64,000 nt of DNA, from NCBI GenBank assembly GCA_024123915.1, contig CP099650.1, forward strand, positions 4,216,001 through 4,280,000. Reading direction: 5' to 3'. Origin of the DNA: Oxalobacteraceae bacterium OTU3CAMAD1 (lineage in GTDB: Bacteria > Pseudomonadota > Gammaproteobacteria > Burkholderiales > Burkholderiaceae_D). A model generated the notes under the pieces. It had not been told where the DNA came from. It ran no database searches and saw nothing but the letters and a program-made list of their open reading frames with translations. Below, in pieces: positions 1 through 64,000 of the stretch (positions are counted from its first letter, which is position 1; each line of letters starts with the position of its first letter). The translations under genes and the position numbers were made by a program.

Positions 1-965
1 AGGAGGCGGTGCCGGCGTTCGAGGGCGCCTTCGATCTGAAGGCGACACAGTTGGGCACGGAGATGTGGCGCTACCGCCGCACCTCGATCAAGGTGTTGCT
101 GGTGGACGTGCCCGATCTGCCCAAGGCGACCGTCAACTTCACCGCGCTGCCGCAGGCGGCCACGGACTTCGTCATGCTCGACGCGGCCGTTAAATCGTGC
201 CCGGGCAAAACGGCGGGCGAAGCGCTGCTGAACAAGATCGCCAGCGAGGCGGGCAAGTTTCCAAAGAACGAATACGCGCAAATGACGCTGAGCCGGGCGC
301 GCATCGCTTTCGGCAATCCGCAGGAGGCGTTGCCGTGGCTGACACAGGCCATCGCTAAAAACGCCGGCGATTTCGACGCCGTATATCTGTCGGGTCTGGC
401 GAATCTGCGCTTGGCCGAACAGACCCAGGGAACAGGGGCGCAAGCTTACCTCCAGAGGGCGCAGCAACAGTTGCTCAATGCGAGGGAATTGAATCCCGAA
501 TCGGCGGATGCCGCCTACGCCTACTTCCGCGCCGAATTGCTGGGACGGTCCGAACTGAGCGAAACGGCGCTGGAGGGCGCGCTGACCGCCTGGCGCAGCG
601 CGCGCGAAGTCGGCGCCTTCGCGCGATTCGCCGCCCTGACGCAAGCCTACCTTGGCAACACATCGCAAGCGAAGATTCAGTTGAAGACGATGACCTTGAA
701 CACGCTTGATCCCGAAACCGCGAGCTGGGCGAACACCTGGCAGCAGAAAGTTGCGGCGGGCGCCAGCCGCGACGACATCCTCGCTGAAATGCGCACCGAG
801 CAGGCAGCGCCGACATTCAAGGAATGGACCATCGACACCCAGAGCGTGATGGCGACGGTCCGCTACAACGCCGGCGTGGAGGCCGCCCAAAACTACTTCC
901 ACAACCAGACCATTAATACGGGCAGTCCGGACAAGGCCGTGATAGGCACCCCCACCAAGCGATAA
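1..965 (+). CDS. TPR-containing protein, 3' part only (cut by window edge)
   Basis: The reading frame is open to the window edge, so the true start lies upstream; the GTG at position 9 is not the real start. The visible 320 residues are alpha-helical TPR-like repeats (from about residue 95 on). They align by eye over their whole length with the C-terminal half of the protein at 53283-55007: TEMWRYRR against ATMWHYRR, then AQMTLSRARIAFGNPQEA against AQITMSRAEIEWGDPRDA. The missing N-terminus is therefore probably a signal peptide plus a peptidase-MA-like domain. The C-terminus is about 30 residues longer than the paralogue. Function is unknown. Confidence 0.8.
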   Translation, partial: EAVPAFEGAFDLKATQLGTEMWRYRRTSIKVLLVDVPDLPKATVNFTALPQAATDFVMLDAAVKSCPGKTAGEALLNKIASEAGKFPKNEYAQMTLSRARIAFGNPQEALPWLTQAIAKNAGDFDAVYLSGLANLRLAEQTQGTGAQAYLQRAQQQLLNARELNPESADAAYAYFRAELLGRSELSETALEGALTAWRSAREVGAFARFAALTQAYLGNTSQAKIQLKTMTLNTLDPETASWANTWQQKVAAGASRDDILAEMRTEQAAPTFKEWTIDTQSVMATVRYNAGVEAAQNYFHNQTINTGSPDKAVIGTPTKR

Positions 966-1025
966 TCGCCTGGCTTAGATAACAGTTATGCGCGTGAACG
1001 CACGGTAACGTAGCTTCCCGCGCAG

Positions 1026-1056
1026 TATCGTGCTCCAATAATAAAGGAGCACGATA
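1026..1056 (+). promoter_or_regulatory. RNA hairpin covering the fadE ribosome binding site
   Basis: TATCGTGCTCC (1026-1036) and GGAGCACGATA (1046-1056) form a perfect 11-bp stem around the 9-base loop AATAATAAA. The 3' arm contains the GGAG ribosome binding site (1046-1049) and ends on the A of the fadE start codon at 1056. In this fold the ribosome could not bind. Translational control or a temperature-responsive element is an inference. Confidence 0.7.
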
Positions 1057-3425
1057 TGATCTTCGCTATATTCTTCGTGATACTGATTGGCGTTCCCGCC
1101 ATCATCCTCGCCACGCCGTCGCTGCGCCGCAGCCTGGTCACCCCGCATATCTTCGCGCTGTTCAAGCGCATTCTGCCGGCCATGTCCGACACCGAGCGCG
1201 ACGCCCTCGAAGCGGGCACCACCTGGTGGGACGCGGACCTCTTCTCCGGACGTCCCGACTGGAACAAATTCATGAAGCTGCCGCGCCCGGCGCTGACGGT
1301 TGAGGAACAATCCTTCCTCGACCACGAAGTGCGCCACCTGTGCGAGCTGGTCGACGACTGGGAGGCGACCCAGGTCTGGCAAGGCCTGCCGGCGCCGGCA
1401 TGGCAATACGCCCGCGACAAAGGCTTTCTGGGCATGATCATTCCGAAGGAATACGGCGGCAAGGCCTTCTCCGCCTACATGCATTCGCAGGTGGTGATGC
1501 AGCTGTCGACGCGCTGCTCGGCGCTGGCGGTGCAGGTGATGGTGCCGAACTCGCTTGGCCCGGCCGAACTGCTGCTGCACTACGGCACCGACGAACAGAA
1601 GAACTACTACCTGCCGCGCCTGGCCGCCGGCACCGAAATCCCCTGCTTCGCGCTGACGAGCCCCTACGCCGGCTCCGACGCCGCCGCGATTCCCGATACC
1701 GGCGTGGTGTGCATGGGCAAGTTCGAAGGCCGCGAGACGCTGGGCCTGCGTATCACGTGGAACAAGCGCTACATCACCTTGGGTCCGATCGCCACCCTGC
1801 TGGGCCTGGCCTTCCGCGTGGTCGATCCGGATGGCCTGCTGCCGGCCGGCTCCAGCACCGGCATCACCTGCGCACTGATCCCGACCACCCATCCCGGCGT
1901 CGTGATCGGCCGGCGCCACTGGCCGCTGAACGCGGTGTTCCAGAACGGTCCGACCAGCGGCGACAACGTCTTCATCCCGATGGAATGGATCATCGGCGGC
2001 CCGCGCCAGATCGGCAAGGGCTGGCGCATGCTGATGGAATGCCTGGCGGCCGGCCGCGCGATTTCGCTGCCGTCGGCCAGCGTCGGCACGGCCAAGCTGG
2101 CGGTGCGCGGCACCAGCGCCTATTGCGCGATCCGCCGCCAGTTCAAGACCTCGATCGGCAAGTTCGAAGGCGTGCAGGAGGCGCTGGCCCGCATGGGCGG
2201 CAATCTGTACATGATGGACGCGACGCGCAAGCTGTCGGCGCTGGCCGTCGACCTGGGCGAAAAGCCGGCCGTGATCTCGGCCATCGCCAAGTATCATGTC
2301 ACCGAGCGCGGACGCGCAGTCGTCAACGACGGCATGGACATCCTGGGCGGCAAAGGCATCTGCATGGGACCGAGCAATTTCCTCGCCCGCGCGTACCAGC
2401 AGATCCCGATCGCCATCACGGTGGAAGGCGCCAACATCCTCACGCGCTGCCTGATCATCTTCGGCCAGGGCGCAATCCGCTCGCATCCCTACGTGCTGCG
2501 AGAGATGCAAGCCACCGCCGATACCGATCATCGCAAGGCGCTGCACGATTTCGACGCCGCCTTCTTCGGCCACATGCGCTTCGTCTGCGCCAACGCCGCG
2601 CGCGGCCTGTGGTATGGGTTGACCGGCGGCGGTACCGCGCCGGTGCCGGAGCAGGCGGCCGGGGAAATGGCCGGCTACTATCGCGCCATCGGGCGCGTGT
2701 CCACCGCGTTCGCGCTGATGACCGACATGTCGATGTTCGTGCTGGGAGGGGAATTGAAGCGCCGCGAGCGCATCTCCGGCCGCCTGGGCGACGCGCTGTC
2801 GCAGATGTACCTGGCCAGCGCCACCTTGAAGCGCTATGAAGACGACGGCCGGCAGCAAGCCGACGCGCCCTACGTCCACTGGTCGGTGCAGGATGCGTTG
2901 CACAAGGCGCAGTTGGCGCTGGACGGCGTGTTGGAGAACTTCCCCAACCGCCCCGCCGCCGTCCTGGCGCGCCTGCTGACGTTCCCGTTCGGGTTGCCGT
3001 ACTCGCCGCCGTCCGATGAACTAGGCAGCGCCGTGGCGAACGCCATGCAAACCGCCGGCGCCGGCCGCGAAAGACTGCTGGCCGACGGCTTCCTGGCCGA
3101 CGACCTGCGCGATCCGGTGGCATGCGGCGAACTGGCGTTCGGCCTGCTGCCGCAGGTGGAGGCTGTCGAACACCGCCTCAAGCCGGCGGTGCGTGCCGGC
3201 CAACTCGAAGGCATGCCGCAAAGCCTGCCGGAGATGGAGCAATGGGTCTCGCGGGCCGCTGCCAAGGGCCTGGTGACGCCGGAGGAACGCCGCGCGCTGT
3301 CGGACTTCGCCCGCTTCACCGACCTGTCGGTGCACGTGGACGACTTCCCGCAAGACCTCAACGCCGCCGCCGACGCCGACAAGCGCTGGCGGATGTCGGC
3401 GAAAGAAGCGCCAATCGAAGCCTGA
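1056..3425 (+). CDS. fadE: FadE-type acyl-CoA dehydrogenase
   Basis: This 789-residue protein catalyses the first step of fatty acid beta-oxidation, acyl-CoA to trans-2-enoyl-CoA, with FAD. Its length is close to that of E. coli FadE (about 814). An N-terminal hydrophobic segment (residues 1-22) is followed by the acyl-CoA dehydrogenase core (about 80-480, with IIPKEYGG and the substrate/FAD segment CFALTSPYAGSDAA), then the C-terminal DUF1974 domain found only in the FadE branch. The ATG at 1056 has GGAG six bases upstream, buried in a perfect hairpin. The gene stands alone and ends against a palindromic repeat that separates it from the convergent GH5 gene. Confidence 0.93.
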   Translation: MIFAIFFVILIGVPAIILATPSLRRSLVTPHIFALFKRILPAMSDTERDALEAGTTWWDADLFSGRPDWNKFMKLPRPALTVEEQSFLDHEVRHLCELVDDWEATQVWQGLPAPAWQYARDKGFLGMIIPKEYGGKAFSAYMHSQVVMQLSTRCSALAVQVMVPNSLGPAELLLHYGTDEQKNYYLPRLAAGTEIPCFALTSPYAGSDAAAIPDTGVVCMGKFEGRETLGLRITWNKRYITLGPIATLLGLAFRVVDPDGLLPAGSSTGITCALIPTTHPGVVIGRRHWPLNAVFQNGPTSGDNVFIPMEWIIGGPRQIGKGWRMLMECLAAGRAISLPSASVGTAKLAVRGTSAYCAIRRQFKTSIGKFEGVQEALARMGGNLYMMDATRKLSALAVDLGEKPAVISAIAKYHVTERGRAVVNDGMDILGGKGICMGPSNFLARAYQQIPIAITVEGANILTRCLIIFGQGAIRSHPYVLREMQATADTDHRKALHDFDAAFFGHMRFVCANAARGLWYGLTGGGTAPVPEQAAGEMAGYYRAIGRVSTAFALMTDMSMFVLGGELKRRERISGRLGDALSQMYLASATLKRYEDDGRQQADAPYVHWSVQDALHKAQLALDGVLENFPNRPAAVLARLLTFPFGLPYSPPSDELGSAVANAMQTAGAGRERLLADGFLADDLRDPVACGELAFGLLPQVEAVEHRLKPAVRAGQLEGMPQSLPEMEQWVSRAAAKGLVTPEERRALSDFARFTDLSVHVDDFPQDLNAAADADKRWRMSAKEAPIEA

Positions 3426-3446
3426 TCGCCGGGATCACCACGGTTC

Positions 3447-3544
3447 CACGTAGGGCGGATTAGGCGGAACGCCGTAATCGGCCATTTGTGAGTCGCCGAC
3501 GGAGCACGCATTGGCGGATTACGCTTCGCTAATCCGCCCTACGT
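3447..3544. repeat. Cloverleaf-like intergenic palindrome, copy 1
   Basis: The outer arms CACGTAGGGCGGATTAG and CTAATCCGCCCTACGTG are perfect complements of 17 bases. Inside, one arm carries a small hairpin of the type GGCGGAACGCC and the other carries GCTTCGC, which on the opposite strand is the very stable mini-hairpin GCGAAGC. The element lies between convergent fadE and the GH5 gene and probably ends transcription from both sides. Related copies are at 12047-12136, 34519-34612 and (half) 61271-61306. Confidence 0.85.
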
Positions 3545-3569
3545 GTTTCAGCGGTTCGTCCCTGCTTCG

Positions 3570-4964
3570 TTACTTGGCGGCGTTGATGATCCCGGTGACC
3601 ACATCGGGATAAGCCTGTGTGCCGTTCGAACGATTGAATAATCCCGAGGCGTGGTTGCCGGTGAAACCGCTATCCCAGTACATCGGGACCACGCCGCGCT
3701 TGAAGGCCGCTTGCGTAATGTACTGATTCCACAGCTTGCGGTACTTACCCGTTGGATCGACGTTGCTGCGCAAGTTGGCCGAGTACTCGCCCAGGATCAC
3801 CGGCACGCCCTTGTCGATAAAGTTGGTCTTCATCTTCTGGAACTGGGCGTCGGTGAACGACTCGTTGGCCCAGGTCTCGGTCGCAGCCGGATTGGTGGCG
3901 CTCGCGCCCCACTGCCAGATATTGTCGCTTTCGCTCAAGGTGAAGTTGTACGGATCGTAGTAATGCACCTCCATCATCAAGCGGCTGGCCACAGAGTCGG
4001 TCGGCATCGTGGCATTGCAACCGATGGTGTAGTCGATGTTGGTCAGATATCCCTGCACCACCAGATGGCGCTGGGTGTTATTGCCGCCGGTGGCGCGAAC
4101 CGCGTTGACGAAGGTTTGGTTGAAGCTCTTCTGCACCGTGCAGTTTTCCGCCGTCGGCGCGCTGAACACCCCCTCGATATTGGTTTCGTTGGTGCCGGCG
4201 AACAGCAGATAGTCGTCGTAGGTTTTGAAGGTGGTGCCGATCTGCGTCCAGAACTTGTTCAGGCGCGAGTTCACCGCCGCCTGCTGGGCGAACGACGGCT
4301 GCATCCAGCCGCCATCCCAGTGGAGGTTGATGATCACGTACAGACCCGCGGTGCGCGCATAATCGACGACCTGCTTCACACGCGCCATCCAGCTGGCGCT
4401 GATGTTGTAGTTGGCGTCCGCATACTGGCTCCACGACACCGGAATGCGCACGCTCTTGAAGCCCGCCGCCTTGACGCCGTTGAACAGTGCCTGGTTGGCT
4501 TGCGGATTGCCCCAGGCGGTTTCGCCGCCGATTGCTTCCAACGAGTTACCCAGGTTCCAGCCCGGCGACATCTGCGCCGACAACTGAAGGCTGGTCAGGT
4601 TGCGCACCGCGCCGGAGCGCACCGCCGTCGCCGCGCCGGAACTGTAGCTGCCGCCGCTGGTGGTGAACTTGATCCAGTACCAGTAAGGCGTGCCCTGCGC
4701 CGGCGTTGCGTCGGTGTAGGTGGTGGCCGATGCCGCCAGGATCGCCAGCCGGCTGCGGCCATTGGTGTCGCTGTCGGTGTCGCGGTAGACCTGCACGCCG
4801 GTGACGGCGCCGCTGACGGTCCAGGTCAGTTTGATATTGTCGGCCGTGCCGGTCGCGGTGAGGCAAACGGTCGCGCCGCCGCCACTACCGCAATTTTGCG
4901 CCTGCGCGAGCGGCCCCGCGCCCAGCGCGAGGAGCAATAGCACCATCGATAACAAGGGTTTCAT
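3570..4964 (-). CDS. Secreted GH5 endoglucanase-like glycoside hydrolase
   Basis: The protein has 464 residues. A signal peptide ends at AQA-Q (about residue 22), a fibronectin-III-like domain follows (about 25-120), then a GH5 catalytic domain. Family marks are WNLGNSLEAIGG near 137, the likely acid/base Glu260 in AGTNET, the HYYDPYNF segment near 334 and the likely nucleophile Glu393 in ILGEYS. GH5 enzymes with the WNLGNSL motif commonly cut beta-1,4-glucans or xyloglucan; the exact substrate is not proven. I chose the ATG at 4964 (MKPLLS), preceded by AAAGGT, over an upstream ATG that would bury the signal peptide. It is the last gene of an operon with the PEP-CTERM and GH74 genes; 25 bp separate it from the former. 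Confidence 0.88.
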   Translation of the reverse strand: MKPLLSMVLLLLALGAGPLAQAQNCGSGGGATVCLTATGTADNIKLTWTVSGAVTGVQVYRDTDSDTNGRSRLAILAASATTYTDATPAQGTPYWYWIKFTTSGGSYSSGAATAVRSGAVRNLTSLQLSAQMSPGWNLGNSLEAIGGETAWGNPQANQALFNGVKAAGFKSVRIPVSWSQYADANYNISASWMARVKQVVDYARTAGLYVIINLHWDGGWMQPSFAQQAAVNSRLNKFWTQIGTTFKTYDDYLLFAGTNETNIEGVFSAPTAENCTVQKSFNQTFVNAVRATGGNNTQRHLVVQGYLTNIDYTIGCNATMPTDSVASRLMMEVHYYDPYNFTLSESDNIWQWGASATNPAATETWANESFTDAQFQKMKTNFIDKGVPVILGEYSANLRSNVDPTGKYRKLWNQYITQAAFKRGVVPMYWDSGFTGNHASGLFNRSNGTQAYPDVVTGIINAAK

Positions 4965-4989
4965 CGTGTGACCTTTCGTGGTTACGTGG

Positions 4990-5592
4990 TTAGGACTTCC
5001 GACGCATTGCTGCAAAACCCGTCATCAGCAATCCCGCCGCAAGCAGGACCACAGTGCCCGATTCCGGCACGGGGCTCGGTACGGGGCCGATGGCGGACAT
5101 CGACAGGTCGTCCATCACGAACCAGCCCTTGTCGCGCGTGATGGTCAAACGGGATACGTTGGCGAAGCTGGCTTGCACCCAGCTATAGGTGCCGTTGATG
5201 GCGACATTGCCGGTGCTGCCTATCAGCTGGTTCGCCGCATCGTAGGCGCTGATGTTGATCCACGTGGCCTTCGATCCGTTGGTGGCCGGTGTGGCGAACC
5301 AAGCGCCGTCCAGATTGAAGGCGGTGGCGCTGCTGATGCCAAGATTGTTCACGCCGAAACCGTTGGACACGAACTGCGTGCCCGAATGCGCGCCATTGCT
5401 GTAGCCATTGACGGCGGTATCGCCCAGGAACCAGCTGCTGGTCCAGGTCAGATCCTCGTATGGATTGTATTTGGACAGCGTCGACAGTTTGCCGCCGGCG
5501 CTTACGTCATCGAAGTCCACCACGGCTGCTTGTGCCGGCGACGCCAGCGTCAGGACCGCGCCGGCCAAAAAGCCAATCAGTATCTTTTTCAT
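4990..5592 (-). CDS. PEP-CTERM sorting-domain protein
   Basis: This 200-residue exported protein has a signal peptide (residues 1-22, ending AQA) and a beta-rich middle of the kind seen in carbohydrate-associated PEP-CTERM proteins (LDGAWFATP, then LTITRDKGWFVMDDLS). It ends with the sorting signal: VPES, a hydrophobic helix and the basic tail RRKS. PEP-CTERM proteins are processed by an exosortase and linked to exopolysaccharide production; no exosortase is in this window. It lies between GH74 and GH5 (15 bp and 25 bp gaps), so it is probably made with xyloglucan-degrading enzymes and may hold them or their substrate at the cell surface. That role is inference. Confidence 0.88.
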   Translation of the reverse strand: MKKILIGFLAGAVLTLASPAQAAVVDFDDVSAGGKLSTLSKYNPYEDLTWTSSWFLGDTAVNGYSNGAHSGTQFVSNGFGVNNLGISSATAFNLDGAWFATPATNGSKATWINISAYDAANQLIGSTGNVAINGTYSWVQASFANVSRLTITRDKGWFVMDDLSMSAIGPVPSPVPESGTVVLLAAGLLMTGFAAMRRKS

Positions 5593-5607
5593 AGTCTCAC
5601 TCTCTAA

Positions 5608-8094
5608 TTATTTGCAAGCGTCGCCGGTAACGACGGGAATCGCCTCGCCGCTGACGGTCATCCCGAATTCCGCGGTGTCGCCGGGCTGGATGTTGGTGTT
5701 CCAGCTCTGGTTCGGCGTGGCCGTGTAGGTCGGGGGCGTGCCGGTGACGTCGGCGTTCCAGAACCCCTGGACGCTTGAATTGTCGGTGTAAGTCCAGCTG
5801 ACGGCCCAGCCGTTGACGGCGGTCGAGCGGTTGTTCTTGATGCGGACGGCTGCGTTGTAGCCACCCGACCAGGCGGCGGTGACGACGTAGCTGCACTCGT
5901 TGACCGGCTGCGGCGTGACCACCGGCGGGCCGGCCGTCACCGGCGTCACCAGCACTTCGCCGCCGGTCGTCGGCGTGCCGTAGGCGATGCCGCGACCGGC
6001 GGTGCTCATGTAGATGCGGCCGAAGACGTTCATATCGCCGCTCACCATGCCGCCGTTGGCCAAGCCGCCATATTGGTGGGCGGCGTCGTTGACGCGCACC
6101 CACGTCGCGCCGGCGTCGGTCGAACGCATCATGCCGTGCACGCTGCCCACCGTACCGTGGAGGTAGACGGTTGGATAGCTGGCCTGCGGCGCGGTCTTGC
6201 CGAAACCGACGGCATCGCACTGGTTCACCGTCGCGACCTTGGTGAACGTGGCGCCGGAATCGGTGGAGCGCGACAGCCCGTTGCCATTCAGGCAGACCCA
6301 CAAATCGCCCTCGCGTCCCGGCGCGGGACGAATCAGCTTGGAGCCGCCCGAAGCCAGTGTGCTTTTGAGGGCGAACGAGGCGCCACCATCGACGCTGGCC
6401 AGCAGCCTGCCATTGTCGTAGGCGTAGAACTTGGTGGGATTGACCGGATCGGCCACCGGGCGCGCGTTGTTGGCCGTGAGCCCCGAGATGGCGGTCCAGC
6501 TGGCGCCGAAGTTGGTGGAGCGATAGCTGACGGCGGAATCGGCGGGACTATGCAGCAAGGCGAAGCCGTCGGCCGACAGCGCGACGTAGCCCTTGGCGCC
6601 GTTCAGCACCGGCGACTTGGTCCAGCTCGAGCCGCTGTTGGTGGTGTAGTACATGTCGTTGCCGACGCGCGTCATGATACGCGGGTCCTGCGCGGCGATG
6701 GCCAGGCCGGTGGTGGTGCCGGTCTGCGGCGCATGGCGCACACCGTACTGCGACGGATCGCTGTTGATGAAGCCATCGAAATCGCCGATCACCGAGACCA
6801 GCGGCCCGTTCGGGATGCTCTGGAAATCGAACGGCACGGTCTCCTCCAGCCCCGCCACGTCGAAGTTCCAGGTGGTCGTGGTGGCGTTGATGTCGTTCGT
6901 CTTGAACAAGCCGTTACCGGAAACCACCCACACCTTCTTGCCGTCGAACGGATCGATTTCGACCGAACCGGCCCAATGAATCGAGGTGTCGGCGATCCAG
7001 TTGGCGCCCTTGGGGTCGAGCGCGAAGCCGCGCGCCACCACGTCCGTCCACGTACGACCGGCATCCTTGGACGTGAAAATGCGGTCGCCGTACTGGTTGG
7101 CGCTTTGCTGCATCCACGTGTTGATGGTGGAGACCACCAAATGTTTAGGATCGTTGCGGTCGATGCTGATGCCGCCGAATGGCCGCGCGAAGCCGGTCGG
7201 GGTGATGTTGGTCCAGTTGCCGCCCACGGCGTCGTATTCCCATACCTGGCCGTTGTCCATCGGCTCGTCCGTGCCCGGATGCGGACCGGCGCCGTTGGCG
7301 TAGGTGATGTACAGCAGCCCTTCGGGCGACAGCACCGCGCGCTGCGGCATCAGGCCCGTCGGGCCGCCTTCGACCGGCACGAAGGTCTCGCCGGCGTCAT
7401 AGCTGAAGAACAGGTTCGGTCCCGCCGAATCGAAGCGCGACACGCCCACGAACATGCGCTGCGCCAGGCCGCCGTCCACGCTGGTGGGATCGAGCAGCAC
7501 GAAGCTCACGCCATTGTCGTTCGGCGTGCTGGTGACGTCGAAGCCGGGCATGCGGCTCCAGGTGGCGCCTGCGTCCGCGCTCTTGAACAAGCCGTCGCGG
7601 CGCGTGCCCGCGTACAGCACGTTGCCGGAGCCGGGATCGACCTGCAGCTTCTCGCCGTTCTGGCGCCCCATGCCGTTGCCGTGGGATTTAAATTGGGTAC
7701 TGACGTCGGTGACGGTGAAGGTTTTGCCGTAATCGCTGGAACGCAGCACGGCGGTCTTGCCGCCGCTGAAGTAGCTGGTACCGGCCAGCATGTAGACGTT
7801 GGCCGCGTTGTGCGGATCGACCGCGAGCGACTCGATGCCCAGCAAGCCGACATCGCTCTGGCCTATCCAGTCGGTCATCGACGCCCAGCGCGATTTGCCG
7901 GCATCCCAGCGATAGGCGCCGCCGACGTCGGTGCGCACGTAGACGACATCGCGTTCAAGCTTGCTAGGGACAACCCCGGTGACGAAGCCACCGCCGCCGA
8001 TGGCGACCGAGTCCCAGTGATAGTTTTCCGCTGTCGAGACGAGCGGGATCGACAACGCTGCCGCAAGCAGCGCCACAACGGGCTTGATTCTCAT
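5608..8094 (-). CDS. Secreted GH74 xyloglucanase with C-terminal CBM2
   Basis: The protein has 828 residues. After a signal peptide (1-22) comes a GH74 tandem beta-propeller with many sialidase-like Asp-box repeats (SSDYGKTF, SADAGATW, STDSGATF). The likely catalytic aspartates are Asp56 in VRTDVGGAYRW and Asp438 in VIGDFDGF. A C-terminal family 2 carbohydrate-binding module (about 730-828) is shown by AAWSGGYNAAVRIKN and spaced surface tryptophans. GH74 enzymes cut the xyloglucan backbone and CBM2 binds cellulose, so it likely acts on cellulose-bound xyloglucan in plant walls. It is the first gene of a three-gene operon and is divergent from the gene at 8478. Confidence 0.93.
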   Translation of the reverse strand: MRIKPVVALLAAALSIPLVSTAENYHWDSVAIGGGGFVTGVVPSKLERDVVYVRTDVGGAYRWDAGKSRWASMTDWIGQSDVGLLGIESLAVDPHNAANVYMLAGTSYFSGGKTAVLRSSDYGKTFTVTDVSTQFKSHGNGMGRQNGEKLQVDPGSGNVLYAGTRRDGLFKSADAGATWSRMPGFDVTSTPNDNGVSFVLLDPTSVDGGLAQRMFVGVSRFDSAGPNLFFSYDAGETFVPVEGGPTGLMPQRAVLSPEGLLYITYANGAGPHPGTDEPMDNGQVWEYDAVGGNWTNITPTGFARPFGGISIDRNDPKHLVVSTINTWMQQSANQYGDRIFTSKDAGRTWTDVVARGFALDPKGANWIADTSIHWAGSVEIDPFDGKKVWVVSGNGLFKTNDINATTTTWNFDVAGLEETVPFDFQSIPNGPLVSVIGDFDGFINSDPSQYGVRHAPQTGTTTGLAIAAQDPRIMTRVGNDMYYTTNSGSSWTKSPVLNGAKGYVALSADGFALLHSPADSAVSYRSTNFGASWTAISGLTANNARPVADPVNPTKFYAYDNGRLLASVDGGASFALKSTLASGGSKLIRPAPGREGDLWVCLNGNGLSRSTDSGATFTKVATVNQCDAVGFGKTAPQASYPTVYLHGTVGSVHGMMRSTDAGATWVRVNDAAHQYGGLANGGMVSGDMNVFGRIYMSTAGRGIAYGTPTTGGEVLVTPVTAGPPVVTPQPVNECSYVVTAAWSGGYNAAVRIKNNRSTAVNGWAVSWTYTDNSSVQGFWNADVTGTPPTYTATPNQSWNTNIQPGDTAEFGMTVSGEAIPVVTGDACK

Positions 8095-8477
8095 TTTTTT
8101 GTGTCTCTCTTAGATTTATAGTTATCGCGCCTCTGGTGCGCGTCTGACCATTCTGCGATTTCGTCAAGGCGTCCGCAATTACGAAAATCACCAGAGCGCT
8201 CAACGAAATTTGGCTTACGAACTCTTACTAGCTTTAGTCACAAACATGATTAGATCGCGTCAACCGTTGACACCACCAATCGCAATATCGATACTCTTCG
8301 ATATTCATCGACGTGCGCCTAGACTCGTCGCAACCGAAAATCAAAAAACGCAGGAGATGACGGCGGGCTGCGGGACTGTTTCATTCGTGCTTTGCCGGAT
8401 TTGCAAGATGCGGTAAAGTCTCGGAAATACCCGCAAATACCCGTTTTCATAACGTCGTCACTAACACTGGTAAATAC
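8095..8477. promoter_or_regulatory. Divergent intergenic region between the GH74 and pectin operons
   Basis: The 383 bp between the two start codons must hold promoters for both operons. It is more AT-rich than its surroundings. An imperfect palindrome GTCAACCGTTGAC (8258-8270) could be an operator. The 68-codon plus-strand frame inside (8210-8416) has no ribosome binding site or recognisable features, and I do not call it. Confidence 0.45.
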
Positions 8478-9701
8478 ATGAAACTTCGTCACATCCTGTT
8501 CGTACCTGCCGCACTGGCCACCGCCGGCGCGGGTTTCGCCGCCGACCGTTTGACCGTCACCGTCACGCACAACCTGGATGCGGCGCGCCCATCGGAGACG
8601 ATCACCATCCCCTGGACCGAAGTCAATCGCGTGCTGCCAGGCGCGCTGCTGCAGCATATCGAAGTGAAAGACGCCGCCGGCCGCGTGCTGCCGTATCAGG
8701 TCACCAATGTGGCCCCGCAGGCCAAGGACCCGAAGAACGTCGGCATCGCGTATGGCGAGCTGATTTTCCAGCATAACTTCGCCGTCGGCGAAAAGAAGGC
8801 CACCTTCACCGTCGAGAAAATCGAGGCCATGGCGCCGCCCTTCCCTAGCAAGGTCTCGGCCCGCTACATCCAGGAACGCCTGGACGATTTCGCGTGGGAG
8901 AACGACAAGGTCGCGCACCGCACCTACGGTCCCGCGCTGGCCGCTCCCGCGCCCGAAGGCAGCGGCAAGGAAGTGCTGGTCACCAGCGGCATGGATATCT
9001 GGCACAAGCGTGTCGCCTATCCCATCGTCGACCGCTGGTACAACAAGGGCCACGACCATTATCACCATGATGAAGGCGAAGGCATGGACATGTACAACGT
9101 CGGCAAGTCGCGCGGCGCGGGCGGCACCGGCATCTGGGACGGCAGCAACCTGTTCACCAGCGTGAACTACGCCAAATGGAAAGTCATCGCCAACGGCCCG
9201 GTGCGCGCCATCTTCGAATTGAACTACGACGCGTGGGACGCCGCCGGCACCAAGGTTTCCGAAGTCAAGCGCTTCACCGTCGACGCCGGCCACTACTTCG
9301 ACCAGATCGAAAGCACCTTCACCTTTACCGGTCCGCAGCAGCTGACCGCCGCCGTTGGCCTGAACAAGACGCCGGCCGACAAGGGCCAGGAAGCCGTCGT
9401 CCAGCCGTCGACCGTGCCGGCCGACCGCGCGATGCTGCAGTGGATCGAGCAGAAATCGAACGGCGCCTTCGGCACCGCCATCATCGTGCCGACCGCCGAT
9501 GAAAAGGGCTACGCGGAAGACAAGCTCAATCAACTGATGCTGGCCAAGGTCGTCTCCGGCCAGCCGCTGCGCTACTACGTCGGCTCCGGCTGGACCCGTG
9601 GCGGCGACTTCGCCACCCGCGACGACTGGCAGAAGTACGTGGCGGCGCAGGCGGCGCGCGTACGTGCCCCGGTCAGCGTGACGCTGGGCGCAAGCAAATA
9701 G
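8478..9701 (+). CDS. Secreted DUF4861-family protein
   Basis: This 407-residue exported protein (signal peptide 1-22, ending FAA) belongs to the DUF4861 family, recognised from RVLPYQV near 70, the His/Asp-rich stretch NKGHDHYHHDEGEGMDMY near 190 and the GTGIWDG segment near 215. The family is common in pectin and hemicellulose loci. Its activity is not known to me; the His/Asp/Glu cluster suggests metal binding. It heads a plus-strand operon with a CE12 esterase 3 bp downstream and a GH43 enzyme, so rhamnogalacturonan side-chain processing is a reasonable inference. Confidence 0.8.
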   Translation: MKLRHILFVPAALATAGAGFAADRLTVTVTHNLDAARPSETITIPWTEVNRVLPGALLQHIEVKDAAGRVLPYQVTNVAPQAKDPKNVGIAYGELIFQHNFAVGEKKATFTVEKIEAMAPPFPSKVSARYIQERLDDFAWENDKVAHRTYGPALAAPAPEGSGKEVLVTSGMDIWHKRVAYPIVDRWYNKGHDHYHHDEGEGMDMYNVGKSRGAGGTGIWDGSNLFTSVNYAKWKVIANGPVRAIFELNYDAWDAAGTKVSEVKRFTVDAGHYFDQIESTFTFTGPQQLTAAVGLNKTPADKGQEAVVQPSTVPADRAMLQWIEQKSNGAFGTAIIVPTADEKGYAEDKLNQLMLAKVVSGQPLRYYVGSGWTRGGDFATRDDWQKYVAAQAARVRAPVSVTLGASK

Positions 9702-9704
9702 ATA

Positions 9705-11090
9705 ATGCAGTTTAAACCGGGCACTCCTTCCCTGCCGGTGGCAAGCCGTCTCTCCTCGGCGAAGCTGCTGGCAGGGTTTTCTATTCTGGCGTTGGCAGCC
9801 TCCGGCCCCGCCCATGCGGCCGCGGTAACCGCAAGCACCGACACCTGGCGGCTGGCTTTCGGCGGCGGCAAGCCGGCTGCCGGCTACACCGCCGTGCAAC
9901 CGGGTATGGACTACAACGAAAAGCGCGGCTTCGGATTCGAGCCGGGCGCCGTGGTGCGCAATGTGCCGGCGGGTTCCGGGCACCTTGCCGCCGGCAAGCC
10001 CTTCTTCTTTTCCGTCGATCTGCCCGAAGGGAACTACAACGTCACCATCACCTTCGGCGGTGGCGACGCGGCCTCGAATACCACGGTCAAATCGGAACTG
10101 CGCCGGTTGATGCTGGAAAACGTAACGACCGCGCCGGGCGCCACCCTCAAACGCGCTTTCACCGTCAACATCCGCACGCCCCGGATTCCCGCACGGGACG
10201 GCATCGCCGCCGGCAGCGTCAAGCTGAAGGCGCCGCGCGAAACGGTGCAGGAAGCCTGGAGCTGGGACAAGCGCCTGACATTGGAGATCGGCGGCGGGAA
10301 CCCCGTCATCAGCGCCATCGAGATCGTCCCCGTCAAAACGCCGACCTTGTTCCTGCTGGGCGACTCCACCGTTTGCGATCAGCCGGCGGAGCCGTATAGC
10401 AGCTGGGGACAAATGCTGCCGCGCTTTCTTAAGCCGGGCATTGCGGTCGCCAACCATGCCGAATCGGGCGAAACCTACCGCGATTCGCTGGCGCGCCGCC
10501 GGCTGGACAAAGTCGTCAGCGCCATGCGGCCAGGCGACGCGGTCCTGATGCAGTTCGGCCACAACGACCAGAAGCAGATCAAGGAGAACAAGGGCGGGCC
10601 TTTCACCACCTACAAGGACGAGATCCGCGCCCACGTCGACGCCATCCGCGCGCACGGCGGCGTGCCGGTGATCGTATCGTCGATGGAACGCCGTAACTTC
10701 GACGCGGCCGGCAAGGTCGTGCCGTCGTTGCGCGACTACGCCGACGCCGCGCGAGAATCCGCGAAAGAGCTGGGCGTCGCCTTCATCGACCTCAATGCGA
10801 TGAGCAAACCGTTCTACGAGGCGCTGGGTCCCGAGCTCTCGAAGAAAGCCTTCGCCGAGCCGGAGCCGGGCCGCATCGACAACACGCACCACAACAACTA
10901 CGGCGGTTACGAACTGGCGCAGATCGTTCTGACCGGCATGCGTCAGAGCGGCCTGCCCGTCGCCGCCTTCATCGCCGAAGGCTATGGCAATTTCGATCCA
11001 TCCCATCCCGACCCGGTGGCCTCGTTCGCGGTCCCGGCTAGTCCCACCTTTACCAACGAACGCCCGCTGGGCGACGAGGCAAACCAATAA
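9705..11090 (+). CDS. Secreted CE12 rhamnogalacturonan acetylesterase-like SGNH hydrolase
   Basis: The protein has 461 residues: a signal peptide (to about 38), a beta-sandwich domain (about 45-210) and an SGNH/GDSL esterase domain. The esterase shows LLGDST (nucleophile Ser), the FGHND block and RIDNTHHNNYGG with the Asp/His pair. CE12 enzymes remove acetyl groups from rhamnogalacturonan or homogalacturonan, opening the backbone for lyases and hydrolases. The ATG follows the upstream stop by 3 bp with no clear ribosome binding site of its own, so translation is probably coupled to the DUF4861 gene. Confidence 0.9.
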   Translation: MQFKPGTPSLPVASRLSSAKLLAGFSILALAASGPAHAAAVTASTDTWRLAFGGGKPAAGYTAVQPGMDYNEKRGFGFEPGAVVRNVPAGSGHLAAGKPFFFSVDLPEGNYNVTITFGGGDAASNTTVKSELRRLMLENVTTAPGATLKRAFTVNIRTPRIPARDGIAAGSVKLKAPRETVQEAWSWDKRLTLEIGGGNPVISAIEIVPVKTPTLFLLGDSTVCDQPAEPYSSWGQMLPRFLKPGIAVANHAESGETYRDSLARRRLDKVVSAMRPGDAVLMQFGHNDQKQIKENKGGPFTTYKDEIRAHVDAIRAHGGVPVIVSSMERRNFDAAGKVVPSLRDYADAARESAKELGVAFIDLNAMSKPFYEALGPELSKKAFAEPEPGRIDNTHHNNYGGYELAQIVLTGMRQSGLPVAAFIAEGYGNFDPSHPDPVASFAVPASPTFTNERPLGDEANQ

Positions 11091-11091
11091 C

Positions 11092-12063
11092 ATGAAAATC
11101 ACGCGGCAACTGGCCGTTGGCTTAACGCTGGCGATGGCCAGTTTCGCGTCGCAGGCGGCCGACGCCTACGTCTTCGCCTACTTCACCGGCAACGGCGAGG
11201 ACGGCCTGCATTTCGCCGGCAGCGCGGACGGCTACAAGTGGGACAAGTTGGGCGGCGGCCGCAGCTTCCTGGCGCCGAAGGTCGGCAACTCCAAATTGAT
11301 GCGCGATCCCTGCATCGTGCGCGGCCCGGACGGCACCTATCACATGGTCTGGACGTCGGGCTGGAACGAGAACAACATCGGCTACGCGTCGTCGAAGGAC
11401 CTGGTCAACTGGTCGCCGCAGCAGCAGGTGCCCGTGATGGCGCACGAACCGGGCTCGTTGAACGCCTGGGCGCCGGAGATCGTCTACGACGACAAGCGCG
11501 GCGAGTTCCTGATCTTCTGGGCATCCACGATACCTAGGCGCTTCCCGGCAACCGACGGCTCGTCGGAGGAAAAATACAACCACCGCATGTACTACACGAC
11601 GACGCGCGACTTCGTCACCTACGCGCCGACGAAGCTATACTACGATCCCGGCTTCAGCGTGATCGACGCCAGCTTCGTGCGCGCCAACGGCAAGAACTAC
11701 CTGATGGTCAAGGATGAGACGCGCAATCCGCCGAAGAAGTATCTGCAGATAGCGGCCGCGCCGGACTTGCGTGGACCGTTCGGTAAACTGAGTGCGCCCA
11801 TTACGCCGCCGGGATTGTGGGTGGAAGGTCCAACGGCGCTGCAAATCGGCCAGGACGTGATCCTCTACTACGACGCCTACACGACCAAGCATTACGGCGC
11901 CATGCGCTCGCGCGACATGGTGAAATGGGAGGACGTCACGGCGAAGATGCAATTCCCCGACGAAGGCACGCCGCTGCGGCTGCGCCATGGCACGGTGATT
12001 GCCGTGCCATCGGAGTTGGTCACGAAGCTGATGAACAATTCTGAAACACGTAGGGCGGATTAG
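11092..12063 (+). CDS. Secreted GH43-family glycoside hydrolase
   Basis: This 323-residue exported enzyme (signal peptide 1-22) has the GH43 five-bladed propeller pattern: the probable base Asp in KLMRDPCIV, WAPEIVYDD in the second blade and the probable acid Glu in LWVEGPTALQ. Members act on arabinans, arabinogalactan or xylan side chains; here pectin side chains are likely. I chose the ATG at 11092, one base after the esterase stop, because a longer frame from 10984 would hide the signal peptide. The final codons (TRRAD and stop) come from a palindromic repeat, not from conserved GH43 sequence. Confidence 0.87.
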   Translation: MKITRQLAVGLTLAMASFASQAADAYVFAYFTGNGEDGLHFAGSADGYKWDKLGGGRSFLAPKVGNSKLMRDPCIVRGPDGTYHMVWTSGWNENNIGYASSKDLVNWSPQQQVPVMAHEPGSLNAWAPEIVYDDKRGEFLIFWASTIPRRFPATDGSSEEKYNHRMYYTTTRDFVTYAPTKLYYDPGFSVIDASFVRANGKNYLMVKDETRNPPKKYLQIAAAPDLRGPFGKLSAPITPPGLWVEGPTALQIGQDVILYYDAYTTKHYGAMRSRDMVKWEDVTAKMQFPDEGTPLRLRHGTVIAVPSELVTKLMNNSETRRAD

Positions 12064-12136
12064 CGAAGCGTAATCGGCCATGCATGCGCCCCGGCGACGC
12101 ATGCATGGCCGATTACGGCGTTCCGCCTAATCCGCC
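12047..12136. repeat. Cloverleaf-like intergenic palindrome, copy 2
   Basis: CACGTAGGGCGGATTAG opens the element, followed by GCGAAGC and an inner stem GGCCATGCATG...CATGCATGGCC, then GGCGTTCCGCC and TAATCCGCC. It overlaps the last codons of the GH43 gene and provides its TAG stop at 12061. It sits between the convergent GH43 and GH105 genes. The outer right arm lacks the final CTACGTG seen in copies 1 and 3. Confidence 0.85.
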
Positions 12137-12148
12137 ACGGAGTCCGGG

Positions 12149-13510
12149 TTATTTCACCAACAACTGCAACGAACTATCGTTGATCTCGAACTTGTGCGTC
12201 TTCAGCATCGTGATCACTTCTGCGCCCGCCAGCAGCACCGGTCCATATCCGTGCGCCGCATACACGTTCACCGGACGATAGGCATAGAACGCCGGATCGA
12301 ATCCCATCCCCGTCCCGACACAAACCCCTTCAACCTGTCCCTTCGCATTCACCTTGGTCGCCACCGCGTTCCAGGCCAGCATGACAGCCGGCGCATACGC
12401 CATCTTGTCGATATACCCCTTGTTGATCGCCCGCGCCATCGAGTACGCATAGATCGCCGTGGCCGACGTCTCCAGATACGTATCGTTCCGGTCCAGCAGT
12501 TGATGCCACAAGCCCGTGCCATCCTGATACGACGCCAAGCCCTTCACATGCGCGCGCAACTGCTTCAACACCATCGGATACCCCGGATGGCTCTTCGGCA
12601 GCACATCGAGCAGCTCCACCAGCGTCATCACCGCCCAGCCGTTCGCGCGGGCCCAATGGAATTCTGGATGCACCTCCATCCCCTGCACCCAACCGTGCAT
12701 GTAAATGCCCTTCTGCTCATTGAACATCCGCTTGGAGAATTGCTCCACCTGTTTGACCGCGTCGTCGTAGTAACTGGCGTCGCCGGTCAGCTTGCCCAGC
12801 TGCGCCAGCGCCGGCACGGCCATGAACAGATCGTCCAGCCACAGCGTATCGACCTGCGGACGCACGCGGCCCAGGGTCCCGTCCTTCAGCCGATGCTCCT
12901 TGGTCCGGATGAAGGTGATGCAGCTATCCAGCAGCGGCTTCACGTCAGCCTGCAAACCCTCCTGCTTGGCCTTGACGATCGCCGCGCACACCGCGCCGAT
13001 ATCGTCCAGCGCATGCGGCTCCAGCATGCCGCGCACCGGCGACTTGCTTTGCGGGTTGGACTTCATGCGCGCCAGCGTGGCCGGCGCCATGTTGGCCAGC
13101 AGCGTCAAACGCTTGTTCACATACTCGTTATAACGCTTGTCGCCGGTGGCGCCGCCGGCCGCCAGCATGCCGGCGTAAGTCACTCCCCATTCGTAGCTGG
13201 TCAGGCGGAAATCGCCCGGCGCGAGCACGGTGTCGTCATCCATCTGGCTGAAATTGGTGATCTCTTTCTTGGTCTTGGCGTTGATCGCCTGCGCCGGGGT
13301 GGCGGCATCCAGATATGTGAACACCCGGTTCAGCACCTTGTTGACATCGTCGATCGACGGATTGCCGTATGGCGTGGGATAGTCGGCCTTCATCAGGTGC
13401 AGCGGCGCCGTCATGTCGTTGGCCGGCTTGGTCTCTGCCCAGGCCTGGCATGCCAGCGGCAGCAGCATGGCGGCGATGGCGGTTTTTTTCAGCAAAAGCT
13501 TAACTTTCAT
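12149..13510 (-). CDS. Secreted GH105 unsaturated rhamnogalacturonyl hydrolase
   Basis: This 453-residue enzyme hydrolyses the terminal unsaturated galacturonic acid that pectate or rhamnogalacturonan lyases leave behind. It has a signal peptide (about 1-25, ending AWA) and the alpha6/alpha6 barrel of GH105/GH88: VDTLWLDDLFMAVP with the conserved Asp pair, FHWARANGWAVMTLVELLD and the substrate loop GTGLWHQLLD. The ATG at 13510 is preferred over an upstream one because it begins the signal peptide. It lies 19 bp after the tandem esterase gene, in one operon. It is a different paralogue from the lipoprotein GH105 at 18499. Confidence 0.92.
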   Translation of the reverse strand: MKVKLLLKKTAIAAMLLPLACQAWAETKPANDMTAPLHLMKADYPTPYGNPSIDDVNKVLNRVFTYLDAATPAQAINAKTKKEITNFSQMDDDTVLAPGDFRLTSYEWGVTYAGMLAAGGATGDKRYNEYVNKRLTLLANMAPATLARMKSNPQSKSPVRGMLEPHALDDIGAVCAAIVKAKQEGLQADVKPLLDSCITFIRTKEHRLKDGTLGRVRPQVDTLWLDDLFMAVPALAQLGKLTGDASYYDDAVKQVEQFSKRMFNEQKGIYMHGWVQGMEVHPEFHWARANGWAVMTLVELLDVLPKSHPGYPMVLKQLRAHVKGLASYQDGTGLWHQLLDRNDTYLETSATAIYAYSMARAINKGYIDKMAYAPAVMLAWNAVATKVNAKGQVEGVCVGTGMGFDPAFYAYRPVNVYAAHGYGPVLLAGAEVITMLKTHKFEINDSSLQLLVK

Positions 13511-13529
13511 ATGATGTGTCTCGTTGTTG

Positions 13530-15191
13530 TTAGTGTTTGAGATAAGCTGCCAGCGGATTGCCTGGCAAGGTTTTGAAGGCATCGACTACACGCGCCGCAT
13601 TGAACTGCGCGCCGGCTTCATTGGTGTGTGTACGAGCGTCGGAAAAGTAGCCGTTGACGGCACTGGCGCCGGCCTTGCGGTAAGCGTCGCTGACCACCAT
13701 CGTCAGGTCGGCAAACATCGCGCCGCCTTTGCGCGCCACTTCCTCGTCCCACTGCGCATAGTTTGCGAAGTCGCGGCCCTGCTCCCATACGTCGCGGTGC
13801 GGTACCGGCGACAGCAGGATCACGGTGGCGCCTTTGGCCTTTGCGTCGGCGACATAGCGCGCCATGTACCAGCCAAAGCTGTGGACCTGCTCCTTGATGC
13901 CATCCGGCCGCGTGTCCTCGACCGTCTCCGGCCCGGTCCCGGGCGCAGAACCGCGATTTTTACCGGCGGGATCGCCAATGCGGGCGCCGTCGTTGTGGCC
14001 AAACTGGATCGCTACGAAGTCCCCCGCCTTCAGTTGCGCCAGCACCTTGTCCCAGCGCCCCTCGGTAAAGAAGGTGCGGCTGCTGCGGCCACCGATCGCG
14101 TGGTTGACGACATTGATCTTATTGGTGTCGAAGTGCGGCGTAATGCGCTCGCCCCAGCCGATCGCGCCATTCGCTCCGCCGCTTTTGACGGTCGAATCCC
14201 CGACCAGAAATAGACTGGGCAACGAGGGATCGCGCGGTTTCTCACCCGCGACCTTGTTGGCGTCGACCACCGGACGGTCATCCTCGGCGGCGGGAACGGC
14301 CTGGCCGGCCGCGTTCAGCGCCGTCATGACCACTGGCGTGCGCAAGGCTTTAAGGCCGGCGACGACCGCGCGGGCATTCAGTTCGGCGCCGGCCAAATTC
14401 GTGTGGGTCTGCTCGTCCGGCGTCACCACCGGGAACATCTTCATCACCTCGTCGCGGCCCATCGCGTCGTATTGGCGGGCGACGATGCCATTCAGGTCGA
14501 TGAAGCCGACCTTCTGCTGGCGCGCCACCTGTTCGGCCCAGCCGGCGTACTCGTTCTGGCTGCGCCGTATCTTGCCATCCTCGCCCCAGCTTTTACGCGG
14601 TATTGGCGAGCAGATGACGGCGGTGGCGCCGCGCGCCTTGATATCGGCCACGAAGGTTCGCAAATACCACCCGTAGCTGTGCACCACTTCGCGCTCGCCG
14701 GTCATCAGATTATCGATTTCCTCCGCCTCGTCGCCGATACCCTTGATGGTGCCGCGCGCGCGGATGGTGTCGTTGACCGGTCCCGCGTCGTTGTGGCCGA
14801 ACTGGATCAGCACCACGTCGCCCGCCTTGACGAAGGCCAGGCTGCGCTCCCAGTGCTTGGTGGTCAGATAGGTGCGGCTGCTCAGGCCACCGATGGCGCG
14901 ATTGACCACGTTGATCCTGGCCGGGTCGAACATCGTGGCGAACGGATTTCCCCATCCCCATTGGCCGGCCGCGCCTTTGCCTTGGCCGTCGTCCTTGCCG
15001 TTGCGGACCGTGGAATCGCCGATCAATATCAGTGAAGGCAGGTTCGGATTCGCTGGTTCCGGCAGCACCACCTGCGCGTTGCGCGGATCGGTGTTGACGG
15101 CGGGCGGCGGGGTCTGCGCCGACGTCGTCGAGGAACCCGCGACTGCTGCGGCGCAGCACAATTTAAGGATGAAAGCAAGGTATCTGTTCAT
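13530..15191 (-). CDS. Secreted protein with two tandem CE12 esterase domains
   Basis: The protein has 553 residues: a signal peptide (1-25) and two complete SGNH esterase domains (about 50-290 and 325-550). Each shows GDST (Ser60 and Ser333), an AIGG.SSRT block, QFGHND and a C-terminal Asp/His motif (PDEQTHTN and SDARTHTN). Both therefore look active. The family deacetylates rhamnogalacturonan. The second domain has an extra insertion of about 20 residues after FGHND, suggesting the two halves differ in specificity. It is followed 19 bp later by GH105 and is divergent from the PL22-like gene. Confidence 0.9.
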   Translation of the reverse strand: MNRYLAFILKLCCAAAVAGSSTTSAQTPPPAVNTDPRNAQVVLPEPANPNLPSLILIGDSTVRNGKDDGQGKGAAGQWGWGNPFATMFDPARINVVNRAIGGLSSRTYLTTKHWERSLAFVKAGDVVLIQFGHNDAGPVNDTIRARGTIKGIGDEAEEIDNLMTGEREVVHSYGWYLRTFVADIKARGATAVICSPIPRKSWGEDGKIRRSQNEYAGWAEQVARQQKVGFIDLNGIVARQYDAMGRDEVMKMFPVVTPDEQTHTNLAGAELNARAVVAGLKALRTPVVMTALNAAGQAVPAAEDDRPVVDANKVAGEKPRDPSLPSLFLVGDSTVKSGGANGAIGWGERITPHFDTNKINVVNHAIGGRSSRTFFTEGRWDKVLAQLKAGDFVAIQFGHNDGARIGDPAGKNRGSAPGTGPETVEDTRPDGIKEQVHSFGWYMARYVADAKAKGATVILLSPVPHRDVWEQGRDFANYAQWDEEVARKGGAMFADLTMVVSDAYRKAGASAVNGYFSDARTHTNEAGAQFNAARVVDAFKTLPGNPLAAYLKH

Positions 15192-15316
15192 GCCGCCAAT
15201 TCTATGCGAGGATTTTTCGAGGCTTGTACTTTGAGCTTAAAGAATCAGAAAAATGAGCAATGTCCGCATCGGTATGAGCAGACAATCGTAACCTTTCAAC
15301 CTGTTTTGAGCTATCG

Positions 15317-16645
15317 ATGATTATCAAGATCCTGATTTGCGCAGCCCTGATCCTCTCCAGTAGCGCGCACGCGCAGATCGGCAAGCGGTTTCCGTCCGAG
15401 CGCAAGGTGGTCAAAGACCCCGTCACCGGCACCATGCTGACCTTCCTGACCAGTAAGCCGAACGGCGACTCCAAGATCTATCCCACGCATCCCCAATGGA
15501 CGTCGGACGGCAAGTGGCTGGTGTTCCGTTCCGCGCGGGTCAAGGGCGAGGCCATGGCCGTCAACGAGGAAACCGGCGAACTGGTACAGGTCACGGAAGG
15601 CGGCTACGTCGGCATGTTGAACCTTGCGCGCAAGTCGATGAAGCTCTACTTCATGCGCAAGGACGGCGATGCCAAGCGCCTGCAGTTCGTCGAGGTGGAT
15701 CTGGCGGCGCTGCTGGCGGACAGCAAGGCCGGCAAGCTCAAATCGGCCGACGCCTACCAGCGTATCTGCGGCACAACCGCGCCGGAGCTGGAGGCCGGCG
15801 GCGACATGGCGCTGGACGCGGACGAGGAATGGGCCTACTTCCGCACCGGTCCGACCGAGGCGGCAAAGCACCTAGCGCCGGGCGTGAAAATCGAGCCGGC
15901 TTTCGGCCCGCGCAGCATGGGCGCCGGCCCGAACGGGATCTCGCGCATGAATGTGCGCACCGGCGAAGTCAAACATGTGGTGTCCGTGCCCTTCCAGATC
16001 GGCCATATCCAGGCGAACCTGTGGAACCCGGGCGAGATCGTTTTCTGCTGGGAGACCGGTGGCAAGTCGCCGCAACGCACCTGGACGGTGAAAGCCGATG
16101 GCACCGGCCTGCGGCCGCTCTATCCCGAGGCACCATATGAGTGGGTGACGCACGAAGCGGTGATCTCGAAGGATGAAGTGGCGATGGCGATCATGGGGCA
16201 CCGGCCCATCGCCGAGGGCGGCGGCGGGGTTGGCGCTCCGGCGACTGGCGTTCAGGGCGCGAATCCCGGCCAGGACGAGGGCTGGGGCATCACCGGCACG
16301 CGCGAAAAGCCGAGCGGGCTGGCGATCGTCAACCTGCGCACCCGCGAGATGACGATCGCGGGCCAGACGCCGTCCGGCAGCGGATTGTGGCATGTACATG
16401 GGTCGTCGGATGGGCGTTGGGCGGTGGGCGATGATTTCAGCCGCAGCGTATACCTGATCGACCGCAAGACGCGCGAGATGGTGATGCTGACGACCGGGCA
16501 TAAAACCACGGCGGCCGACCATCCCCACCCGACGTTCAACGCCGATGGCACGCGCATACAGATTCAATCGGCGATGTTGTCGGAGGATGGACGCAGCATG
16601 AACATCTGCATCGTCCCGGTGCCGGAGGCGTGGCTTAAACGCTAA
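15317..16645 (+). CDS. Secreted oligogalacturonate lyase-like protein (PL22 type)
   Basis: This 442-residue exported protein (signal peptide 1-19) is a seven-bladed propeller of the TolB/PL22 type. Features expected of oligogalacturonate lyases are the N-terminal GKRFPSERKVVKDPVTGT segment, IGHIQANLWNPGEIVFCWE, the YEWVTHEAVI segment with a conserved His, and DHPHPTFNADG near the C-terminus. Such lyases use Mn and split short galacturonides; here the signal peptide puts it in the periplasm. A rhamnogalacturonan-related substrate is possible. Its TAA overlaps the stop of the convergent DUF1080 gene by three bases. Confidence 0.8.
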   Translation: MIIKILICAALILSSSAHAQIGKRFPSERKVVKDPVTGTMLTFLTSKPNGDSKIYPTHPQWTSDGKWLVFRSARVKGEAMAVNEETGELVQVTEGGYVGMLNLARKSMKLYFMRKDGDAKRLQFVEVDLAALLADSKAGKLKSADAYQRICGTTAPELEAGGDMALDADEEWAYFRTGPTEAAKHLAPGVKIEPAFGPRSMGAGPNGISRMNVRTGEVKHVVSVPFQIGHIQANLWNPGEIVFCWETGGKSPQRTWTVKADGTGLRPLYPEAPYEWVTHEAVISKDEVAMAIMGHRPIAEGGGGVGAPATGVQGANPGQDEGWGITGTREKPSGLAIVNLRTREMTIAGQTPSGSGLWHVHGSSDGRWAVGDDFSRSVYLIDRKTREMVMLTTGHKTTAADHPHPTFNADGTRIQIQSAMLSEDGRSMNICIVPVPEAWLKR

Positions 16646-17274
16646 TTCAACTCCACCAGTTCGACACGGCGCAGCTCATACGGCGCCCCCTCAAGCTGGA
16701 AACCTATGCGCCCCGACGCCGGCTCGCTCCGTGTAACGCTGTTCTGAACAACGCCATTGATCGTGACCTCAACCTTGCCATCGCGGCTGACGATATCGCA
16801 GACGTTCCACTCTCCGGCGGCCAGCTCGCTGTCGAGGGCCGTATGCGCCTTGATACGCGGCTCGGCGCCATGAGCGGAGGTCAGCGGTTCCGCAAAGCTG
16901 GCGCCGGCCATCGGCAGCAGATCGCCCACATTCCCGCGCTTGGTCTGCACCTGAAGACTGAGCGGCCACACACGATCCATCGGACCATCACTGATATGCA
17001 GCAGGATGCCGCCATTACCCGGCGTTCCGCTCCAGCGCCACTCCACATGCAGCTTGTAGTTACCATAGCTATTCAGCGTGGACAAGAACCCCGAAGGCTG
17101 ACCAGTCGCAGCGACCACGCCGCCCGGCAGCATGCGGAACACGCTGTCGATGCGGGCGGCGGGCGACGTCTTCAACTCCCAGCCGCTGAAATCGCGCCCG
17201 TTGAACAATTCCACCGCGCCCGCCGACTGCGCGGAAAAAAACAGCAAGGCGGCGCATGCCATCCGATTCATCAT
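16642..17274 (-). CDS. Secreted DUF1080 (3-keto-disaccharide hydrolase fold) protein
   Basis: This 210-residue protein has a signal peptide (about 1-20) and one DUF1080 domain of concanavalin-like fold: LFNGRDFSGWE at the start, NYKLHVEWRW, NGGILLHI and a closing IGFQLEGAPYELRRVELVEL. Some members hydrolyse 3-keto-glycosides and others only bind sugars; the activity here is open. The ATG-ATG start is preceded by AGAGAG. Its start codon lies only 17 bp from the start of the divergent esterase-like gene. Confidence 0.85.
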   Translation of the reverse strand: MMNRMACAALLFFSAQSAGAVELFNGRDFSGWELKTSPAARIDSVFRMLPGGVVAATGQPSGFLSTLNSYGNYKLHVEWRWSGTPGNGGILLHISDGPMDRVWPLSLQVQTKRGNVGDLLPMAGASFAEPLTSAHGAEPRIKAHTALDSELAAGEWNVCDIVSRDGKVEVTINGVVQNSVTRSEPASGRIGFQLEGAPYELRRVELVELN

Positions 17275-17291
17275 CTGATACTCTCTTCACT

Positions 17292-18200
17292 ATGAAAAAA
17301 ACACTGATTACCCTGATCCTCGGCGTTAGCGCCAGCCTGGCCGGCGCCGCCCCCACCGTCATCCAGCTCTGGCCCGAGGGCGTGCCCGGAATTAAGGCCG
17401 ACATCGGCCCCGAAAAAATCGGCGGCGGCTACAACTCCAACGTCAGCGAGCCGACACTGACCATGGTCGGTCCCGCCGTCGACAGGCCAAACGGCACCGC
17501 CGTCATTATCTGCCCCGGCGGCGGCTATGTGCGCATGTCCACCGCGCGCGAAGGCGATCAATACGCCAACTGGCTCAGCACCCTGGGCGTGACCAGCTTT
17601 GTGCTCAAGTATCGCATGCAGGAGTACGGCCACCCCGCTCCGCTGCAGGACGTGCTGCGCGCGGTTCGCATGCTGCGCTCGCGCGCCGCGGAGTTCAACA
17701 TCAATCCGGCGCGCATAGGCGTCATGGGCAGTTCCGCCGGCGGCCACCTGGCGGCAAGCGCCGGCACGCTGTTCGACAATCCCGCCGGCCGCACCGGCGC
17801 CGCCATGGACACCGTCAGCGCCCGTCCGGACTTCCTGATGCTGATGTATCCCGTCATTACGATGCAGGAGCCGGCCGTCCATGCGGGCTCGCGCAAAGCG
17901 CTGCTGGGCGCCGCGCCGTCGCCAGAAACGCTTCAGTTGATGTCGCTGGAAAAGCAGGTCACGGCCGCCACGCCGCCGACGCTGTTGATCCACACGCAGG
18001 AAGATCAAGCCGTCCCGGTCGAGAACAGCATCCTGTTCTACCAGGCGCTGACCAAGGCCAAGGTGCCGGCCGAAATGTACCTGTTCGAGCACGGCGGGCA
18101 CGGCATGGGCATGCGCGACGGCCTGGGCACCTCGTCGCTGTGGCCGCGCCGCGCGGAGGAATGGCTGCGCGATCGCGGCCTGCTCACTCAGGCGAAATAG
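17292..18200 (+). CDS. Secreted alpha/beta hydrolase, acetylesterase type
   Basis: The protein has 302 residues from the ATG at 17292, beginning with a signal peptide (1-20). The alpha/beta-hydrolase triad is visible: the oxyanion segment ICPGGGYVRM, nucleophile in GSSAGG, Asp in HTQEDQAVPVE and His in EHGGHGMG. Relatives deacetylate xylan, pectin or feruloylated oligosaccharides. No ribosome binding site precedes the ATG, and the 5' region overlaps the divergent DUF1080 gene. Its 3' end overlaps the end of rhaM by 13 bp, tail to tail. Confidence 0.82.
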   Translation: MKKTLITLILGVSASLAGAAPTVIQLWPEGVPGIKADIGPEKIGGGYNSNVSEPTLTMVGPAVDRPNGTAVIICPGGGYVRMSTAREGDQYANWLSTLGVTSFVLKYRMQEYGHPAPLQDVLRAVRMLRSRAAEFNINPARIGVMGSSAGGHLAASAGTLFDNPAGRTGAAMDTVSARPDFLMLMYPVITMQEPAVHAGSRKALLGAAPSPETLQLMSLEKQVTAATPPTLLIHTQEDQAVPVENSILFYQALTKAKVPAEMYLFEHGGHGMGMRDGLGTSSLWPRRAEEWLRDRGLLTQAK

Positions 18201-18502
18201 AACATCGGCTGCAGCGGCCATTCGCGGGGCCGGTTGCCCGGCTCCACCTCCATCAGGTCCGCCATGTAGTCCCACCAGCGCTTCATCACAGGCTGGCCCG
18301 GCAAGGCCTCGATCTTGTTGTCCGTCGCAAGCTTGAGGACCGCAAACAGGTGCAGCGTTTCCTCGTCGAGGAAAATCGAATAGTCGTAGATGCCGGCTTC
18401 CTTCAGCGCCGCCGCCAGGTCGGGCCACAGCACATCGTGGCGGCGCTTGTATTCATCCACCGTGCCGGGTTTAAGCTTCATGCGGAACGCGCGCGTGATC
18501 AT
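18188..18502 (-). CDS. rhaM: L-rhamnose mutarotase
   Basis: This 104-residue cytoplasmic enzyme interconverts alpha and beta L-rhamnose to supply the isomerase. It is full length for the family and shows RMKLKPGTVDEYKRRHD with the catalytic His, the YSIFLDEET strand and the C-terminal WWDYMADLM and MFYF segments. The ATG overlaps the stop of the GH105 lipoprotein gene (ATGA). In Rhizobium leguminosarum the homologue (rhaU) lies in the transporter operon; here it closes the catabolic/hydrolase operon. Confidence 0.95.
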   Translation of the reverse strand: MITRAFRMKLKPGTVDEYKRRHDVLWPDLAAALKEAGIYDYSIFLDEETLHLFAVLKLATDNKIEALPGQPVMKRWWDYMADLMEVEPGNRPREWPLQPMFYFA

Positions 18503-19695
18503 GGTTTGCCTCCGTTAGCCATTTTTCTCAGTTCGGCGGCAGCCAGCAGGTAGCCGCCGACGCCGTAATTGTAGCTGGAAGCGGGCCGGTAATACGCCGG
18601 CTCCGCGCCGGTCTGCTGGATGCCGCCAAGACGGCCGTCCGCATAGACGTGTTTGAGGATGCCGGCCCACGCCCGTTCAATCACGGGGCGGTAGACTTTG
18701 GCGTCCAGATAACCCTTGTTGACGCCATAAGCCATGCCGTATACGAACAGCGCGGAACCGGAGATCTCCGGCAGCGGGTAGTTGCGCGGATCGAGCAGCC
18801 CCGCGTGCCACAGACCGTCCTTGCCCTGCAAGCCGGCGATGCGAGCCGACATCTCGCGTAACTGCTGCACGTAGAACTGCTTTTGCTGGTCGTTCTCGGG
18901 GATGTAATCCAGCGTGCGCGCCAGACCGCCGAGCACCCAGCCCTCGCCACGCGACCAGAATATCTTCTTGCCATTCGGCTCGCGCTTGCTGATGTAGCTG
19001 GCGTCGCGCGCGTATAGATGCTCTTCCTTGTCGTACAGCAGATCGTAGGTCTTGCGCCACTGCTCGTGTACGTAATCGAGGTATTTGCGTTCGCCGGTGG
19101 CCTTGTACATCTTCACCCACACCGGTGGCGCCATGAACAGCGCATCGCACCACCACCAGGGCAGCCGATCGTCCCCTGGTTTGAGCGTTTTCAGGTTGAT
19201 CAGGATATCGAGCTCGGTTTTGGTAGGACCGAGGCGCGCCGACGATGGATCGCGCTCATGCAGTTCCAGGTAGGTTTGCGCGACGCTGATATCGTCGGCG
19301 TTGGGATACGGCGTTCGCAGCTTCCATTCAAACTGATTGGCCATGGCCAGCATGGCATCGCGATATTTCGGGTCGCCAGTCGCTTCCGAGGCGGCCATGA
19401 AACCGCTGAACAACACACTGGAGGTCCAGATCCGGTCCAGATGCGGCATGGTACGCGCCAGCTGCCAGTCGGCCACCTTGCGCAGCGCCTTGTCGATGGC
19501 GGCCGCCCGTAATGCCGGCGACAGGTCGGTGGCTATCGGCCCACCATCCGCCGGCGCGTCGCCGAAATGACGGCCGGTGTCCTTGTCGATGATGGCCTGC
19601 ATGGCGGGCGTCGGCAGCGGATACTGCTGCGTATTCGTGCCGGCGCAGCCGCCGACCAGGCCGAGCGCCACTAGAAGCAAATACGAGGTCTTCAT
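18499..19695 (-). CDS. GH105/GH88 unsaturated rhamnogalacturonyl hydrolase, lipoprotein
   Basis: The protein has 398 residues and begins with a lipoprotein signal (lipobox LVGGC at about 13-17), so it is membrane anchored. The GH105 barrel is shown by PHLDRIWTSSVLFSGFM, WWWCDALFMAPPVWVKMYK with the catalytic Asp, IFWSRGEGWVLGGLARTLD and DGLWHAGLLD. It removes the unsaturated uronic acid from lyase products and releases a rhamnose end. The ATG at 19695 shares one base with the GH28 stop (TGATG) and is preceded by AGGA; a TTG one codon earlier is less likely. It is translationally coupled on both sides. Confidence 0.92.
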   Translation of the reverse strand: MKTSYLLLVALGLVGGCAGTNTQQYPLPTPAMQAIIDKDTGRHFGDAPADGGPIATDLSPALRAAAIDKALRKVADWQLARTMPHLDRIWTSSVLFSGFMAASEATGDPKYRDAMLAMANQFEWKLRTPYPNADDISVAQTYLELHERDPSSARLGPTKTELDILINLKTLKPGDDRLPWWWCDALFMAPPVWVKMYKATGERKYLDYVHEQWRKTYDLLYDKEEHLYARDASYISKREPNGKKIFWSRGEGWVLGGLARTLDYIPENDQQKQFYVQQLREMSARIAGLQGKDGLWHAGLLDPRNYPLPEISGSALFVYGMAYGVNKGYLDAKVYRPVIERAWAGILKHVYADGRLGGIQQTGAEPAYYRPASSYNYGVGGYLLAAAELRKMANGGKP

Positions 19696-21146
19696 CAAGT
19701 CTTGTCCTGTTCTTCAAAACTCTTCTTGGAAGGATCTTCCTTGGGCGGCGCCGGCTTGACAACTACGCTGCCGGCCGGCAGGCCACGCACCGCAGCCGCG
19801 TCCTCGATGGCGACCGGCTGCTTCAGGCGCAGTTTCGTATCCGTGAATTGCCAGCCTTTGGCGTCGTAGATATGGCCGCCCTTCTCCGCTTCGATGTCCA
19901 GATTGGCAAGGCTGAAGCGGTCCAGCGGCACCTCCTTGTAGCCGTCGACCTCGAAAGCCGTGGTGGCGCCGGTCGCCTTGATATTCCAGATACGGACATC
20001 GTGGAAGTGCGCGATGCCCTTCTCCCTCGGCACCGGCGTGGCCAGCACCTTCCAGTACGCCGGATAGTCCTTGATCTCTTTCGGGATCTCGGCGTAGCTG
20101 TAGCTTGGATTCCAGTTCATCGTGATGCGGATGACGACGGGCGTGCCCTTCATCGTGAAATCGTGCAGGCGCAGATTTTCGCCGAAACCGCCCCGCGTGT
20201 GCGCCGATTTGAACAGGATGCCGACGGGGACTTTGTCCAGCACCGTGATGTTGTAGGCCTCGATGTTACGGAAACCGCCAGCCGTCTCGCTGCCGAATGT
20301 CACCCCGGCGGCGCCGTCGCGCACAATGGAGTCGCGGATGATGACGTCCTCGGTCGGCCGGGCGACGCGCTGGCCGTCCGAATCGCGCCCGGCCTTCAGG
20401 CACAAGGCGTCGTCGTTGACGGCGATGTCGGCGTTCTGCACCAGGATCTTCTTCGAGGAGTCGATATCGATACCGTCGGTCGACGGGCCGCGTCCACCCT
20501 CGTTGTTGCGGATGACGACCCCATCGACGGTGATATCGGTCGAGTAGCAGATGTGCAGCGTCCAGAAACCAGAACGGCGCAACAGCAGGCCGCCACCGAC
20601 CGTCACCTGCGACGAATTGAATACCTGGATCAGGCGCGGACGGCGGGCATCGTAGTCGGACGCCCAACGCAAGCCGCGTGGTTCGTAGGTCTTACGCAGC
20701 GTCCAGTAGCTGTCCCAAAAGATCTTGCCGTCGCCGTCGATGGTTCCCTGACCGGTGATCGCGGCGTTCTTTTGCTCGTAGACGTTGACCAGCGCGGCCG
20801 GCCAACTCATTTCGATACCGGCGATCCGGGTCGGCATGATGGGATAGTCCTCGATCCGCTGCGAGCCAAGGATGGTCACGCCCTTGTCGACTTGCAGCGT
20901 GACGCCGGTTTTAACGAAGATCGATCCGCTCAGGTAGGTGCCGGGACTGAGCACCACTGTCCCGCCATCCTTGGCGGCGGCGTCGATGGCCGCCTGAATC
21001 GCCTTGGTGTTGAGGGTCACGCCGTCGCCCTTGGCGCCGTAGCTGGCGGCGTTGTAGGTTTTGGCGCCGGCCGTGGCCATGCCCAGGGCAAGCATCGCCG
21101 TTGCGGCGAGGCGTATCCACTTCGTTATCTTCATGTTGGTTCTCAT
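19695..21146 (-). CDS. Secreted GH28 polygalacturonase/rhamnogalacturonan hydrolase
   Basis: This 483-residue exported protein (signal peptide about 1-28) has a right-handed beta-helix. GH28 blocks are visible: STDGIDIDSS, NDDALCLKAGRDSDGQ with the catalytic Asp pair, and RITMNWNPSY. Where classic polygalacturonases have a Gly-His-Gly block this protein reads VTFGSETAGG, as in exo-acting or rhamnogalacturonan-directed members. The C-terminus has an unusual charged tail (about 30 residues, KEDPSKKSFEEQDKT). Start and GH106 stop overlap as ATGA. Confidence 0.9.
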   Translation of the reverse strand: MRTNMKITKWIRLAATAMLALGMATAGAKTYNAASYGAKGDGVTLNTKAIQAAIDAAAKDGGTVVLSPGTYLSGSIFVKTGVTLQVDKGVTILGSQRIEDYPIMPTRIAGIEMSWPAALVNVYEQKNAAITGQGTIDGDGKIFWDSYWTLRKTYEPRGLRWASDYDARRPRLIQVFNSSQVTVGGGLLLRRSGFWTLHICYSTDITVDGVVIRNNEGGRGPSTDGIDIDSSKKILVQNADIAVNDDALCLKAGRDSDGQRVARPTEDVIIRDSIVRDGAAGVTFGSETAGGFRNIEAYNITVLDKVPVGILFKSAHTRGGFGENLRLHDFTMKGTPVVIRITMNWNPSYSYAEIPKEIKDYPAYWKVLATPVPREKGIAHFHDVRIWNIKATGATTAFEVDGYKEVPLDRFSLANLDIEAEKGGHIYDAKGWQFTDTKLRLKQPVAIEDAAAVRGLPAGSVVVKPAPPKEDPSKKSFEEQDKT

Positions 21147-23932
21147 TCCTTAGGTTGCGTCAGCAGTCGCACGGGGCCGAGCATGCCGGACGGTGTCGGG
21201 ACGATAAGATCCGTATCCTGCGGCACGAAGCGCTGGCCATAGCGCGCCGACAGCAGCCGGTAATCCGGACGTTCCTGGCCCGCCAGCGCGTTGATCGACA
21301 AATTGGCGACCTTGACTTCGATCTTGTTGACGCCCGCGCGCAGTTGGCTGGTGACGTCCAGCTCATAGGGTGGATGCCACACCGAGCCGGCACGCCGGCC
21401 GTTTACGAAGACCTCTGCCGCCTCACGGATCGGACTCTCCATCATTGCGCGCATGCCGGCTGGGACCTTGGGCGTGCTGTCCAACGGCGTACCTTTGCCG
21501 AAATCCAGACGGATGGCGGCGCCGTTCAGTTGCGACGCGGTGAGTTCCACGTCCTTGCTGTAGACGGCGATGCCGGAGAAGAAGCGCCTGGATGGATCGT
21601 CGGTCCACGAGCGGAGTTGCGGCATCGATTGCGGTTTCTCTCCGGGGAATCGTACTTGCCACTCGCGGCCAAGTTCCGCAAGAACAGTCAATGGCTTGTC
21701 GATGGCGACCAATCCAGCGGCATCACCATCGCTCAACACCAGAATCCGTGATTCGTATGGCGCCAGAACCAGCTCCAGCGTCGGCGTCACTTTGGCCGGG
21801 CTGGCCGTGCCGTCATGCGGATTCCACCACGATGCGGATTTGCGCGTTGCGCGCAGCTTTGCCGTCGTCCGAACTTCCCGGTTGCCGGTATTTGCGATGA
21901 AGTAGATATCGCCGTCCGCCAGCTTGCGGCGGATGAAACCGACATCGGCAGACTGCGACGCCAGCTTCAGGTCCGGCGTCAGCGCCTTGGCGAGTGCGGC
22001 GCCAACCGCCGCGTCGTCGGCCACCAGCGTCAGGCCAGCCTTGCCTTGCAGGGCTTTGGAAGCCGCGACCACCTGCGACGTGATCCGCCGAGCATCGGCG
22101 AAGCCGGGCGCCATTGACGGCAACGCGCCGACGGCGATGATCTTGCCGCCGCCACGCACATAGTCCGCCAGCTTGGCCATCACTTCCGGCGACAGGCGCG
22201 TCACATGCGGCATCACCAGCACCGGATGGTTGACGCCCAGCGCCAGTATCGATTCCGCATCCACGTAGTCCAGATTATGGCCTGCATCGAGTATCTGTTC
22301 GGTTAATTCCGGCGTGACGTGTTTGTGCATTTCCGCGGACAGCGACACTTTACCCGGTGTCATCGCCGCGTAGACGTCGTCGTTCGGCAGGAGCACGGCG
22401 ACGTCGTTGGCGGGCCGTCCCTGGCGCAGCAGATAGCTGGCGCGGCTCAAATACGCCGTCACATCGGGCATGACGTTCCACCAGGGCTGGTGATCGTTGA
22501 AGACGGCGGCCGCATAAAAGGCGTAGCCAGGTTCCGGCGAACCTGGCGGTGTGTAGGGCCAGCCATGACCGACGAACAGGTTCACGCCCTGCAGCAGCAT
22601 GCGGTCGGCTTCCGCTTTCATATCCAGCGGCGTGGCGCTGAAGGCCGGCGAGTGCAGCCAGGTCCACGTCTCGGCCGAGATCACCGGTTTGTCGTACAAG
22701 TGCCCGGCCGATGTTGCCAGGCGTGTGAACGAGAAGGTGCGGAATTGCGGCCCTTCGCCCTCCGGCAGCGCGACCAGGCGGTTGCTCGACATGGACACCG
22801 CCGGCTCGCCATAAGTCTGTGAGCGGAACTGCGTCTTGTGCTTCTTCGCCCAATCGTTGACCGGTGTCAGATAGCGTTCATTGACCAATTCCGTTTGCGT
22901 TTGTACCCAGTCGTGGCGCAGCGCGCCCGCATCCGGCCCGACGCCACTGTAGATCGCCGGCAGATGTGGCTTGAGGTCATAGCTGCGCCGGCGCTTAAAC
23001 TCTTCGAGGAAGTCGTCGGTCCAGTCGGTGCCGTAGACTTCCAGACTGTCCGAGAACACCGCGTACGGCGGCTGGTCGCCAAATGCCTTGAGCAGCGGTT
23101 CGGCGACGGTATTCAGATGATGATCGATGGCCTTGCGGCTCAGATGGTCCAGCACAAAGCCTTCCGCGCCCAGTGCCGCGCGCTTGACCTGCTGGCCGGT
23201 GCGGCTGGCGATGTAGAACACCATCACGCGCGCGTCGGTCGCAGGCGCGACAACCGCGCGGCCGGGACCTGCAGTCCCCGGCAGTTCAATCAGCTTCAGC
23301 GTGGCGGCATCGTACTGTTTGGGGCTACCGGCACCAACGAAGGCGGCCAGCAGTTTCTCGCCGCTCATGATGGCCGGCAGGGTGACGCTGGCCGCGCCGG
23401 GCGCCACTTCCGCGACGGCGACACGCAAGCGTCCCGCCGATTCCGTGACCGGCACATTGGGGCCGCCATACGGCCAGCCGCTGGCCAACGTCATATCGAC
23501 GCGCATGCCTTCGGCCCGCGCCTTGCGGTTGACGAAGCTGACCGAATCGAGGAATTCGGCCGACAAATAAGGGACGTTGCGAATGCCGCGCGCCGGGTCG
23601 TCCAGCTCCATCGGGTACACCGGCTGAATCTCGACGCCGCCGAAGCCGCCGGCCTTCATCGCCTGCAGTTCGCGCTCAAGCTCCGACTGGACCACGGCCG
23701 GCCCGAACCACCACCACCGCACCATGGGACGTGCGTCCGCCGGTGGATTGGCCAGGTGGGCGGCGACGTCCGCGAGGCGGTCCGACAGCACCGGCCCGGG
23801 CGCGCTGCCCTGCGCCGCAGCGACCCCGGCGCACAGCAAGGCCAGCGCCGATGCCAACGAACGACAGGCCACCTTTGCGGCGGGCGTCACCGGGCGGCGC
23901 TGATCGCGCGGCCCCTTTATTGTCGGGGCCAC
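21143..23932 (-). CDS. Secreted GH106 alpha-L-rhamnosidase
   Basis: This 929-residue enzyme removes terminal alpha-L-rhamnose. The GH106 signature is clear: VRWWWFGPAVVQSELERELQ, GGFGGVEIQPVYP, and the catalytic barrel segments DSLEVYGTDWTDDFLEEF and ISAETWTWLHSP. A C-terminal beta-sandwich (about 790-910) includes IREAAEVFVNGRRAGSVWHP. The start is a GTG only 3 bp after the rhaI stop; an in-frame GTG 20 codons later would give a tighter signal peptide (SLASALALLCAGVAAA). It ties secreted rhamnose release directly to cytoplasmic rhamnose breakdown in one operon. Confidence 0.92.
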   Translation of the reverse strand: MAPTIKGPRDQRRPVTPAAKVACRSLASALALLCAGVAAAQGSAPGPVLSDRLADVAAHLANPPADARPMVRWWWFGPAVVQSELERELQAMKAGGFGGVEIQPVYPMELDDPARGIRNVPYLSAEFLDSVSFVNRKARAEGMRVDMTLASGWPYGGPNVPVTESAGRLRVAVAEVAPGAASVTLPAIMSGEKLLAAFVGAGSPKQYDAATLKLIELPGTAGPGRAVVAPATDARVMVFYIASRTGQQVKRAALGAEGFVLDHLSRKAIDHHLNTVAEPLLKAFGDQPPYAVFSDSLEVYGTDWTDDFLEEFKRRRSYDLKPHLPAIYSGVGPDAGALRHDWVQTQTELVNERYLTPVNDWAKKHKTQFRSQTYGEPAVSMSSNRLVALPEGEGPQFRTFSFTRLATSAGHLYDKPVISAETWTWLHSPAFSATPLDMKAEADRMLLQGVNLFVGHGWPYTPPGSPEPGYAFYAAAVFNDHQPWWNVMPDVTAYLSRASYLLRQGRPANDVAVLLPNDDVYAAMTPGKVSLSAEMHKHVTPELTEQILDAGHNLDYVDAESILALGVNHPVLVMPHVTRLSPEVMAKLADYVRGGGKIIAVGALPSMAPGFADARRITSQVVAASKALQGKAGLTLVADDAAVGAALAKALTPDLKLASQSADVGFIRRKLADGDIYFIANTGNREVRTTAKLRATRKSASWWNPHDGTASPAKVTPTLELVLAPYESRILVLSDGDAAGLVAIDKPLTVLAELGREWQVRFPGEKPQSMPQLRSWTDDPSRRFFSGIAVYSKDVELTASQLNGAAIRLDFGKGTPLDSTPKVPAGMRAMMESPIREAAEVFVNGRRAGSVWHPPYELDVTSQLRAGVNKIEVKVANLSINALAGQERPDYRLLSARYGQRFVPQDTDLIVPTPSGMLGPVRLLTQPKE

Positions 23933-23935
23933 CGC

Positions 23936-25243
23936 TTAGACTATACCGCTGCTGCTGGCACCCGCCTTGGCAGGCCGGCGTTCGGCGGCCTGTCCACGAT
24001 AACCGCTGGACCGATAGAACGCCACCGGATCGATCGCGCCGCCGGACCGCAGACGCGCCATCGCCAGAATCGCGCTGACGTCGGTGCGGTATGCGTGCTT
24101 GAGCGTTTGCGCCGACTGCAGCGCGTCATTGGCTTCCTGGTACTGGCGCAAGGCCACGCGGTCCACCAGGTTAGCCTGGACGAAGGCGCGCTGCACTTCG
24201 ACCGCGCTGTTCATCAGGCTTTCGATCGGATCGGTCACGTTGTGCGACTGGTCCAGCATGTAGGCCGGTGCGAACGAAGCGCCCTCGCGTTCGGCGGCAT
24301 CGGCCAGCTCATTGAAGACGAGGAACAGCTGGAATGGATTGATGCTGCCCGAATCCAGATCGTCGTCGCCGTATTTGCTGTCGTTGAAGTGGAAGCCACC
24401 CAGCTTGCCGAATTGCGCCAGCCGCGCGACGATCATCTCGATGTTGGTGTTCGGCGCGTGGTGTCCCAGGTCGACCAGGCATTTCGCCTTCTCGCCCAGG
24501 GTCTGCGCGCAGGCGAAGCTGGTGCCCCAGTCGGCGATGGTGGTGGCGTAGAAAGCCGGCTCGAACAGCTTATGTTCGATGAACATGTTCCAGTCGGCCG
24601 GCAACGCCGCGTAGATGCCGCGCGCGCTGTCCAGATACCGCTCCAGCGCACCGCGCAGATTGTGCTGGCCCGGGAAGTTGGCGCCGTCGCCCACCCACAC
24701 CGTCAGCGCCTTCGATCCCAGCGCCCGGCCCAACTCGATACATTCGATATTATGCTCGACCGCCTGGGCGCGGGTGGCGGCGCTGTGCGCCGTCATGCTG
24801 CCGTATTTGTAGGTGTGCTCCTGGCCCACCTGGTCCTGGAAGGTATTGGAGTTGACGGCGTCGAAGTACAGGCCATGGCTCTCGGCTTGCTGGCGCAGCG
24901 CCGACGGGTCCGAGGTTTTATCCCATGGGAAGTGCAGCGAGACGCCGGGCGTTGCGCAGGTTAATTGGTGGATGACAGCGCAGTCCTCCAGCTTTTCGAC
25001 CACGTTGCGCGGCTCGCCCTTGCCCGGAAAACGGGCGAAGCGCGTGCCGCCGGTGCCGGCGCCCCAACTTGGCAAGGCCACGGCGAACTTTTGCGCTTGC
25101 GCCGTCAGCTTCTCGATGTCCTGGCCTCGGCGGGCCAGCATGCCTCCCAGCGCCGCGTAGTCCTCGTCCAGATTGGCGCGCAGCTTGGCGTTGTGTTCGG
25201 CCACGCGGCCGCTGTCGATCATCGTGCTAGATAAGGTGCTCAT
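23936..25243 (-). CDS. rhaI: L-rhamnose isomerase (RhaI type)
   Basis: This 435-residue cytoplasmic enzyme converts L-rhamnose to L-rhamnulose. It is of the rhizobial/Pseudomonas RhaI type rather than E. coli RhaA. The metal and substrate segments are visible: FIEHKLFEPAFY, KCLVDLGHHAPNTNIEMIV and GGFHFNDSKYGDDDLDSG. The C-terminal 30 residues (RRPAKAGASSSGIV) look like a flexible tail. The ATG at 25243 lies 38 bp after rhaD in the same operon. Confidence 0.94.
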   Translation of the reverse strand: MSTLSSTMIDSGRVAEHNAKLRANLDEDYAALGGMLARRGQDIEKLTAQAQKFAVALPSWGAGTGGTRFARFPGKGEPRNVVEKLEDCAVIHQLTCATPGVSLHFPWDKTSDPSALRQQAESHGLYFDAVNSNTFQDQVGQEHTYKYGSMTAHSAATRAQAVEHNIECIELGRALGSKALTVWVGDGANFPGQHNLRGALERYLDSARGIYAALPADWNMFIEHKLFEPAFYATTIADWGTSFACAQTLGEKAKCLVDLGHHAPNTNIEMIVARLAQFGKLGGFHFNDSKYGDDDLDSGSINPFQLFLVFNELADAAEREGASFAPAYMLDQSHNVTDPIESLMNSAVEVQRAFVQANLVDRVALRQYQEANDALQSAQTLKHAYRTDVSAILAMARLRSGGAIDPVAFYRSSGYRGQAAERRPAKAGASSSGIV

Positions 25244-25281
25244 TAAAATAGGTCTCCTTCGTTATTTTTATAGTGTGTGGC

Positions 25282-27381
25282 TTAGCGCGTGAACGCAGCG
25301 GCATTGCCGGCATCGACGTTGAGAATGTTACCAGTGCTCTTGCCGGCTTTGTCGCTCGCCAGGAAGTACACGGCTTCGGCGATATCCTCCGGCAGAACAC
25401 TCAGTTTCAGCATGCTGCGGTCGCGGTAGAACTTCTCGACGTCGTCGGCCTCGATTTTATTCGACTGGGCGCGTTCCTGCTTCCACTTTCCGTCCCAGAT
25501 GCGCGAGCCGCGAATGACCGCGTCCGGATTGACGACGTTGACCCGAATGCCGTGCGGCGCGCCTTCCAGCGCGATGCAGCGCGCCAGGTGGATTTCCGCC
25601 GCCTTGGCGGTGCAGTAGGCCGAAGCGCCGGCCGATGCCACCAGGCCGTTTTTGCTGGCGACGAAGACCATGCTGCCGCCCAGTCCCTGCTGCTTCATGA
25701 TGCGGAAGGCCGCGCGGCTGGCCAGGAAGTAGCCGGTCACCAGGATGTCCTGGTTGCGCTGCCAGATTTCCAGCGTGGTGTCCTCCAGTGGCGCGGACGA
25801 GGCGATGCCGGCGTTGGAGATCAACAGATCGACGCCGCCGAAACGCAGCGCGGCCGCCTGCAGCACACTTTCCACCGCTTCTTCGCTGGTGATGTTGGCG
25901 ACGATGCTGCCGACGCTGTCTTTGCCCGCCGACTTCACCAGGTCGGCGTGCGCCTGCGACAGCGCTTCCGGATCGATATCGGTCAACATCACGCAAGCGC
26001 CTTCTTGCAGCAGCTGCTTGGCGACCGCCTGGCCGATGCCGCCGGCGCCGCCGGTGACCAGCGCGATGCGGCCTGCCAGGCTTTTCGGCTTCGGCATGCG
26101 CTGCAGCTTCGCTTCTTCCAGCAGCCAGTATTCGATGTCGAAGGCTTCCTGTTCCGGCAAGCCGACGTAGGTATCGACTCCGTTCGCGCCGCGCATCACG
26201 TTGATCGCGTTGACATAGAACTCGCCGGCGATGCGCGCGGTGGCTTTGTCCTTGGCAAACGACAGCATGCCGACACCGGGAATCAGGTAGATGATCGGAT
26301 TGGCGTCGCGCACGGCCGGGCTGTTATCGTGCTTGCAGCGCTCGTAGTAGGCCACGTAGCCGGCGCGGTATTCCTCCAGTGCCTGATCGAGGCCGGCGAC
26401 CAGCTTGTCAAAGTCCGGCTTGAGCGGATCGAAGTCGATCACGAACGGACGGATTTTGGTGCGCAGGAAGTGATCGGGGCACGAGGTGCCCAGCGCGGCC
26501 AGCGGTTGCAGATCGCGGCTGCAAACGAATTCCAGCACGGCGGCGCTGTCGTCGAAGTGACCGAGCTTGTATTCGTCGCGGCTGATTTTACCGCGCAACA
26601 GCGGCATCAATTTGGCCGCCAGCGCGCTGCGCTGCTCGGACGGTAGCGGCTCGATCGCCTGGCCGCCGAACGATGGCTGCTTCGAATTCGCGGCCAGCCA
26701 TTCCTCTGCGCGTTTAATGATTGCCAGCGTGGTCTCATAGCAGGACTTGGCGGTGTCGCCCCAGGTGAACAGGCCGTGCCCTTCGAGGATGATGCCCTTC
26801 AGGTTGGGCTGCGCCTTCGATACCTGTTCCAGTTTCAGGCCAAGGTCGTAGCCTGGACGCTGCCATGGCAGCCATCCCAGCTCGCCCTCGAAGATTTTTT
26901 GCGTCAGCGCCTGGCTGCCGGCACAGGCGGCGATGGCGATCACCGCGTCCGGGTGCATGTGGTCGACGTGCTTGCGGGCGATGTAGGCGTGCAGCGGCGT
27001 GTCGATGCTGGCTGCGCGCGGATTGAGGTTGAAGGTGCAGTGCGGCAGATAGGCCACCATCTCGTCTTCCAGCGCCAGGCCGCGATAACGTCCCTTCAAG
27101 GCGTTGAGCTTGTCCATGTACAGCGTCGAAAAGCCGTCAAGCTTGATGCTGCCAAGGTCGCCACCGGAACCCTTCACCCACAGCACCTCCACCTGCTCGC
27201 CGCTGAGCGGATCGTCCATCATGACCTTGGCCGAGGTATTGCCGCCGCCGAAATTGGTGATGCGCAGGTCCGAACCGAGCAGGTTCGAACGGTATAGCAA
27301 CAGCTCCGGCTCGCTCATGGCTGCCGCAGCTTTGTCGTCCCACAAAGAAGTGATCGGGGCTTGCTGCTGGGTTACTTTCAT
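25282..27381 (-). CDS. rhaD: Bifunctional rhamnulose-1-phosphate aldolase / alcohol dehydrogenase
   Basis: This 699-residue fusion has a class II aldolase N-terminal half (NFGGGNTSAKV, the metal site HMHPDAVIAIA and LEGHGLFTWGD) and a short-chain dehydrogenase C-terminal half (GGAGGIGQAVA for NAD, NAGIASSAP, then the YCTAKAA active-site Tyr/Lys). It splits rhamnulose-1-phosphate into dihydroxyacetone phosphate and L-lactaldehyde and can oxidise the aldehyde. The fused form is that described for Rhizobium. It is the first gene of a six-gene minus-strand operon (rhaD-rhaI-GH106-GH28-GH105-rhaM), divergent from rhaR. Confidence 0.95.
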   Translation of the reverse strand: MKVTQQQAPITSLWDDKAAAAMSEPELLLYRSNLLGSDLRITNFGGGNTSAKVMMDDPLSGEQVEVLWVKGSGGDLGSIKLDGFSTLYMDKLNALKGRYRGLALEDEMVAYLPHCTFNLNPRAASIDTPLHAYIARKHVDHMHPDAVIAIAACAGSQALTQKIFEGELGWLPWQRPGYDLGLKLEQVSKAQPNLKGIILEGHGLFTWGDTAKSCYETTLAIIKRAEEWLAANSKQPSFGGQAIEPLPSEQRSALAAKLMPLLRGKISRDEYKLGHFDDSAAVLEFVCSRDLQPLAALGTSCPDHFLRTKIRPFVIDFDPLKPDFDKLVAGLDQALEEYRAGYVAYYERCKHDNSPAVRDANPIIYLIPGVGMLSFAKDKATARIAGEFYVNAINVMRGANGVDTYVGLPEQEAFDIEYWLLEEAKLQRMPKPKSLAGRIALVTGGAGGIGQAVAKQLLQEGACVMLTDIDPEALSQAHADLVKSAGKDSVGSIVANITSEEAVESVLQAAALRFGGVDLLISNAGIASSAPLEDTTLEIWQRNQDILVTGYFLASRAAFRIMKQQGLGGSMVFVASKNGLVASAGASAYCTAKAAEIHLARCIALEGAPHGIRVNVVNPDAVIRGSRIWDGKWKQERAQSNKIEADDVEKFYRDRSMLKLSVLPEDIAEAVYFLASDKAGKSTGNILNVDAGNAAAFTR

Positions 27382-27704
27382 TTACTGATCTCCGTTGTTT
27401 GAGTATGCGTTTCGTGTTCGCTTTTGCCGCTTTTGGCAACTGTAACCAGTAGAAATCAGCGGCGCATGGGTGTCAATGCGCCAGCGCTCAAGTTGATGAC
27501 CAAGTAGGAAATAATCATATCGATGATCGAAAGGTGATCAGTTCACGAAAACGATATCGAAACAATCAAATATTTGATCGACTAATGATTGACGTAAGAT
27601 TTTGAAATGTTTAGTCTTAGTAATTAATAAAGGCGCACACCGGATCGGTCCCCCAGAAAACTGTGGCAGCGACGGTAGTAAGCGCCAAATAAAAGGAGAC
27701 AGGA
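27382..27704. promoter_or_regulatory. rhaD-rhaR divergent control region with palindromes
   Basis: The 323 bp between rhaD and rhaR is strikingly AT-rich for this genome. It contains TCGATGATCGA (27520-27530) and the perfect 14-bp palindrome ATCAAATATTTGAT (27565-27578), both candidate operators for the adjacent DeoR-type regulator. Repeated GATCGA/CGATAT half sites lie between them. It must carry the promoters of both large operons. Confidence 0.6.
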
Positions 27705-28571
27705 ATGGTAAATCACAAGCGCCGTAAACGTTTGCTGAAGTTGCTCGCCGAACATAATACGGCCAGCGTGCCGCAATTGGTCGACTGGCTCAGCGCCTCC
27801 CCCGCCACGGTGCGCCGCGACATCAGCTGGCTCGCCGCCCGCAGTCTGCTCACCCGCACCCGTGGCGGCGCCGCGAACCTGGAGCAGAAAAAACGCAGCT
27901 TCACCCTCACCAGCGAGACCTTCCAGCACAATATCCAGTGCTACGCCGAGCGCAAACGCGCCATCGCCCGCCACGCCGCCGGCATGTGCACCGAAGGCGA
28001 AACGATCATCATCAACGGCGGCACCACCACCTTCATGATGGCCGAATTCCTGGTCGACCAGCACCTCAAGATCCTCACCAATTCCTTCCTCATGGCCGAG
28101 CGCCTGCTGGTATCGAGCGAAAACGAGATCATTGTCCCCGGCGGCAAAGTCTATCGCGAGCAGAACGTCATCCTCAGCCCCTTCGACAACGACATCACCC
28201 AGCATCATTACGCGGCCAAGATGTTCATGAGCGTCTACGGCCTGTCGCTGCTTGGACTGATGGAAGCCGACCCGCTGCTGATCCAGGCCGAGAAGCGCCT
28301 GATCTCGCAGGCGGAAGAACTGATCGTCTTGGTCGACAGCTCCAAGTTCGCGAAGAAGGCGGGCCTGATCCTGTGCGGCTTGAACCGCGTATCGACCGTC
28401 ATCACCGACACCTACGCCTCTGATTCGGCGGTGCAGCTGCTCGAGCAATCCGGCGTGCGCGTGGTCACCGTGGAGCCGGAAGCGATTCCCGCCCAGCACA
28501 ACGCCAGCCAGTTCAATCCACCGTTCGACTACCAGTCGGCGGCGATGTACCAATCGGAGGTATCGCATTGA
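27705..28571 (+). CDS. rhaR: DeoR-family transcriptional regulator of rhamnose use
   Basis: The protein has 288 residues: a DeoR N-terminal winged helix-turn-helix (residues 1-60, with SVPQLVDWLSASPATVRRD) and a sugar-phosphate-sensing C-terminal domain (INGGTTTFMMAEFL, LIVLVDSSKF). DeoR regulators of this type repress the rha genes in Rhizobium until a phosphorylated intermediate binds. The ATG is preceded by GGAGACAGG. It is the first gene of rhaRSTPQK and its stop overlaps the rhaS start. Confidence 0.93.
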   Translation: MVNHKRRKRLLKLLAEHNTASVPQLVDWLSASPATVRRDISWLAARSLLTRTRGGAANLEQKKRSFTLTSETFQHNIQCYAERKRAIARHAAGMCTEGETIIINGGTTTFMMAEFLVDQHLKILTNSFLMAERLLVSSENEIIVPGGKVYREQNVILSPFDNDITQHHYAAKMFMSVYGLSLLGLMEADPLLIQAEKRLISQAEELIVLVDSSKFAKKAGLILCGLNRVSTVITDTYASDSAVQLLEQSGVRVVTVEPEAIPAQHNASQFNPPFDYQSAAMYQSEVSH

Positions 28572-29575
28572 AGCGCAGGAAGATCGTATTGGCGGCCGTT
28601 GCCGCCGGCCTGCTCACGGCCATCGCCGGCTGCGGCGAGAAGAAAAGTGAGAACATGCGCATCGCGATGGTCGTCAAAAGCCTGGGTAACGGCTTCTTCG
28701 ACGCCGCCCACACCGGCGCCAAGGACGCGGCCAAGGAGCTGAAAAATGTGGAGATCATCTACACCGGCCCGACCACGCCGAGCGCCGAGGGCCAGATCGA
28801 AATCATCAACTCGTTGATCAGTCAAAAGGTCGACGCCATCGTCATCTCCGCCAACGACCCGAACGCGCTGGTGCCGATCACGAAGAAGGCCATGGCGCGC
28901 GGGATCAAGGTAATCTCCTTCGACAGCGGCCTGGCGCCCGAAGGCCGCCTGATGCAGCTGAATCCCTCCAACGCGGACCTGATCGGATTGAAGCAGATCC
29001 AGATGGCGTCCGACGCCATTGGCGGCAAGGGTGAGATCGCGATCCTGTCGGCATCGGCACAGGCTACCAACCAGAATATCTGGATCGGCGTGATGAAGAA
29101 GACGCTGGAGAAGCCCGAGTTCAGCAACATGAAGCTGGTCGCCACCGTCTACGGCGACGACCAGTCGGACAAGAGCTACCGCGAGGCCATCGGCCTGTTG
29201 CGCAGCAATCCGAACCTGAAGGCCATCATCGCCCCGACCACGGTCGGCATCAACGCCGCCAGCAAGGCGGTGGTCGACGAAAACCTGGTCGGCAAGGTGT
29301 TTGTCACCGGCCTGGGTCTGCCGTCCGAAATGGCGGGCCATGTCAAGAGCGGCGCGGTGCGCGAGTTCGCGATCTGGAATCCGATCGATCTCGGTTACGC
29401 CGCCACTTACGCCGCCTACGACTTCGTCAAAGGCCAGCCCACCGCCAAACCCGGTGGCAGCGTTTCGGCCGGCCGCATGGGCAGCATCGCATTGGACGCC
29501 AACGGTGAAGGCGCGATGGCGCCGCCATTCACCTACGACAAAGGGAACGTCGACAAGTTCTCCAAGATCTTCTGA
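28568..29575 (+). CDS. rhaS: Rhamnose ABC transporter substrate-binding protein
   Basis: This 335-residue periplasmic-binding-protein family 1 sugar receptor (VKSLGNGFFDAAHTGAKDAA, ISANDPNALVPITKKA, APTTVGINAASKA) matches the rhizobial RhaS type. The start is a TTG overlapping the rhaR stop (TTGA). The signal sequence ends AIAGCGEKK, a possible lipobox, so the receptor may be membrane tethered. The following rhaT lies 11 bp downstream. Confidence 0.92.
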   Translation: MKRRKIVLAAVAAGLLTAIAGCGEKKSENMRIAMVVKSLGNGFFDAAHTGAKDAAKELKNVEIIYTGPTTPSAEGQIEIINSLISQKVDAIVISANDPNALVPITKKAMARGIKVISFDSGLAPEGRLMQLNPSNADLIGLKQIQMASDAIGGKGEIAILSASAQATNQNIWIGVMKKTLEKPEFSNMKLVATVYGDDQSDKSYREAIGLLRSNPNLKAIIAPTTVGINAASKAVVDENLVGKVFVTGLGLPSEMAGHVKSGAVREFAIWNPIDLGYAATYAAYDFVKGQPTAKPGGSVSAGRMGSIALDANGEGAMAPPFTYDKGNVDKFSKIF

Positions 29576-29586
29576 GCTGGAGTCCT

Positions 29587-31110
29587 ATGAATACCAATAC
29601 AACCCCGGTCCTGCAATTGACCGGGATCTGCAAGCGCTTTGCCGGCATCGTCGCGTTGAACAACGTGGCGCTGTCGGTACGCGCGGGTGAAGTCATGGCG
29701 CTGATCGGAGAGAACGGCGCCGGCAAATCGACATTGGTCAAAACCCTGACCGGTATCTACCGGCCGGACGAAGGTTCGATCGAACTGGCCGGCCAACCGA
29801 TCAAGTTCGCCAACGCGCAGGACGCGATGCGCGCCGGCGTCACGGCGGTGCACCAGGAAACCGTGATGTTCGACGAGCTGACCGTGGCGGAAAACATCTA
29901 CGTCGGCCGCCAGCCTTGCAAGGGGGCCTCCGGCCGCATTGACTGGAGCAAAATCGAGGCCGAGGCGGAGAAGCTGTTCGCGCGCCTGGAGGTCAACCTG
30001 CCGGTGCGCGCCCGCGTCAAGGATCTGAGCGTGGCCCAGCGCCACTTCGTCGAAATCGCCCGCGCGCTGTCGCAGGACGCGCGCGTGGTGATCCTGGACG
30101 AGCCGACGGCGTCGCTGTCGCAGCGCGAAATCCACGAACTCTATCGCATCATCGGCCAGCTGCGCGCGGCTGGCACCGCGATCATTTTCATCACCCATAA
30201 ATTCGACGAGATCTTCGCCGTGGCCGACCGTTACACAGTGCTGCGCGACGGCCAGTTCATCGCCGAAGGCGCGATCGCCGACGTCACCGAGCAGGATCTG
30301 GTGGCGCTGATGGTGGGCCGCACCGTCAAGCAGGCCTACCCCAAGGCCCACGTCACGCCCGGCGAGGTGCTGCTGGAAGTGAAAAACCTGTGCCACCCTA
30401 CCGAATTCGACGACGTCAGCTTCTCCTTGCGGCGCGGAGAAATCCTCGGCTTTTATGGATTGGTCGGCGCCGGCCGCTCGGAGGTCATGCATGCTATCTT
30501 TGGATTGAGCACCGCCGTGCGCGGAACGGTCAGGCTTGATGGCAAGGAGATTTGCGTCACCTGCGCGTCCGACGCTATCAAGCACGGCATCGCTTATGTG
30601 CCGGAGGACCGTCAGCACCAGGGCGCGCATCTGTCGCTGCCTATCATGCAGAACATCACGCTGCCTATCCTGTCCAGGGTCGGCTTCTTCCTGCGTGGAC
30701 GCCGGGCGCAGGAGACCGCGATCGCGCGCCACTACGCCGAGCAGCTGGAACTGAAGGCGGCGCACTTGACGCAAAACGTCTCCGAACTCTCCGGCGGCAA
30801 CCAGCAGAAGGTCGTGCTGGGCAAATGGCTCGCGACCAATCCAAAAGTGATCATTCTGGACGAGCCGACCAAAGGCATCGACATCGGCTCGAAGGCCGCC
30901 GTGCACCGCTTTATCGGCGAGCTGGTGAGCAAGGGACTGTCTGTGATCCTGGTCTCGTCCGAACTGCCCGAGGTCATGGGCCTGGCCGACCGCATCGTCG
31001 TCATGCACCAGGGTCGCATCGAACATACATACAACCGCGCGGACGCAACGCCGGAAAATATCGTGGCCGCCGCCTCGGGCTGCGCGCTGCCAGTGGAGGA
31101 ATGCGTATGA
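29587..31110 (+). CDS. rhaT: Rhamnose ABC transporter ATP-binding protein
   Basis: This 507-residue protein with two fused ATPase domains is usual for monosaccharide ABC importers. The first domain has Walker A GENGAGKSTL, a degenerate signature (KDLSVAQRHF) and Walker B VVILDEPTA. The second has a degenerate Walker A region (GLVGAGRSEV), signature LSGGNQQK and Walker B VIILDEPTKG. It powers L-rhamnose import with RhaP and RhaQ. Not to be confused with the unrelated E. coli RhaT symporter. Confidence 0.94.
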   Translation: MNTNTTPVLQLTGICKRFAGIVALNNVALSVRAGEVMALIGENGAGKSTLVKTLTGIYRPDEGSIELAGQPIKFANAQDAMRAGVTAVHQETVMFDELTVAENIYVGRQPCKGASGRIDWSKIEAEAEKLFARLEVNLPVRARVKDLSVAQRHFVEIARALSQDARVVILDEPTASLSQREIHELYRIIGQLRAAGTAIIFITHKFDEIFAVADRYTVLRDGQFIAEGAIADVTEQDLVALMVGRTVKQAYPKAHVTPGEVLLEVKNLCHPTEFDDVSFSLRRGEILGFYGLVGAGRSEVMHAIFGLSTAVRGTVRLDGKEICVTCASDAIKHGIAYVPEDRQHQGAHLSLPIMQNITLPILSRVGFFLRGRRAQETAIARHYAEQLELKAAHLTQNVSELSGGNQQKVVLGKWLATNPKVIILDEPTKGIDIGSKAAVHRFIGELVSKGLSVILVSSELPEVMGLADRIVVMHQGRIEHTYNRADATPENIVAAASGCALPVEECV

Positions 31111-32108
31111 AGGCGCTGCTGAAAATGCGCGAAGTTCAGCTTGCGCTGTGCACCGTCGCACTGATTATATTAGTGGGCACGCGGGCGCCGGTGTTCGTCA
31201 CCGGGTCCAGCCTGGCCAATCTGCTCACCGACAGTACCCTGCTGATCATGCTGGCCTTGACGCAGATGCTGGTCATCGTCACGCGCGGCGTCGATTTGTC
31301 GGTCGCCTCCAGCTTGGCGCTGGCGGGCATGATGTCGGCGCTGCTGGCGTCCCGTTTTCCCGAACTGCCGCTGCCGCTGGTGATGCTGGCCGCAGTGGCC
31401 ATCGGGCTGCTGCTTGGTTTGATCAACGGCTACCTGATCGGCTATCTGGATCTGGCGCCCATCGTCGTCACCTTGGGAACCATGAGCGTCTATCGCGGCC
31501 TGGTGTTCGTACTGTCCGGTGGCGCCTGGGTGTCGTCGCACCAGATGCCGGCCGACTTCATCGCCTTCCCGCTGGCGCGCCTGTTCGGCGTCACGCATCT
31601 GGTGTGGATCTCGGCGCTGACCGTGCTGGCGGCGTGGTATGTCGCAAAGCACAGCCGCTTCGGCCGCGACCTGTACGCGATCGGCAACGAGCCGTTTTCC
31701 GCGCGCTACGTCGGCATTCCGATCGCCAGCCGCTTGATGTGGACCTACGGCCTGTCCGGCGCCATGGCCGGCTTGTGCGGCTACCTGTGGGTGGCGCGCT
31801 ACGCGGTCGCCTACACCGAGATCGCCTACGGCTTTGAATTCACCGTCATCGCGGCGTGCGTCATCGGCGGCATCAGCATCGCCGGCGGCAGCGGCAGCGT
31901 GGCCGGCGCGGTGCTGGGCGGTCTGTTCCTCGCCGTGATCGGCAACGCGCTGCCGGTGGTGAAGGTATCGCCGTTCTGGCAAAGCGCGCTGACCGGCGTC
32001 GTGATCCTGACGGCGGTGCTGATCAATGCCCGTGGCGGCAGACCTATCGGCCGGCAAATCCTGCCGCTGCACCTGAATAAATCCAACGCAACAGGGAGCG
32101 CTGCGTGA
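31107..32108 (+). CDS. rhaP: Rhamnose ABC transporter permease
   Basis: This 333-residue membrane protein of the RbsC/AraH permease family has about eight to ten hydrophobic segments and the conserved cytoplasmic loop AIGNEPFSARYVGIP. The ATG at 31107 overlaps the rhaT stop (ATGA) and has GGAGG eight bases upstream; the ATG at 31101 is too close to that site. Its own stop overlaps the rhaQ GTG. Confidence 0.92.
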   Translation: MKALLKMREVQLALCTVALIILVGTRAPVFVTGSSLANLLTDSTLLIMLALTQMLVIVTRGVDLSVASSLALAGMMSALLASRFPELPLPLVMLAAVAIGLLLGLINGYLIGYLDLAPIVVTLGTMSVYRGLVFVLSGGAWVSSHQMPADFIAFPLARLFGVTHLVWISALTVLAAWYVAKHSRFGRDLYAIGNEPFSARYVGIPIASRLMWTYGLSGAMAGLCGYLWVARYAVAYTEIAYGFEFTVIAACVIGGISIAGGSGSVAGAVLGGLFLAVIGNALPVVKVSPFWQSALTGVVILTAVLINARGGRPIGRQILPLHLNKSNATGSAA

Positions 32109-33142
32109 ATACGAGTACCGTGATGTCCAATTCCGCCGACGCGCCTGAAAAAGCCAGCTCCTCCCGCTACATCATCGCGGACCGTCCGGGCTTTCGCCTG
32201 GGGACCCTGCTGGGCCGCTGGGAAAGCCTGCTTGCGCTGCTGCTGGTGGCGGCCTTCGCCGCCAACGCCATCATGCTGCCGCACTTCCTGGACCTGTACA
32301 ACCTGGCCGACGGCACCTTCAACTTCAGCGAAAAGGCGCTGATCGCGCTGCCGATGGCGTTGTTGATCATCTGCCGCGAGATCGACATTTCCGTGTCCGG
32401 CATCCTCGCGCTGTCGTCGGTGGCGATCGGCCTGGCGCACGCCAACGGCGTGGCGCCGGAGCTGCTGCTGCCCATCGCCTTGGCCACCGGTACGGCCTGC
32501 GGCTGGCTCAATGGCATTATGGTCACCCACTTCCGGCTGCCGTCGATCGTTGTCACCATCGGCACCGTTTCGCTGTTCCGCGGGCTGGCCAGCGTGGTGC
32601 TGGGCGATAAGGCCTTCACCGGCTACCCGCAGGTGATGGCCGACTGGGGCCAGGGCTACTTCTTCGGCTTCATCCCGCGCGAATTCATCATCCTGCTGGC
32701 GTTCGCGGGGCTGTTCGCGTTCGTGCTGCACGCGACGACCTGGGGCCGCCGCATCTACGCCATCGGTAACAACCCGGTCGCGGCGCGCTTCTCCGGCATC
32801 GCCGTCGACCGCTATCGCCTGGTGCTGTTCATGCTGACCGGCGCGATGGCCGGACTGGCAGCGTACCTGCTGACGGGGCGCATCGGCAGCACGCGGCCGA
32901 ATATCGCCATGGGCTGGGAGCTGGAAGTGATCACGATGGTGATCCTGGGCGGCGTCAGCATCGCCGGCGGCGCCGGCACCATCGGTGGCGTGATGCTGGC
33001 GGTGCTCACTTTGGGCACCGTCACCTACGGGCTGTCGCTGGCCAATATCCCAGGCATCTACATGACCATCGTCGTCGGTATTCTGCTGCTGGCGACCATC
33101 GCCCTGCCACGTCTGTTGCGCGGTCGAAGGACCGCCAAATGA
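32105..33142 (+). CDS. rhaQ: Rhamnose ABC transporter permease
   Basis: This 345-residue second permease starts at a GTG overlapping the rhaP stop. A hydrophilic N-terminal tail of about 45 residues precedes the membrane segments. The conserved loop AIGNNPVAARFSGI and the late glycine-rich ILGGVSIAGGAGTIGG are typical of sugar ABC permeases. It presumably pairs with RhaP as a heterodimer. Confidence 0.92.
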   Translation: MNTSTVMSNSADAPEKASSSRYIIADRPGFRLGTLLGRWESLLALLLVAAFAANAIMLPHFLDLYNLADGTFNFSEKALIALPMALLIICREIDISVSGILALSSVAIGLAHANGVAPELLLPIALATGTACGWLNGIMVTHFRLPSIVVTIGTVSLFRGLASVVLGDKAFTGYPQVMADWGQGYFFGFIPREFIILLAFAGLFAFVLHATTWGRRIYAIGNNPVAARFSGIAVDRYRLVLFMLTGAMAGLAAYLLTGRIGSTRPNIAMGWELEVITMVILGGVSIAGGAGTIGGVMLAVLTLGTVTYGLSLANIPGIYMTIVVGILLLATIALPRLLRGRRTAK

Positions 33143-34533
33143 GCTTGCCGATCGAAGCCACCATCGTCCTCGATATCGGCAAGACCAACGTCAAGCTGGT
33201 GCTGATCGATGTCGACGGCGCGGTGCTGGCGGAGCGCCGCAGCCCGAATACGATATTGAATTGCGGGCCGTATCCGCATCACGACACTGACCGTATCTGG
33301 AGCTGGATGCTGGACGGGATGCTGCAATTTTCGACGCTCGCGCATGTGGGTGCCATCGTCAGCGTCACGCACGGCGCCACGGCGGCGCTGGTCGATGACG
33401 AGGGACTGGTGCTGCCGGTGCTCGACTACGAGTTCGAAATGCCCACCGAACAGGGCGCGCACTATGCCGGCCAGCGGCCGCCCTACTCCGCGACCTATTC
33501 GCCTCGCCTGCCGGCCGGCCTGAATCTGGGGAGGCAGCTGGCGTGGCAAGCGCAAGCCTTTCCCGAGCAATTCGGCCGCGCGCGGCATATCCTCATGTAT
33601 CCGCAGTATTGGGCCTGGCGTTTGAGCGGCGTGGCGGCCAGTGAGGTCACGTCGCTGGGTTGTCACACGGATCTGTGGCAACCTTCGCGCCAGCAGTATT
33701 CATCGCTGATCGAGCGCATGGGTTGGAGCGATTTGTTCCCGCCGCTGCAGCCTGCGTGGGCGCCGCTTGGTTTCTTGAAGGCGGAACTGGCGCGGCAAAC
33801 CGGCTTGCCGTCCGAGTGCAGGGTCTTGTGCGGCATCCATGACAGCAACGCATCGCTGTTGCGGCATTTCGCACGTGCCGAAGGCGGTGAAGGCGATGCG
33901 CCGGCGGTGCTGTCGACCGGAACCTGGGTGATCGCCGCCGCGCCGGGCAAGCCGCTGGAAGGCTTGCGCGAGGCGGCCGACATGCTCGCCAATAGCAACG
34001 CGATGGGCCATGCCGTGGCGTGCATGCGTTTCATGGGTGGGCGCGAGTTCGGGGAGTTGGCCGGGGCGGAGCTGGAGGTTTGTGGCGTTGAGGATTTGCG
34101 CTTGCTGATCGAACGGCAGACGATGGCGCTGCCGTGTTACTCGCAGGCTGGCGGCCCGTTTGCCGGGCGGACGGGCGAGATTGTCGGGTTGGCCCCGCAG
34201 GACAACAGGCAGCGTTACGCGCTTGCCACGCTGTATTGTGTTTTGATGAGCGATTACTGCCTGGAGCAGTTGGGTGCGGACGGCGCGGTGGTCGTTGAGG
34301 GTAGTTACACGGGGAATCCGTGGTTTGCGCCCTTGCTGGCGGCGTTGCGTCCGAATCAGCAAATTAGTAGCACGGACGACACCAGCGGAACTACATGCGG
34401 AGGGTGGATGCTGCATCACTGGGGGAGCGCCCCGGCTGTACGAAATACGACAGCGGAGCCGCTCGGGATCGATGGTTGGGACGACTATAAGCAGCGCTGG
34501 CGGTCCCTCGTGGAGGCGCGTAGGGCGGATTAG
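33139..34533 (+). CDS. rhaK: FGGY-family L-rhamnulokinase-like kinase
   Basis: This 464-residue sugar kinase begins with the actin-like phosphate loop VLDIGKTNVKLVLID and has the FGGY features ATYSPRLPAGLNLGRQLAW, the catalytic-Asp region LCGIHDSNASLL and LSTGTWVI. By position, last in rhaRSTPQK, it is the rhamnose/rhamnulose kinase. The start overlaps the rhaQ stop (ATGA). The final residues RRAD and the stop come from the palindromic repeat at 34519, exactly as in the unrelated GH43 gene ending at 12063. Confidence 0.9.
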   Translation: MSLPIEATIVLDIGKTNVKLVLIDVDGAVLAERRSPNTILNCGPYPHHDTDRIWSWMLDGMLQFSTLAHVGAIVSVTHGATAALVDDEGLVLPVLDYEFEMPTEQGAHYAGQRPPYSATYSPRLPAGLNLGRQLAWQAQAFPEQFGRARHILMYPQYWAWRLSGVAASEVTSLGCHTDLWQPSRQQYSSLIERMGWSDLFPPLQPAWAPLGFLKAELARQTGLPSECRVLCGIHDSNASLLRHFARAEGGEGDAPAVLSTGTWVIAAAPGKPLEGLREAADMLANSNAMGHAVACMRFMGGREFGELAGAELEVCGVEDLRLLIERQTMALPCYSQAGGPFAGRTGEIVGLAPQDNRQRYALATLYCVLMSDYCLEQLGADGAVVVEGSYTGNPWFAPLLAALRPNQQISSTDDTSGTTCGGWMLHHWGSAPAVRNTTAEPLGIDGWDDYKQRWRSLVEARRAD

Positions 34534-34612
34534 CGTAGCGTAATCGGCCATGCATGCTCCGTCGGCGGCGCATGCATGGCCGATTACGGCGTTCCGCCTA
34601 ATCCGCCCTACG
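34519..34612. repeat. Cloverleaf-like intergenic palindrome, copy 3
   Basis: CGTAGGGCGGATTA and TAATCCGCCCTACG form the outer stem; GGCCATGCATG and CATGCATGGCC form an inner stem. One arm carries GCGTAGC and the other GGCGTTCCGCC. It supplies the stop codon of rhaK (34531-34533) and separates it from the convergent GH43 gene ending at 34624. It is most similar to copy 2. Confidence 0.85.
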
Positions 34613-34623
34613 TGTCTCCGTTG

Positions 34624-35658
34624 TCATTTACGCTTGTCGGCTACCGGTTGACCGAAGTTCGGCGTGCCGTCCGCGTTCCAGTGCAGCACCTGCGCGCGGG
34701 TGTGGCGGTTTTGATCGTTCAACGGATCGCCGACGATGTCGCGGTAATTGCGTGCGTGGTAGACCAGGATATCCGTCTTGCCATCCGGCGTGGTCGTGAA
34801 CCAGTTATGCCCCGGCCCATACTGGCCATTCGCCTCGCTGCTGACAAACACCGGCTTCGCCGACTTGCTCCAGGTGCCGGGCTTCAGCAGATCCCCTCCC
34901 ACCGGCGCCGTCAACAAACCAAGCGCATAATTCGCATCCGTCGCGCTGGCCGAGTAGCTGACAAACACCTTGCCATTCTTGACCAGCACCGCCGGCGCTT
35001 CGTTGACGGCGTGCTTGACCTTCTCCCAGTCATACTCCGGCTTCGTCAGCATCACCGCCGGGCCTTTGATCGACGCTGGCGTATCCATCGCGGCGATGTA
35101 GATATTGGTGGCGTGCGTGGTCGATTCCGGAGCGACCTGCGTCCACAGCAAATACCGTTTGCCATCCAGCGCAAACGTGGTGGCGTCCAGCGAGAACGAT
35201 TCCCAGCCGGTCTTGAGCTGCCCCAGCTCCTTCCATTCCCCTTCCAGCGGATTGGGCGAGCTGTTTTCCAGCACGTAGAGACGGATATCCCAGATCTTGT
35301 CGGAGGCGCCGGCCGTGAAGTAGATATACCATTTGCCGCCGATGTAGTGCATCTCCGGCGCCCAGATGTGTGCCCCCATGATGCCGCTGGCGTGCTTGCG
35401 CCATACCACCTTGGCCTCGGCCGATCCCAGGTCGTTGAGCGAGCGCGCGCGCCGCAGTTCGATGCGGTCGTACTCCGGCACCGTGGCGGTGAAGTAGTAA
35501 TAGCCGTCGCTGTGCAGCGAGACCTGCGGGTCGGCCCGCTGTTTGACCAGCGGGTTGTTAAATACCGGTTCCGCCGCCGATGCGGCGAGCGCAAACGAAA
35601 AAACAGCGGCCATGCAGGCCGCCGTTTTCAGTCCGCGCGCAATAAACGCTTGCGCCAT
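34624..35658 (-). CDS. Secreted GH43 arabinofuranosidase-like enzyme
   Basis: This 344-residue exported enzyme (signal peptide about 1-29, ending ASA) has GH43 marks: the probable base Asp in KQRADPQVSL, WAPEMHYIGGKWYIYFTA and the probable acid Glu in HAVNEAPAVLVKNGK. The pattern resembles exo-acting alpha-L-arabinofuranosidases that trim pectic arabinan. The ATG at 35658 gives a proper signal peptide and has AAGGG nearby. It starts 8 bp after the TonB-dependent receptor gene, so the two are probably one operon for arabino-oligosaccharide capture. Confidence 0.87.
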   Translation of the reverse strand: MAQAFIARGLKTAACMAAVFSFALAASAAEPVFNNPLVKQRADPQVSLHSDGYYYFTATVPEYDRIELRRARSLNDLGSAEAKVVWRKHASGIMGAHIWAPEMHYIGGKWYIYFTAGASDKIWDIRLYVLENSSPNPLEGEWKELGQLKTGWESFSLDATTFALDGKRYLLWTQVAPESTTHATNIYIAAMDTPASIKGPAVMLTKPEYDWEKVKHAVNEAPAVLVKNGKVFVSYSASATDANYALGLLTAPVGGDLLKPGTWSKSAKPVFVSSEANGQYGPGHNWFTTTPDGKTDILVYHARNYRDIVGDPLNDQNRHTRAQVLHWNADGTPNFGQPVADKRK

Positions 35659-35666
35659 GGATGCCC

Positions 35667-38600
35667 TTAGTTTTTGATCGATAAACTCACGAAGTAACGA
35701 CGGCCGGACCATGCCACTTCGTTCACGCGGAACGGATCGCCGCCGTCGGTGGTCTGCGCCTGGTCCGTCAGGTTCTTGCCTTCGATGGAGAACGTGATGT
35801 TGTCATTGTAGCGATATTGGAACTTCGCGTCGAGGAAACCTGTCTTCTGCTGGAAGGTCGGGTTGCCCGCCACATCGTTGTTACCCGTGTAAAAACGATC
35901 ACGGAAGTTGTAGGCCACGCGGGCGTTGATTTTGCCCAGGTCATACCACAGCGCCGCGTTGTAGCTGTTTTTCGACAGCCCCGCGTACGGCAGAACCGTG
36001 CCGTCCAGCGGGTTGATTCGTTCGGTGCCGGCCGCGTATTTGTACGTCATGCGGGTATAGTTGACGTCTCCGCCGAAGCCGCCCAGCCATCCGGGCAGGA
36101 AGGTGAACGCGGTGCGCGCCGTCAGCTCGACGCCTTTGGTGGTGGCGCCCTCGCCGTTGATCGCCTGTGTGACGTCGAACCGCCGGCCATCGCCGAACAG
36201 GTCGACGCCCCTGACGATTTGCTTCTCCAGGATGTAGCTGTCGATCTTCTTCTTGAACAGGCCGACGCTGACCTGGCTGTCCGCGCTCGGATAGTATTCG
36301 AAGCTCAGGTCCGTGTTCGTCGCGCGGAACGGCTTCAGGTTCGGATTGCCGGCCGTGCAATCGTCGTCGCCCTCGCCGCCGTATGCGGGATTGCCGCTGC
36401 CGGTGATGCAGCGGGCGTTCGGCGCTAGCAGGTCGACGCGCGGCCGCGACATCACCTTGGCGAGTCCGAACCGCACCATGAACTTGTCCGGAACGGCCCA
36501 GGCCATCACGTTGAGGCTTGGCAGGTAGTCATGGTAGCTGTTCTCCAGCGAGAGAATATTGGTGCCGTACAGGTAGTCGGAGTAGCCGGCCGCCGAACCA
36601 GGATTCGGCACGCGGATGCCGGAGGACTGCGAACCAGTGGATTTGTCGCGCGTGCCGGTATAGCGCACGCCCAGGTTGCCCCAGATCTGGTGCTCATACA
36701 GCTCGGTGTCGAAATCGACCCGCACATACGCCGACTTGATGCGCTCTTCGACCCGGTAGGCGGGAATCTGTGGATGCATGTTGCCGTCGGTGCCGATGCC
36801 GTTGTAGATGGCGTCGAAGTTGAACTTGGACGTGTCGAAGTACGGGGCTGCCGCGCTGTAGACAGGTGTCATCCAGCCACTCGGGATGTTGCCGACCTTG
36901 TCGTAGCCGCCGAAGAAAGTGCCAGGCGAGCGCCCGCGCACGGCGTCGACCAACTGCGCCATCTGCGCGGCGTTGACATAGCGGCTGGACCATCCGGGAT
37001 CGGCGATGTTGAACCTGTCCGGCCCGCGTATCACGCCGCTGGTGTTGTTCGGGTCATAGGTCACCGTCTGGTTGATGTTGGCGCCGCCGACGATCAGGTC
37101 GTCCGCCGTACCCGCCAGATCGGAGCCGTTGTCGAGCACATAGGAAGTACCGTTATAGCGCTGCGCGGACGATTTGCGCGCCTGCACGCCAAACCATACC
37201 TTGCTGAAGAATGGCGTCGACAGGCGGTACTTAAAATCGAGCTTGGCCTGATCTTCGTCGTTCTTGGTTTCGTAGGGACGGTACTGCAGCTGCGCGCTGA
37301 CGTAGGAGCGGCTGTCCTCCGGCGAATAGCCGGCCGGGAAGTCAAAATGCGGCAAGCCCTGGGCGTCGAGCGAGACCTTCAAGCCCGGCGCGTTTTGCGA
37401 CAGCACGATGCTGTTGGTCTCATTGTGATAATTCGAACGCGAGGTGCCGGCAAGGCCCTCGATCTCCAGCGGCCCTTTTTTATAGGTGAAGCCGGACGTA
37501 ACGTAGCGTGAATCGATTTTCAGGTCGAAATCGCGCGCCTGGGTGCTGAACGAGCCCTGCCCGGCGATGCCGTTCAAATAGGTGCAGCTGCCGACCGTGT
37601 ACTCGGTCACGTAGTGGTTGGCGACGGTCATGCCGGCCGGCGTGGAGGCGGTCGGCGCGGCGGTGCAAGTGGCGCCGGAAGGAACACCGGAGGCGTTGTA
37701 GGTCGGCGCGCGGCCGGCGTTGGACAGCCGGGTGACGGCACTGAAATCGGTGCCGAAGTTACGGTCGTTGAGGCGCTGGTCCTGCTTGTTGGCCTGATAG
37801 CTGACATACGCTTTCAGGTCGTTGCTGAATTTATACTGCGCGGTCAACTCGGCCGACGAGCGTTTATGATCGCGGGTCCAGATGCCGTAGCGCGGCGTGC
37901 CCGGCGAATAGTCATACCATTGCTGGTTACAGGCGGTGCGCTGCGCGGCCGACAGGTTGGCGGCGCCGCAGCCGGAAACGTCCGAGATGCCAGCCACCGA
38001 CGGATCGAGCGAGGTGACGGTTTTCTCCGGCGAGAAGTCCCAGTCGCGCAGGAAGCGCCAACTGGTGTTGCGGGTGTAGTCGTTGCGTGTGCGGACGTCG
38101 TCATAGACCACGTTGGCCATCAGCCCGAGGCGCCCGTCCAGGAACTGGTCCGCGATCAGCAGGCTGGCGCGCGGCTGCACGCCGCCACGGCTGGACGACT
38201 GTTCGCCCGACACGGTGCTGGCGATGGTGAACTTCTTGAAATCGAGCGGCTTGCGGGTGGTGATCACCACCGTGCCGCCGACACCGCCCTCGGTCAGGTC
38301 GGGCGTGCTGCCCTTGAAGACGTCGATCGACGCAATCAGCTCCGAAGCCAGCTCGCGCAGCTCGGCGCCCCGGCCGGCGTTGCCGTTGGTGCCCAGCACC
38401 GACATGCCGTTGATCTCGACCCGATTCAAATCCGGCTCGACACCGCGAATCGAAATCTGCGAACCTTCGCCGAAGTCGCGCGTGAGCTGCACGCCGGTGA
38501 TGCGCGACAGCGCCTCGCCGACGTTCTTGTCGGGGAACTGGTTGATGTCCTCGGCCACCAGCGAGTCCGAGACGGTGGAGTTGCGGATCTTGCGGTCGAT

Positions 38601-38858
38601 CGCCGACGCCACCGATTTACGGGTGCCGACCACGGTGACGACGGCCGGCGGCGCGTCGTCCGGCGCGCGCGGCACGCCGGCCGGCTGCGAGGTGGGCTGG
38701 GAAGCCGGCGCGGATGCATCGGTCGATTGCGCCATCGCGGCGTTACTGGCCAGGATGGAGGCGACCGCAGACGCCACGGCGGCTACGATGACACGCTGGG
38801 TGGTACGGCTGCCGGCCTGCTTCGACTGCGTGCTTGCTGTCTTCATTACTGTGTTCAC
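35667..38858 (-). CDS. TonB-dependent receptor for oligosaccharides
   Basis: The protein has 1063 residues: signal peptide (to about 44), a TonB-box-like VVTVVGTR (about 73-80), a plug domain (INQFPDKNVGEALSRITGVQL, ISIRGVEPDLNRVEINGM) and a large beta-barrel ending in a terminal strand (RYFVSLSIKN). The length and plug match the Xanthomonas/Caulobacter class of carbohydrate receptors. The GTG at 38858 has GGGAG about seven bases upstream; an ATG four codons later is the alternative. Coupling to the GH43 gene suggests uptake of arabinan or pectin fragments. Confidence 0.9.
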   Translation of the reverse strand: MNTVMKTASTQSKQAGSRTTQRVIVAAVASAVASILASNAAMAQSTDASAPASQPTSQPAGVPRAPDDAPPAVVTVVGTRKSVASAIDRKIRNSTVSDSLVAEDINQFPDKNVGEALSRITGVQLTRDFGEGSQISIRGVEPDLNRVEINGMSVLGTNGNAGRGAELRELASELIASIDVFKGSTPDLTEGGVGGTVVITTRKPLDFKKFTIASTVSGEQSSSRGGVQPRASLLIADQFLDGRLGLMANVVYDDVRTRNDYTRNTSWRFLRDWDFSPEKTVTSLDPSVAGISDVSGCGAANLSAAQRTACNQQWYDYSPGTPRYGIWTRDHKRSSAELTAQYKFSNDLKAYVSYQANKQDQRLNDRNFGTDFSAVTRLSNAGRAPTYNASGVPSGATCTAAPTASTPAGMTVANHYVTEYTVGSCTYLNGIAGQGSFSTQARDFDLKIDSRYVTSGFTYKKGPLEIEGLAGTSRSNYHNETNSIVLSQNAPGLKVSLDAQGLPHFDFPAGYSPEDSRSYVSAQLQYRPYETKNDEDQAKLDFKYRLSTPFFSKVWFGVQARKSSAQRYNGTSYVLDNGSDLAGTADDLIVGGANINQTVTYDPNNTSGVIRGPDRFNIADPGWSSRYVNAAQMAQLVDAVRGRSPGTFFGGYDKVGNIPSGWMTPVYSAAAPYFDTSKFNFDAIYNGIGTDGNMHPQIPAYRVEERIKSAYVRVDFDTELYEHQIWGNLGVRYTGTRDKSTGSQSSGIRVPNPGSAAGYSDYLYGTNILSLENSYHDYLPSLNVMAWAVPDKFMVRFGLAKVMSRPRVDLLAPNARCITGSGNPAYGGEGDDDCTAGNPNLKPFRATNTDLSFEYYPSADSQVSVGLFKKKIDSYILEKQIVRGVDLFGDGRRFDVTQAINGEGATTKGVELTARTAFTFLPGWLGGFGGDVNYTRMTYKYAAGTERINPLDGTVLPYAGLSKNSYNAALWYDLGKINARVAYNFRDRFYTGNNDVAGNPTFQQKTGFLDAKFQYRYNDNITFSIEGKNLTDQAQTTDGGDPFRVNEVAWSGRRYFVSLSIKN

Positions 38859-39040
38859 TTTTGTCTCCCGTCGTCTCGGCCGTGTGTCCGGCCGGTGTTT
38901 TATGATCAGCTTGTGAGCGCATTCTAGTAGTCACTTGCGCATAAAAATCATCGCCCGCTCAAAGAATCACAATGATGATCACCAACCGCTCTTCCTTTAG
39001 AATCTGGCAGTGCAGCATTTAACCGCGTTAAACTGTGATC

Positions 39041-40714
39041 ATGACGACCTACGACACCTTCAAATCCCGCGCCGGCCAGGCGCTTCCCAAACTCGATGCG
39101 TCCGAGGTCCGGCGGATCGAGCGCTTCGGCGCGCGCGCCTGCTACCGCGACGGCGAGATGTTGTTCGAGGCCGGCCGCAGCACCTTCGGCATGTTCGTCC
39201 TGCTGGCCGGGAAAATCCGCATCAGCCGCTATGACGGGTTGGGAAATACCTCTGTGATCACCGAACATCTGCCGGGCGAATTCGCCGGCGAAATGAGCCA
39301 GCTATCCAACGCGCCGTCGCTGGTCAACGGCCACGCGATCGGCGCCGTCGAAGTGCTGGTGCTGACCACGCAATCGCTGCGCGCGCTGCTGGTGGCGGAG
39401 GCGGAACTGGGAGAGAAAATCGTGCGCGCCTTCATATTGCGGCGCGTCGAATTGATGGACAACGGCGCCAGCGGCGTGGTGCTGATTGCAACACCTGGCC
39501 ATCCGCGCATGCACGCGCTGCAGGGCTGGTTGAACAGCAACGGGATACCCAACAAGGTGCTCGACCCGCAGGTTGACGAACAGGCGCGCGCCCTGTGCGA
39601 ACGGTATCACCCGCTGCCCGAGGAACTGCCGATGGTGGTGTGCCCCGACGGCAGCGTGCGCAAAAATCCCTCGACGGTCGATCTGGGGCGCTGTCTCGGC
39701 ACACTGCCCGAGCTGAGCTCCAACCAGGTGTGGGACGTGATCGTGGTCGGCGCCGGACCGGCCGGACTGGCGACGGCGGTATATGCGGCCTCCGAAGGCT
39801 TGTCCGTGCTGGCGCTGGAAACGCGGGCCTATGGCGGCCAGGCGGCGGCCAGCGCCCGCATTGAGAACTACCTGGGCTTCCCGACCGGGATCTCCGGCCG
39901 CGCGCTGGCCGGCCGCGCCTACGTCCAATCACGCAAATTCGGCGTCGAGATGGCGATACCCGCGCCGGCCGGACGCCTCGTGTGCGGCAACTATCCGCTC
40001 GAAGTGGAGATGTGCGGCAGCCTGCAACGGCTGCAAGCGCGCACGGTGGTGCTGTCGTGCGGCGCGAGGTATCGCCGCCCTTCCCTGGCCAACCTGACCC
40101 AGTTCGAGGGCAAGGGCGTGTACTACTGGGCCTCGCCGCTGGAGGCCAAGCTGTGCGCCAGCGAGGAAGTGATGCTGGTCGGCGGCGGCAATTCGGCCGG
40201 CCAGGCGGCGGTGTTCCTGTCCGGCTTCGCGTCCAGGGTGCATATGTTGATCCGCAAGGACAGCCTGGCGTCGACGATGTCTAGCTACCTGATCGAGCGT
40301 ATCGAGGCGACGCCGAACATCGTGCTGCACACGCACTCAGAGATCGTCGCGCTGGAGGGCACGAGCGAGGATGGATTGCGGCAGGTGCGCGTGCGCGACA
40401 ACCGCGACGAAGTCGAAACCGATTACGACGTGCGGCGCCTGTTCCTGTTCATCGGCGCCGATCCGAACACCGGCTGGCTGGGCGACTGCGGCGTGGAGGT
40501 GGACGCCAAAGGCTTCATCCTGACCGGCTACGATACCCCGGGCTGCGCGCTCGAAAGCCGGCAAGCCAGCCTGGAGACCAGCGTGCCGGGGGTGTTCGCC
40601 ATCGGCGACGTGCGCGCCAACTCGACCAAACGGGTGGCCGCCGCCGTCGGCGAAGGCGCCGCCGTGGTATCGCAGATCCACGCGTTTCTGGCGCGGCGGG
40701 AGCAGGCTGGCTAA
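39041..40714 (+). CDS. cNMP-binding-domain / thioredoxin-reductase-like fusion without CxxC
   Basis: The protein has 557 residues in three parts: a cyclic-nucleotide-binding-like domain (about 20-140, GEFAGEMSQL), a short thioredoxin/glutaredoxin-like linker domain (about 146-220) and a FAD/NAD-binding thioredoxin-reductase-like domain (about 230-555; IVVGAGPAG, LVGGGNSAGQAAVF, GVFAIGDV). Where thioredoxin reductase has the redox CATC, this protein reads YWASP (near residue 363), so it cannot act as a classic disulfide reductase. The cNMP cassette also lacks the usual ligand Arg. It starts at an ATG; a GTG two codons upstream is possible. Probably a sensor-type flavoprotein; substrate unknown. 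Confidence 0.85.
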   Translation: MTTYDTFKSRAGQALPKLDASEVRRIERFGARACYRDGEMLFEAGRSTFGMFVLLAGKIRISRYDGLGNTSVITEHLPGEFAGEMSQLSNAPSLVNGHAIGAVEVLVLTTQSLRALLVAEAELGEKIVRAFILRRVELMDNGASGVVLIATPGHPRMHALQGWLNSNGIPNKVLDPQVDEQARALCERYHPLPEELPMVVCPDGSVRKNPSTVDLGRCLGTLPELSSNQVWDVIVVGAGPAGLATAVYAASEGLSVLALETRAYGGQAAASARIENYLGFPTGISGRALAGRAYVQSRKFGVEMAIPAPAGRLVCGNYPLEVEMCGSLQRLQARTVVLSCGARYRRPSLANLTQFEGKGVYYWASPLEAKLCASEEVMLVGGGNSAGQAAVFLSGFASRVHMLIRKDSLASTMSSYLIERIEATPNIVLHTHSEIVALEGTSEDGLRQVRVRDNRDEVETDYDVRRLFLFIGADPNTGWLGDCGVEVDAKGFILTGYDTPGCALESRQASLETSVPGVFAIGDVRANSTKRVAAAVGEGAAVVSQIHAFLARREQAG

Positions 40715-40796
40715 CCCGCTAAAACTGACCCGCGAATGGCGCGGACGGCTGGTGCGTTTGATTGTTTTCCAAACAACACCATGCTACAGTCAAGCC

Positions 40797-43019
40797 ATGC
40801 GAAAATTCACCACGCTGCTATGCTGCCTTAGCCTTTTTCTCCAGACCGCCCACGCGCAGACGCCAGCGCGGGACGCCACGCCCGCCGCGCAGCCGTCCGT
40901 CCGGCCCAAGGTGGCGTTGGTGCTGTCCGGTGGCGGCGCGCGCGGCGGCGCCCATCTCGGCGTGCTCAAAGTCCTTGAGGATTTGCGGATCCCGGTCGAT
41001 ATGATCGTCGGCACCAGCGCCGGCGCCATCGTCGGCGGCGCCTATGCCAGCGGAATGCCGTTGGCGGACATCGAGCGCGAGATGCAAACCCTGAGCACCG
41101 CCAACCTGTTTCACGATGTCGCCCGGCGCGACCTGTCGATCGCCCGCAAGGCGGACGCCGCCGGTGCGTATGTCGGCCCGGAGATCGGCGTCGGCCGCGA
41201 CGGCGTCGCCCTGCCGAAGGGCGCGGTGGCCGGCGTGGCGCTGGAAGCGGTGCTGCGGCGGCTGACCGCGCGCCAGACGGCGAACAATTTCGATCACTTT
41301 CCGATTCCGTTCCGCGCCATCGCCACCGATGTCAGCGACGGCCAGATGATTGTGCTGGCCGACGGCAACCTGGCGCAGGCGGTGCGCGCGAGCATGGCGA
41401 TACCGGCGGCGATCAATCCGGTGGAGATCGACGGCAGGCTGCTGGTCGACGGCGGCATCGCGCGCAACCTGCCGGTGGACGTGGCTCGCGCAATGGGCGC
41501 CGATGTGGTCATCGCCGTCAATATCGGCACCCCGCTGCTCAAGCGCGAAGAGATCAAGTCGGTGCTGTCGATGTCGGACCAGATGACACGCATGCTGACC
41601 AACACCAATGTGCAGGTATCGCTACGCGAGCTCAGTGACAAGGACGTGCTGATCACGCCCAACCTGTCGGCGATCCAGGCGGCCAGCTTCGATATGCTCA
41701 AGGAAGCCGAAGCCCAGGGGCTGGAAGCGGCACGCGCTTCAACACCGGAACTGCGACGCTACGCGATAGGCCCCGACGACTACGCCTTGCTGGCACGCCA
41801 TCGGAACGGCGAGCCGCCGCCCAAGGGCGTGCTGCTCAAGGAGGTTCGCGTCGCCGGCGCACACCGCGTGCCGGCCGAGGCGCTGCGCGGCACGATGGAA
41901 TCCCAGCCAGGCCAGTTGTTCGATCCGGCGATCGCCGAGCGCGACATGCGCCGCCTCTACGGGCGCGGGGACTTCGAACATGTCGGCTACGCCGTCACGC
42001 CACTGCACGACGGCAGCCACGTGATGACGACCACAGTCACCGAAAAATCATGGGGGCCGCAATACCTTCGGCTGGGATTGGGCGTATCGACCGACTTCGA
42101 AGGCGATTCGTTCTTTTCGCTGCGGGCCTCGCATCGTTGGACGTGGCTCAATTCCCTCGGCGCGGAGTGGCGCAACGAAGTGGAGATCGGCCACACCGAC
42201 CGGCTGGGCACCGAATGGCGCCAACCCCTGACGCCGGCGCAGCGCCTGTTCGCAACCGCCTACCTGGCTGCGGAGCGTACCCCGCTCGATGTGTACACAA
42301 ATGGCGACCGGTTGGCGCGCTTCCGGCGCGAATCGGTGACGGCCGGCACCGATATCGGCGTGCCGCTGGCGGAATGGGGTGAGGCCAGGATAGGCTACTC
42401 GCGCGGCCACGCCAAGCTGCTGGCCGATACGAGCCTGCTGCCTACCCTGCTCTATCCGAGCGCCCGCACCGCCGCCATCCAGGCCCGCCTGCGCGCGGAC
42501 ACGCTCGACAACCTGGCCTTCCCCCGCGACGGCTTCGAGGCCGATGTGCAGGTGTACTCGTCGCGCACGGGCCTGGGCGCGACCAGCAACTACGACAAGC
42601 TGTCGTTCTCCGCGCGCACCGCCGTCGCGACGGGACCGCACTCGCTGCAGGGCGGCCTTGAAATCCAGCGCAAGATCGGCGGCAATCCGCTGCCCGACCA
42701 TGAGTACATCGCGTTCGGCGGCTTCCTCAAGCTGTCCGGATACCGCACCGGCGAATTGGTTGGCAACAGCCTGCATTTCGGGCGGCTGGTGTACAACTAC
42801 CGCATCTCGCGTCCCGGCCTGCTCGACGGCGCCTACATCGGCTTCTCGGCCGAACTGGGGCGGATGGGCGACACGCTCGATTCGGTCGACGGCGTGCAGA
42901 ACGTGCGCAGCAACGCGTTGTATGTGGCGGTCGATACGCCGCTCGGACCGATCTATCTCGGCGCCGGCCGCGCCTCGCGCAACAAGACGGCCTTGTATCT
43001 GTTGATCGGCAAGCCCTAG
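40797..43019 (+). CDS. Patatin-like phospholipase, type Vd autotransporter
   Basis: The protein has 740 residues: signal peptide (1-20, ending AHA), a patatin domain (about 34-300) with GGGARGGAHLG, nucleophile motif GTSAGA and DGG, a POTRA-like domain (about 345-415, KEVRVAGAHRVPAEALRG) and a C-terminal 16-strand-type barrel ending YLLIGKP. This is the architecture of type Vd secretion (PlpD and relatives): the barrel carries the lipase across the outer membrane. The ATG at 40797 starts the signal peptide. It ends 9 bp from the convergent fabI-like gene, with no terminator space. Confidence 0.9.
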   Translation: MRKFTTLLCCLSLFLQTAHAQTPARDATPAAQPSVRPKVALVLSGGGARGGAHLGVLKVLEDLRIPVDMIVGTSAGAIVGGAYASGMPLADIEREMQTLSTANLFHDVARRDLSIARKADAAGAYVGPEIGVGRDGVALPKGAVAGVALEAVLRRLTARQTANNFDHFPIPFRAIATDVSDGQMIVLADGNLAQAVRASMAIPAAINPVEIDGRLLVDGGIARNLPVDVARAMGADVVIAVNIGTPLLKREEIKSVLSMSDQMTRMLTNTNVQVSLRELSDKDVLITPNLSAIQAASFDMLKEAEAQGLEAARASTPELRRYAIGPDDYALLARHRNGEPPPKGVLLKEVRVAGAHRVPAEALRGTMESQPGQLFDPAIAERDMRRLYGRGDFEHVGYAVTPLHDGSHVMTTTVTEKSWGPQYLRLGLGVSTDFEGDSFFSLRASHRWTWLNSLGAEWRNEVEIGHTDRLGTEWRQPLTPAQRLFATAYLAAERTPLDVYTNGDRLARFRRESVTAGTDIGVPLAEWGEARIGYSRGHAKLLADTSLLPTLLYPSARTAAIQARLRADTLDNLAFPRDGFEADVQVYSSRTGLGATSNYDKLSFSARTAVATGPHSLQGGLEIQRKIGGNPLPDHEYIAFGGFLKLSGYRTGELVGNSLHFGRLVYNYRISRPGLLDGAYIGFSAELGRMGDTLDSVDGVQNVRSNALYVAVDTPLGPIYLGAGRASRNKTALYLLIGKP

Positions 43020-43028
43020 CCGGCGCGG

Positions 43029-43805
43029 TCAGGCGACGATGTTCAAGCCGCCATCGACATACACGGTGCTGCCGGTGAGCCTATGGGCGTACGGCGTCGC
43101 CAGAAACGCGCAGGTGGCGCCGATGTCGTCGATGTCGACCAACTCGCCTAGCGGCGCGCGTTCGACCGCCTCGTTCAGCAACCGGTCAAAATCCTTCAGG
43201 CCGGACGCCGCCCGCGTTTTCAACGGTCCCGGCGAGATCGCGTGTACCCGGATGCCGCGCGGTCCCAGCTCATACGCCAGGTAGCGGCATGAGGCCTCCA
43301 GTGCCGCCTTCACTGGTCCCATGACGTTATAGTTCGGTACCACCTTGTTGGCGCCATGATAGCTCATCGCGAACATCGAGCCGCCGTCCGTCATCAGCGG
43401 CACGGCCAGTTTGGCCATCCGCACGAAAGAGTGGCACGACACGTCCATCGCCTGCAGAAAGCCGTCCAGCGAGCAATCGAGCAGGCCGCCCTGCAAATCC
43501 GCCTTGGGCGCAAACGCGATTGAATGGACCAGGATATCGAGCTTGCCCTGCCCCGCAAGGATCGGGAACAACTCTTCGAGTTGACCCGGTTGCGTCACGT
43601 CGAGCGGCAGCAGCTGCGCGTCGATTTGCGCCGCCAACGGCGCCACATGCGGCAGCGCCTTGTCGTTCAGATAGGTGAGCACCACGTCGGCGCCCGCCTT
43701 GCGGAACGCCAGCGCGCAACCCCAGGCGATCGAATGTTCGTTCGCCACGCCGACCACCAGGGCGCGCTTACCGGCCAAAATGGGAAAAATGGTTTCGGTG
43801 TTCAT
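43029..43805 (-). CDS. fabI: Enoyl-ACP reductase, FabI type
   Basis: This 258-residue short-chain reductase reduces enoyl-ACP in fatty acid synthesis. FabI features are the nucleotide-binding ALVVGVANEHSIAWGCA, LVHSIAFAPKADLQG and the catalytic Tyr-x6-Lys in YNVMGPVK. The ATG at 43805 overlaps the ackA stop (ATGA), so it is the third gene of a pta-ackA-fabI operon. A much longer upstream extension of the frame is antisense-like noise inside ackA. It is probably a second FabI copy specialised for this operon; that is inference. Confidence 0.9.
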   Translation of the reverse strand: MNTETIFPILAGKRALVVGVANEHSIAWGCALAFRKAGADVVLTYLNDKALPHVAPLAAQIDAQLLPLDVTQPGQLEELFPILAGQGKLDILVHSIAFAPKADLQGGLLDCSLDGFLQAMDVSCHSFVRMAKLAVPLMTDGGSMFAMSYHGANKVVPNYNVMGPVKAALEASCRYLAYELGPRGIRVHAISPGPLKTRAASGLKDFDRLLNEAVERAPLGELVDIDDIGATCAFLATPYAHRLTGSTVYVDGGLNIVA

Positions 43806-44995
43806 GCATCCTCCAGTATCGCCAGCGTGTGTCGGGCGATCATCAGTTCCTCGTTGGCCGGCACCACCCACGCGGCGACCTTGCTGCCGGCGGCGCTGAT
43901 GCGGGTCACGCCGCGCGGATTGGCGTCGTTGGCCGCCGCGTCCAGCTCCACGCCCAGCCAGGCCGCGTCGCGGCAGACGGCGGCGCGCAGCGCCACGCTG
44001 TTCTCGCCTATGCCGCCCGAGAACACCAGCGCATCGAGCCCTCCCAGCGCGGCGGCCAGCGAACCGAGTTCGCGGCCGATGCGGTAGACCATCAAGCCGA
44101 TGGCAGCGTTGGCGCGCGGATCGTCGCTCGCCTCCAATGTGCGCATATCGGCCGAGATGCCCGATACGCCCAGCAGGCCGGATTCCTGGTACAGCAGCTT
44201 CTGGACGGCCGCCACGTCCATGCCCAGCTCCTCGATCAAATACAACACCACGCCCGGATCGAGGTCGCCGCAGCGGGTGCCCATCGGCAGGCCGTCGACG
44301 GCGGTGAAGCCCATCGTGCTGGCGACGCTGCGCCCGGCCGACATCGCGCACATGCTGGCGCCGTTGCCTAAATGCGCGGCCACCACCTTGGCTCCGGCCA
44401 GGCCGGGGTCCGCCTGCGGCAGGCGGCTGGCGATATATTCGTAGGACAGGCCGTGGAAGCCATAACGGCGTATGCCGAGATCAGTGATCCTGGCCGGCAG
44501 CGCGAACGCCTGCGCCTGCGCCGGCTGGCCGGCATGGAAGGCGGTATCGAAGCAGCCCACCTGCGGCACCTCGGGCGCCAGCGCGATCATCGAGCGCACC
44601 GGCGCCAGGTTGTGCGGCAGGTGCAACGGCGCCAGCGGAACCAGTTTGTCGAGCTCCGCCACCACGGTTTGATCCAGCAACTGCGGCCCGCTATAGGCCA
44701 CGCCGCCATGGACGATGCGGTGGCCGACGGCGGCCACCCGCCTGCCATCGAGATGCGTCTGCGCGAAGTCGATCAGGAAGCGCATGCCGGCCTCGTGATC
44801 GATGGGCGCATCCGGCCAGCTTCGCTCGCCGACCGTCGCGCCCTGCGCATCCTGGGCGATGAAACGGGTCACGCCGGCGTACAGGTTTTCGATTTTGCCG
44901 CGCAGCGCAGGCCGCAGCGACGGGCCGTCGAACAGCGAGAACTTGATGCTCGACGAACCGGCGTTGATGACGACGATGCAGCCGTTGGGCGCCAT
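43802..44995 (-). CDS. ackA: Acetate/propionate-family kinase
   Basis: This 397-residue enzyme phosphorylates acetate or another short acid with ATP. Full-length family marks are VINAGSSSIKFSLFD at the N-terminus, GHRIVHGGVAY, GCFDTAFH, the HLGNGASMCA phosphate loop and FSGGIGENSVALR. It lies 4 bp after the phosphate acetyltransferase-like gene and overlaps fabI. Confidence 0.93.
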   Translation of the reverse strand: MAPNGCIVVINAGSSSIKFSLFDGPSLRPALRGKIENLYAGVTRFIAQDAQGATVGERSWPDAPIDHEAGMRFLIDFAQTHLDGRRVAAVGHRIVHGGVAYSGPQLLDQTVVAELDKLVPLAPLHLPHNLAPVRSMIALAPEVPQVGCFDTAFHAGQPAQAQAFALPARITDLGIRRYGFHGLSYEYIASRLPQADPGLAGAKVVAAHLGNGASMCAMSAGRSVASTMGFTAVDGLPMGTRCGDLDPGVVLYLIEELGMDVAAVQKLLYQESGLLGVSGISADMRTLEASDDPRANAAIGLMVYRIGRELGSLAAALGGLDALVFSGGIGENSVALRAAVCRDAAWLGVELDAAANDANPRGVTRISAAGSKVAAWVVPANEELMIARHTLAILEDA

Positions 44996-44999
44996 CGCC

Positions 45000-45959
45000 T
45001 CAGGCTCCGGTCGCGGCGACGACAGCGGCCTTGCTGTGCACCAGCAGCACCGCCACCGCGCACGACGCCAGACGCGCCTCCACCGAGTCCGCGCGGCTGG
45101 TCAGGATGACCGGCACGCGCGCGCCCAGCACGATGCCGGCCGCGCCGGCGCCGGCCATGAAGGTCAGGCTCTTGGCCAGCATATTGCCCGCCTCCAGATC
45201 CGGCGCGATCAGCACATTGGCCTGCCCCGCCACCGGCGACACCAGGTTCTTGATCGCCGCCGCCTCCGGATCGATGGCGTTGTCCATCGCCAGCGGGCCG
45301 TCGAGGATGGCGCCGGTGATCTGGCCCCGATCGGCCATTTTGCACAGGGCCGCCGCGTCGATGGTGGACGGCATCTTGGCGCTCACCGTCTCGACGGCGG
45401 CCAGGATCGCCACCTTGACCGGATCGAATTTGAGCACCTGCGCCAGGTCGATCGCGTTTTGCACGATGTCGACCTTTTCGCTCAACCCCGGATTGATGTT
45501 GACGGCGGCGTCGGTGATGATCAGCGGTTCGCTGCGCCCCGGCACATCCATGATGAAGCAGTGGCTCAGACGCCGCGCCGTGCGCAGGCCCGTGTCGGCG
45601 GCCACCACGGCGCCCATCAGTTCATCGGTGTGCAGGCTGCCCTTCATCAGCGCCTGCGCCTTGCCCTCGCGTACCAGCTCCACCGCGCGCGCGGCCGACG
45701 CGTGGCTGTGCGGCGTATCGATCAGGGTCAGCGCGGAGATGTCGAACTTCGCCTCGTCGGCGGCCTTTTGGATGCGCGCACGCGGCCCCACCAGGATGGG
45801 CGTGATCAAGCCCATTTCGGCCGCATCCAGCGCCGCCTCCAATGCGTTGCGGTCGCATGGATGGGCCACGGCCACCGTCACCGGCCCGGCGTCGCGGGCG
45901 GCGGTGATCAGGCGGTCGTAGTTGGGGTGCGCGGATTGCTGCCGGGTCGATGCATTCAT
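45000..45959 (-). CDS. Phosphate acetyl/butyryltransferase family protein
   Basis: This 319-residue protein is of the PTA_PTB family (VAVAHPCDRNALEAALDAAE, LMKGSLHTDELM, LDGPLAMDNAI, GARVPVILTSRADS). It transfers acyl groups between CoA and phosphate, making the acyl phosphate used by the adjacent kinase. Substrate, acetyl or butyryl, is not decided by sequence alone. The ATG at 45959 has AGGAG at the right distance. It is first in pta-ackA-fabI. Confidence 0.9.
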   Translation of the reverse strand: MNASTRQQSAHPNYDRLITAARDAGPVTVAVAHPCDRNALEAALDAAEMGLITPILVGPRARIQKAADEAKFDISALTLIDTPHSHASAARAVELVREGKAQALMKGSLHTDELMGAVVAADTGLRTARRLSHCFIMDVPGRSEPLIITDAAVNINPGLSEKVDIVQNAIDLAQVLKFDPVKVAILAAVETVSAKMPSTIDAAALCKMADRGQITGAILDGPLAMDNAIDPEAAAIKNLVSPVAGQANVLIAPDLEAGNMLAKSLTFMAGAGAAGIVLGARVPVILTSRADSVEARLASCAVAVLLVHSKAAVVAATGA

Positions 45960-46029
45960 TGGGGCTCCTGGGGGATGACCCGGCAAATGATAGCAATCCA
46001 TGCAAATAATGCAACCGCCGATTTGTGCG

Positions 46030-46045
46030 GTGCGGCATGCCGCAC
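46030..46045. promoter_or_regulatory. Perfect 16-bp palindrome upstream of pta
   Basis: GTGCGGCATGCCGCAC is self-complementary over 16 bases and sits between the end of the subtilase gene and the start of the pta-like gene, both on the minus strand. It may be part of a terminator for the subtilase or an operator for pta-ackA-fabI. No T-run follows, so neither is certain. Confidence 0.4.
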
Positions 46046-46076
46046 GACACTTATCGCGCTACCTGAGTGGCGATCT

Positions 46077-47303
46077 TCACTGAAGGAACGCAGCCGTGGC
46101 GACGTCGGTGCCCGTGTAGAGCAGCAGGTTCGGCGAGCCGGTGCCCGCGCTCCACACCTTGTTCGGCGTGGCGCGGGACTTGATCAACTGGGCGACCTGG
46201 CTCGGGATCAAGCTTGGCTGGCTCTGGAGCAGCAGCGCGACGTTGCCCGCCACGTGTGGCGCCGCCATCGACGTCCCGCTCATCGTCGTCACGGACGTAT
46301 TGCTGTAGATGCCCGCCGACGTGATGGACGAGCCCGGCGCGAAGATGTCCAGGCAGCGTCCCCAATTGGAATAGGAAGCGCGCGCATCGTTGCTGGCGGT
46401 GGCGCCCACGGTAATGGCCGAAGGCTCGCGGGCCGGCGAACTGGTGCAGGCATCTACATTGGAGTTGCCAGCCGCGACCGCCACACTGATGCCGCGCGAC
46501 ACCACATTGGCCACCGCCCTGTCCAGGGTGTATGAGAGGCCGCCGCCGAGCGACATGTTGACCACGGCGGGCCGTACGGCGTTGACCGCCACCCAATCCA
46601 GGCCGGCCAGCACGCCGCTCATGGTGCCCGAGCCGTTGCAGCCCAACACCCGCACCGGCACTACGCTTGCGGCTTTCGCGATGCCGTACTTCGCACCGGC
46701 CGCCGTGGCGGCGACGTGGGTGCCGTGGCCGTGGCAGTCGTTGGTGCCATTGCCATCGGCAATCGCCGTGTAGCCGGCTCGCACGCGCCCGCCGAAATCG
46801 GCATGGGCGGCGCGCACGCCGGTGTCCAGCACGTAGATTTGCACGCCCAGGCCGGTGGCCGCATAGCTGTACGCGCCGTTGAGCGGCAAGGCGCGCTGGT
46901 CGGACCTGTCCAACCCCCAGGTCGCACTGGTTTGCGTGGTTTGCGTGTGCGTCACAACCATGTCGGGTTCGATGGATTGCACCAACGGATGGCGACGCAT
47001 CGCTTCCAGATAGTGGGCGCTCGACTTGGTCGGCAGCGTCACCGTGAAGCCTTTGACGACGTGTTCATAGACGTGGTCCGGACGGGTGCCGGAGCCGTTG
47101 GCCAACGACTCGGCGTGCTGCTTCACGGCCCCCGAACCGGGCTTGAAGACGATGATGTAACGGGTGCGTTCGGATTGCTGGGACGCATCAGGGGACTGGG
47201 CGTTCGCCGGCATGCTCAGCGCGGCGCCGAGCAGCGGAACCAGCGTAATGACGGACAGGGTGACAAAGGTGCGGGGCGCAACGGCGCCTTGCTTCTGCAA
47301 CAT
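46077..47303 (-). CDS. Secreted S8 subtilisin-like serine protease
   Basis: The protein has 408 residues: signal peptide (to about 36, ending ANA), an I9-type inhibitor propeptide (about 46-120) and a proteinase-K-like S8 domain. The triad is Asp160 in VLDTGV, His193 in GHGTHVA and Ser345 in GTSMAAPHVAG, with oxyanion Asn280. It is a secreted endopeptidase. The ATG at 47303 has AGAGG seven bases upstream; that site is inside a 9-bp hairpin at the end of a c-di-GMP riboswitch leader. No C-terminal extra domain is present. Confidence 0.93.
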   Translation of the reverse strand: MLQKQGAVAPRTFVTLSVITLVPLLGAALSMPANAQSPDASQQSERTRYIIVFKPGSGAVKQHAESLANGSGTRPDHVYEHVVKGFTVTLPTKSSAHYLEAMRRHPLVQSIEPDMVVTHTQTTQTSATWGLDRSDQRALPLNGAYSYAATGLGVQIYVLDTGVRAAHADFGGRVRAGYTAIADGNGTNDCHGHGTHVAATAAGAKYGIAKAASVVPVRVLGCNGSGTMSGVLAGLDWVAVNAVRPAVVNMSLGGGLSYTLDRAVANVVSRGISVAVAAGNSNVDACTSSPAREPSAITVGATASNDARASYSNWGRCLDIFAPGSSITSAGIYSNTSVTTMSGTSMAAPHVAGNVALLLQSQPSLIPSQVAQLIKSRATPNKVWSAGTGSPNLLLYTGTDVATAAFLQ

Positions 47304-47308
47304 GGTTT

Positions 47309-47332
47309 GGCCTCTATAAATTGATAGAGGCC
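47309..47332 (-). promoter_or_regulatory. Hairpin occluding the subtilase ribosome binding site
   Basis: On the minus strand GGCCTCTAT and ATAGAGGCC form a perfect 9-bp stem with a 6-base loop. The 3' arm contains the AGAGG ribosome binding site (47311-47315). A second hairpin (47331-47357; CCGGCCAAGG with CCTTGCCGG) overlaps this one by two bases and also overlaps the 3' strand of riboswitch helix P1, so the three structures compete. Confidence 0.75.
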
Positions 47333-47353
47333 GGCAAGGAATATGGTCCTTGG

Positions 47354-47437
47354 CCGGGAGTACAGCTACCATGGCGCGGACTGCGCTGTAGGCCTGAAGC
47401 TTTGCGTCCCGAGGCTTTCGCCTGGTTTGCCCTCCGG
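47354..47437 (-). ncRNA. c-di-GMP-I (GEMM) riboswitch aptamer
   Basis: On the minus strand the leader of the subtilase gene contains the conserved GEMM-I core: GGGCAAACC, a stem capped by a GAAA tetraloop (GGCGAAAGCC), GGGACGCAAAGC, then a second stem whose CCTACAG...CATGG resembles the 11-nt tetraloop receptor, followed by GGTAGC. CCGGAG (47432-47437) and CTCCCGG (47354-47360) can close helix P1. GEMM-I riboswitches bind cyclic di-GMP and often control secreted enzymes. The distance to the start codon and the competing hairpins suggest control of translation. Confidence 0.9.
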
Positions 47438-47678
47438 TTTCAATGAGTGCGAGGTTACCACGAAGACTTGCGGCACGAACACGTGTTGCGGCGGGATATC
47501 TGGTGCCTGTCGTCTGCACACAACTAGCTCATCTGTAGCGGCCAGGCATCTGTCGCGCTCGCTTTTAGACCGCGTCTTCCATTGCCCTAAACCCAGATCA
47601 ATTAGCAGTTATATATTTTGAACTTAACGGATGAGTCCTGTCTAACAGAGCGCAAGACCTACAATTAAAGGAGTCATC
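47438..47678. other. Intergenic region between the riboswitch and the next gene
   Basis: This stretch holds the minus-strand promoter of the riboswitch-subtilase unit and the plus-strand leader of the gene at 47679. GGTAACC and other short dyads are present just before the aptamer. The plus-strand frame 47343-47621 reads through the aptamer in antisense and is not called. I see no other gene. Confidence 0.5.
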
Positions 47679-48128
47679 ATGACATCGCCACTTTCATTCT
47701 GGACCTGGTCGCCACAATTTTACTTCCCCTGGAGCGGCGGAGTAATGCAACAGATCGACCCCGATCTGACGTGGTTCTCACACTGGATTACCCCCGGTGC
47801 AGGCAACGCGGCAATTGAAGAGAAGGCCTTCAGCGGCGTCGCGTCGTACGGCAAACAGCTCGGGTTGATCACCGACGTGTTGCTGGCGGTTGTGGACGAA
47901 ACGGCACTGACCGCCGAGTCCAAAGCGGTCGACGACTTGCGGCGCATACGCAGCCGCATCGAGATGCTCAAAACCATCGAGTACACCTTGGCGAACGACC
48001 AGATCGTCGCCCAGGTGAACAAAATTCGAGAGCGCGGCGGCTCCGAGCTAAATGAACTGACCACGCAGTTATTGCCGCTGCTGATGGACAAGCGGCAACA
48101 GCAAGGCCTGCGGAATCTGGCGGGTTAG
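47679..48128 (+). CDS. Small protein of unknown function, Trp-rich N-terminus
   Basis: This 149-residue protein has a good ribosome binding site (AAAGGAG) before its ATG. The N-terminus is rich in aromatic residues (FWTWSPQFYFPWSGG), and the rest is predicted helical with a charged C-terminal half (LRRIRSRIEMLKTIEY). There is no signal peptide or clear membrane segment. The general form resembles small phasin-like or granule-associated proteins, but I do not recognise the family. It stands alone and ends 12 bp from a convergent small gene. Confidence 0.75.
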   Translation: MTSPLSFWTWSPQFYFPWSGGVMQQIDPDLTWFSHWITPGAGNAAIEEKAFSGVASYGKQLGLITDVLLAVVDETALTAESKAVDDLRRIRSRIEMLKTIEYTLANDQIVAQVNKIRERGGSELNELTTQLLPLLMDKRQQQGLRNLAG

Positions 48129-48140
48129 CCCGGCGGCAAC

Positions 48141-48314
48141 TCAGCGGCGCAGCCCGTACCACGCGCAAGCGACGGCCGGGACACCGAGCGCGACGGCGGA
48201 AACGTAATCCCACACGCCGTCGCCCAGCAAGGCGGAAACCAGGCCGACCGCCGTCAGTATCGCCAACACGATGGGCGCGCCCCACATGCGGAGGAAGGGA
48301 CTCGCGCCGCTCAT
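48141..48314 (-). CDS. 57-residue membrane protein partner of the PepSY protein
   Basis: This short gene encodes 57 residues with two hydrophobic segments (APIVLAILTAVGLVSALLG and VSAVALGVPAVACAWYGLR). Its ATG at 48314 overlaps the stop of the PepSY gene (ATGA), which argues for translational coupling. Small two-helix proteins often follow PepSY iron-uptake genes; their job is unknown. Confidence 0.8.
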   Translation of the reverse strand: MSGASPFLRMWGAPIVLAILTAVGLVSALLGDGVWDYVSAVALGVPAVACAWYGLRR

Positions 48315-49483
48315 CGCGCCTCCCCTTCGCTCGCGTAGGCGGGCTCCCGCAATTCCGCGACGACATCGTCATCCTCCTTGCGCACCGGTGCCTTGGCCTG
48401 CACACCCCGTTTCAACCAGAGGTACACACCGCTGCCCAGCACGAAGATGGTGGCGATATCGAGCATCGCCCAGAGGAACTGCATCCATGCGCCGCCGTAG
48501 TCGCCGAAGTGCAGCGGCTGCGACACCAGCAGCGCCGTCAGGTACCACGGCAACGCGCGGCGATCGGTGATCTCGCTCGTTTGCGCGTCGATCAGCACCG
48601 GTTTGTACAGCCGCGACGTCAACGCCTCATTGCCATGCATGAAGATGCCGTAGTGGTGGGGGCTGGAGAACGCGGTGCCCGGGAAGGCGACGAAAGCCAC
48701 CTGCATGCCCGGCTCGGCGGCGACGGCGTTGTCCATTGCCTTCTGCATCGAACCCAGCTTGCTCGGCAACGCCATATCCTTGTAGGGCGCGGTCATCTCG
48801 GCCATCTCGGTGGCTTGCCAGTACTTGACCAGCAGATCCGCCCAGGTGTTGATCATGCCGGTCGCGCCCACCACCAGCGCCCACGTCAGCGTGACAATGC
48901 CCAGCATATTGTGCAGGTCCAGCCATTTGACGCGCGGACCGCGCTCGCGCCGCACCTCGCCGAATTCCAGCTTGCGCATGAACGGTGCGTACAGCACGAC
49001 GCCGGAAATGATCGCCACCACCAGCAACAGCCCCATAAAGCCGAGGAATAATTTGCCCCACAGGCCAGCGTACAAATCCACGTGCAGGTGGAACATCACG
49101 CCCAGGAAGGTGCCCTCGAAACTGGGCTCGGCCAGCACCTTGGCGGTGCGCGCATCGACCGCGACCGACTTGAAGCCCTCGTCGGTCGGATGGTCGCCCA
49201 TCGTCAGATACCAGATCTCGCGCTCGTCCGCCTCCTGCGACATGTACATCACCAGCTTGTTCGGATAGCGCGCCTTGGCGGCGGCGATGACGGCGTCGAG
49301 ATCGGCCTTGGGCGTGTCCGGCGCCATTTTCGGCGCCTCGATGGCGTTGCCCAGCAGGTGGTCGATTTCGTGGTGATAGATCAACGGCAAGCCGGTCAGG
49401 CACAGCAGCAGCATGAACACGGTGCAGACCAGGCTGCTCCATTTGTGGATCCAGGCCCAACGGCGGACGGTAACAGGTGTCAT
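48311..49483 (-). CDS. PepSY-domain iron-regulated membrane protein
   Basis: This 390-residue inner-membrane protein of the PepSY_TM family (PiuB-like) has four main hydrophobic segments, near residues 14-35, 140-165, 190-215 and 340-360, with PepSY modules facing the periplasm (NKLVMYMSQEADEREIW). The first segment carries WIHKWSSLVCTVFMLLLC and the last WMQFLWAMLDIATIF. Such proteins are linked to siderophore use and may reduce ferric siderophores. The divergent TonB siderophore receptor and two Fur-box-like sites between them support this. Confidence 0.88.
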   Translation of the reverse strand: MTPVTVRRWAWIHKWSSLVCTVFMLLLCLTGLPLIYHHEIDHLLGNAIEAPKMAPDTPKADLDAVIAAAKARYPNKLVMYMSQEADEREIWYLTMGDHPTDEGFKSVAVDARTAKVLAEPSFEGTFLGVMFHLHVDLYAGLWGKLFLGFMGLLLVVAIISGVVLYAPFMRKLEFGEVRRERGPRVKWLDLHNMLGIVTLTWALVVGATGMINTWADLLVKYWQATEMAEMTAPYKDMALPSKLGSMQKAMDNAVAAEPGMQVAFVAFPGTAFSSPHHYGIFMHGNEALTSRLYKPVLIDAQTSEITDRRALPWYLTALLVSQPLHFGDYGGAWMQFLWAMLDIATIFVLGSGVYLWLKRGVQAKAPVRKEDDDVVAELREPAYASEGEAR

Positions 49484-49517
49484 TTTGAAAGTGAGTCGGC
49501 AAACCGGAAATTACAAT

Positions 49518-49536
49518 GATAATGCAAATCACTCTC
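49518..49536. promoter_or_regulatory. Fur-box-like site 1
   Basis: GATAATGCAAATCACTCTC resembles the Fur consensus GATAATGATAATCATTATC, and the flanking bases (AAT before, ATT after) extend the symmetry. It lies 35 bp upstream of the PepSY start codon in the divergent iron-uptake promoter region. Confidence 0.65.
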
Positions 49537-49571
49537 ATTTAGTAGCAATACTGCGGCCTCCAGCGCTATAA

Positions 49572-49590
49572 TTGAGAATCGCTCTCATTT
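49572..49590. promoter_or_regulatory. Fur-box-like site 2
   Basis: TTGAGAATCGCTCTCATTT is a second Fur-like dyad (GAGAATCGCTCTC core). It lies 23 bp upstream of the siderophore receptor start, where Fur binding would block transcription in iron-replete cells. Confidence 0.65.
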
Positions 49591-49613
49591 ACTTACCAAA
49601 AATTAAACGAATC

Positions 49614-51806
49614 ATGCACACTCCAAATCTGAAATTGTCCCCGTTCGCGCTTGCCGCGATGCTCATGGCCGGTGCCGCCGGCGCGCAAGGCCAAACCGCC
49701 ACAGGAGCGGCGGCCGATGTCGCCGAGGGCAAAATCCAGACCGTGGTCATCAGCGCCTCGGCGGATGCGTCGGCCGACGGCTTGACCAAGGATTACGCCG
49801 GCGGCCAGGTCGCGCGCGGCGGCCGTCTCGGCCTGCTGGGCAATGTGGACATGATGGATACGCCGTTTAATACGCTCAACTTCACCCAGGCCGTGATCCA
49901 GGACCAGCAGGCGCGCAGCGTCGCCGACGTGCTGCAGAATGACCCGTCGGTGCGCGTCGCGCGCGGGTTCGGCAACTACCAGGAGCTGTATGTGATTCGC
50001 GGCTTCCCGGTCAACTCCGACGACCTGGCGTACAACGGTTTATTCGGCCTGCTGCCGCGCCAGTTCGTCGCCTCCGAACTGCTCGAACGCGTGGAAGTGC
50101 TGCGCGGCGCGAACTCCTTCATCAACGGCGCGGCGCCGGGCGGCGGTGGCGTGGGCGGCTCGATTAACCTGCTGCCCAAGCGCGCCAGCAATAACCCGCT
50201 GACGCAGCTGACGGTCGGCGTCGATAGCGGCGGCCAGGGTTACGGCGCGATCGACATCGGCCGCCGCTTCGGCGAGAACGGCAACACCGGTATCCGCGTC
50301 AACGCGGTGCGCCGCGACGGCGACACGCCCGTCGACGGCGAGAAGCGCGAGTTGTCGGTAGCCTCCGTCGGCATCGACTTCCAGGGACGCGGCTTCCGCC
50401 TGTCGGCCGATGTCGGTTACCAGAACCACAATCTGCGAGGCGCGCGCCCGAGCGTGACCGTCAGCCAGGGCGTCGCCCTGCCCTCCGCGCCTGACTCGGA
50501 CAGCAACTGGGCACAGAAATGGACCCACTCGAAGGAGCGCGACACCTTCGGCACCTTGCGCGGCGAGGTCGATCTGGCCAAGGACACGGTGGCGTGGGCC
50601 GCGCTGGGCGCGCGCAGCGGCGACGAGTCCAACATCATCGCCGAACCGACCGTCGGCGGCACCGGCGGCGCGGCCAGCATGTACCGCTTCGACAATGTGC
50701 GCCACGACAGCGTGCGCACCGGCGAGATCGGCGTGCGCACCAGGCTGCGCACCGGCGCCATCGGCCATAGCCTGAGCGCGACCGCGTCGGGGTTCTGGAC
50801 GGAGTCGCGCAACGCATACGCCTTCAGTAACTTCGCCGGCTTCGCGACCAGCATCTTCAATCCGGTCGATGTGGCGGCGCCGGTTGCCGATTTCTTCACC
50901 GGTGGTGTTTTGAACGATCCGAAGCGCGTTTCTAAGTCCATCCTTTCCAGCTACGCGCTGGCGGACACGCTGTCCATGCTGGACGACAAGGTGCTGCTGA
51001 CGGTCGGCGTGCGGCATCAGTCGATCAAGTCGGAGAGCTATAACTACGACTCCGGCGCTTCGGAGTCGCACTACGACCGCAGCAAAGTCACACCGATGGC
51101 CGGCGTCGTTTACCGTCCGGTGAAAGCGGTGTCGCTCTACGCGAACTACACTGAGGGGCTGCAGCAGGGGCCCATCGCTTCCGGGAACATCGACAACATC
51201 GGCGAGACGTTCGCACCGTTTGTCTCGAAGCAGAAAGAAATCGGCGTGAAGTACGATGTCGGCACCGTGGGCGCCAGCGCGGCGGTGTTCAGCACCACGC
51301 AGCCATCGGCGTATGTGGAGAACAGGATCTTCGGCGTATTCGGCGAACAGCGCAATCGCGGTCTGGAGATGACCGTGTTCGGCGTGCCGACGCGCGGCCT
51401 GCGCGTGCTGGGCGGCTTGACTTTGCTCGACGCCGAGCAGCGCGTCACCGCCAGCGGCGTCAATCAAGGCAACGACGTGATCGGCGTGCCGAAGACGCAG
51501 CTGAACATCGGCGCGGAGTGGGATGTGCCGGGCGTGCGCGGTTTGAACCTGAATGCGCGGGCGCTGTACACGTCATCGCAGTATGCCGATGGTGCGAATC
51601 TGCAGGAGCTGCCGGCGTGGAGCCGGCTGGACATCGGCGCGAGCTATGTCGCCACCATCGCGGATCGCAAGGTCACGCTCCGCGCACGGATCGACAACGT
51701 CGCGGACAAGAGCTACTGGGCGTCGGCCGGCGGCTATCCGGGTTCGGGCTACCTGGTGCTTGGTTCGCCGCGTACGGCCGTGTTGTCGGCGACAGTGGAT
51801 TTTTGA
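49614..51806 (+). CDS. TonB-dependent siderophore receptor
   Basis: This 730-residue outer-membrane receptor has a signal peptide (about 1-27), a plug domain (DVLQNDPSVRVARGFGNYQELYVIRGF is spread over residues 98-125; then VEVLRGANSFINGAAPGGGGVGGSIN) and a 22-strand barrel ending in ATVDF with terminal Phe. This is the classic ferric-siderophore class. The ATG at 49614 is preferred over an upstream ATG that would spoil the signal peptide. Two Fur-like sites and the divergent PepSY gene indicate iron control. The ligand cannot be read from sequence. Confidence 0.93.
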   Translation: MHTPNLKLSPFALAAMLMAGAAGAQGQTATGAAADVAEGKIQTVVISASADASADGLTKDYAGGQVARGGRLGLLGNVDMMDTPFNTLNFTQAVIQDQQARSVADVLQNDPSVRVARGFGNYQELYVIRGFPVNSDDLAYNGLFGLLPRQFVASELLERVEVLRGANSFINGAAPGGGGVGGSINLLPKRASNNPLTQLTVGVDSGGQGYGAIDIGRRFGENGNTGIRVNAVRRDGDTPVDGEKRELSVASVGIDFQGRGFRLSADVGYQNHNLRGARPSVTVSQGVALPSAPDSDSNWAQKWTHSKERDTFGTLRGEVDLAKDTVAWAALGARSGDESNIIAEPTVGGTGGAASMYRFDNVRHDSVRTGEIGVRTRLRTGAIGHSLSATASGFWTESRNAYAFSNFAGFATSIFNPVDVAAPVADFFTGGVLNDPKRVSKSILSSYALADTLSMLDDKVLLTVGVRHQSIKSESYNYDSGASESHYDRSKVTPMAGVVYRPVKAVSLYANYTEGLQQGPIASGNIDNIGETFAPFVSKQKEIGVKYDVGTVGASAAVFSTTQPSAYVENRIFGVFGEQRNRGLEMTVFGVPTRGLRVLGGLTLLDAEQRVTASGVNQGNDVIGVPKTQLNIGAEWDVPGVRGLNLNARALYTSSQYADGANLQELPAWSRLDIGASYVATIADRKVTLRARIDNVADKSYWASAGGYPGSGYLVLGSPRTAVLSATVDF

Positions 51807-51915
51807 TTTGAATCCCCCGACATTTTAGGGAGTTTTGCTCTACACTTCCCAACGCCCCTAGGGACCAACAGCCGGCGCATGCTGGCATCAATCCGCGAAT
51901 GGAGATCTGGAAAAC

Positions 51916-53052
51916 ATGAATATGAGCATGCTCGGCCTTGCCACCACTTTCTCGCTCACCCTGCTCGCGTTCGCCGCCGCCCCGGCAACCGCGAACGCGC
52001 AGGCCAGTGCATCCGCGACCGGCAGCCTGCCTTTCGAGGTCAAGCCGGTGGGCACATTCAAGAGCCCATGGGCCATGGCATTCCTGCCCGACGGCAACCT
52101 GCTGGTTACGCAAAAGGAGGGGGCGATGATTTTGTTCGATCCCGCTACCGGTACCAAGCGGACAGTGTCCGGCACACCCGCCGTCAGCAGCAAGGACCAG
52201 GGTGCGCTCATGGACATCGTGGCCGCTCCCGATTTCGCGGTCAGCAAGCTGCTCTACTTCAGCTACGCCGAGCCGGCCTCCGGTGGCAGTAGCCGGGTCG
52301 TGCTCGCCACCGCGACATTGGATCAGGCAGGCGGAACGCTTAAGGATACAAAGGCCATTTTCCGCGGCCAGGATGCTTCGACTGGCGGGCACTATTCGGG
52401 CCGTATCGGCTTTTCGCCTGATGGCAAGTATCTCTTCTTCACGAGTGGCGACCGCCAGCTTCTCGATCCGGCGCAGGACCCCAAGTCGACGCTCGGCAAG
52501 GTGCTGCGCCTGAACCTCGACGGCACGCCGGCCGCCGGTAATCCGCTCGCAGCCAAGGGCTTCCATGCAGCCGTCTGGTCGTATGGCCACCGCAACCTGC
52601 TGGGCATCGCCTTCGACAGGCAGGAGCGCTTGTGGGAAATGGAGATGGGGCCGCGCCATGGCGACGAGATCAACCTGATCAAGCCAGGCCTCAACTATGG
52701 CTGGCCGAAGGCATCGAACGGCAGTCACTATGACGGCCGGGACATCCCCGACCACGCGCCCGGCGACGGCTTCGAGGCCCCGAAAGTTTCCTGGAATCCG
52801 GCCATTTCACCAGGCGGCCTCGCCTACTACGATGCGGACCTGTTCCCGAAGTGGAAAAACTCCCTCTTCATCACCGGTCTCTCGGGCAAGTCGCTGGACC
52901 GCATCACGCTCGACGGTGAGAACGCCAGCAAGGTGGACCATTGGGACATGGGCGAACGAATCCGCGCCGTGCGCACCGGGCCGGATGGCGCGCTATGGCT
53001 GCTGGAAGACGGTCCGCGCGGCCGGCTGCTGATGCTGACACCGAAGAGGTAG
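51916..53052 (+). CDS. PQQ-dependent aldose sugar dehydrogenase
   Basis: This 378-residue periplasmic enzyme (signal peptide to about 28) is of the soluble aldose dehydrogenase type (E. coli YliI/Asd). Propeller signatures are SPWAMAFLPDGNLLVT, HYSGRIGFSPDGKYLF, SYGHRNLLGIAFD and EMGPRHGDEINLIKPGLNYG, which hold PQQ and calcium in the family. It oxidises aldoses to lactones and passes electrons to the respiratory chain. It has its own 109-bp leader after the siderophore receptor; a functional link to sugar use is possible. Confidence 0.92.
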   Translation: MNMSMLGLATTFSLTLLAFAAAPATANAQASASATGSLPFEVKPVGTFKSPWAMAFLPDGNLLVTQKEGAMILFDPATGTKRTVSGTPAVSSKDQGALMDIVAAPDFAVSKLLYFSYAEPASGGSSRVVLATATLDQAGGTLKDTKAIFRGQDASTGGHYSGRIGFSPDGKYLFFTSGDRQLLDPAQDPKSTLGKVLRLNLDGTPAAGNPLAAKGFHAAVWSYGHRNLLGIAFDRQERLWEMEMGPRHGDEINLIKPGLNYGWPKASNGSHYDGRDIPDHAPGDGFEAPKVSWNPAISPGGLAYYDADLFPKWKNSLFITGLSGKSLDRITLDGENASKVDHWDMGERIRAVRTGPDGALWLLEDGPRGRLLMLTPKR

Positions 53053-53215
53053 GCCAGCGGGAACGACGTGGCGCGGACATGCCATGCCGGTAGATTAAGT
53101 TTGCAGGCGAGCTTACCGCGATTGGTCGGGTTCCGCCTAGTATGCTCACCACCGGCGGGTGCCGGTAGCAGTGCTTGGGCCATGGCAGCAGTGCGCCTGC
53201 GAACACGGCCGCTAT

Positions 53216-53288
53216 CTTAACGCCGACCTCCTACCGTACGTCTGCTTCCGCCCCTGAGCGGACTTAGGTGTCGGCCGGAGCGTTAGCG
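53216..53288 (-). repeat. attC-like dyad after the TPR gene
   Basis: On the minus strand the element starts GCTAACGCTCCGGCC and ends GGTCGGCGTTAAG, giving the AAC...GTT core pair of integron attC sites. The GTTAAGA end matches the R' consensus GTTRRRY in six of seven bases. The stop codon TAA of the gene at 53283 lies inside the first core box, as is usual in gene cassettes. At 73 nt it is in the normal attC length range. It contains one copy of the boundary motif described for this array. Confidence 0.5.
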
Positions 53289-55007
53289 GGCGTCGCCATA
53301 CATTCGCCTGAAGCCTGGTGATGCGAGCGGTTCGTCACGCAACGCAGTCAGTAAGTGATCACGCGTTACCCCTTTTTCGAACAGCTTGAGCCACTGCACG
53401 GCCCATGCGGCGCTATTCGGATCGTGATCGTTCTTTGCGAGCGTGTTTAAGGCCCGATAGGCGCTGGCTGAGTCGCCTAGCCAAGCATACGCCAAGGCGG
53501 CCGCACGTGCGAATGCCGCGACATCATGCCCTTGGCGCCAGGCCTTGCTCGCCAAGTCCATGGTTTTTTCCGGCGGCGTTTCTGAATCCATGATCCCGAC
53601 ATGGAACAGCGCATACGATATCCAGGGCGTCCCGGGCGCCAGTAGGGCTGCCTCAGTCAGGCTGGTGCGGGCTTCCGCAAGTTGCTCCCGTTTGTCTCCC
53701 ACCGCGTTTTTCGCCAGTTTCAGGTGAGCCAGGCCCAGCAGATAATGAAGTTCCACGTTGCGAGAATCGTGGCGCAGGGCGTCCGTCAGGTAGGGGATCG
53801 CGTCGCGCGGATCACCCCACTCGATCTCAGCACGGCTCATGGTGATCTGGGCAAAATCAACAGCATGTGCCGCTGCCGCCGCAGCGCGCACGCGTCGCAG
53901 CAGCTTCCCGCCATTGTCGGGAGAGGGGCAAGCTTTCAGCGCTGCATTGTCAAGAACGAAGTCGCCCTCGACTCGGCTTAGGCGGGTAAAGTCGATACGA
54001 GCCATGGGCAGTTCGGGAAAATCGACCTTGATGACCTTCATGAGCACTCGCCGGTAATGCCACATTGTCGCGTTCAGTTTCATGCCTGACAGGCCAAACA
54101 AGTCTGCAAACGCCGCTCCCCCGTCGCTGCCGTTATTCATCAGCTCTAGATACCGCGCCATCTTGTCGCGGTTTTCCGCAGTTGAAAGCATGTAGTGCAC
54201 TAGATTGAACGCCCGGGACTGAAATTCAGCTTGCGCCAGATATGCGTCAGTACCTATTTCGGTTTTCTTCATGCGGCTGAAAAAATCCTGCGACATGTCC
54301 TTACGCAACACTTCGTCGTAGGTGAGGAAATACAGGCGTCCTTGGCTGTAATCGAGCAACTTCATCGATTCGGCGGTCGTACCGGCGGCATGGCCGATCG
54401 CCATCTGGTTGTCTGTGAATCGCGCTCCCCCGAAATAAAATTTAAAACCCTGGAGGAACCACTCTGGCCCCCGAATCTCGGTGTGGCGGTACAAAAAATT
54501 CTCGCTGTATAAAGTGAGAATAGCCGACAGCGTGAAATCAACATTGTCCGTCAACAGCGACGCATTATTCGACTCCCACATCCGCCCCCGGCCGAACGTG
54601 AAAACCTGGGTGCCGGATACGCAGCTGTCAACCAAGCCAACGGTCTCGACAGGGAATTCACCGAGTTCCGCGGTCCAGTTGACCCGGTCCTGAAAGTACA
54701 AGGTGAGCTTAGGCAAGTCAGGCTGCCGAATAAGGAATGGTCGCAGGTACAGCCGCAGCACATAGTCCAGCCGCTCCAGGTTCTTCACCAGTTGGACGGC
54801 CTGTTCGGGATCGCTGTCAGAATAAACGATTAGGTGCTGGCTCTCGATCCGGAACCACGTCGATGGATCGCGCACCCCCTTGATAACAATGGTGGCGGAA
54901 TTCTGGCTGCTCTCGACCACATTTTGTTTTGGCTCGCTCACAGATGCGCCAGCGGGCAGGAGTGCAATTGCGATGAGCAGGGTAAATACATACTTGGCAA
55001 TGGTCAC
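53283..55007 (-). CDS. Exported TPR protein with degenerate peptidase-MA-like domain
   Basis: The protein has 574 residues: a signal peptide (about 1-22), a domain resembling the peptidase-MA/DUF1570 fold (about 50-300; the WFRIESQHLIVYSD strand and RGPEWFLQGFKFYFGG helix) and C-terminal TPR-like repeats (about 370-560). The zinc-binding HExxH is absent, so it is unlikely to be an active protease. The GTG start has AAGGAG. The C-terminal half is a paralogue of the gene at the left window edge. It is the largest gene of the minus-strand array with attC-like ends. Confidence 0.8.
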   Translation of the reverse strand: MTIAKYVFTLLIAIALLPAGASVSEPKQNVVESSQNSATIVIKGVRDPSTWFRIESQHLIVYSDSDPEQAVQLVKNLERLDYVLRLYLRPFLIRQPDLPKLTLYFQDRVNWTAELGEFPVETVGLVDSCVSGTQVFTFGRGRMWESNNASLLTDNVDFTLSAILTLYSENFLYRHTEIRGPEWFLQGFKFYFGGARFTDNQMAIGHAAGTTAESMKLLDYSQGRLYFLTYDEVLRKDMSQDFFSRMKKTEIGTDAYLAQAEFQSRAFNLVHYMLSTAENRDKMARYLELMNNGSDGGAAFADLFGLSGMKLNATMWHYRRVLMKVIKVDFPELPMARIDFTRLSRVEGDFVLDNAALKACPSPDNGGKLLRRVRAAAAAAHAVDFAQITMSRAEIEWGDPRDAIPYLTDALRHDSRNVELHYLLGLAHLKLAKNAVGDKREQLAEARTSLTEAALLAPGTPWISYALFHVGIMDSETPPEKTMDLASKAWRQGHDVAAFARAAALAYAWLGDSASAYRALNTLAKNDHDPNSAAWAVQWLKLFEKGVTRDHLLTALRDEPLASPGFRRMYGDAR

Positions 55008-55116
55008 CCACGTCTCCTTCTTGTTTTCAGCTTGTGTGCGGCGTTAAGGGGATGAGTAGATAGCCATATTGAGCAACTTACCGTAGGTCCGCTTATGGCC
55101 GGTTTCGGCCTACGCT

Positions 55117-55416
55117 CTACGGCATGACTGCTGCGCCGTCGATTGCTGCGCAGAAAGCCAAAAACCAAGAGATTGGGGCGATAGCAAAAAGCCACAAAAA
55201 GGAATAAATTAGCCTAGCAGCAAGCAATTCCCCCTTTGTAACGCGGAAAATTCCAACTAGGCTAGCCCCTAAAAGAGCTATCCACGCGGAAAAAAAATAT
55301 GTAAACTGTGCCTCCCAGTCCGGGTGCCTCCATGCGAGAAAGTGAAGCCATAATAGAACTGGGGATAACGCTACGGTCCAGTTAGCTAATAAGTTCACGT
55401 AAGCACGAAATTTCAT
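55117..55416 (-). CDS. Small three-helix membrane protein, unknown
   Basis: This 99-residue protein from the ATG at 55416 has three strongly hydrophobic segments (about 8-28, 42-60 and 70-92) and no known domain that I recognise. A longer frame to 55551 would read through a boundary motif, so I reject that start. GC is clearly lower than in the flanking genome. It is one of the minus-strand array genes. Confidence 0.6.
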   Translation of the reverse strand: MKFRAYVNLLANWTVALSPVLLWLHFLAWRHPDWEAQFTYFFSAWIALLGASLVGIFRVTKGELLAARLIYSFLWLFAIAPISWFLAFCAAIDGAAVMP

Positions 55417-55617
55417 TGTATGTAGCCCGAATTTAAAGTCCGCTGTTGGCCGGCCTCCGTTTATGCCCAATTCCGTCAAGCCACTTGTTGCTTTTCTGCT
55501 GGAATTGTGGTCGCTCTGGAAATGGCCTAGCAAACCGATGCTTAAGAACAAAGGGGGACGCCAGCAGTCGCCTGCGGATTCAACCGTTTTTAGCTGATTT
55601 CTGCTCCAGCAGAGCGG
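55417..55617. other. Array spacer without a convincing gene
   Basis: The 201 bp contains one boundary motif (55432-55453) and short dyads such as CTGCTGGAGCAG near 55600. No frame with a start signal is visible; it may be the remains of a cassette. Confidence 0.4.
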
Positions 55618-55842
55618 CTAAATCTTCGTATTTCGGTCCCCGCCTAACTGCGGATGAGCAATGGCAACGAGCACGGCTACGAACAGGCCATAGGCTAATT
55701 TGTCGCTTTCAAAAACGTCCATAAATATGCAGCCGATTGCGATAAGCATCGCAATCAAAAGGACAACACGGATGATCCTCGCGTTGCTGGCCTTCCGACT
55801 CGCCTTCGCAATCAAAGCCAATTCTTTTTGTGTGAATTCCAT
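55618..55842 (-). CDS. Small membrane protein, unknown
   Basis: This 74-residue protein has a charged N-terminal helix (FTQKELALIAKASRKASNAR) followed by two hydrophobic segments (about 24-42 and 50-64). The ATG is preceded by AGAGG at a short distance. No family recognised. Low GC, in the array. Confidence 0.6.
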   Translation of the reverse strand: MEFTQKELALIAKASRKASNARIIRVVLLIAMLIAIGCIFMDVFESDKLAYGLFVAVLVAIAHPQLGGDRNTKI

Positions 55843-55901
55843 TAAACGCCTCTATTTTTTCGACAACTCATCACGTGTATGGCCGCTTTTGGCTGCAGCC
55901 T

Positions 55902-56195
55902 CTATACGCAACGAAACTGGACTTCGGCAGATGCATAAGTACCGTAGCTCGAGTCTTTTCCTGTGCTGCCTACCGGTTCCACTTGCTTCCCTTTCCCCAA
56001 GCAGAACTTAGCCGCGTCCTGGAACAATCGGACTTTAACTGCGCTGCTTGAAAAATCGGTAAAATTTCCAAGCCCACCGATCATATACAAATTCTGGCCT
56101 ATCTCGACCACTCCATCCGTGCCCGTTGTAGCGCAACCCATTGTCGAGGAAGCGACTAGCCATGCGCTGAAAGCAGGAGTAAAAAACTTCTTCAT
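55902..56195 (-). CDS. Small lipoprotein, unknown
   Basis: This 97-residue protein has a lipoprotein signal (lipobox STMGC near residue 20) and a short mature domain with two cysteines (KFCLGKGKQ and the C-terminal VQFRCV) that could pair. AGAGGTG precedes the ATG at 56195. The pattern (DAAKFCLGKGKQ, then AEVQFRC at the end) recalls small periplasmic proteins of unknown function in Burkholderiales. Array gene, minus strand. Confidence 0.65.
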   Translation of the reverse strand: MKKFFTPAFSAWLVASSTMGCATTGTDGVVEIGQNLYMIGGLGNFTDFSSSAVKVRLFQDAAKFCLGKGKQVEPVGSTGKDSSYGTYASAEVQFRCV

Positions 56196-56259
56196 TGTCG
56201 GGCACCTCTCTAAAAACAGCAGTTGCGTAAGGCCGCACATGGCCGATATCGAGGCGTTA

Positions 56260-56619
56260 TTAAAAACGCGGTTGCCGCATTTCTATAACACGAGATAGAA
56301 CGACTAAGCCCTTATCGAGCTTCAACATCTCGATTCGAGCTGTGACCGCCGCCAAGTCTTGTGTCGTCACAGTGCCTTCAAAACCAATTTCCACATCGAC
56401 GACACCGTGACTGGCAGTCGACTTTATTTCAACGACTCGGTTAAGCTTTTGCATACTACGTTCTATCGGGTTCAACACGATTTCTACTAGCTTCTCCGGG
56501 TCGTTTTCTCGTACTGAGTAATGCACCAACACCACTGTCGCGCCCTTCTCGGCGGCAACGGCACCAGTGCCCAAACTGAGTGCTGAAGCCCCTATTAAAA
56601 TTAGACTTTTGCTCTTCAC
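56260..56619 (-). CDS. Small exported protein resembling one RND-pump porter subdomain
   Basis: This 119-residue protein starts at a GTG (56619) preceded by GGGGGG. A signal peptide (1-23, ending AVAA) is followed by about 95 residues patterned like the first porter subdomain of RND efflux pumps: paired NPIERSMQKLNRVVEIKSTAS and VDVEIGFEGT, then an EMLKLDKGLV helix. RND pumps are ten times larger, so this is a free-standing module. The TAA stop is followed directly by TAACGCC, an attC-like core. Function unknown. Confidence 0.6.
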   Translation of the reverse strand: MKSKSLILIGASALSLGTGAVAAEKGATVVLVHYSVRENDPEKLVEIVLNPIERSMQKLNRVVEIKSTASHGVVDVEIGFEGTVTTQDLAAVTARIEMLKLDKGLVVLSRVIEMRQPRF

Positions 56620-56686
56620 GAAGCCCCCCAGAGTTGCACTCAAAATTTGCGACGTCTGCTGTTGGCCGAATACAGACAAATTTATA

Positions 56687-57442
56687 TCAGCAACAAATAT
56701 ATTTAATCGGGTTTTGACTTCCGTTAGTGTATAGGTGAGCAACTGACTTGCCAACAAAGGGTTTATATCTGGCGGCATCCAACTCACCTGCCATTTTCTT
56801 CCGTTTCTTGTTATTGCTCTCTTCCCAGCCCGACGGAACGAAAACACCGCGCACGATTCCTCGTGCTACCGCAAGAACACAAGCAGCCTGGCTGGCTCGC
56901 TTAATACTTAATACCCAATTGCCTTTCACAGCATCGAATATATCAGAACGCTCAATGCTCGCGGCGCTATCGTTGTACTTCTCTAGCAGTTCACCCCATT
57001 TGCGTTCAATCTTAATTATCAGCAATGGGATTTCTTCAAAATTATCTAATTTTTCCGCGTGCAAAGCGGTTTTCAAATCACGTGCGTCTCTGATTCCTTC
57101 CGCCACTCCATGGCCCGATACTTCGTTTGTCAACGCCTCTGGCTCGATATGATTAACCATGTCGATAAGGGAAGCTTCTACCTTTATCGCTTCCTCATGC
57201 GACATCCCATAGCGAACAATTTTGTGCACTACTTCCTCGCCAGATTTTAGGATTGCCGCAATAATCTCTTGCTTGGCCGACATAACATCATCTGACTCCA
57301 AGCGCACCATCTGACCCTGCGCATGTGCAAAGACACGATTTCCTACCCCTTTCCCAACGTAAAAAGGCAGATTTTTTCTATTGGGGTCAAATAATGCATA
57401 TACGTAATGCCCCAACGTCGGCCACGCATCTTGATGGAACAT
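56687..57442 (-). CDS. GIY-YIG (LEM3-like) domain protein
   Basis: This 251-residue protein begins with a GIY-YIG-type nuclease core (GHYVYALFDPNRKNLPFYVGKG then GNRVFAHAQG), of the LEM3-like branch. EASLID near 90 would carry the metal-binding Glu. The rest is helical with a Lys-rich segment (SNNKKRKKM near 212). Such proteins are common in mobile gene cassettes and defence-related loci; a DNA-cutting role is likely but the target is unknown. The ATG has GGGAG. Low GC. Confidence 0.75.
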   Translation of the reverse strand: MFHQDAWPTLGHYVYALFDPNRKNLPFYVGKGVGNRVFAHAQGQMVRLESDDVMSAKQEIIAAILKSGEEVVHKIVRYGMSHEEAIKVEASLIDMVNHIEPEALTNEVSGHGVAEGIRDARDLKTALHAEKLDNFEEIPLLIIKIERKWGELLEKYNDSAASIERSDIFDAVKGNWVLSIKRASQAACVLAVARGIVRGVFVPSGWEESNNKKRKKMAGELDAARYKPFVGKSVAHLYTNGSQNPIKYICC

Positions 57443-57684
57443 CTGACTCTCCCAAAGTAGTTAATATTCTAATATCTAAAAAAACACCACCGAGTCTCCT
57501 AGAGACGCTTGACTCAAGTTGAATGGTTTCACTAAAAGTGTATCTTGCTTTTATCGCGCGCGGAATTTGTATGACCCACTTGAATAAACGCCACTCATCG
57601 AGCTGAGAGCCGAAGTAAACGCAGAACAATCGAGTCGAACCATTAATACTTTCTTTATTTCCGAGTGGCGGCTTGTGGCCGAAT
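57443..57684 (-). other. Array spacer with a possible broken reading frame
   Basis: The 242 bp contains a boundary motif at 57661-57682. A minus-strand frame runs through (FGSQLDEWRLFKWVIQIPRA) with protein-like composition, but it has no start signal and would run into the GIY-YIG gene in another frame. It may be a remnant of a cassette gene. Confidence 0.35.
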
Positions 57685-57990
57685 TCAGTCGGCGGCTTTA
57701 ACACCTGTTGCCGATGCCCACTGCCCCATGAAAACTCGGGCCGGTTCGTCAAGCTTCATTGACATGGCTGCCTGCGCCATCGCGTCCCAGAAGCGACGGT
57801 CTTGGAGCGAATGCGTTGCGGCTTCTGCAAGCTCTTCTAAGGCCAGTCCTAATTCGTTGTAGCACAAATATTCCTCAAAAGCAGCTAATCGATTGTCTTC
57901 CGAAGAGGAATTCACAACGATGAACGAGCTGGCTCTACGTAGCCACTCCTCGGTGATTCTCCATTGTTCCAAAAGCTCGGAACTCGCCAT
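57685..57990 (-). CDS. Small soluble protein, unknown
   Basis: This 101-residue, acidic, all-helical protein (SSELLEQWRITEEWLRRA, then EDNRLAAFEEYLCYNELGLALEELAE spread over 30-60) has no signal peptide. The composition resembles small immunity or chaperone-like proteins, but no family is recognised. It begins at an ATG with a weak GGAAAT site. Array gene. Confidence 0.6.
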   Translation of the reverse strand: MASSELLEQWRITEEWLRRASSFIVVNSSSEDNRLAAFEEYLCYNELGLALEELAEAATHSLQDRRFWDAMAQAAMSMKLDEPARVFMGQWASATGVKAAD

Positions 57991-58057
57991 AATTTATTTC
58001 CAAAAGGGTTTAGCGGACGGCTATTATTGGCCGCTTGCGGACCTAACACGGCGGCAG

Positions 58058-58435
58058 TCACCATTCTTTCGTAATAGTGACATATTCACCTGCAACGAAC
58101 AGGTGATAAGCTTCATAGCCATGGTCGTCGATTGTCAGTGTCAAACTCCCAGACGCCCCGAACTGGATGCGAATTTCGTTATTTGGAAGCCGCTCTACAG
58201 CTGTTACGCATTGCCCCAGGAGTGGGAAAAGATTGGCAGCCGGAGTGGCCAAGTCCGAATTTCCCGCCCTGATAATTTCATTGCCCTTAGTTTGGAACTC
58301 AAATCCTGCCTCGATATCCACTCTATCCCGCGCAAATTTAAGTGACAAACTATGTCGTCCGATAGCTAACTGATTTAACTCCTGCGCTACTAGCTCATTC
58401 AGCGGGAAATCATCGGGAATTGACAGTCCAGCCAT
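58058..58435 (-). CDS. Small beta-rich protein, unknown
   Basis: This 125-residue protein alternates strands (HSLSLKFARDRVDIEAGFEF, EIRIQFGASGSLTLTI) and ends YVTITKEW. The layout is like DUF6188-type small domains, but I am not sure. The ATG at 58435 follows AGGAG. It is the first gene of the minus-strand array. Confidence 0.65.
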   Translation of the reverse strand: MAGLSIPDDFPLNELVAQELNQLAIGRHSLSLKFARDRVDIEAGFEFQTKGNEIIRAGNSDLATPAANLFPLLGQCVTAVERLPNNEIRIQFGASGSLTLTIDDHGYEAYHLFVAGEYVTITKEW

Positions 58436-58448
58436 TTTTCTCCTTCGT

Positions 58449-58588
58449 CAATAACGCCTCACTGTCTGCTTCTGGCCGGGACCGTGCCGGTAGCTAGCAG
58501 GATAGCAACTTACTCCCGCAAAAGTTTCACGCTTTCTCACTGCCGGGCAAAAGTCGTCGCGAAGCAGCTGTTACTATAACGGTTAGGT
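58449..58588 (-). repeat. attC-like region at the upstream end of the array
   Basis: On the minus strand ACCTAAC (58582-58588) matches the integron core RYYYAAC exactly, and GAGGCGTTATTG (58449-58460) supplies a GTT core 140 bases further on. The segment carries a boundary motif (CCGGCCAGAAGCAGACAGT) and several short dyads. No integrase gene is next to it. Confidence 0.4.
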
Positions 58589-58679
58589 GAGCGGAATAAC
58601 AACAAAATGACAATGTCTGATTGTCATTTTCACAATGAAGTTCTATGATTGGGAATTCCCCCCTCCCGAAAGATGCTCG

Positions 58680-59180
58680 ATGAATAAATTGCCCCTGCGC
58701 GTCGCTGCCGGCGCCCTTTGGCTCGCTGTTTCCAGCGCGTCGATAGCTGATTCTTCCGTTACTATGCCAATTGAAATTAACGGCACGCTGACGGAAATTC
58801 CTGGTCCGTCGCTGCGCTGTCCGTCCAAATTCGGCGGCGTGATCATCGGGCGTGGCGAAGGCGCCCTTACCGGTCCGGTGGCATTCATCGCCAACGATTG
58901 CATCACCCAAAGCGGCACGTTGTTTACGTTCAGCGCCGGCAAGTTGATTGTCCTCACTGTAGCCGGCGACCAGATCTTCGCCGACTATAGCGGTCAGTTC
59001 GTTCCAACGGGCGTAGGGTCGAATTTCGCATTCACTGGCGCCACGTTCCAAGTGACAGGCGGCACCGGGAAATTCAACAAGGCCAGCGGCGGCGGTAACA
59101 TGACCGGCGCTGAAGACATCAGCACTGGACAAGGCACGATCAAACTGAGCGGTCGCATCACCTATAAAAACAAGAACTGA
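58680..59180 (+). CDS. Secreted protein of unknown function
   Basis: This 166-residue protein has a signal peptide (1-24, ending IADS) and a beta-sandwich-like mature part with a glycine/threonine-rich C-terminal half (GATFQVTGGTGKFNKASGGG). Two cysteines (RCPSKF and NDCITQ) may form a disulfide. The form resembles allene-oxide-cyclase-like or lipocalin-like barrels often annotated as hypothetical. The ATG at 58680 starts the signal peptide. It is the first plus-strand gene beyond the array. Confidence 0.7.
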   Translation: MNKLPLRVAAGALWLAVSSASIADSSVTMPIEINGTLTEIPGPSLRCPSKFGGVIIGRGEGALTGPVAFIANDCITQSGTLFTFSAGKLIVLTVAGDQIFADYSGQFVPTGVGSNFAFTGATFQVTGGTGKFNKASGGGNMTGAEDISTGQGTIKLSGRITYKNKN

Positions 59181-59190
59181 TCCCATATAC

Positions 59191-59373
59191 ATGTCTGGCT
59201 CGTGCACAGCGGACAACGGACTGAACTTGGAAATACCATCCCTGCCAGCCCTAGCACAACTAAGGCGCACGCTGGAAGTGCCCGACACCATGAAACTGCT
59301 GGTTGGCATCTCGTTTGGCCGGGCAGAGATGGCCGCGCGACAAGTCCCCCACATTCCGCACGTCACTAAGTGA
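59191..59373 (+). pseudogene. Remnant of a nitroreductase C-terminus
   Basis: About 45 codons (IPSLPALAQLRRTLEVPDTM then KLLVGISFGRAEM) look like the end of a nitroreductase-family protein, where the strand GISFG precedes the C-terminal FMN-shell segment. The rest of such a gene (about 170 residues) is absent upstream, where the unknown secreted gene ends 11 bp away. There is no ribosome binding site. It is probably a deletion scar. Confidence 0.45.
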
Positions 59374-59517
59374 GAGCGTGGTCATGAAATTTGGGGCCCC
59401 GAAAAGCGCAGCTCTGTTGAGCACATCATTGCCGTAGAAATCGTCACATGTTCAGCGTTTCCCCTAGCTGGCTCCAGTTCAAACTGCTCCACCTGAAAAA
59501 CATATATCGTCCAATAC

Positions 59518-60597
59518 CTACGAAAGTGACGTGGGTTGCGAAGGGTCAGCAATCACCACGCGGTTGCGGCCGGCCTGCTTGCCTCGGTAGAGCGCCGCGT
59601 CGGCACGGGCCACGCAGTGCTCGAACGTTTCGCCCGGCTGGCGGGTGGCGCAGCCGATCGTCACGCTGACCGAGAGCGGCCGGTCGTCATCGGCGTTCCG
59701 CAATGCCTCGACCGACGCGCGGATGCGTTCGGCGATGTGGGCGCCTTGTTCAACGTCCCCGGCCACGCAGATCAGAAACTCCTCCCCGCCCCAGCGCGCC
59801 ACCCGTTCCTCCGGTCGCACACTGGCCTCGATCGCTTGCACCACCTGCACCAGTACGCCGTCGCCGGCCTCGTGGCCGAAGGCGTCGTTGATGCGCTTGA
59901 AGAGGTCTATGTCGGCCAGTAACAGCGTTGACATCCCGCCGGCGACCAGGGCGGTATCCACCGCATGAACCATTGCCCGGCGGTTCAGCGCGCCGGTCAG
60001 CGGATCGGTCGATGCGATGGCGCGCAATCGGTGTTCCGATGCGAGTACCGCCTTGTAATAAACGTTCGCGAGCAAGCCCAGCATCAGGAAGCCGGCGCTG
60101 ACGTTAAACCAGCGCAACAGCGTCAGCACATCATGCGACACCGTCACCGGGGGCGCGTGCGCGTGTGCGTAGGCATCGAGCGCCAGATAGATCGCGAGCA
60201 GCACAACGCCATGCAGCAGTTTGCGTCGCAGCTGCGCGCCGGGGCTCACGAAGATCATGGGCAGCATCACCATCAGATAATAGTGGAAGCCACTATCCCA
60301 TCCGATGAGTGCCACGGCCAACACAGCGTGCGAGATGATTTCGATCCAGATGAGCCCCATCGCCAGGCTGTTGCGGCGCGACTTCAGCGCCAGGCGGGCA
60401 GCGACATAGATCAGTATGCTGGCGCCGTTGACCCAGACCATCAGCGACACGTCGATCGCATAGAAGAGCAGCGCGAAAAGCGCGTGCGCGACGAGCGCGA
60501 TCTGGCAACCGATCGACATCACGTGCCAAAACGTGCGTCCGTTTTGGCGCTGCAGCAGGAGGCCGGCATCGCGCAGCTCCGCAGGGTTGAGATTCAT
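59518..60597 (-). CDS. Membrane diguanylate cyclase (GGDEF)
   Basis: The protein has 359 residues: an N-terminal region with about six membrane helices (about 25-190) and a C-terminal GGDEF domain (about 205-350) with DPLTGALNRRA, DIDLFKRINDAFGHEAGD and the active motif RWGGEEF. It makes c-di-GMP from GTP. The inhibitory I-site position, five residues before GGEEF, reads RPEE instead of RxxD, so product feedback is probably lost. The ATG at 60597 has GAGGA upstream. The same window has a c-di-GMP riboswitch. Confidence 0.9.
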   Translation of the reverse strand: MNLNPAELRDAGLLLQRQNGRTFWHVMSIGCQIALVAHALFALLFYAIDVSLMVWVNGASILIYVAARLALKSRRNSLAMGLIWIEIISHAVLAVALIGWDSGFHYYLMVMLPMIFVSPGAQLRRKLLHGVVLLAIYLALDAYAHAHAPPVTVSHDVLTLLRWFNVSAGFLMLGLLANVYYKAVLASEHRLRAIASTDPLTGALNRRAMVHAVDTALVAGGMSTLLLADIDLFKRINDAFGHEAGDGVLVQVVQAIEASVRPEERVARWGGEEFLICVAGDVEQGAHIAERIRASVEALRNADDDRPLSVSVTIGCATRQPGETFEHCVARADAALYRGKQAGRNRVVIADPSQPTSLS

Positions 60598-60736
60598 CCT
60601 GGATTCCTCAGTTGGCAGCAGGCGGCTTCGATAAAACTTCCTGTCGCGCTTAGCCCACTGCACTAGAATACCATGTTGCCCAGATGAAATGGCGACAGTT
60701 ATCTTCGTCACCTGTCGTTAGATTGCGAAGGAGTGT

Positions 60737-61180
60737 TCACGCCCGCTTTGAAAATCTTTGGCGATCCCTTGAAAATCCCTGCGCCTCATAAAACCGGTGC
60801 GCATCCGAGCGGTGGTCGCCGCTTGTCACCTCGATTTTTACGCAGCCAGATGCTGAAAACCATTCGCTGGCTGCGCGCATCAGCGTGGATCCAACGCCCA
60901 GGCGTCTATGCTGTTGGTCGATGACAAAGCTCGTTATCCGACCGAGAAACCCATCAGCGTGGAATAGAGGGAGTAAATGGAGACTGATACAACCAACAAT
61001 ACTGTCCTCGATTGCGGCGACCAGCACTAAATCTGTCGAGCTATCTTGAATTCCGCGAAGCCTATCCGAAATCTGGGATGGGGTGGCCTCGTAGCCGAGT
61101 TGCTGCATCAACGAGGCAATATTCTCACTGTCCCTAGAAAGCACCCTTCGGATAATTGGTAGTTCAGGACTCATGCTCAT
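60737..61180 (-). CDS. GNAT-family N-acetyltransferase
   Basis: This 147-residue protein has the GNAT fold: LVAAIEDSIVGCISLHLL, the acetyl-CoA loop DQQHRRLGVGSTLMRAA and the C-terminal HRFYEAQGF. The substrate is unknown. Two in-frame ATG codons (61180 and 61174) are possible starts. Confidence 0.88.
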   Translation of the reverse strand: MSMSPELPIIRRVLSRDSENIASLMQQLGYEATPSQISDRLRGIQDSSTDLVLVAAIEDSIVGCISLHLLPLFHADGFLGRITSFVIDQQHRRLGVGSTLMRAASEWFSASGCVKIEVTSGDHRSDAHRFYEAQGFSRDRQRFSKRA

Positions 61181-61270
61181 GCTTTTTTACCCCCTTCCTT
61201 GCGCAAAATTCAGGCTTGGTGATGGCGCGGCCCGCGAGCACCGTCATTCAGGCGTGAGCCGCCGGCGGAG

Positions 61271-61306
61271 CTTGGCCGATTACGCTTCGCTAATCAGCCC
61301 TACGTG
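61271..61306. repeat. Half copy of the cloverleaf-like palindrome
   Basis: TTGGCCGATTACGCTTCGC followed by TAATCAGCCCTACGTGG matches the right half of copies 1 and 3, with one change in the outer stem (CAGCCC for CCGCCC). The left half is missing. It lies between the GNAT gene and the DUF2799 lipoprotein gene. Confidence 0.75.
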
Positions 61307-61313
61307 GTTTAGA

Positions 61314-61407
61314 TTGACGCCAAAGCCACGGTTCAAGTTGACGCCGGAGTCACATTTAAATTGACGCCGAAGTCACGGTTCAAATGACGCCGGAGTCGCG
61401 GCGCAAA
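61314..61407. repeat. Four tandem repeats of 23-24 bp
   Basis: Units begin at 61314, 61338, 61361 and 61385 and follow TTGACGCCRAAGYCACGGTTCAA with a few changes. They directly follow the half palindrome. No coding frame runs through all units and there are no CRISPR-like spacers. Confidence 0.8.
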
Positions 61408-61437
61408 TTGCGGCCCGTGCATTCTCTTCGGCGGCTT

Positions 61438-62835
61438 TTAGTAAATCTCGCGGCGCAGGCGCTGCATTTGCATGTCGTGACGCTCGACCCAGCGGCGCGC
61501 TTCGTCCAGCTGCCATTCAAGGCGGCGGATGTAGTCGATCAGCTCGCGCCTTTCCTGTTCGCGGCGGCGGTCCTGCTTCTTGGACTCTTCGTTGACTTGG
61601 CGGTCCTTGGAATCCTGCGCGCCGCGCGTGTCACGCTCCAGGCGACCCAGGCGCCGGTTGGCGTCGTACAGGCGACTTTCCAGATCGTTGACGTCGTTGA
61701 GCGCCTGCGCGCGTTTCATCGCAGCCACCTCGAAATCCTGCCCGCTGACGTACGCGCGCTTTAGCTGGTTACGCAGTTCGCCGCGACATACCTCCACCGC
61801 CATGCCGGTGTTGGCGCGTCCGCGTTCGAAGGCGTTCTCCGGCACGCAGTATTTGGCGTTCTGCTCTTCCCATGCCTTGGTGTAGACGTCGCGCGTCGAC
61901 GGTATGACAAATACCCCGTCGCGCGAGGCGCTGGCCTTGCGCTCCTCCAGCATGAACGGTTTGCCGTAGCCGTCGTCCAGGCCCGCCTGGCGCCAGTGGT
62001 CGTCCAGGCGCTTTTCCCAGGCCTTGCGGTACTCGGACTCGAAAACCTTCAAACCCTTTTGACGCGCCTCCTTGCCGCGCGTGCCGAACTCCTTGCCGCT
62101 GACGGCGTCCTGCGCGCCGAGATTCCGCCAGTAGTTGACGATCTCCGCGTTCCACGCCGTGCGATACACTTCCTCCTGCACCTGCACCCCGGCGTCGCGC
62201 GCGGCCGCCGCGCGATCCCGGAAGCGGCTGTCCGGCGTGCCGTTGCGCGCATCGGTGAATCCGGCGTCCTGCCAGAACGTGCGGTTGCCGGCGTGCCAGC
62301 CGTTGGTATATGCCGCTTCGTCGAAGCGCAGTTGCGCGGTGGCGGCCCGCGCGCGGCTGTCCTCCTTCTTCGTCAACGGCAGGCCGTCGGTGCCTTCGCG
62401 CTTGCCGATGCCTTCCCAGTACTGCGAGTTTCCCTTCAACCAGCCCTCGTCGTAGCCCGCCTGGTTTAACGGCGTCTTGCGCTTGCGGACTTCCTCGCCG
62501 GCCGCGCGCACCGCGTACTGCGATTGCTGCAAACCCTTCGCGCCATCGATGGCGCCTACCGCCGCCCACATCTCGCGATTGCCCTGCTCCCAACCGGCCG
62601 TGTAGCGCGCGCCGGCATCTTCGCCGGCGGGCTTTTTGTCGTCGCCGTGATCGTCGCAGAAGTCCTTGCGGTCGGCGAAAGTGGGCGGCGCGCCGTCAAG
62701 ACCGTCCGTCCTGCCGATCTGGTTCCAGTCTCCCGTCTTGCAAGCTTCTATGCGCTGTTTCATCGATGCGCCGCAGCCTCCCAGCACCAAGGGCAAAACA
62801 AGCATCAGCAGCAGCAGGCGGGCGATAGAGATCAT
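61438..62835 (-). CDS. Lipoprotein built from DUF2799-like tandem repeats
   Basis: The protein has 465 residues. It has a lipoprotein signal (LVLGGCGAS), then a DUF2799-like start (DWNQIGRTDGLDG) and six repeats of the form Y..GW..GN...W...G..DG (YTAGWEQGNREMW, YDEGWLKGNSQYW, YTNGWHAGNRTFW, YRTAWNAEIVNYW, YRKAWEKRLDDHW, YTKAWEEQNAKYC). A long C-terminal coiled coil (about 370-465) is rich in Arg and Glu. Single DUF2799 lipoproteins are usually about 150-200 residues, so this one is expanded. The ATG at 62835 is favoured over a GTG three codons upstream. Confidence 0.8.
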   Translation of the reverse strand: MISIARLLLLMLVLPLVLGGCGASMKQRIEACKTGDWNQIGRTDGLDGAPPTFADRKDFCDDHGDDKKPAGEDAGARYTAGWEQGNREMWAAVGAIDGAKGLQQSQYAVRAAGEEVRKRKTPLNQAGYDEGWLKGNSQYWEGIGKREGTDGLPLTKKEDSRARAATAQLRFDEAAYTNGWHAGNRTFWQDAGFTDARNGTPDSRFRDRAAAARDAGVQVQEEVYRTAWNAEIVNYWRNLGAQDAVSGKEFGTRGKEARQKGLKVFESEYRKAWEKRLDDHWRQAGLDDGYGKPFMLEERKASASRDGVFVIPSTRDVYTKAWEEQNAKYCVPENAFERGRANTGMAVEVCRGELRNQLKRAYVSGQDFEVAAMKRAQALNDVNDLESRLYDANRRLGRLERDTRGAQDSKDRQVNEESKKQDRRREQERRELIDYIRRLEWQLDEARRWVERHDMQMQRLRREIY

Positions 62836-62927
62836 GAGGTCCACGAAAGAGTTTTTAGCCGCGAGATTATAGATCTAAAGATTAAATAGATGATAATCTT
62901 AGAGTATCCAAATAGAAAGATTAAATC

Positions 62928-64000
62928 TTGCGCGTACTTGCTATCGATGCCTTCCGTGGTATCACCATCCTGGTCATGATCTTTGTAAACACGCTGGCGG
63001 GCGTGAGCGGCATGCCGCCCTGGATGGGACACGTGGCCGCCGGCGTCGACGGCATGACCTTTCCCGATGTCGTCTTCCCCGCCTTCCTTTTCATCGTCGG
63101 CATGTCGATACCGTTCGCGATGGCGCAGCGCCAGGCGGCGGGCGATACCGGCTGGAAGCTGTGGCGCCACGTGCTGGCCCGCGCCGCCGGCATGCTGGTG
63201 TTCGGCGTCTTCATGGTCAACGCGGAAGCGGGCTACAACGAGGCGGCGATGGGCATGACCGTCCACGTCTGGTCGCTGCTGTTCTACCTTTGCGCGATAC
63301 TGGTGTGGGCGGTCTACCGCTTCGAAAACAAGCAGCTGGCCTTCGCGCTGCGCTTGGCCGGCGCGGCCGGACTGGTCGCGCTGGCGCTGGTTTTTCGCGG
63401 CGGACCGGATGGCAACGAGAGGTTGGCGCCGCAATGGTGGGGCATACTTGGGCTGATCGGCTGGGCGTACCTGTATGCGACCATCGCCTGGCGCCTGACC
63501 CGCGCGCGTCCGCTGCCGATCGCGCTGACGGTGCTCGCCTGCGTCGCGTGGTACTGCGTGTTCAACACGGCTGCCGTGCAGCCCTCGGCGCTGTGGACGC
63601 TGCTGGGTGCCCAATCCGGCAACGCGATCCACACCGCCATCGCGTTATGCGGCGTGCTGACGACCTTGATCTTCTTCCGCGATGGCCGCCCGCGCGCCCA
63701 CCCTTTCGGCAAGGCGCTGCTGTTGGCGGCGGTGCTGGCGGCGCTGGCGTTCGCGCTGCGGCCCTGGTTCACGATATCGAAGATCGCCGCGACGCCGAGT
63801 TGGGCGCTGTACAGCGCCGCGATCTGCGTGCTGCTGTTCGCGGCGATGTACTGGCTGGTGGACTTGAAACAGCAGCGCGGCTGGGTGGCGTTCTTCCGGC
63901 CGGCGGCCGCCAATCCCCTGCTCACCTATATCCTCCCCTTCATCATCTACGCGCTGATGGAGACGCTGAACCTGGCCTTCCCTTCCATGCTGGGCGCCGG
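62928..64000 (+). CDS. HGSNAT/DUF5009-like membrane acyltransferase, 3' end beyond the window
   Basis: The frame opens at a TTG (62928) just after an in-frame stop and runs to the window edge; about 357 residues are visible. It begins RVLAIDAFRGITILVMIF, the hallmark of the family of heparan-glucosaminide N-acetyltransferase-like proteins (NagX, YeiB relatives), followed by FPDVVFPAFLFIVGMSIPFA. About nine or ten membrane helices are visible. Bacterial relatives acetylate amino sugars or sit in glycan-use loci. The AT-rich 92-bp gap to the divergent lipoprotein gene holds both promoters. Confidence 0.85.
   Translation, partial: MRVLAIDAFRGITILVMIFVNTLAGVSGMPPWMGHVAAGVDGMTFPDVVFPAFLFIVGMSIPFAMAQRQAAGDTGWKLWRHVLARAAGMLVFGVFMVNAEAGYNEAAMGMTVHVWSLLFYLCAILVWAVYRFENKQLAFALRLAGAAGLVALALVFRGGPDGNERLAPQWWGILGLIGWAYLYATIAWRLTRARPLPIALTVLACVAWYCVFNTAAVQPSALWTLLGAQSGNAIHTAIALCGVLTTLIFFRDGRPRAHPFGKALLLAAVLAALAFALRPWFTISKIAATPSWALYSAAICVLLFAAMYWLVDLKQQRGWVAFFRPAAANPLLTYILPFIIYALMETLNLAFPSMLGA

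What the first reader, a model, noticed from the sequence alone, without database searches (positions are those of the whole stretch)
53216..58588. Integron-cassette-like array of small minus-strand genes without an integrase
Eight low-GC genes, all on the minus strand and mostly of unknown function, are flanked by attC-like dyads. Two stop codons lie in or directly before AAC core boxes, as in gene cassettes. A GIY-YIG protein and small lipoproteins are typical cassette cargo. No integrase is visible, so it could be a CALIN (an attC cluster lacking its integrase) or an eroded array.
Basis: partly seen in the sequence, partly recalled or inferred. Interest (0 to 1): 0.8.

Follow-up and report, generated by a model that had tools for sequence, protein, structure and literature searches.

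The report
Gene cassette array, not an integron
A row of eight small genes in a relative of Duganella bacteria is a gene-cassette array that looks like an integron but uses a different short recombination site, and probably a different recombinase that sits elsewhere in the same genome.

Summary
The eight-gene minus-strand array is real and behaves like a cassette array, but it is not an integron or CALIN. A covariance model from 51 attC of related genomes finds none here and none credible genome-wide, though it recovers attC in 9 of 10 untrained control loci. Instead the genes are separated by copies of a 24-nt site, GTCYGCTTNTGGCCGAWWGCRGNC, on the opposite strand. Such arrays recur in Oxalobacteraceae. 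DNA shared between arrays of different genomes ends inside this site far beyond chance (24 of 48 ends, null 2.8 +/- 1.6; one pair per cassette family: 18 of 32, null 1.9 +/- 1.3). Two window cassettes recur elsewhere with both ends in sites, three more with one; one relative holds a different array at the same chromosomal place. A ~209-aa tyrosine recombinase (catalytic domain only; not IntI, Xer or FimB by curated cut-offs) often lies between two inverted copies of the site, with arrays diverging on both sides. The window's genome has an intact copy ~1.16 Mb away; the window array keeps the attI-like leader but no recombinase. Relatives occur across Pseudomonadota and on plasmids. Best reading: an orphan array of an apparently undescribed integron-like gene-capture system. 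Catalysis by this enzyme is inferred.

The parts
53240..53263 (-). terminal site at the 3' end of the array, near-palindrome GTCCGCTCAGGGGCG-GAAGCAGAC on the gene strand
   Evidence: similar sites end the arrays in L067, L210 and L216 (my reading); homology with G302/L272 ends at 53263
53283..55007 (-). cassette gene, 574 aa, TPR-containing, unknown function
   Evidence: two DNA stretches at 88% and 79% in G336
55087..55110 (+). recombination-site copy, 0 mismatches to GTCYGCTTNTGGCCG
55117..55416 (-). cassette gene, 99 aa; cassette 55093-55453 recurs in G188 (its contig C44 matches Duganella alba FT9W in length and sequence) at 83% with both ends inside sites on both genomes
55438..55461 (+). 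recombination-site copy, 1 mismatch
55618..55842 (-). cassette gene, 74 aa
55881..55904 (+). recombination-site copy, 2 mismatches
55902..56195 (-). cassette gene, 97 aa, lipoprotein-like by eye; cassette 55880-56245 recurs in G330 at 88%, at the same chromosomal locus in a different array, both ends inside sites
56231..56254 (+). recombination-site copy, 3 mismatches
56260..56619 (-). cassette gene, 119 aa, GTG start
56654..56677 (+). recombination-site copy, 1 mismatch
56687..57442 (-). cassette gene, 251 aa, GIY-YIG protein of the PADLOC family PD-T4-3; 56663-57462 recurs in G307 at 90%, one end in a window site
   Evidence: PF22945; PDLC04031 E 1.4e-37
57478..57682 (-). truncated cassette remnant; fuller relatives in L265, L268, L269 and, beside a recombinase, in L306
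57667..57690 (+). recombination-site copy, 2 mismatches
57685..57990 (-). cassette gene, 101 aa, unknown
58016..58042 (+). degenerate recombination-site copy
   Evidence: family D2; not found by the pattern
58058..58435 (-). cassette gene, 125 aa; its homologue in L264 is a sub-threshold DUF6188 match, and L264 runs into a recombinase gene at its contig end
58464..58487 (+). recombination-site copy at the 5' end of the array, 0 mismatches
58488..58577 (+). attI-like leader (AGGATAGCAACTTACTC at 58499, 1 mismatch to the shared leader), with a possibly eroded opposite end of the site; on the gene strand it reads TGCTATCCT, a possible extended -10

Best explanation
The locus is a chromosomal gene-cassette array of an integron-like but non-integron system. 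Each cassette is one gene plus one copy of a 24-nt site. The sites are direct repeats, read on the strand opposite to the genes. A ~209-aa tyrosine recombinase made of a catalytic domain only is encoded between two inverted copies of the site. It recombines sites in their TGGCCG core, so cassettes are cut out and put in one at a time, and arrays grow outward from the recombinase on both sides. The first site of an array, with a ~90-nt leader carrying a possible promoter, plays the part of attI and Pc. The window array has kept leader, sites and cassettes but has no recombinase beside it; the genome's intact copy ~1.16 Mb away could act in trans. Cargo is mostly unknown small genes with defence and immunity families among them. 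Shown: site repetition, cassette-by-cassette mosaicism with breakpoints in the site, association of recombinase and inverted sites, shared leader. Inferred: that this recombinase is the enzyme, that cassettes circularise, promoter activity, present-day activity.
For: (1) Breakpoints: of 24 shared segments between arrays of different genomes, 24 of 48 query-side ends fall in a site against 2.8 +/- 1.6 in 2000 random placements (maximum 10); counting either locus with a margin, 31 of 48. The 24 pairs are 16 cassette families; one pair each gives 18 of 32 ends against 1.85 +/- 1.34 (maximum 9 of 5000). One cassette agrees at 404 of 406 nt in two species in different surroundings. (2) Two window cassettes recur in other genomes with both ends in sites; G330 has the same outer flanks but another array, one cassette shared with the window and one with G320. 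(3) Gene strand opposite to the site in 330 of 393 site-to-site intervals with an open frame of 150 nt or more. (4) Recombinase: PF00589, 67 bits; R60, K88, R160, H183 and Y192 invariant and H157 at >= 90% in 23 aligned sequences. A site (<= 2 mismatches) within 260 nt upstream in the expected orientation in 14 of 30 family loci (wrong orientation 0) and downstream in 12 of 30 (wrong 2); across the phylum 7 of 29 (0) and 9 of 29 (1); shuffled flanks 0.1-0.2. An 802-bp stretch holding the recombinase is 95% identical in two genomes and stops at the outer ends of its two sites. (5) Recombinase-side arrays share cassettes with other arrays, for example 625 nt at 95%. (6) The leader is shared by recombinase flanks and array 5' ends, the window's included.
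Against: 17 of 48 segment ends match no recognised site on either locus. 49 of 60 recombinase-positive family genomes hold an exact core motif, but so do 164 of 332 negative ones (hand tally, taking both to have drawn the same 392 genomes), so arrays outlive or precede the enzyme. At two mismatches half or more of the recombinase loci lack a site on a given flank. The window sites are partly degenerate, and three of the five recurring window cassettes have only one clear end in a site. The loose form of the motif is hardly enriched in the genome (35 matches, reversed control 30). No excision product, circle or activity was seen. The breakpoint sample comes from loci most of which were picked for having sites, though the null used the same regions.
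Confidence: 0.8

Rival explanations
1. The recombinase unit is an insertion-sequence-like element with terminal inverted repeats; the intergenic sites are its miniature (MITE-like) derivatives that settle between genes of a low-GC island. Genes are shuffled by general homologous recombination between the repeats, not by a cassette reaction.
For: The unit has inverted ends. Long-form sites are an A site, a leader and the opposite end without the recombinase, which is what an internal deletion of the unit would give.
Against: Many sites in the arrays are single 24-nt copies, short for RecA; breakpoints pile up in the site; copies are mostly in one orientation relative to the genes (330 of 393 intervals). 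MITEs would be expected in both orientations and beside any gene.
Confidence: 0.13
2. A true integron or CALIN with strongly diverged attC.
For: One-gene cassettes, palindromic sites with two facing halves, 5' leader; two TAAC stops. Integrons are common in the genus (10 of 26 same-genus genomes in the sample, own included).
Against: attC model: no credible hit in the window array and none in 14 further loci, 12 of them array loci; no IntI over cut-off in the genome; breakpoints in TGGCCG, not GTTRRRY; the associated recombinase scores 22 bits against a cut-off of 265 for IntI.
Confidence: 0.03
3. An ordinary genomic island with a chance run of small genes and a regulatory repeat (for example a transcription-factor site or terminator) between them.
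For: The motif lies a few tens of nucleotides upstream of many starts and could be regulatory.
Against: Does not explain segment ends inside the motif, the different array at the same locus in G330, or the recombinase between inverted copies.
Confidence: 0.02

Closest known systems
Integrons (sedentary chromosomal integrons, CALIN)
   Same: one gene plus one site per cassette, array polarity, 5' leader with possible promoter beside the recombinase, recombinase-less arrays, cargo of unknown, defence and immunity genes
   Different: no attC and no IntI; 24-nt double-arm site with breakpoints in a TGGCCG core; recombinase without core-binding domain; sites inverted on both sides of the recombinase and two diverging arrays
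pdif modules of Acinetobacter plasmids (XerC/XerD)
   Same: genes exchanged as modules between short tyrosine-recombinase sites, without an integron
   Different: by recall, pdif sites are 28-bp dif-like sites of the host XerCD in alternating orientation; here direct repeats of another sequence in chromosomal arrays, with its own candidate recombinase. Seen: search listing and abstract starts only
FimB/FimE-type DNA invertases
   Same: tyrosine recombinase of ~200 aa without core-binding domain; by recall the fim repeat TTGGGGCCA resembles the site core
   Different: 18.5-24.6 bits against a cut-off of 222 for NF007371 in the four full-length recombinases; here many cassettes, not one invertible switch
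RIT elements (recombinase in trio)
   Same: tyrosine recombinases with flanking inverted repeats in Proteobacteria (passages of PMC3414803)
   Different: three recombinases in ~3.5 kb; no cassette arrays described in the passages seen

Membership tests
Integron | IntI integrase in the genome | tested here: not met
   TIGR02249: best 84 bits against a cut-off of 265
Integron | attC sites (R''-L''...L'-R') between cassettes | tested here: not met
   model R1 from 51 attC: nothing credible in the array (best E 2.2) and none in 14 other loci, 12 of them array loci; positive control 90 hits. Genome-wide scan scored 150 of 13904 candidates, one partial hit, E 1.2
Integron | single-gene cassettes exchanged singly | tested here: met
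Integron | recombination of a folded single-stranded site | not testable with these tools
   needs bench work
CALIN | clusters of attC without IntI (definition recalled) | tested here: not met
Tyrosine recombinase superfamily (the recombinase) | PF00589 domain and R-K-H-R-H-Y residues | tested here: met
IntI family (the recombinase) | NCBIfam TIGR02249 cut-off | tested here: not met
   22 bits against 265
XerC/XerD (the recombinase) | NCBIfam TIGR02224 and TIGR02225 cut-offs | tested here: not met
   53 against 335 and 38 against 330
Simple tyrosine recombinases (core-binding plus catalytic domain) | N-terminal core-binding domain | tested here: not met
   209 aa; residues 1-22 under pLDDT 50, and the nearest solved chains align with their catalytic part; class as defined in PMC8138268, passages seen
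FimB/FimE invertases | NCBIfam NF007371 cut-off | tested here: not met
   24.6 against 222
pdif modules | XerCD-dependent dif-like sites | not tested
   no XerCD assay; site sequence not compared with dif by a tool

The most novel reading that the evidence does not exclude
A gene-capture platform independent of integrons, with its own minimal recombinase, its own 24-nt site and two diverging arrays, in some genomes with an H-NS-type silencer beside the recombinase, stocks defence and immunity genes across Pseudomonadota on a scale comparable to integrons and is active today.
Probability: 0.55. Interest if true: 0.95.

Novelty: categorically new. Interest (0 to 1): 0.9.

Why it matters
If the recombinase works as inferred, bacteria have a second widespread cassette-capture system besides integrons. 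It would explain runs of small defence, immunity and unknown genes that attC-based tools miss, give a handle (site plus recombinase) to mine them, and offer a very small recombinase with a short site. Relatives of the recombinase were found in 55 of 349 sampled Pseudomonadota genomes (E <= 1e-25) and 426 of 72,556 plasmid records (261 of these below 60% identity, so not all need share the function).

Tried and rejected
PF12834/PF12835 integrase as the array's recombinase: it starts the array in L068, but only 8 of 30 array genomes have the family and only 1 of the 14 integrase loci fetched has sites beside it. Canonical integron: rejected. Rfam: only a c-di-GMP-I riboswitch in the window. Naming the site from print: six 15-mer forms of the core occur in no paper. 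Nine literature searches, over openly licensed PMC papers only, listed nothing that I recognised as this system; subscription journals and preprints were not covered. PMC3414803 was seen as outline and passages, PMC8138268 as passages, all others as listings. The IntI profile also hit an IntI fragment at a contig end (L094) and a 325-aa integrase (L202), which were not pursued. The left/right site counts mixed strands; one search corrects them and is the one used. Structure comparison by Foldseek proper was not available; only the second-look aligner was used. The outputs were cut in the middle; I use only rows that were shown. The counts 49 of 60 and 164 of 332 are hand tallies of the tables.
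Full report
What is in the sequence. The window is G000:C1:4216001-4280000 of a single 7.48-Mb contig. Eight minus-strand genes lie at 53283-58435 in a stretch whose GC falls to 47-54% over 54-59 kb against 56-69% elsewhere in the window. Products: 574 aa (TPR), 99, 74, 97, 119, 251 (GIY-YIG, PF22945), 101 and 125 aa. The GIY-YIG protein is a strong match to the PADLOC family PD-T4-3 (E 1.4e-37); the other seven have no PADLOC match at E 0.001.

Not attC. To test the integron reading I took integrons from the family: 39 of 294 genomes have an IntI match at E <= 1e-60, 36 over the curated cut-off, among them 10 of the 26 same-genus genomes in the sample, the window's own included. From their arrays I aligned 51 attC and built a covariance model. 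It gives 90 hits in 14 control loci; 9 of the 10 control loci that supplied no training sequence have hits. In the window it finds nothing credible: best 10.6 bits, E 2.1, at 13.5 kb, and 6.2 bits, E 2.2, in the array with filters off. The genome-wide search gives one partial hit, E 1.2 (only 150 of 13904 candidates were scored). The genome has no IntI over the cut-off.

What repeats instead. The dyads share GTCYGCTTNTGGCCG on the plus strand in or beside the gaps between genes; the copy at 58016 is too degenerate for the pattern. Nine matches (<= 3 mismatches) lie in 53240-58478 against 1.5 expected; the whole window has 31 against 18.8. A looser form has 35 matches in the genome, four of them in this array, but the reversed control has 30, so the loose form alone shows little. 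The strict motif does: 146 exact matches against 34 for the reversed pattern in 74 genus genomes, 58 of which have it. In the family 213 of 392 genomes have it. Often the matches are same-orientation clusters 0.4-3 kb apart. Twelve such loci were fetched and scanned; 11 of the 12 hold at least three same-strand sites in a row at the expected place (regions). Aligning 69 copies gives a 24-nt element, GTCYGCTTNTGGCCGAWWGCRGNC, with little conserved outside it (the first 15 positions were selected by the search, the rest were not). It reads as two inverted arms around an NTGGCCGA centre. A fuller form seen in one genus, in gene direction and by eye, is GTCYGCTTYGGGGCGGAACCTGCC-AAC-GACGGCAACCGGCCARAAGCRGAC, two such half-sites facing each other. 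The attC model gives no hit in the 12 array loci. Over 63 loci plus the window, of 393 site-to-site intervals with an open frame of 150 nt or more, 330 have the longest frame on the strand opposite to the site (or within a fifth of the longest) and 63 do not; median GC of the 330 is 0.49 (sites at <= 3 mismatches, so some intervals are chance).

Cassettes move. Among arrays of different genomes, 24 shared DNA segments were found in array regions. On the query side 24 of their 48 ends lie in a site; 2000 random placements give 2.8 +/- 1.6, maximum 10. Counting either locus with a margin it is 31 of 48, with both ends in 10 of 24 pairs; 17 ends match no recognised site. Some pairs repeat one cassette: the 24 pairs are 16 cassette families, and one pair from each gives 18 of 32 ends against 1.85 +/- 1.34, maximum 9 in 5000. 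Left ends mostly fall at site positions -1 to 9 and right ends at 13 to 17, with a few further in, so the exchange point is most likely within the TGGCCG centre. One cassette agrees at 404 of 406 nt in two species with different neighbours.

The window array takes part. Searching window 51000-61000 in 74 genus genomes and mapping the ends: 55880-56245 recurs in G330 (88%) and 55093-55453 in G188 (83%), both with both ends in sites on both genomes. 56663-57462 (GIY-YIG) recurs in G307 (90%) with one end in a window site; its other end abuts the truncated cassette. 58052-58436 recurs in G332 (76%); a fuller alignment ends in the site on both genomes at one side, and at the other in the G332 site and 9 nt past the degenerate window site. 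The truncated cassette 57478-57682 recurs in G301, G326 and G296 with one end in a site. G330 is the same chromosomal place: it shares window 50000-51813 (90%) and 61438-62000 (92%), but between them it has another array, with one cassette in common with the window and one (90%) with G320. So single cassettes have been gained or lost at one locus.

Anatomy of the platform. Within 260 nt and at <= 2 mismatches, a site in the expected orientation lies upstream in 14 of 30 family loci (none in the wrong orientation) and downstream, inverted, in 12 of 30 (2 wrong). For 29 loci from the rest of the phylum it is 7 (0 wrong) and 9 (1 wrong); shuffled flanks give 0.1-0.2. At <= 3 mismatches it is 21 (0 wrong), 17 (5), 12 (2) and 17 (3), against 1.1-2.0 shuffled. 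Sites further out keep the same sense: upstream 32 plus and 6 minus, downstream 28 minus and 11 plus. L307 and L310 show it in full: a recombinase with minus-strand cassettes on one side and plus-strand cassettes on the other. An 802-bp stretch holding the recombinase is 95% identical between G092 and G179 and stops at the outer ends of its two sites. In 7 of 30 family loci an H-NS-like gene (PF00816) follows the recombinase at 55% identity or more to that of L307, and an eighth has a weak match. Cassettes beside recombinases are of the same stock as in other arrays: L309 and L069 share 625 nt at 95%, L306 shares the cassette family truncated in the window, and L264, which carries the relative of the window's 125-aa gene, ends in a recombinase.

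Leader. A ~90-nt stretch (site, then AGGATANCANCTTGC, then AAANCTCACNAATTNTCAC) is common to recombinase flanks and to the 5' ends of several arrays, including window 58464-58560 (25 sequences chosen for alignment, some deviating). On the gene strand it reads TGCTATCCT, like an extended -10; promoter function is a guess. The 3' end of the window array is a near-palindromic site, as in L067, L210 and L216. In its own genome the recombinase (L037:2626-3255) has the leader, a GNAT cassette in the expected place and strand (2001-2459 minus) and an IS30-like gene beyond it (by eye). So the window array is an orphan array with a possible enzyme in trans.

Cargo. 145 cassette proteins were scanned, taken from the intervals plus the 101-aa window gene. 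73 Pfam families were hit, none in more than two proteins; the 25 shown include NYN, DMP19, GNAT, SUKH, Imm33-like, Imm63, Abi_alpha, a TIR effector, a penicillin-binding/beta-lactamase-type domain and DUFs. PADLOC gives PD-T4-3 in two, a Pycsar-type TIR and several candidate systems. Integrons are known, from recall, to carry such cargo.

Limits. Enzyme activity, circular cassettes and promoter activity are inferred. Arrays occur in many genomes without the recombinase: 49 of 60 positive and 164 of 332 negative family genomes hold an exact core motif (hand tally). Most loci were chosen because they hold the motif. Nine searches of openly licensed papers listed no description that I recognised, which does not show that none exists elsewhere.

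Noticed in passing
window 47353-47441 (-): c-di-GMP-I riboswitch, 55 bits.
   Followed up: no
L041, L045, L047, L051 and others: Canonical integrons with IntI and attC arrays are common in the genus and family (36 of 294 genomes over the IntI cut-off); one array in G001 (L045) has about 30 attC candidates.
   Followed up: partly
L068:212-1078 (+): A PF12834/PF12835 integrase opens a nine-site array near a contig start; a 54% relative lies ~1 kb from a site in Pseudomonas mediterranea (L115). Not general.
   Followed up: partly
L075:7756-8532 (-): A protein with a penicillin-binding/class D beta-lactamase-type domain (PF00905, E 3.9e-39) sits as a cassette between two sites; the class D label is by eye.
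   Followed up: no
L307:6049-6387 (-) and relatives: H-NS-like gene convergent with the recombinase in 7 of 30 family loci, perhaps silencing low-GC cassettes.
   Followed up: partly
L155:4116-5916, L144:2663-3869: In Massilia contigs, gaps hold paired inverted half-sites ~57 or ~102 nt apart, the fuller palindromic form of the site.
   Followed up: partly
L143 (Nitrospinota MAG), L078 (Nitrospirales MAG): Repeated copies of the element outside Pseudomonadota, in MAG contigs; binning errors not excluded.
   Followed up: no
window 53164-53254 against L273 and L274: A ~94-nt stretch ending in the terminal site is found at two different loci of G335 (75-79%), so array ends may carry their own conserved flank.
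   Followed up: no
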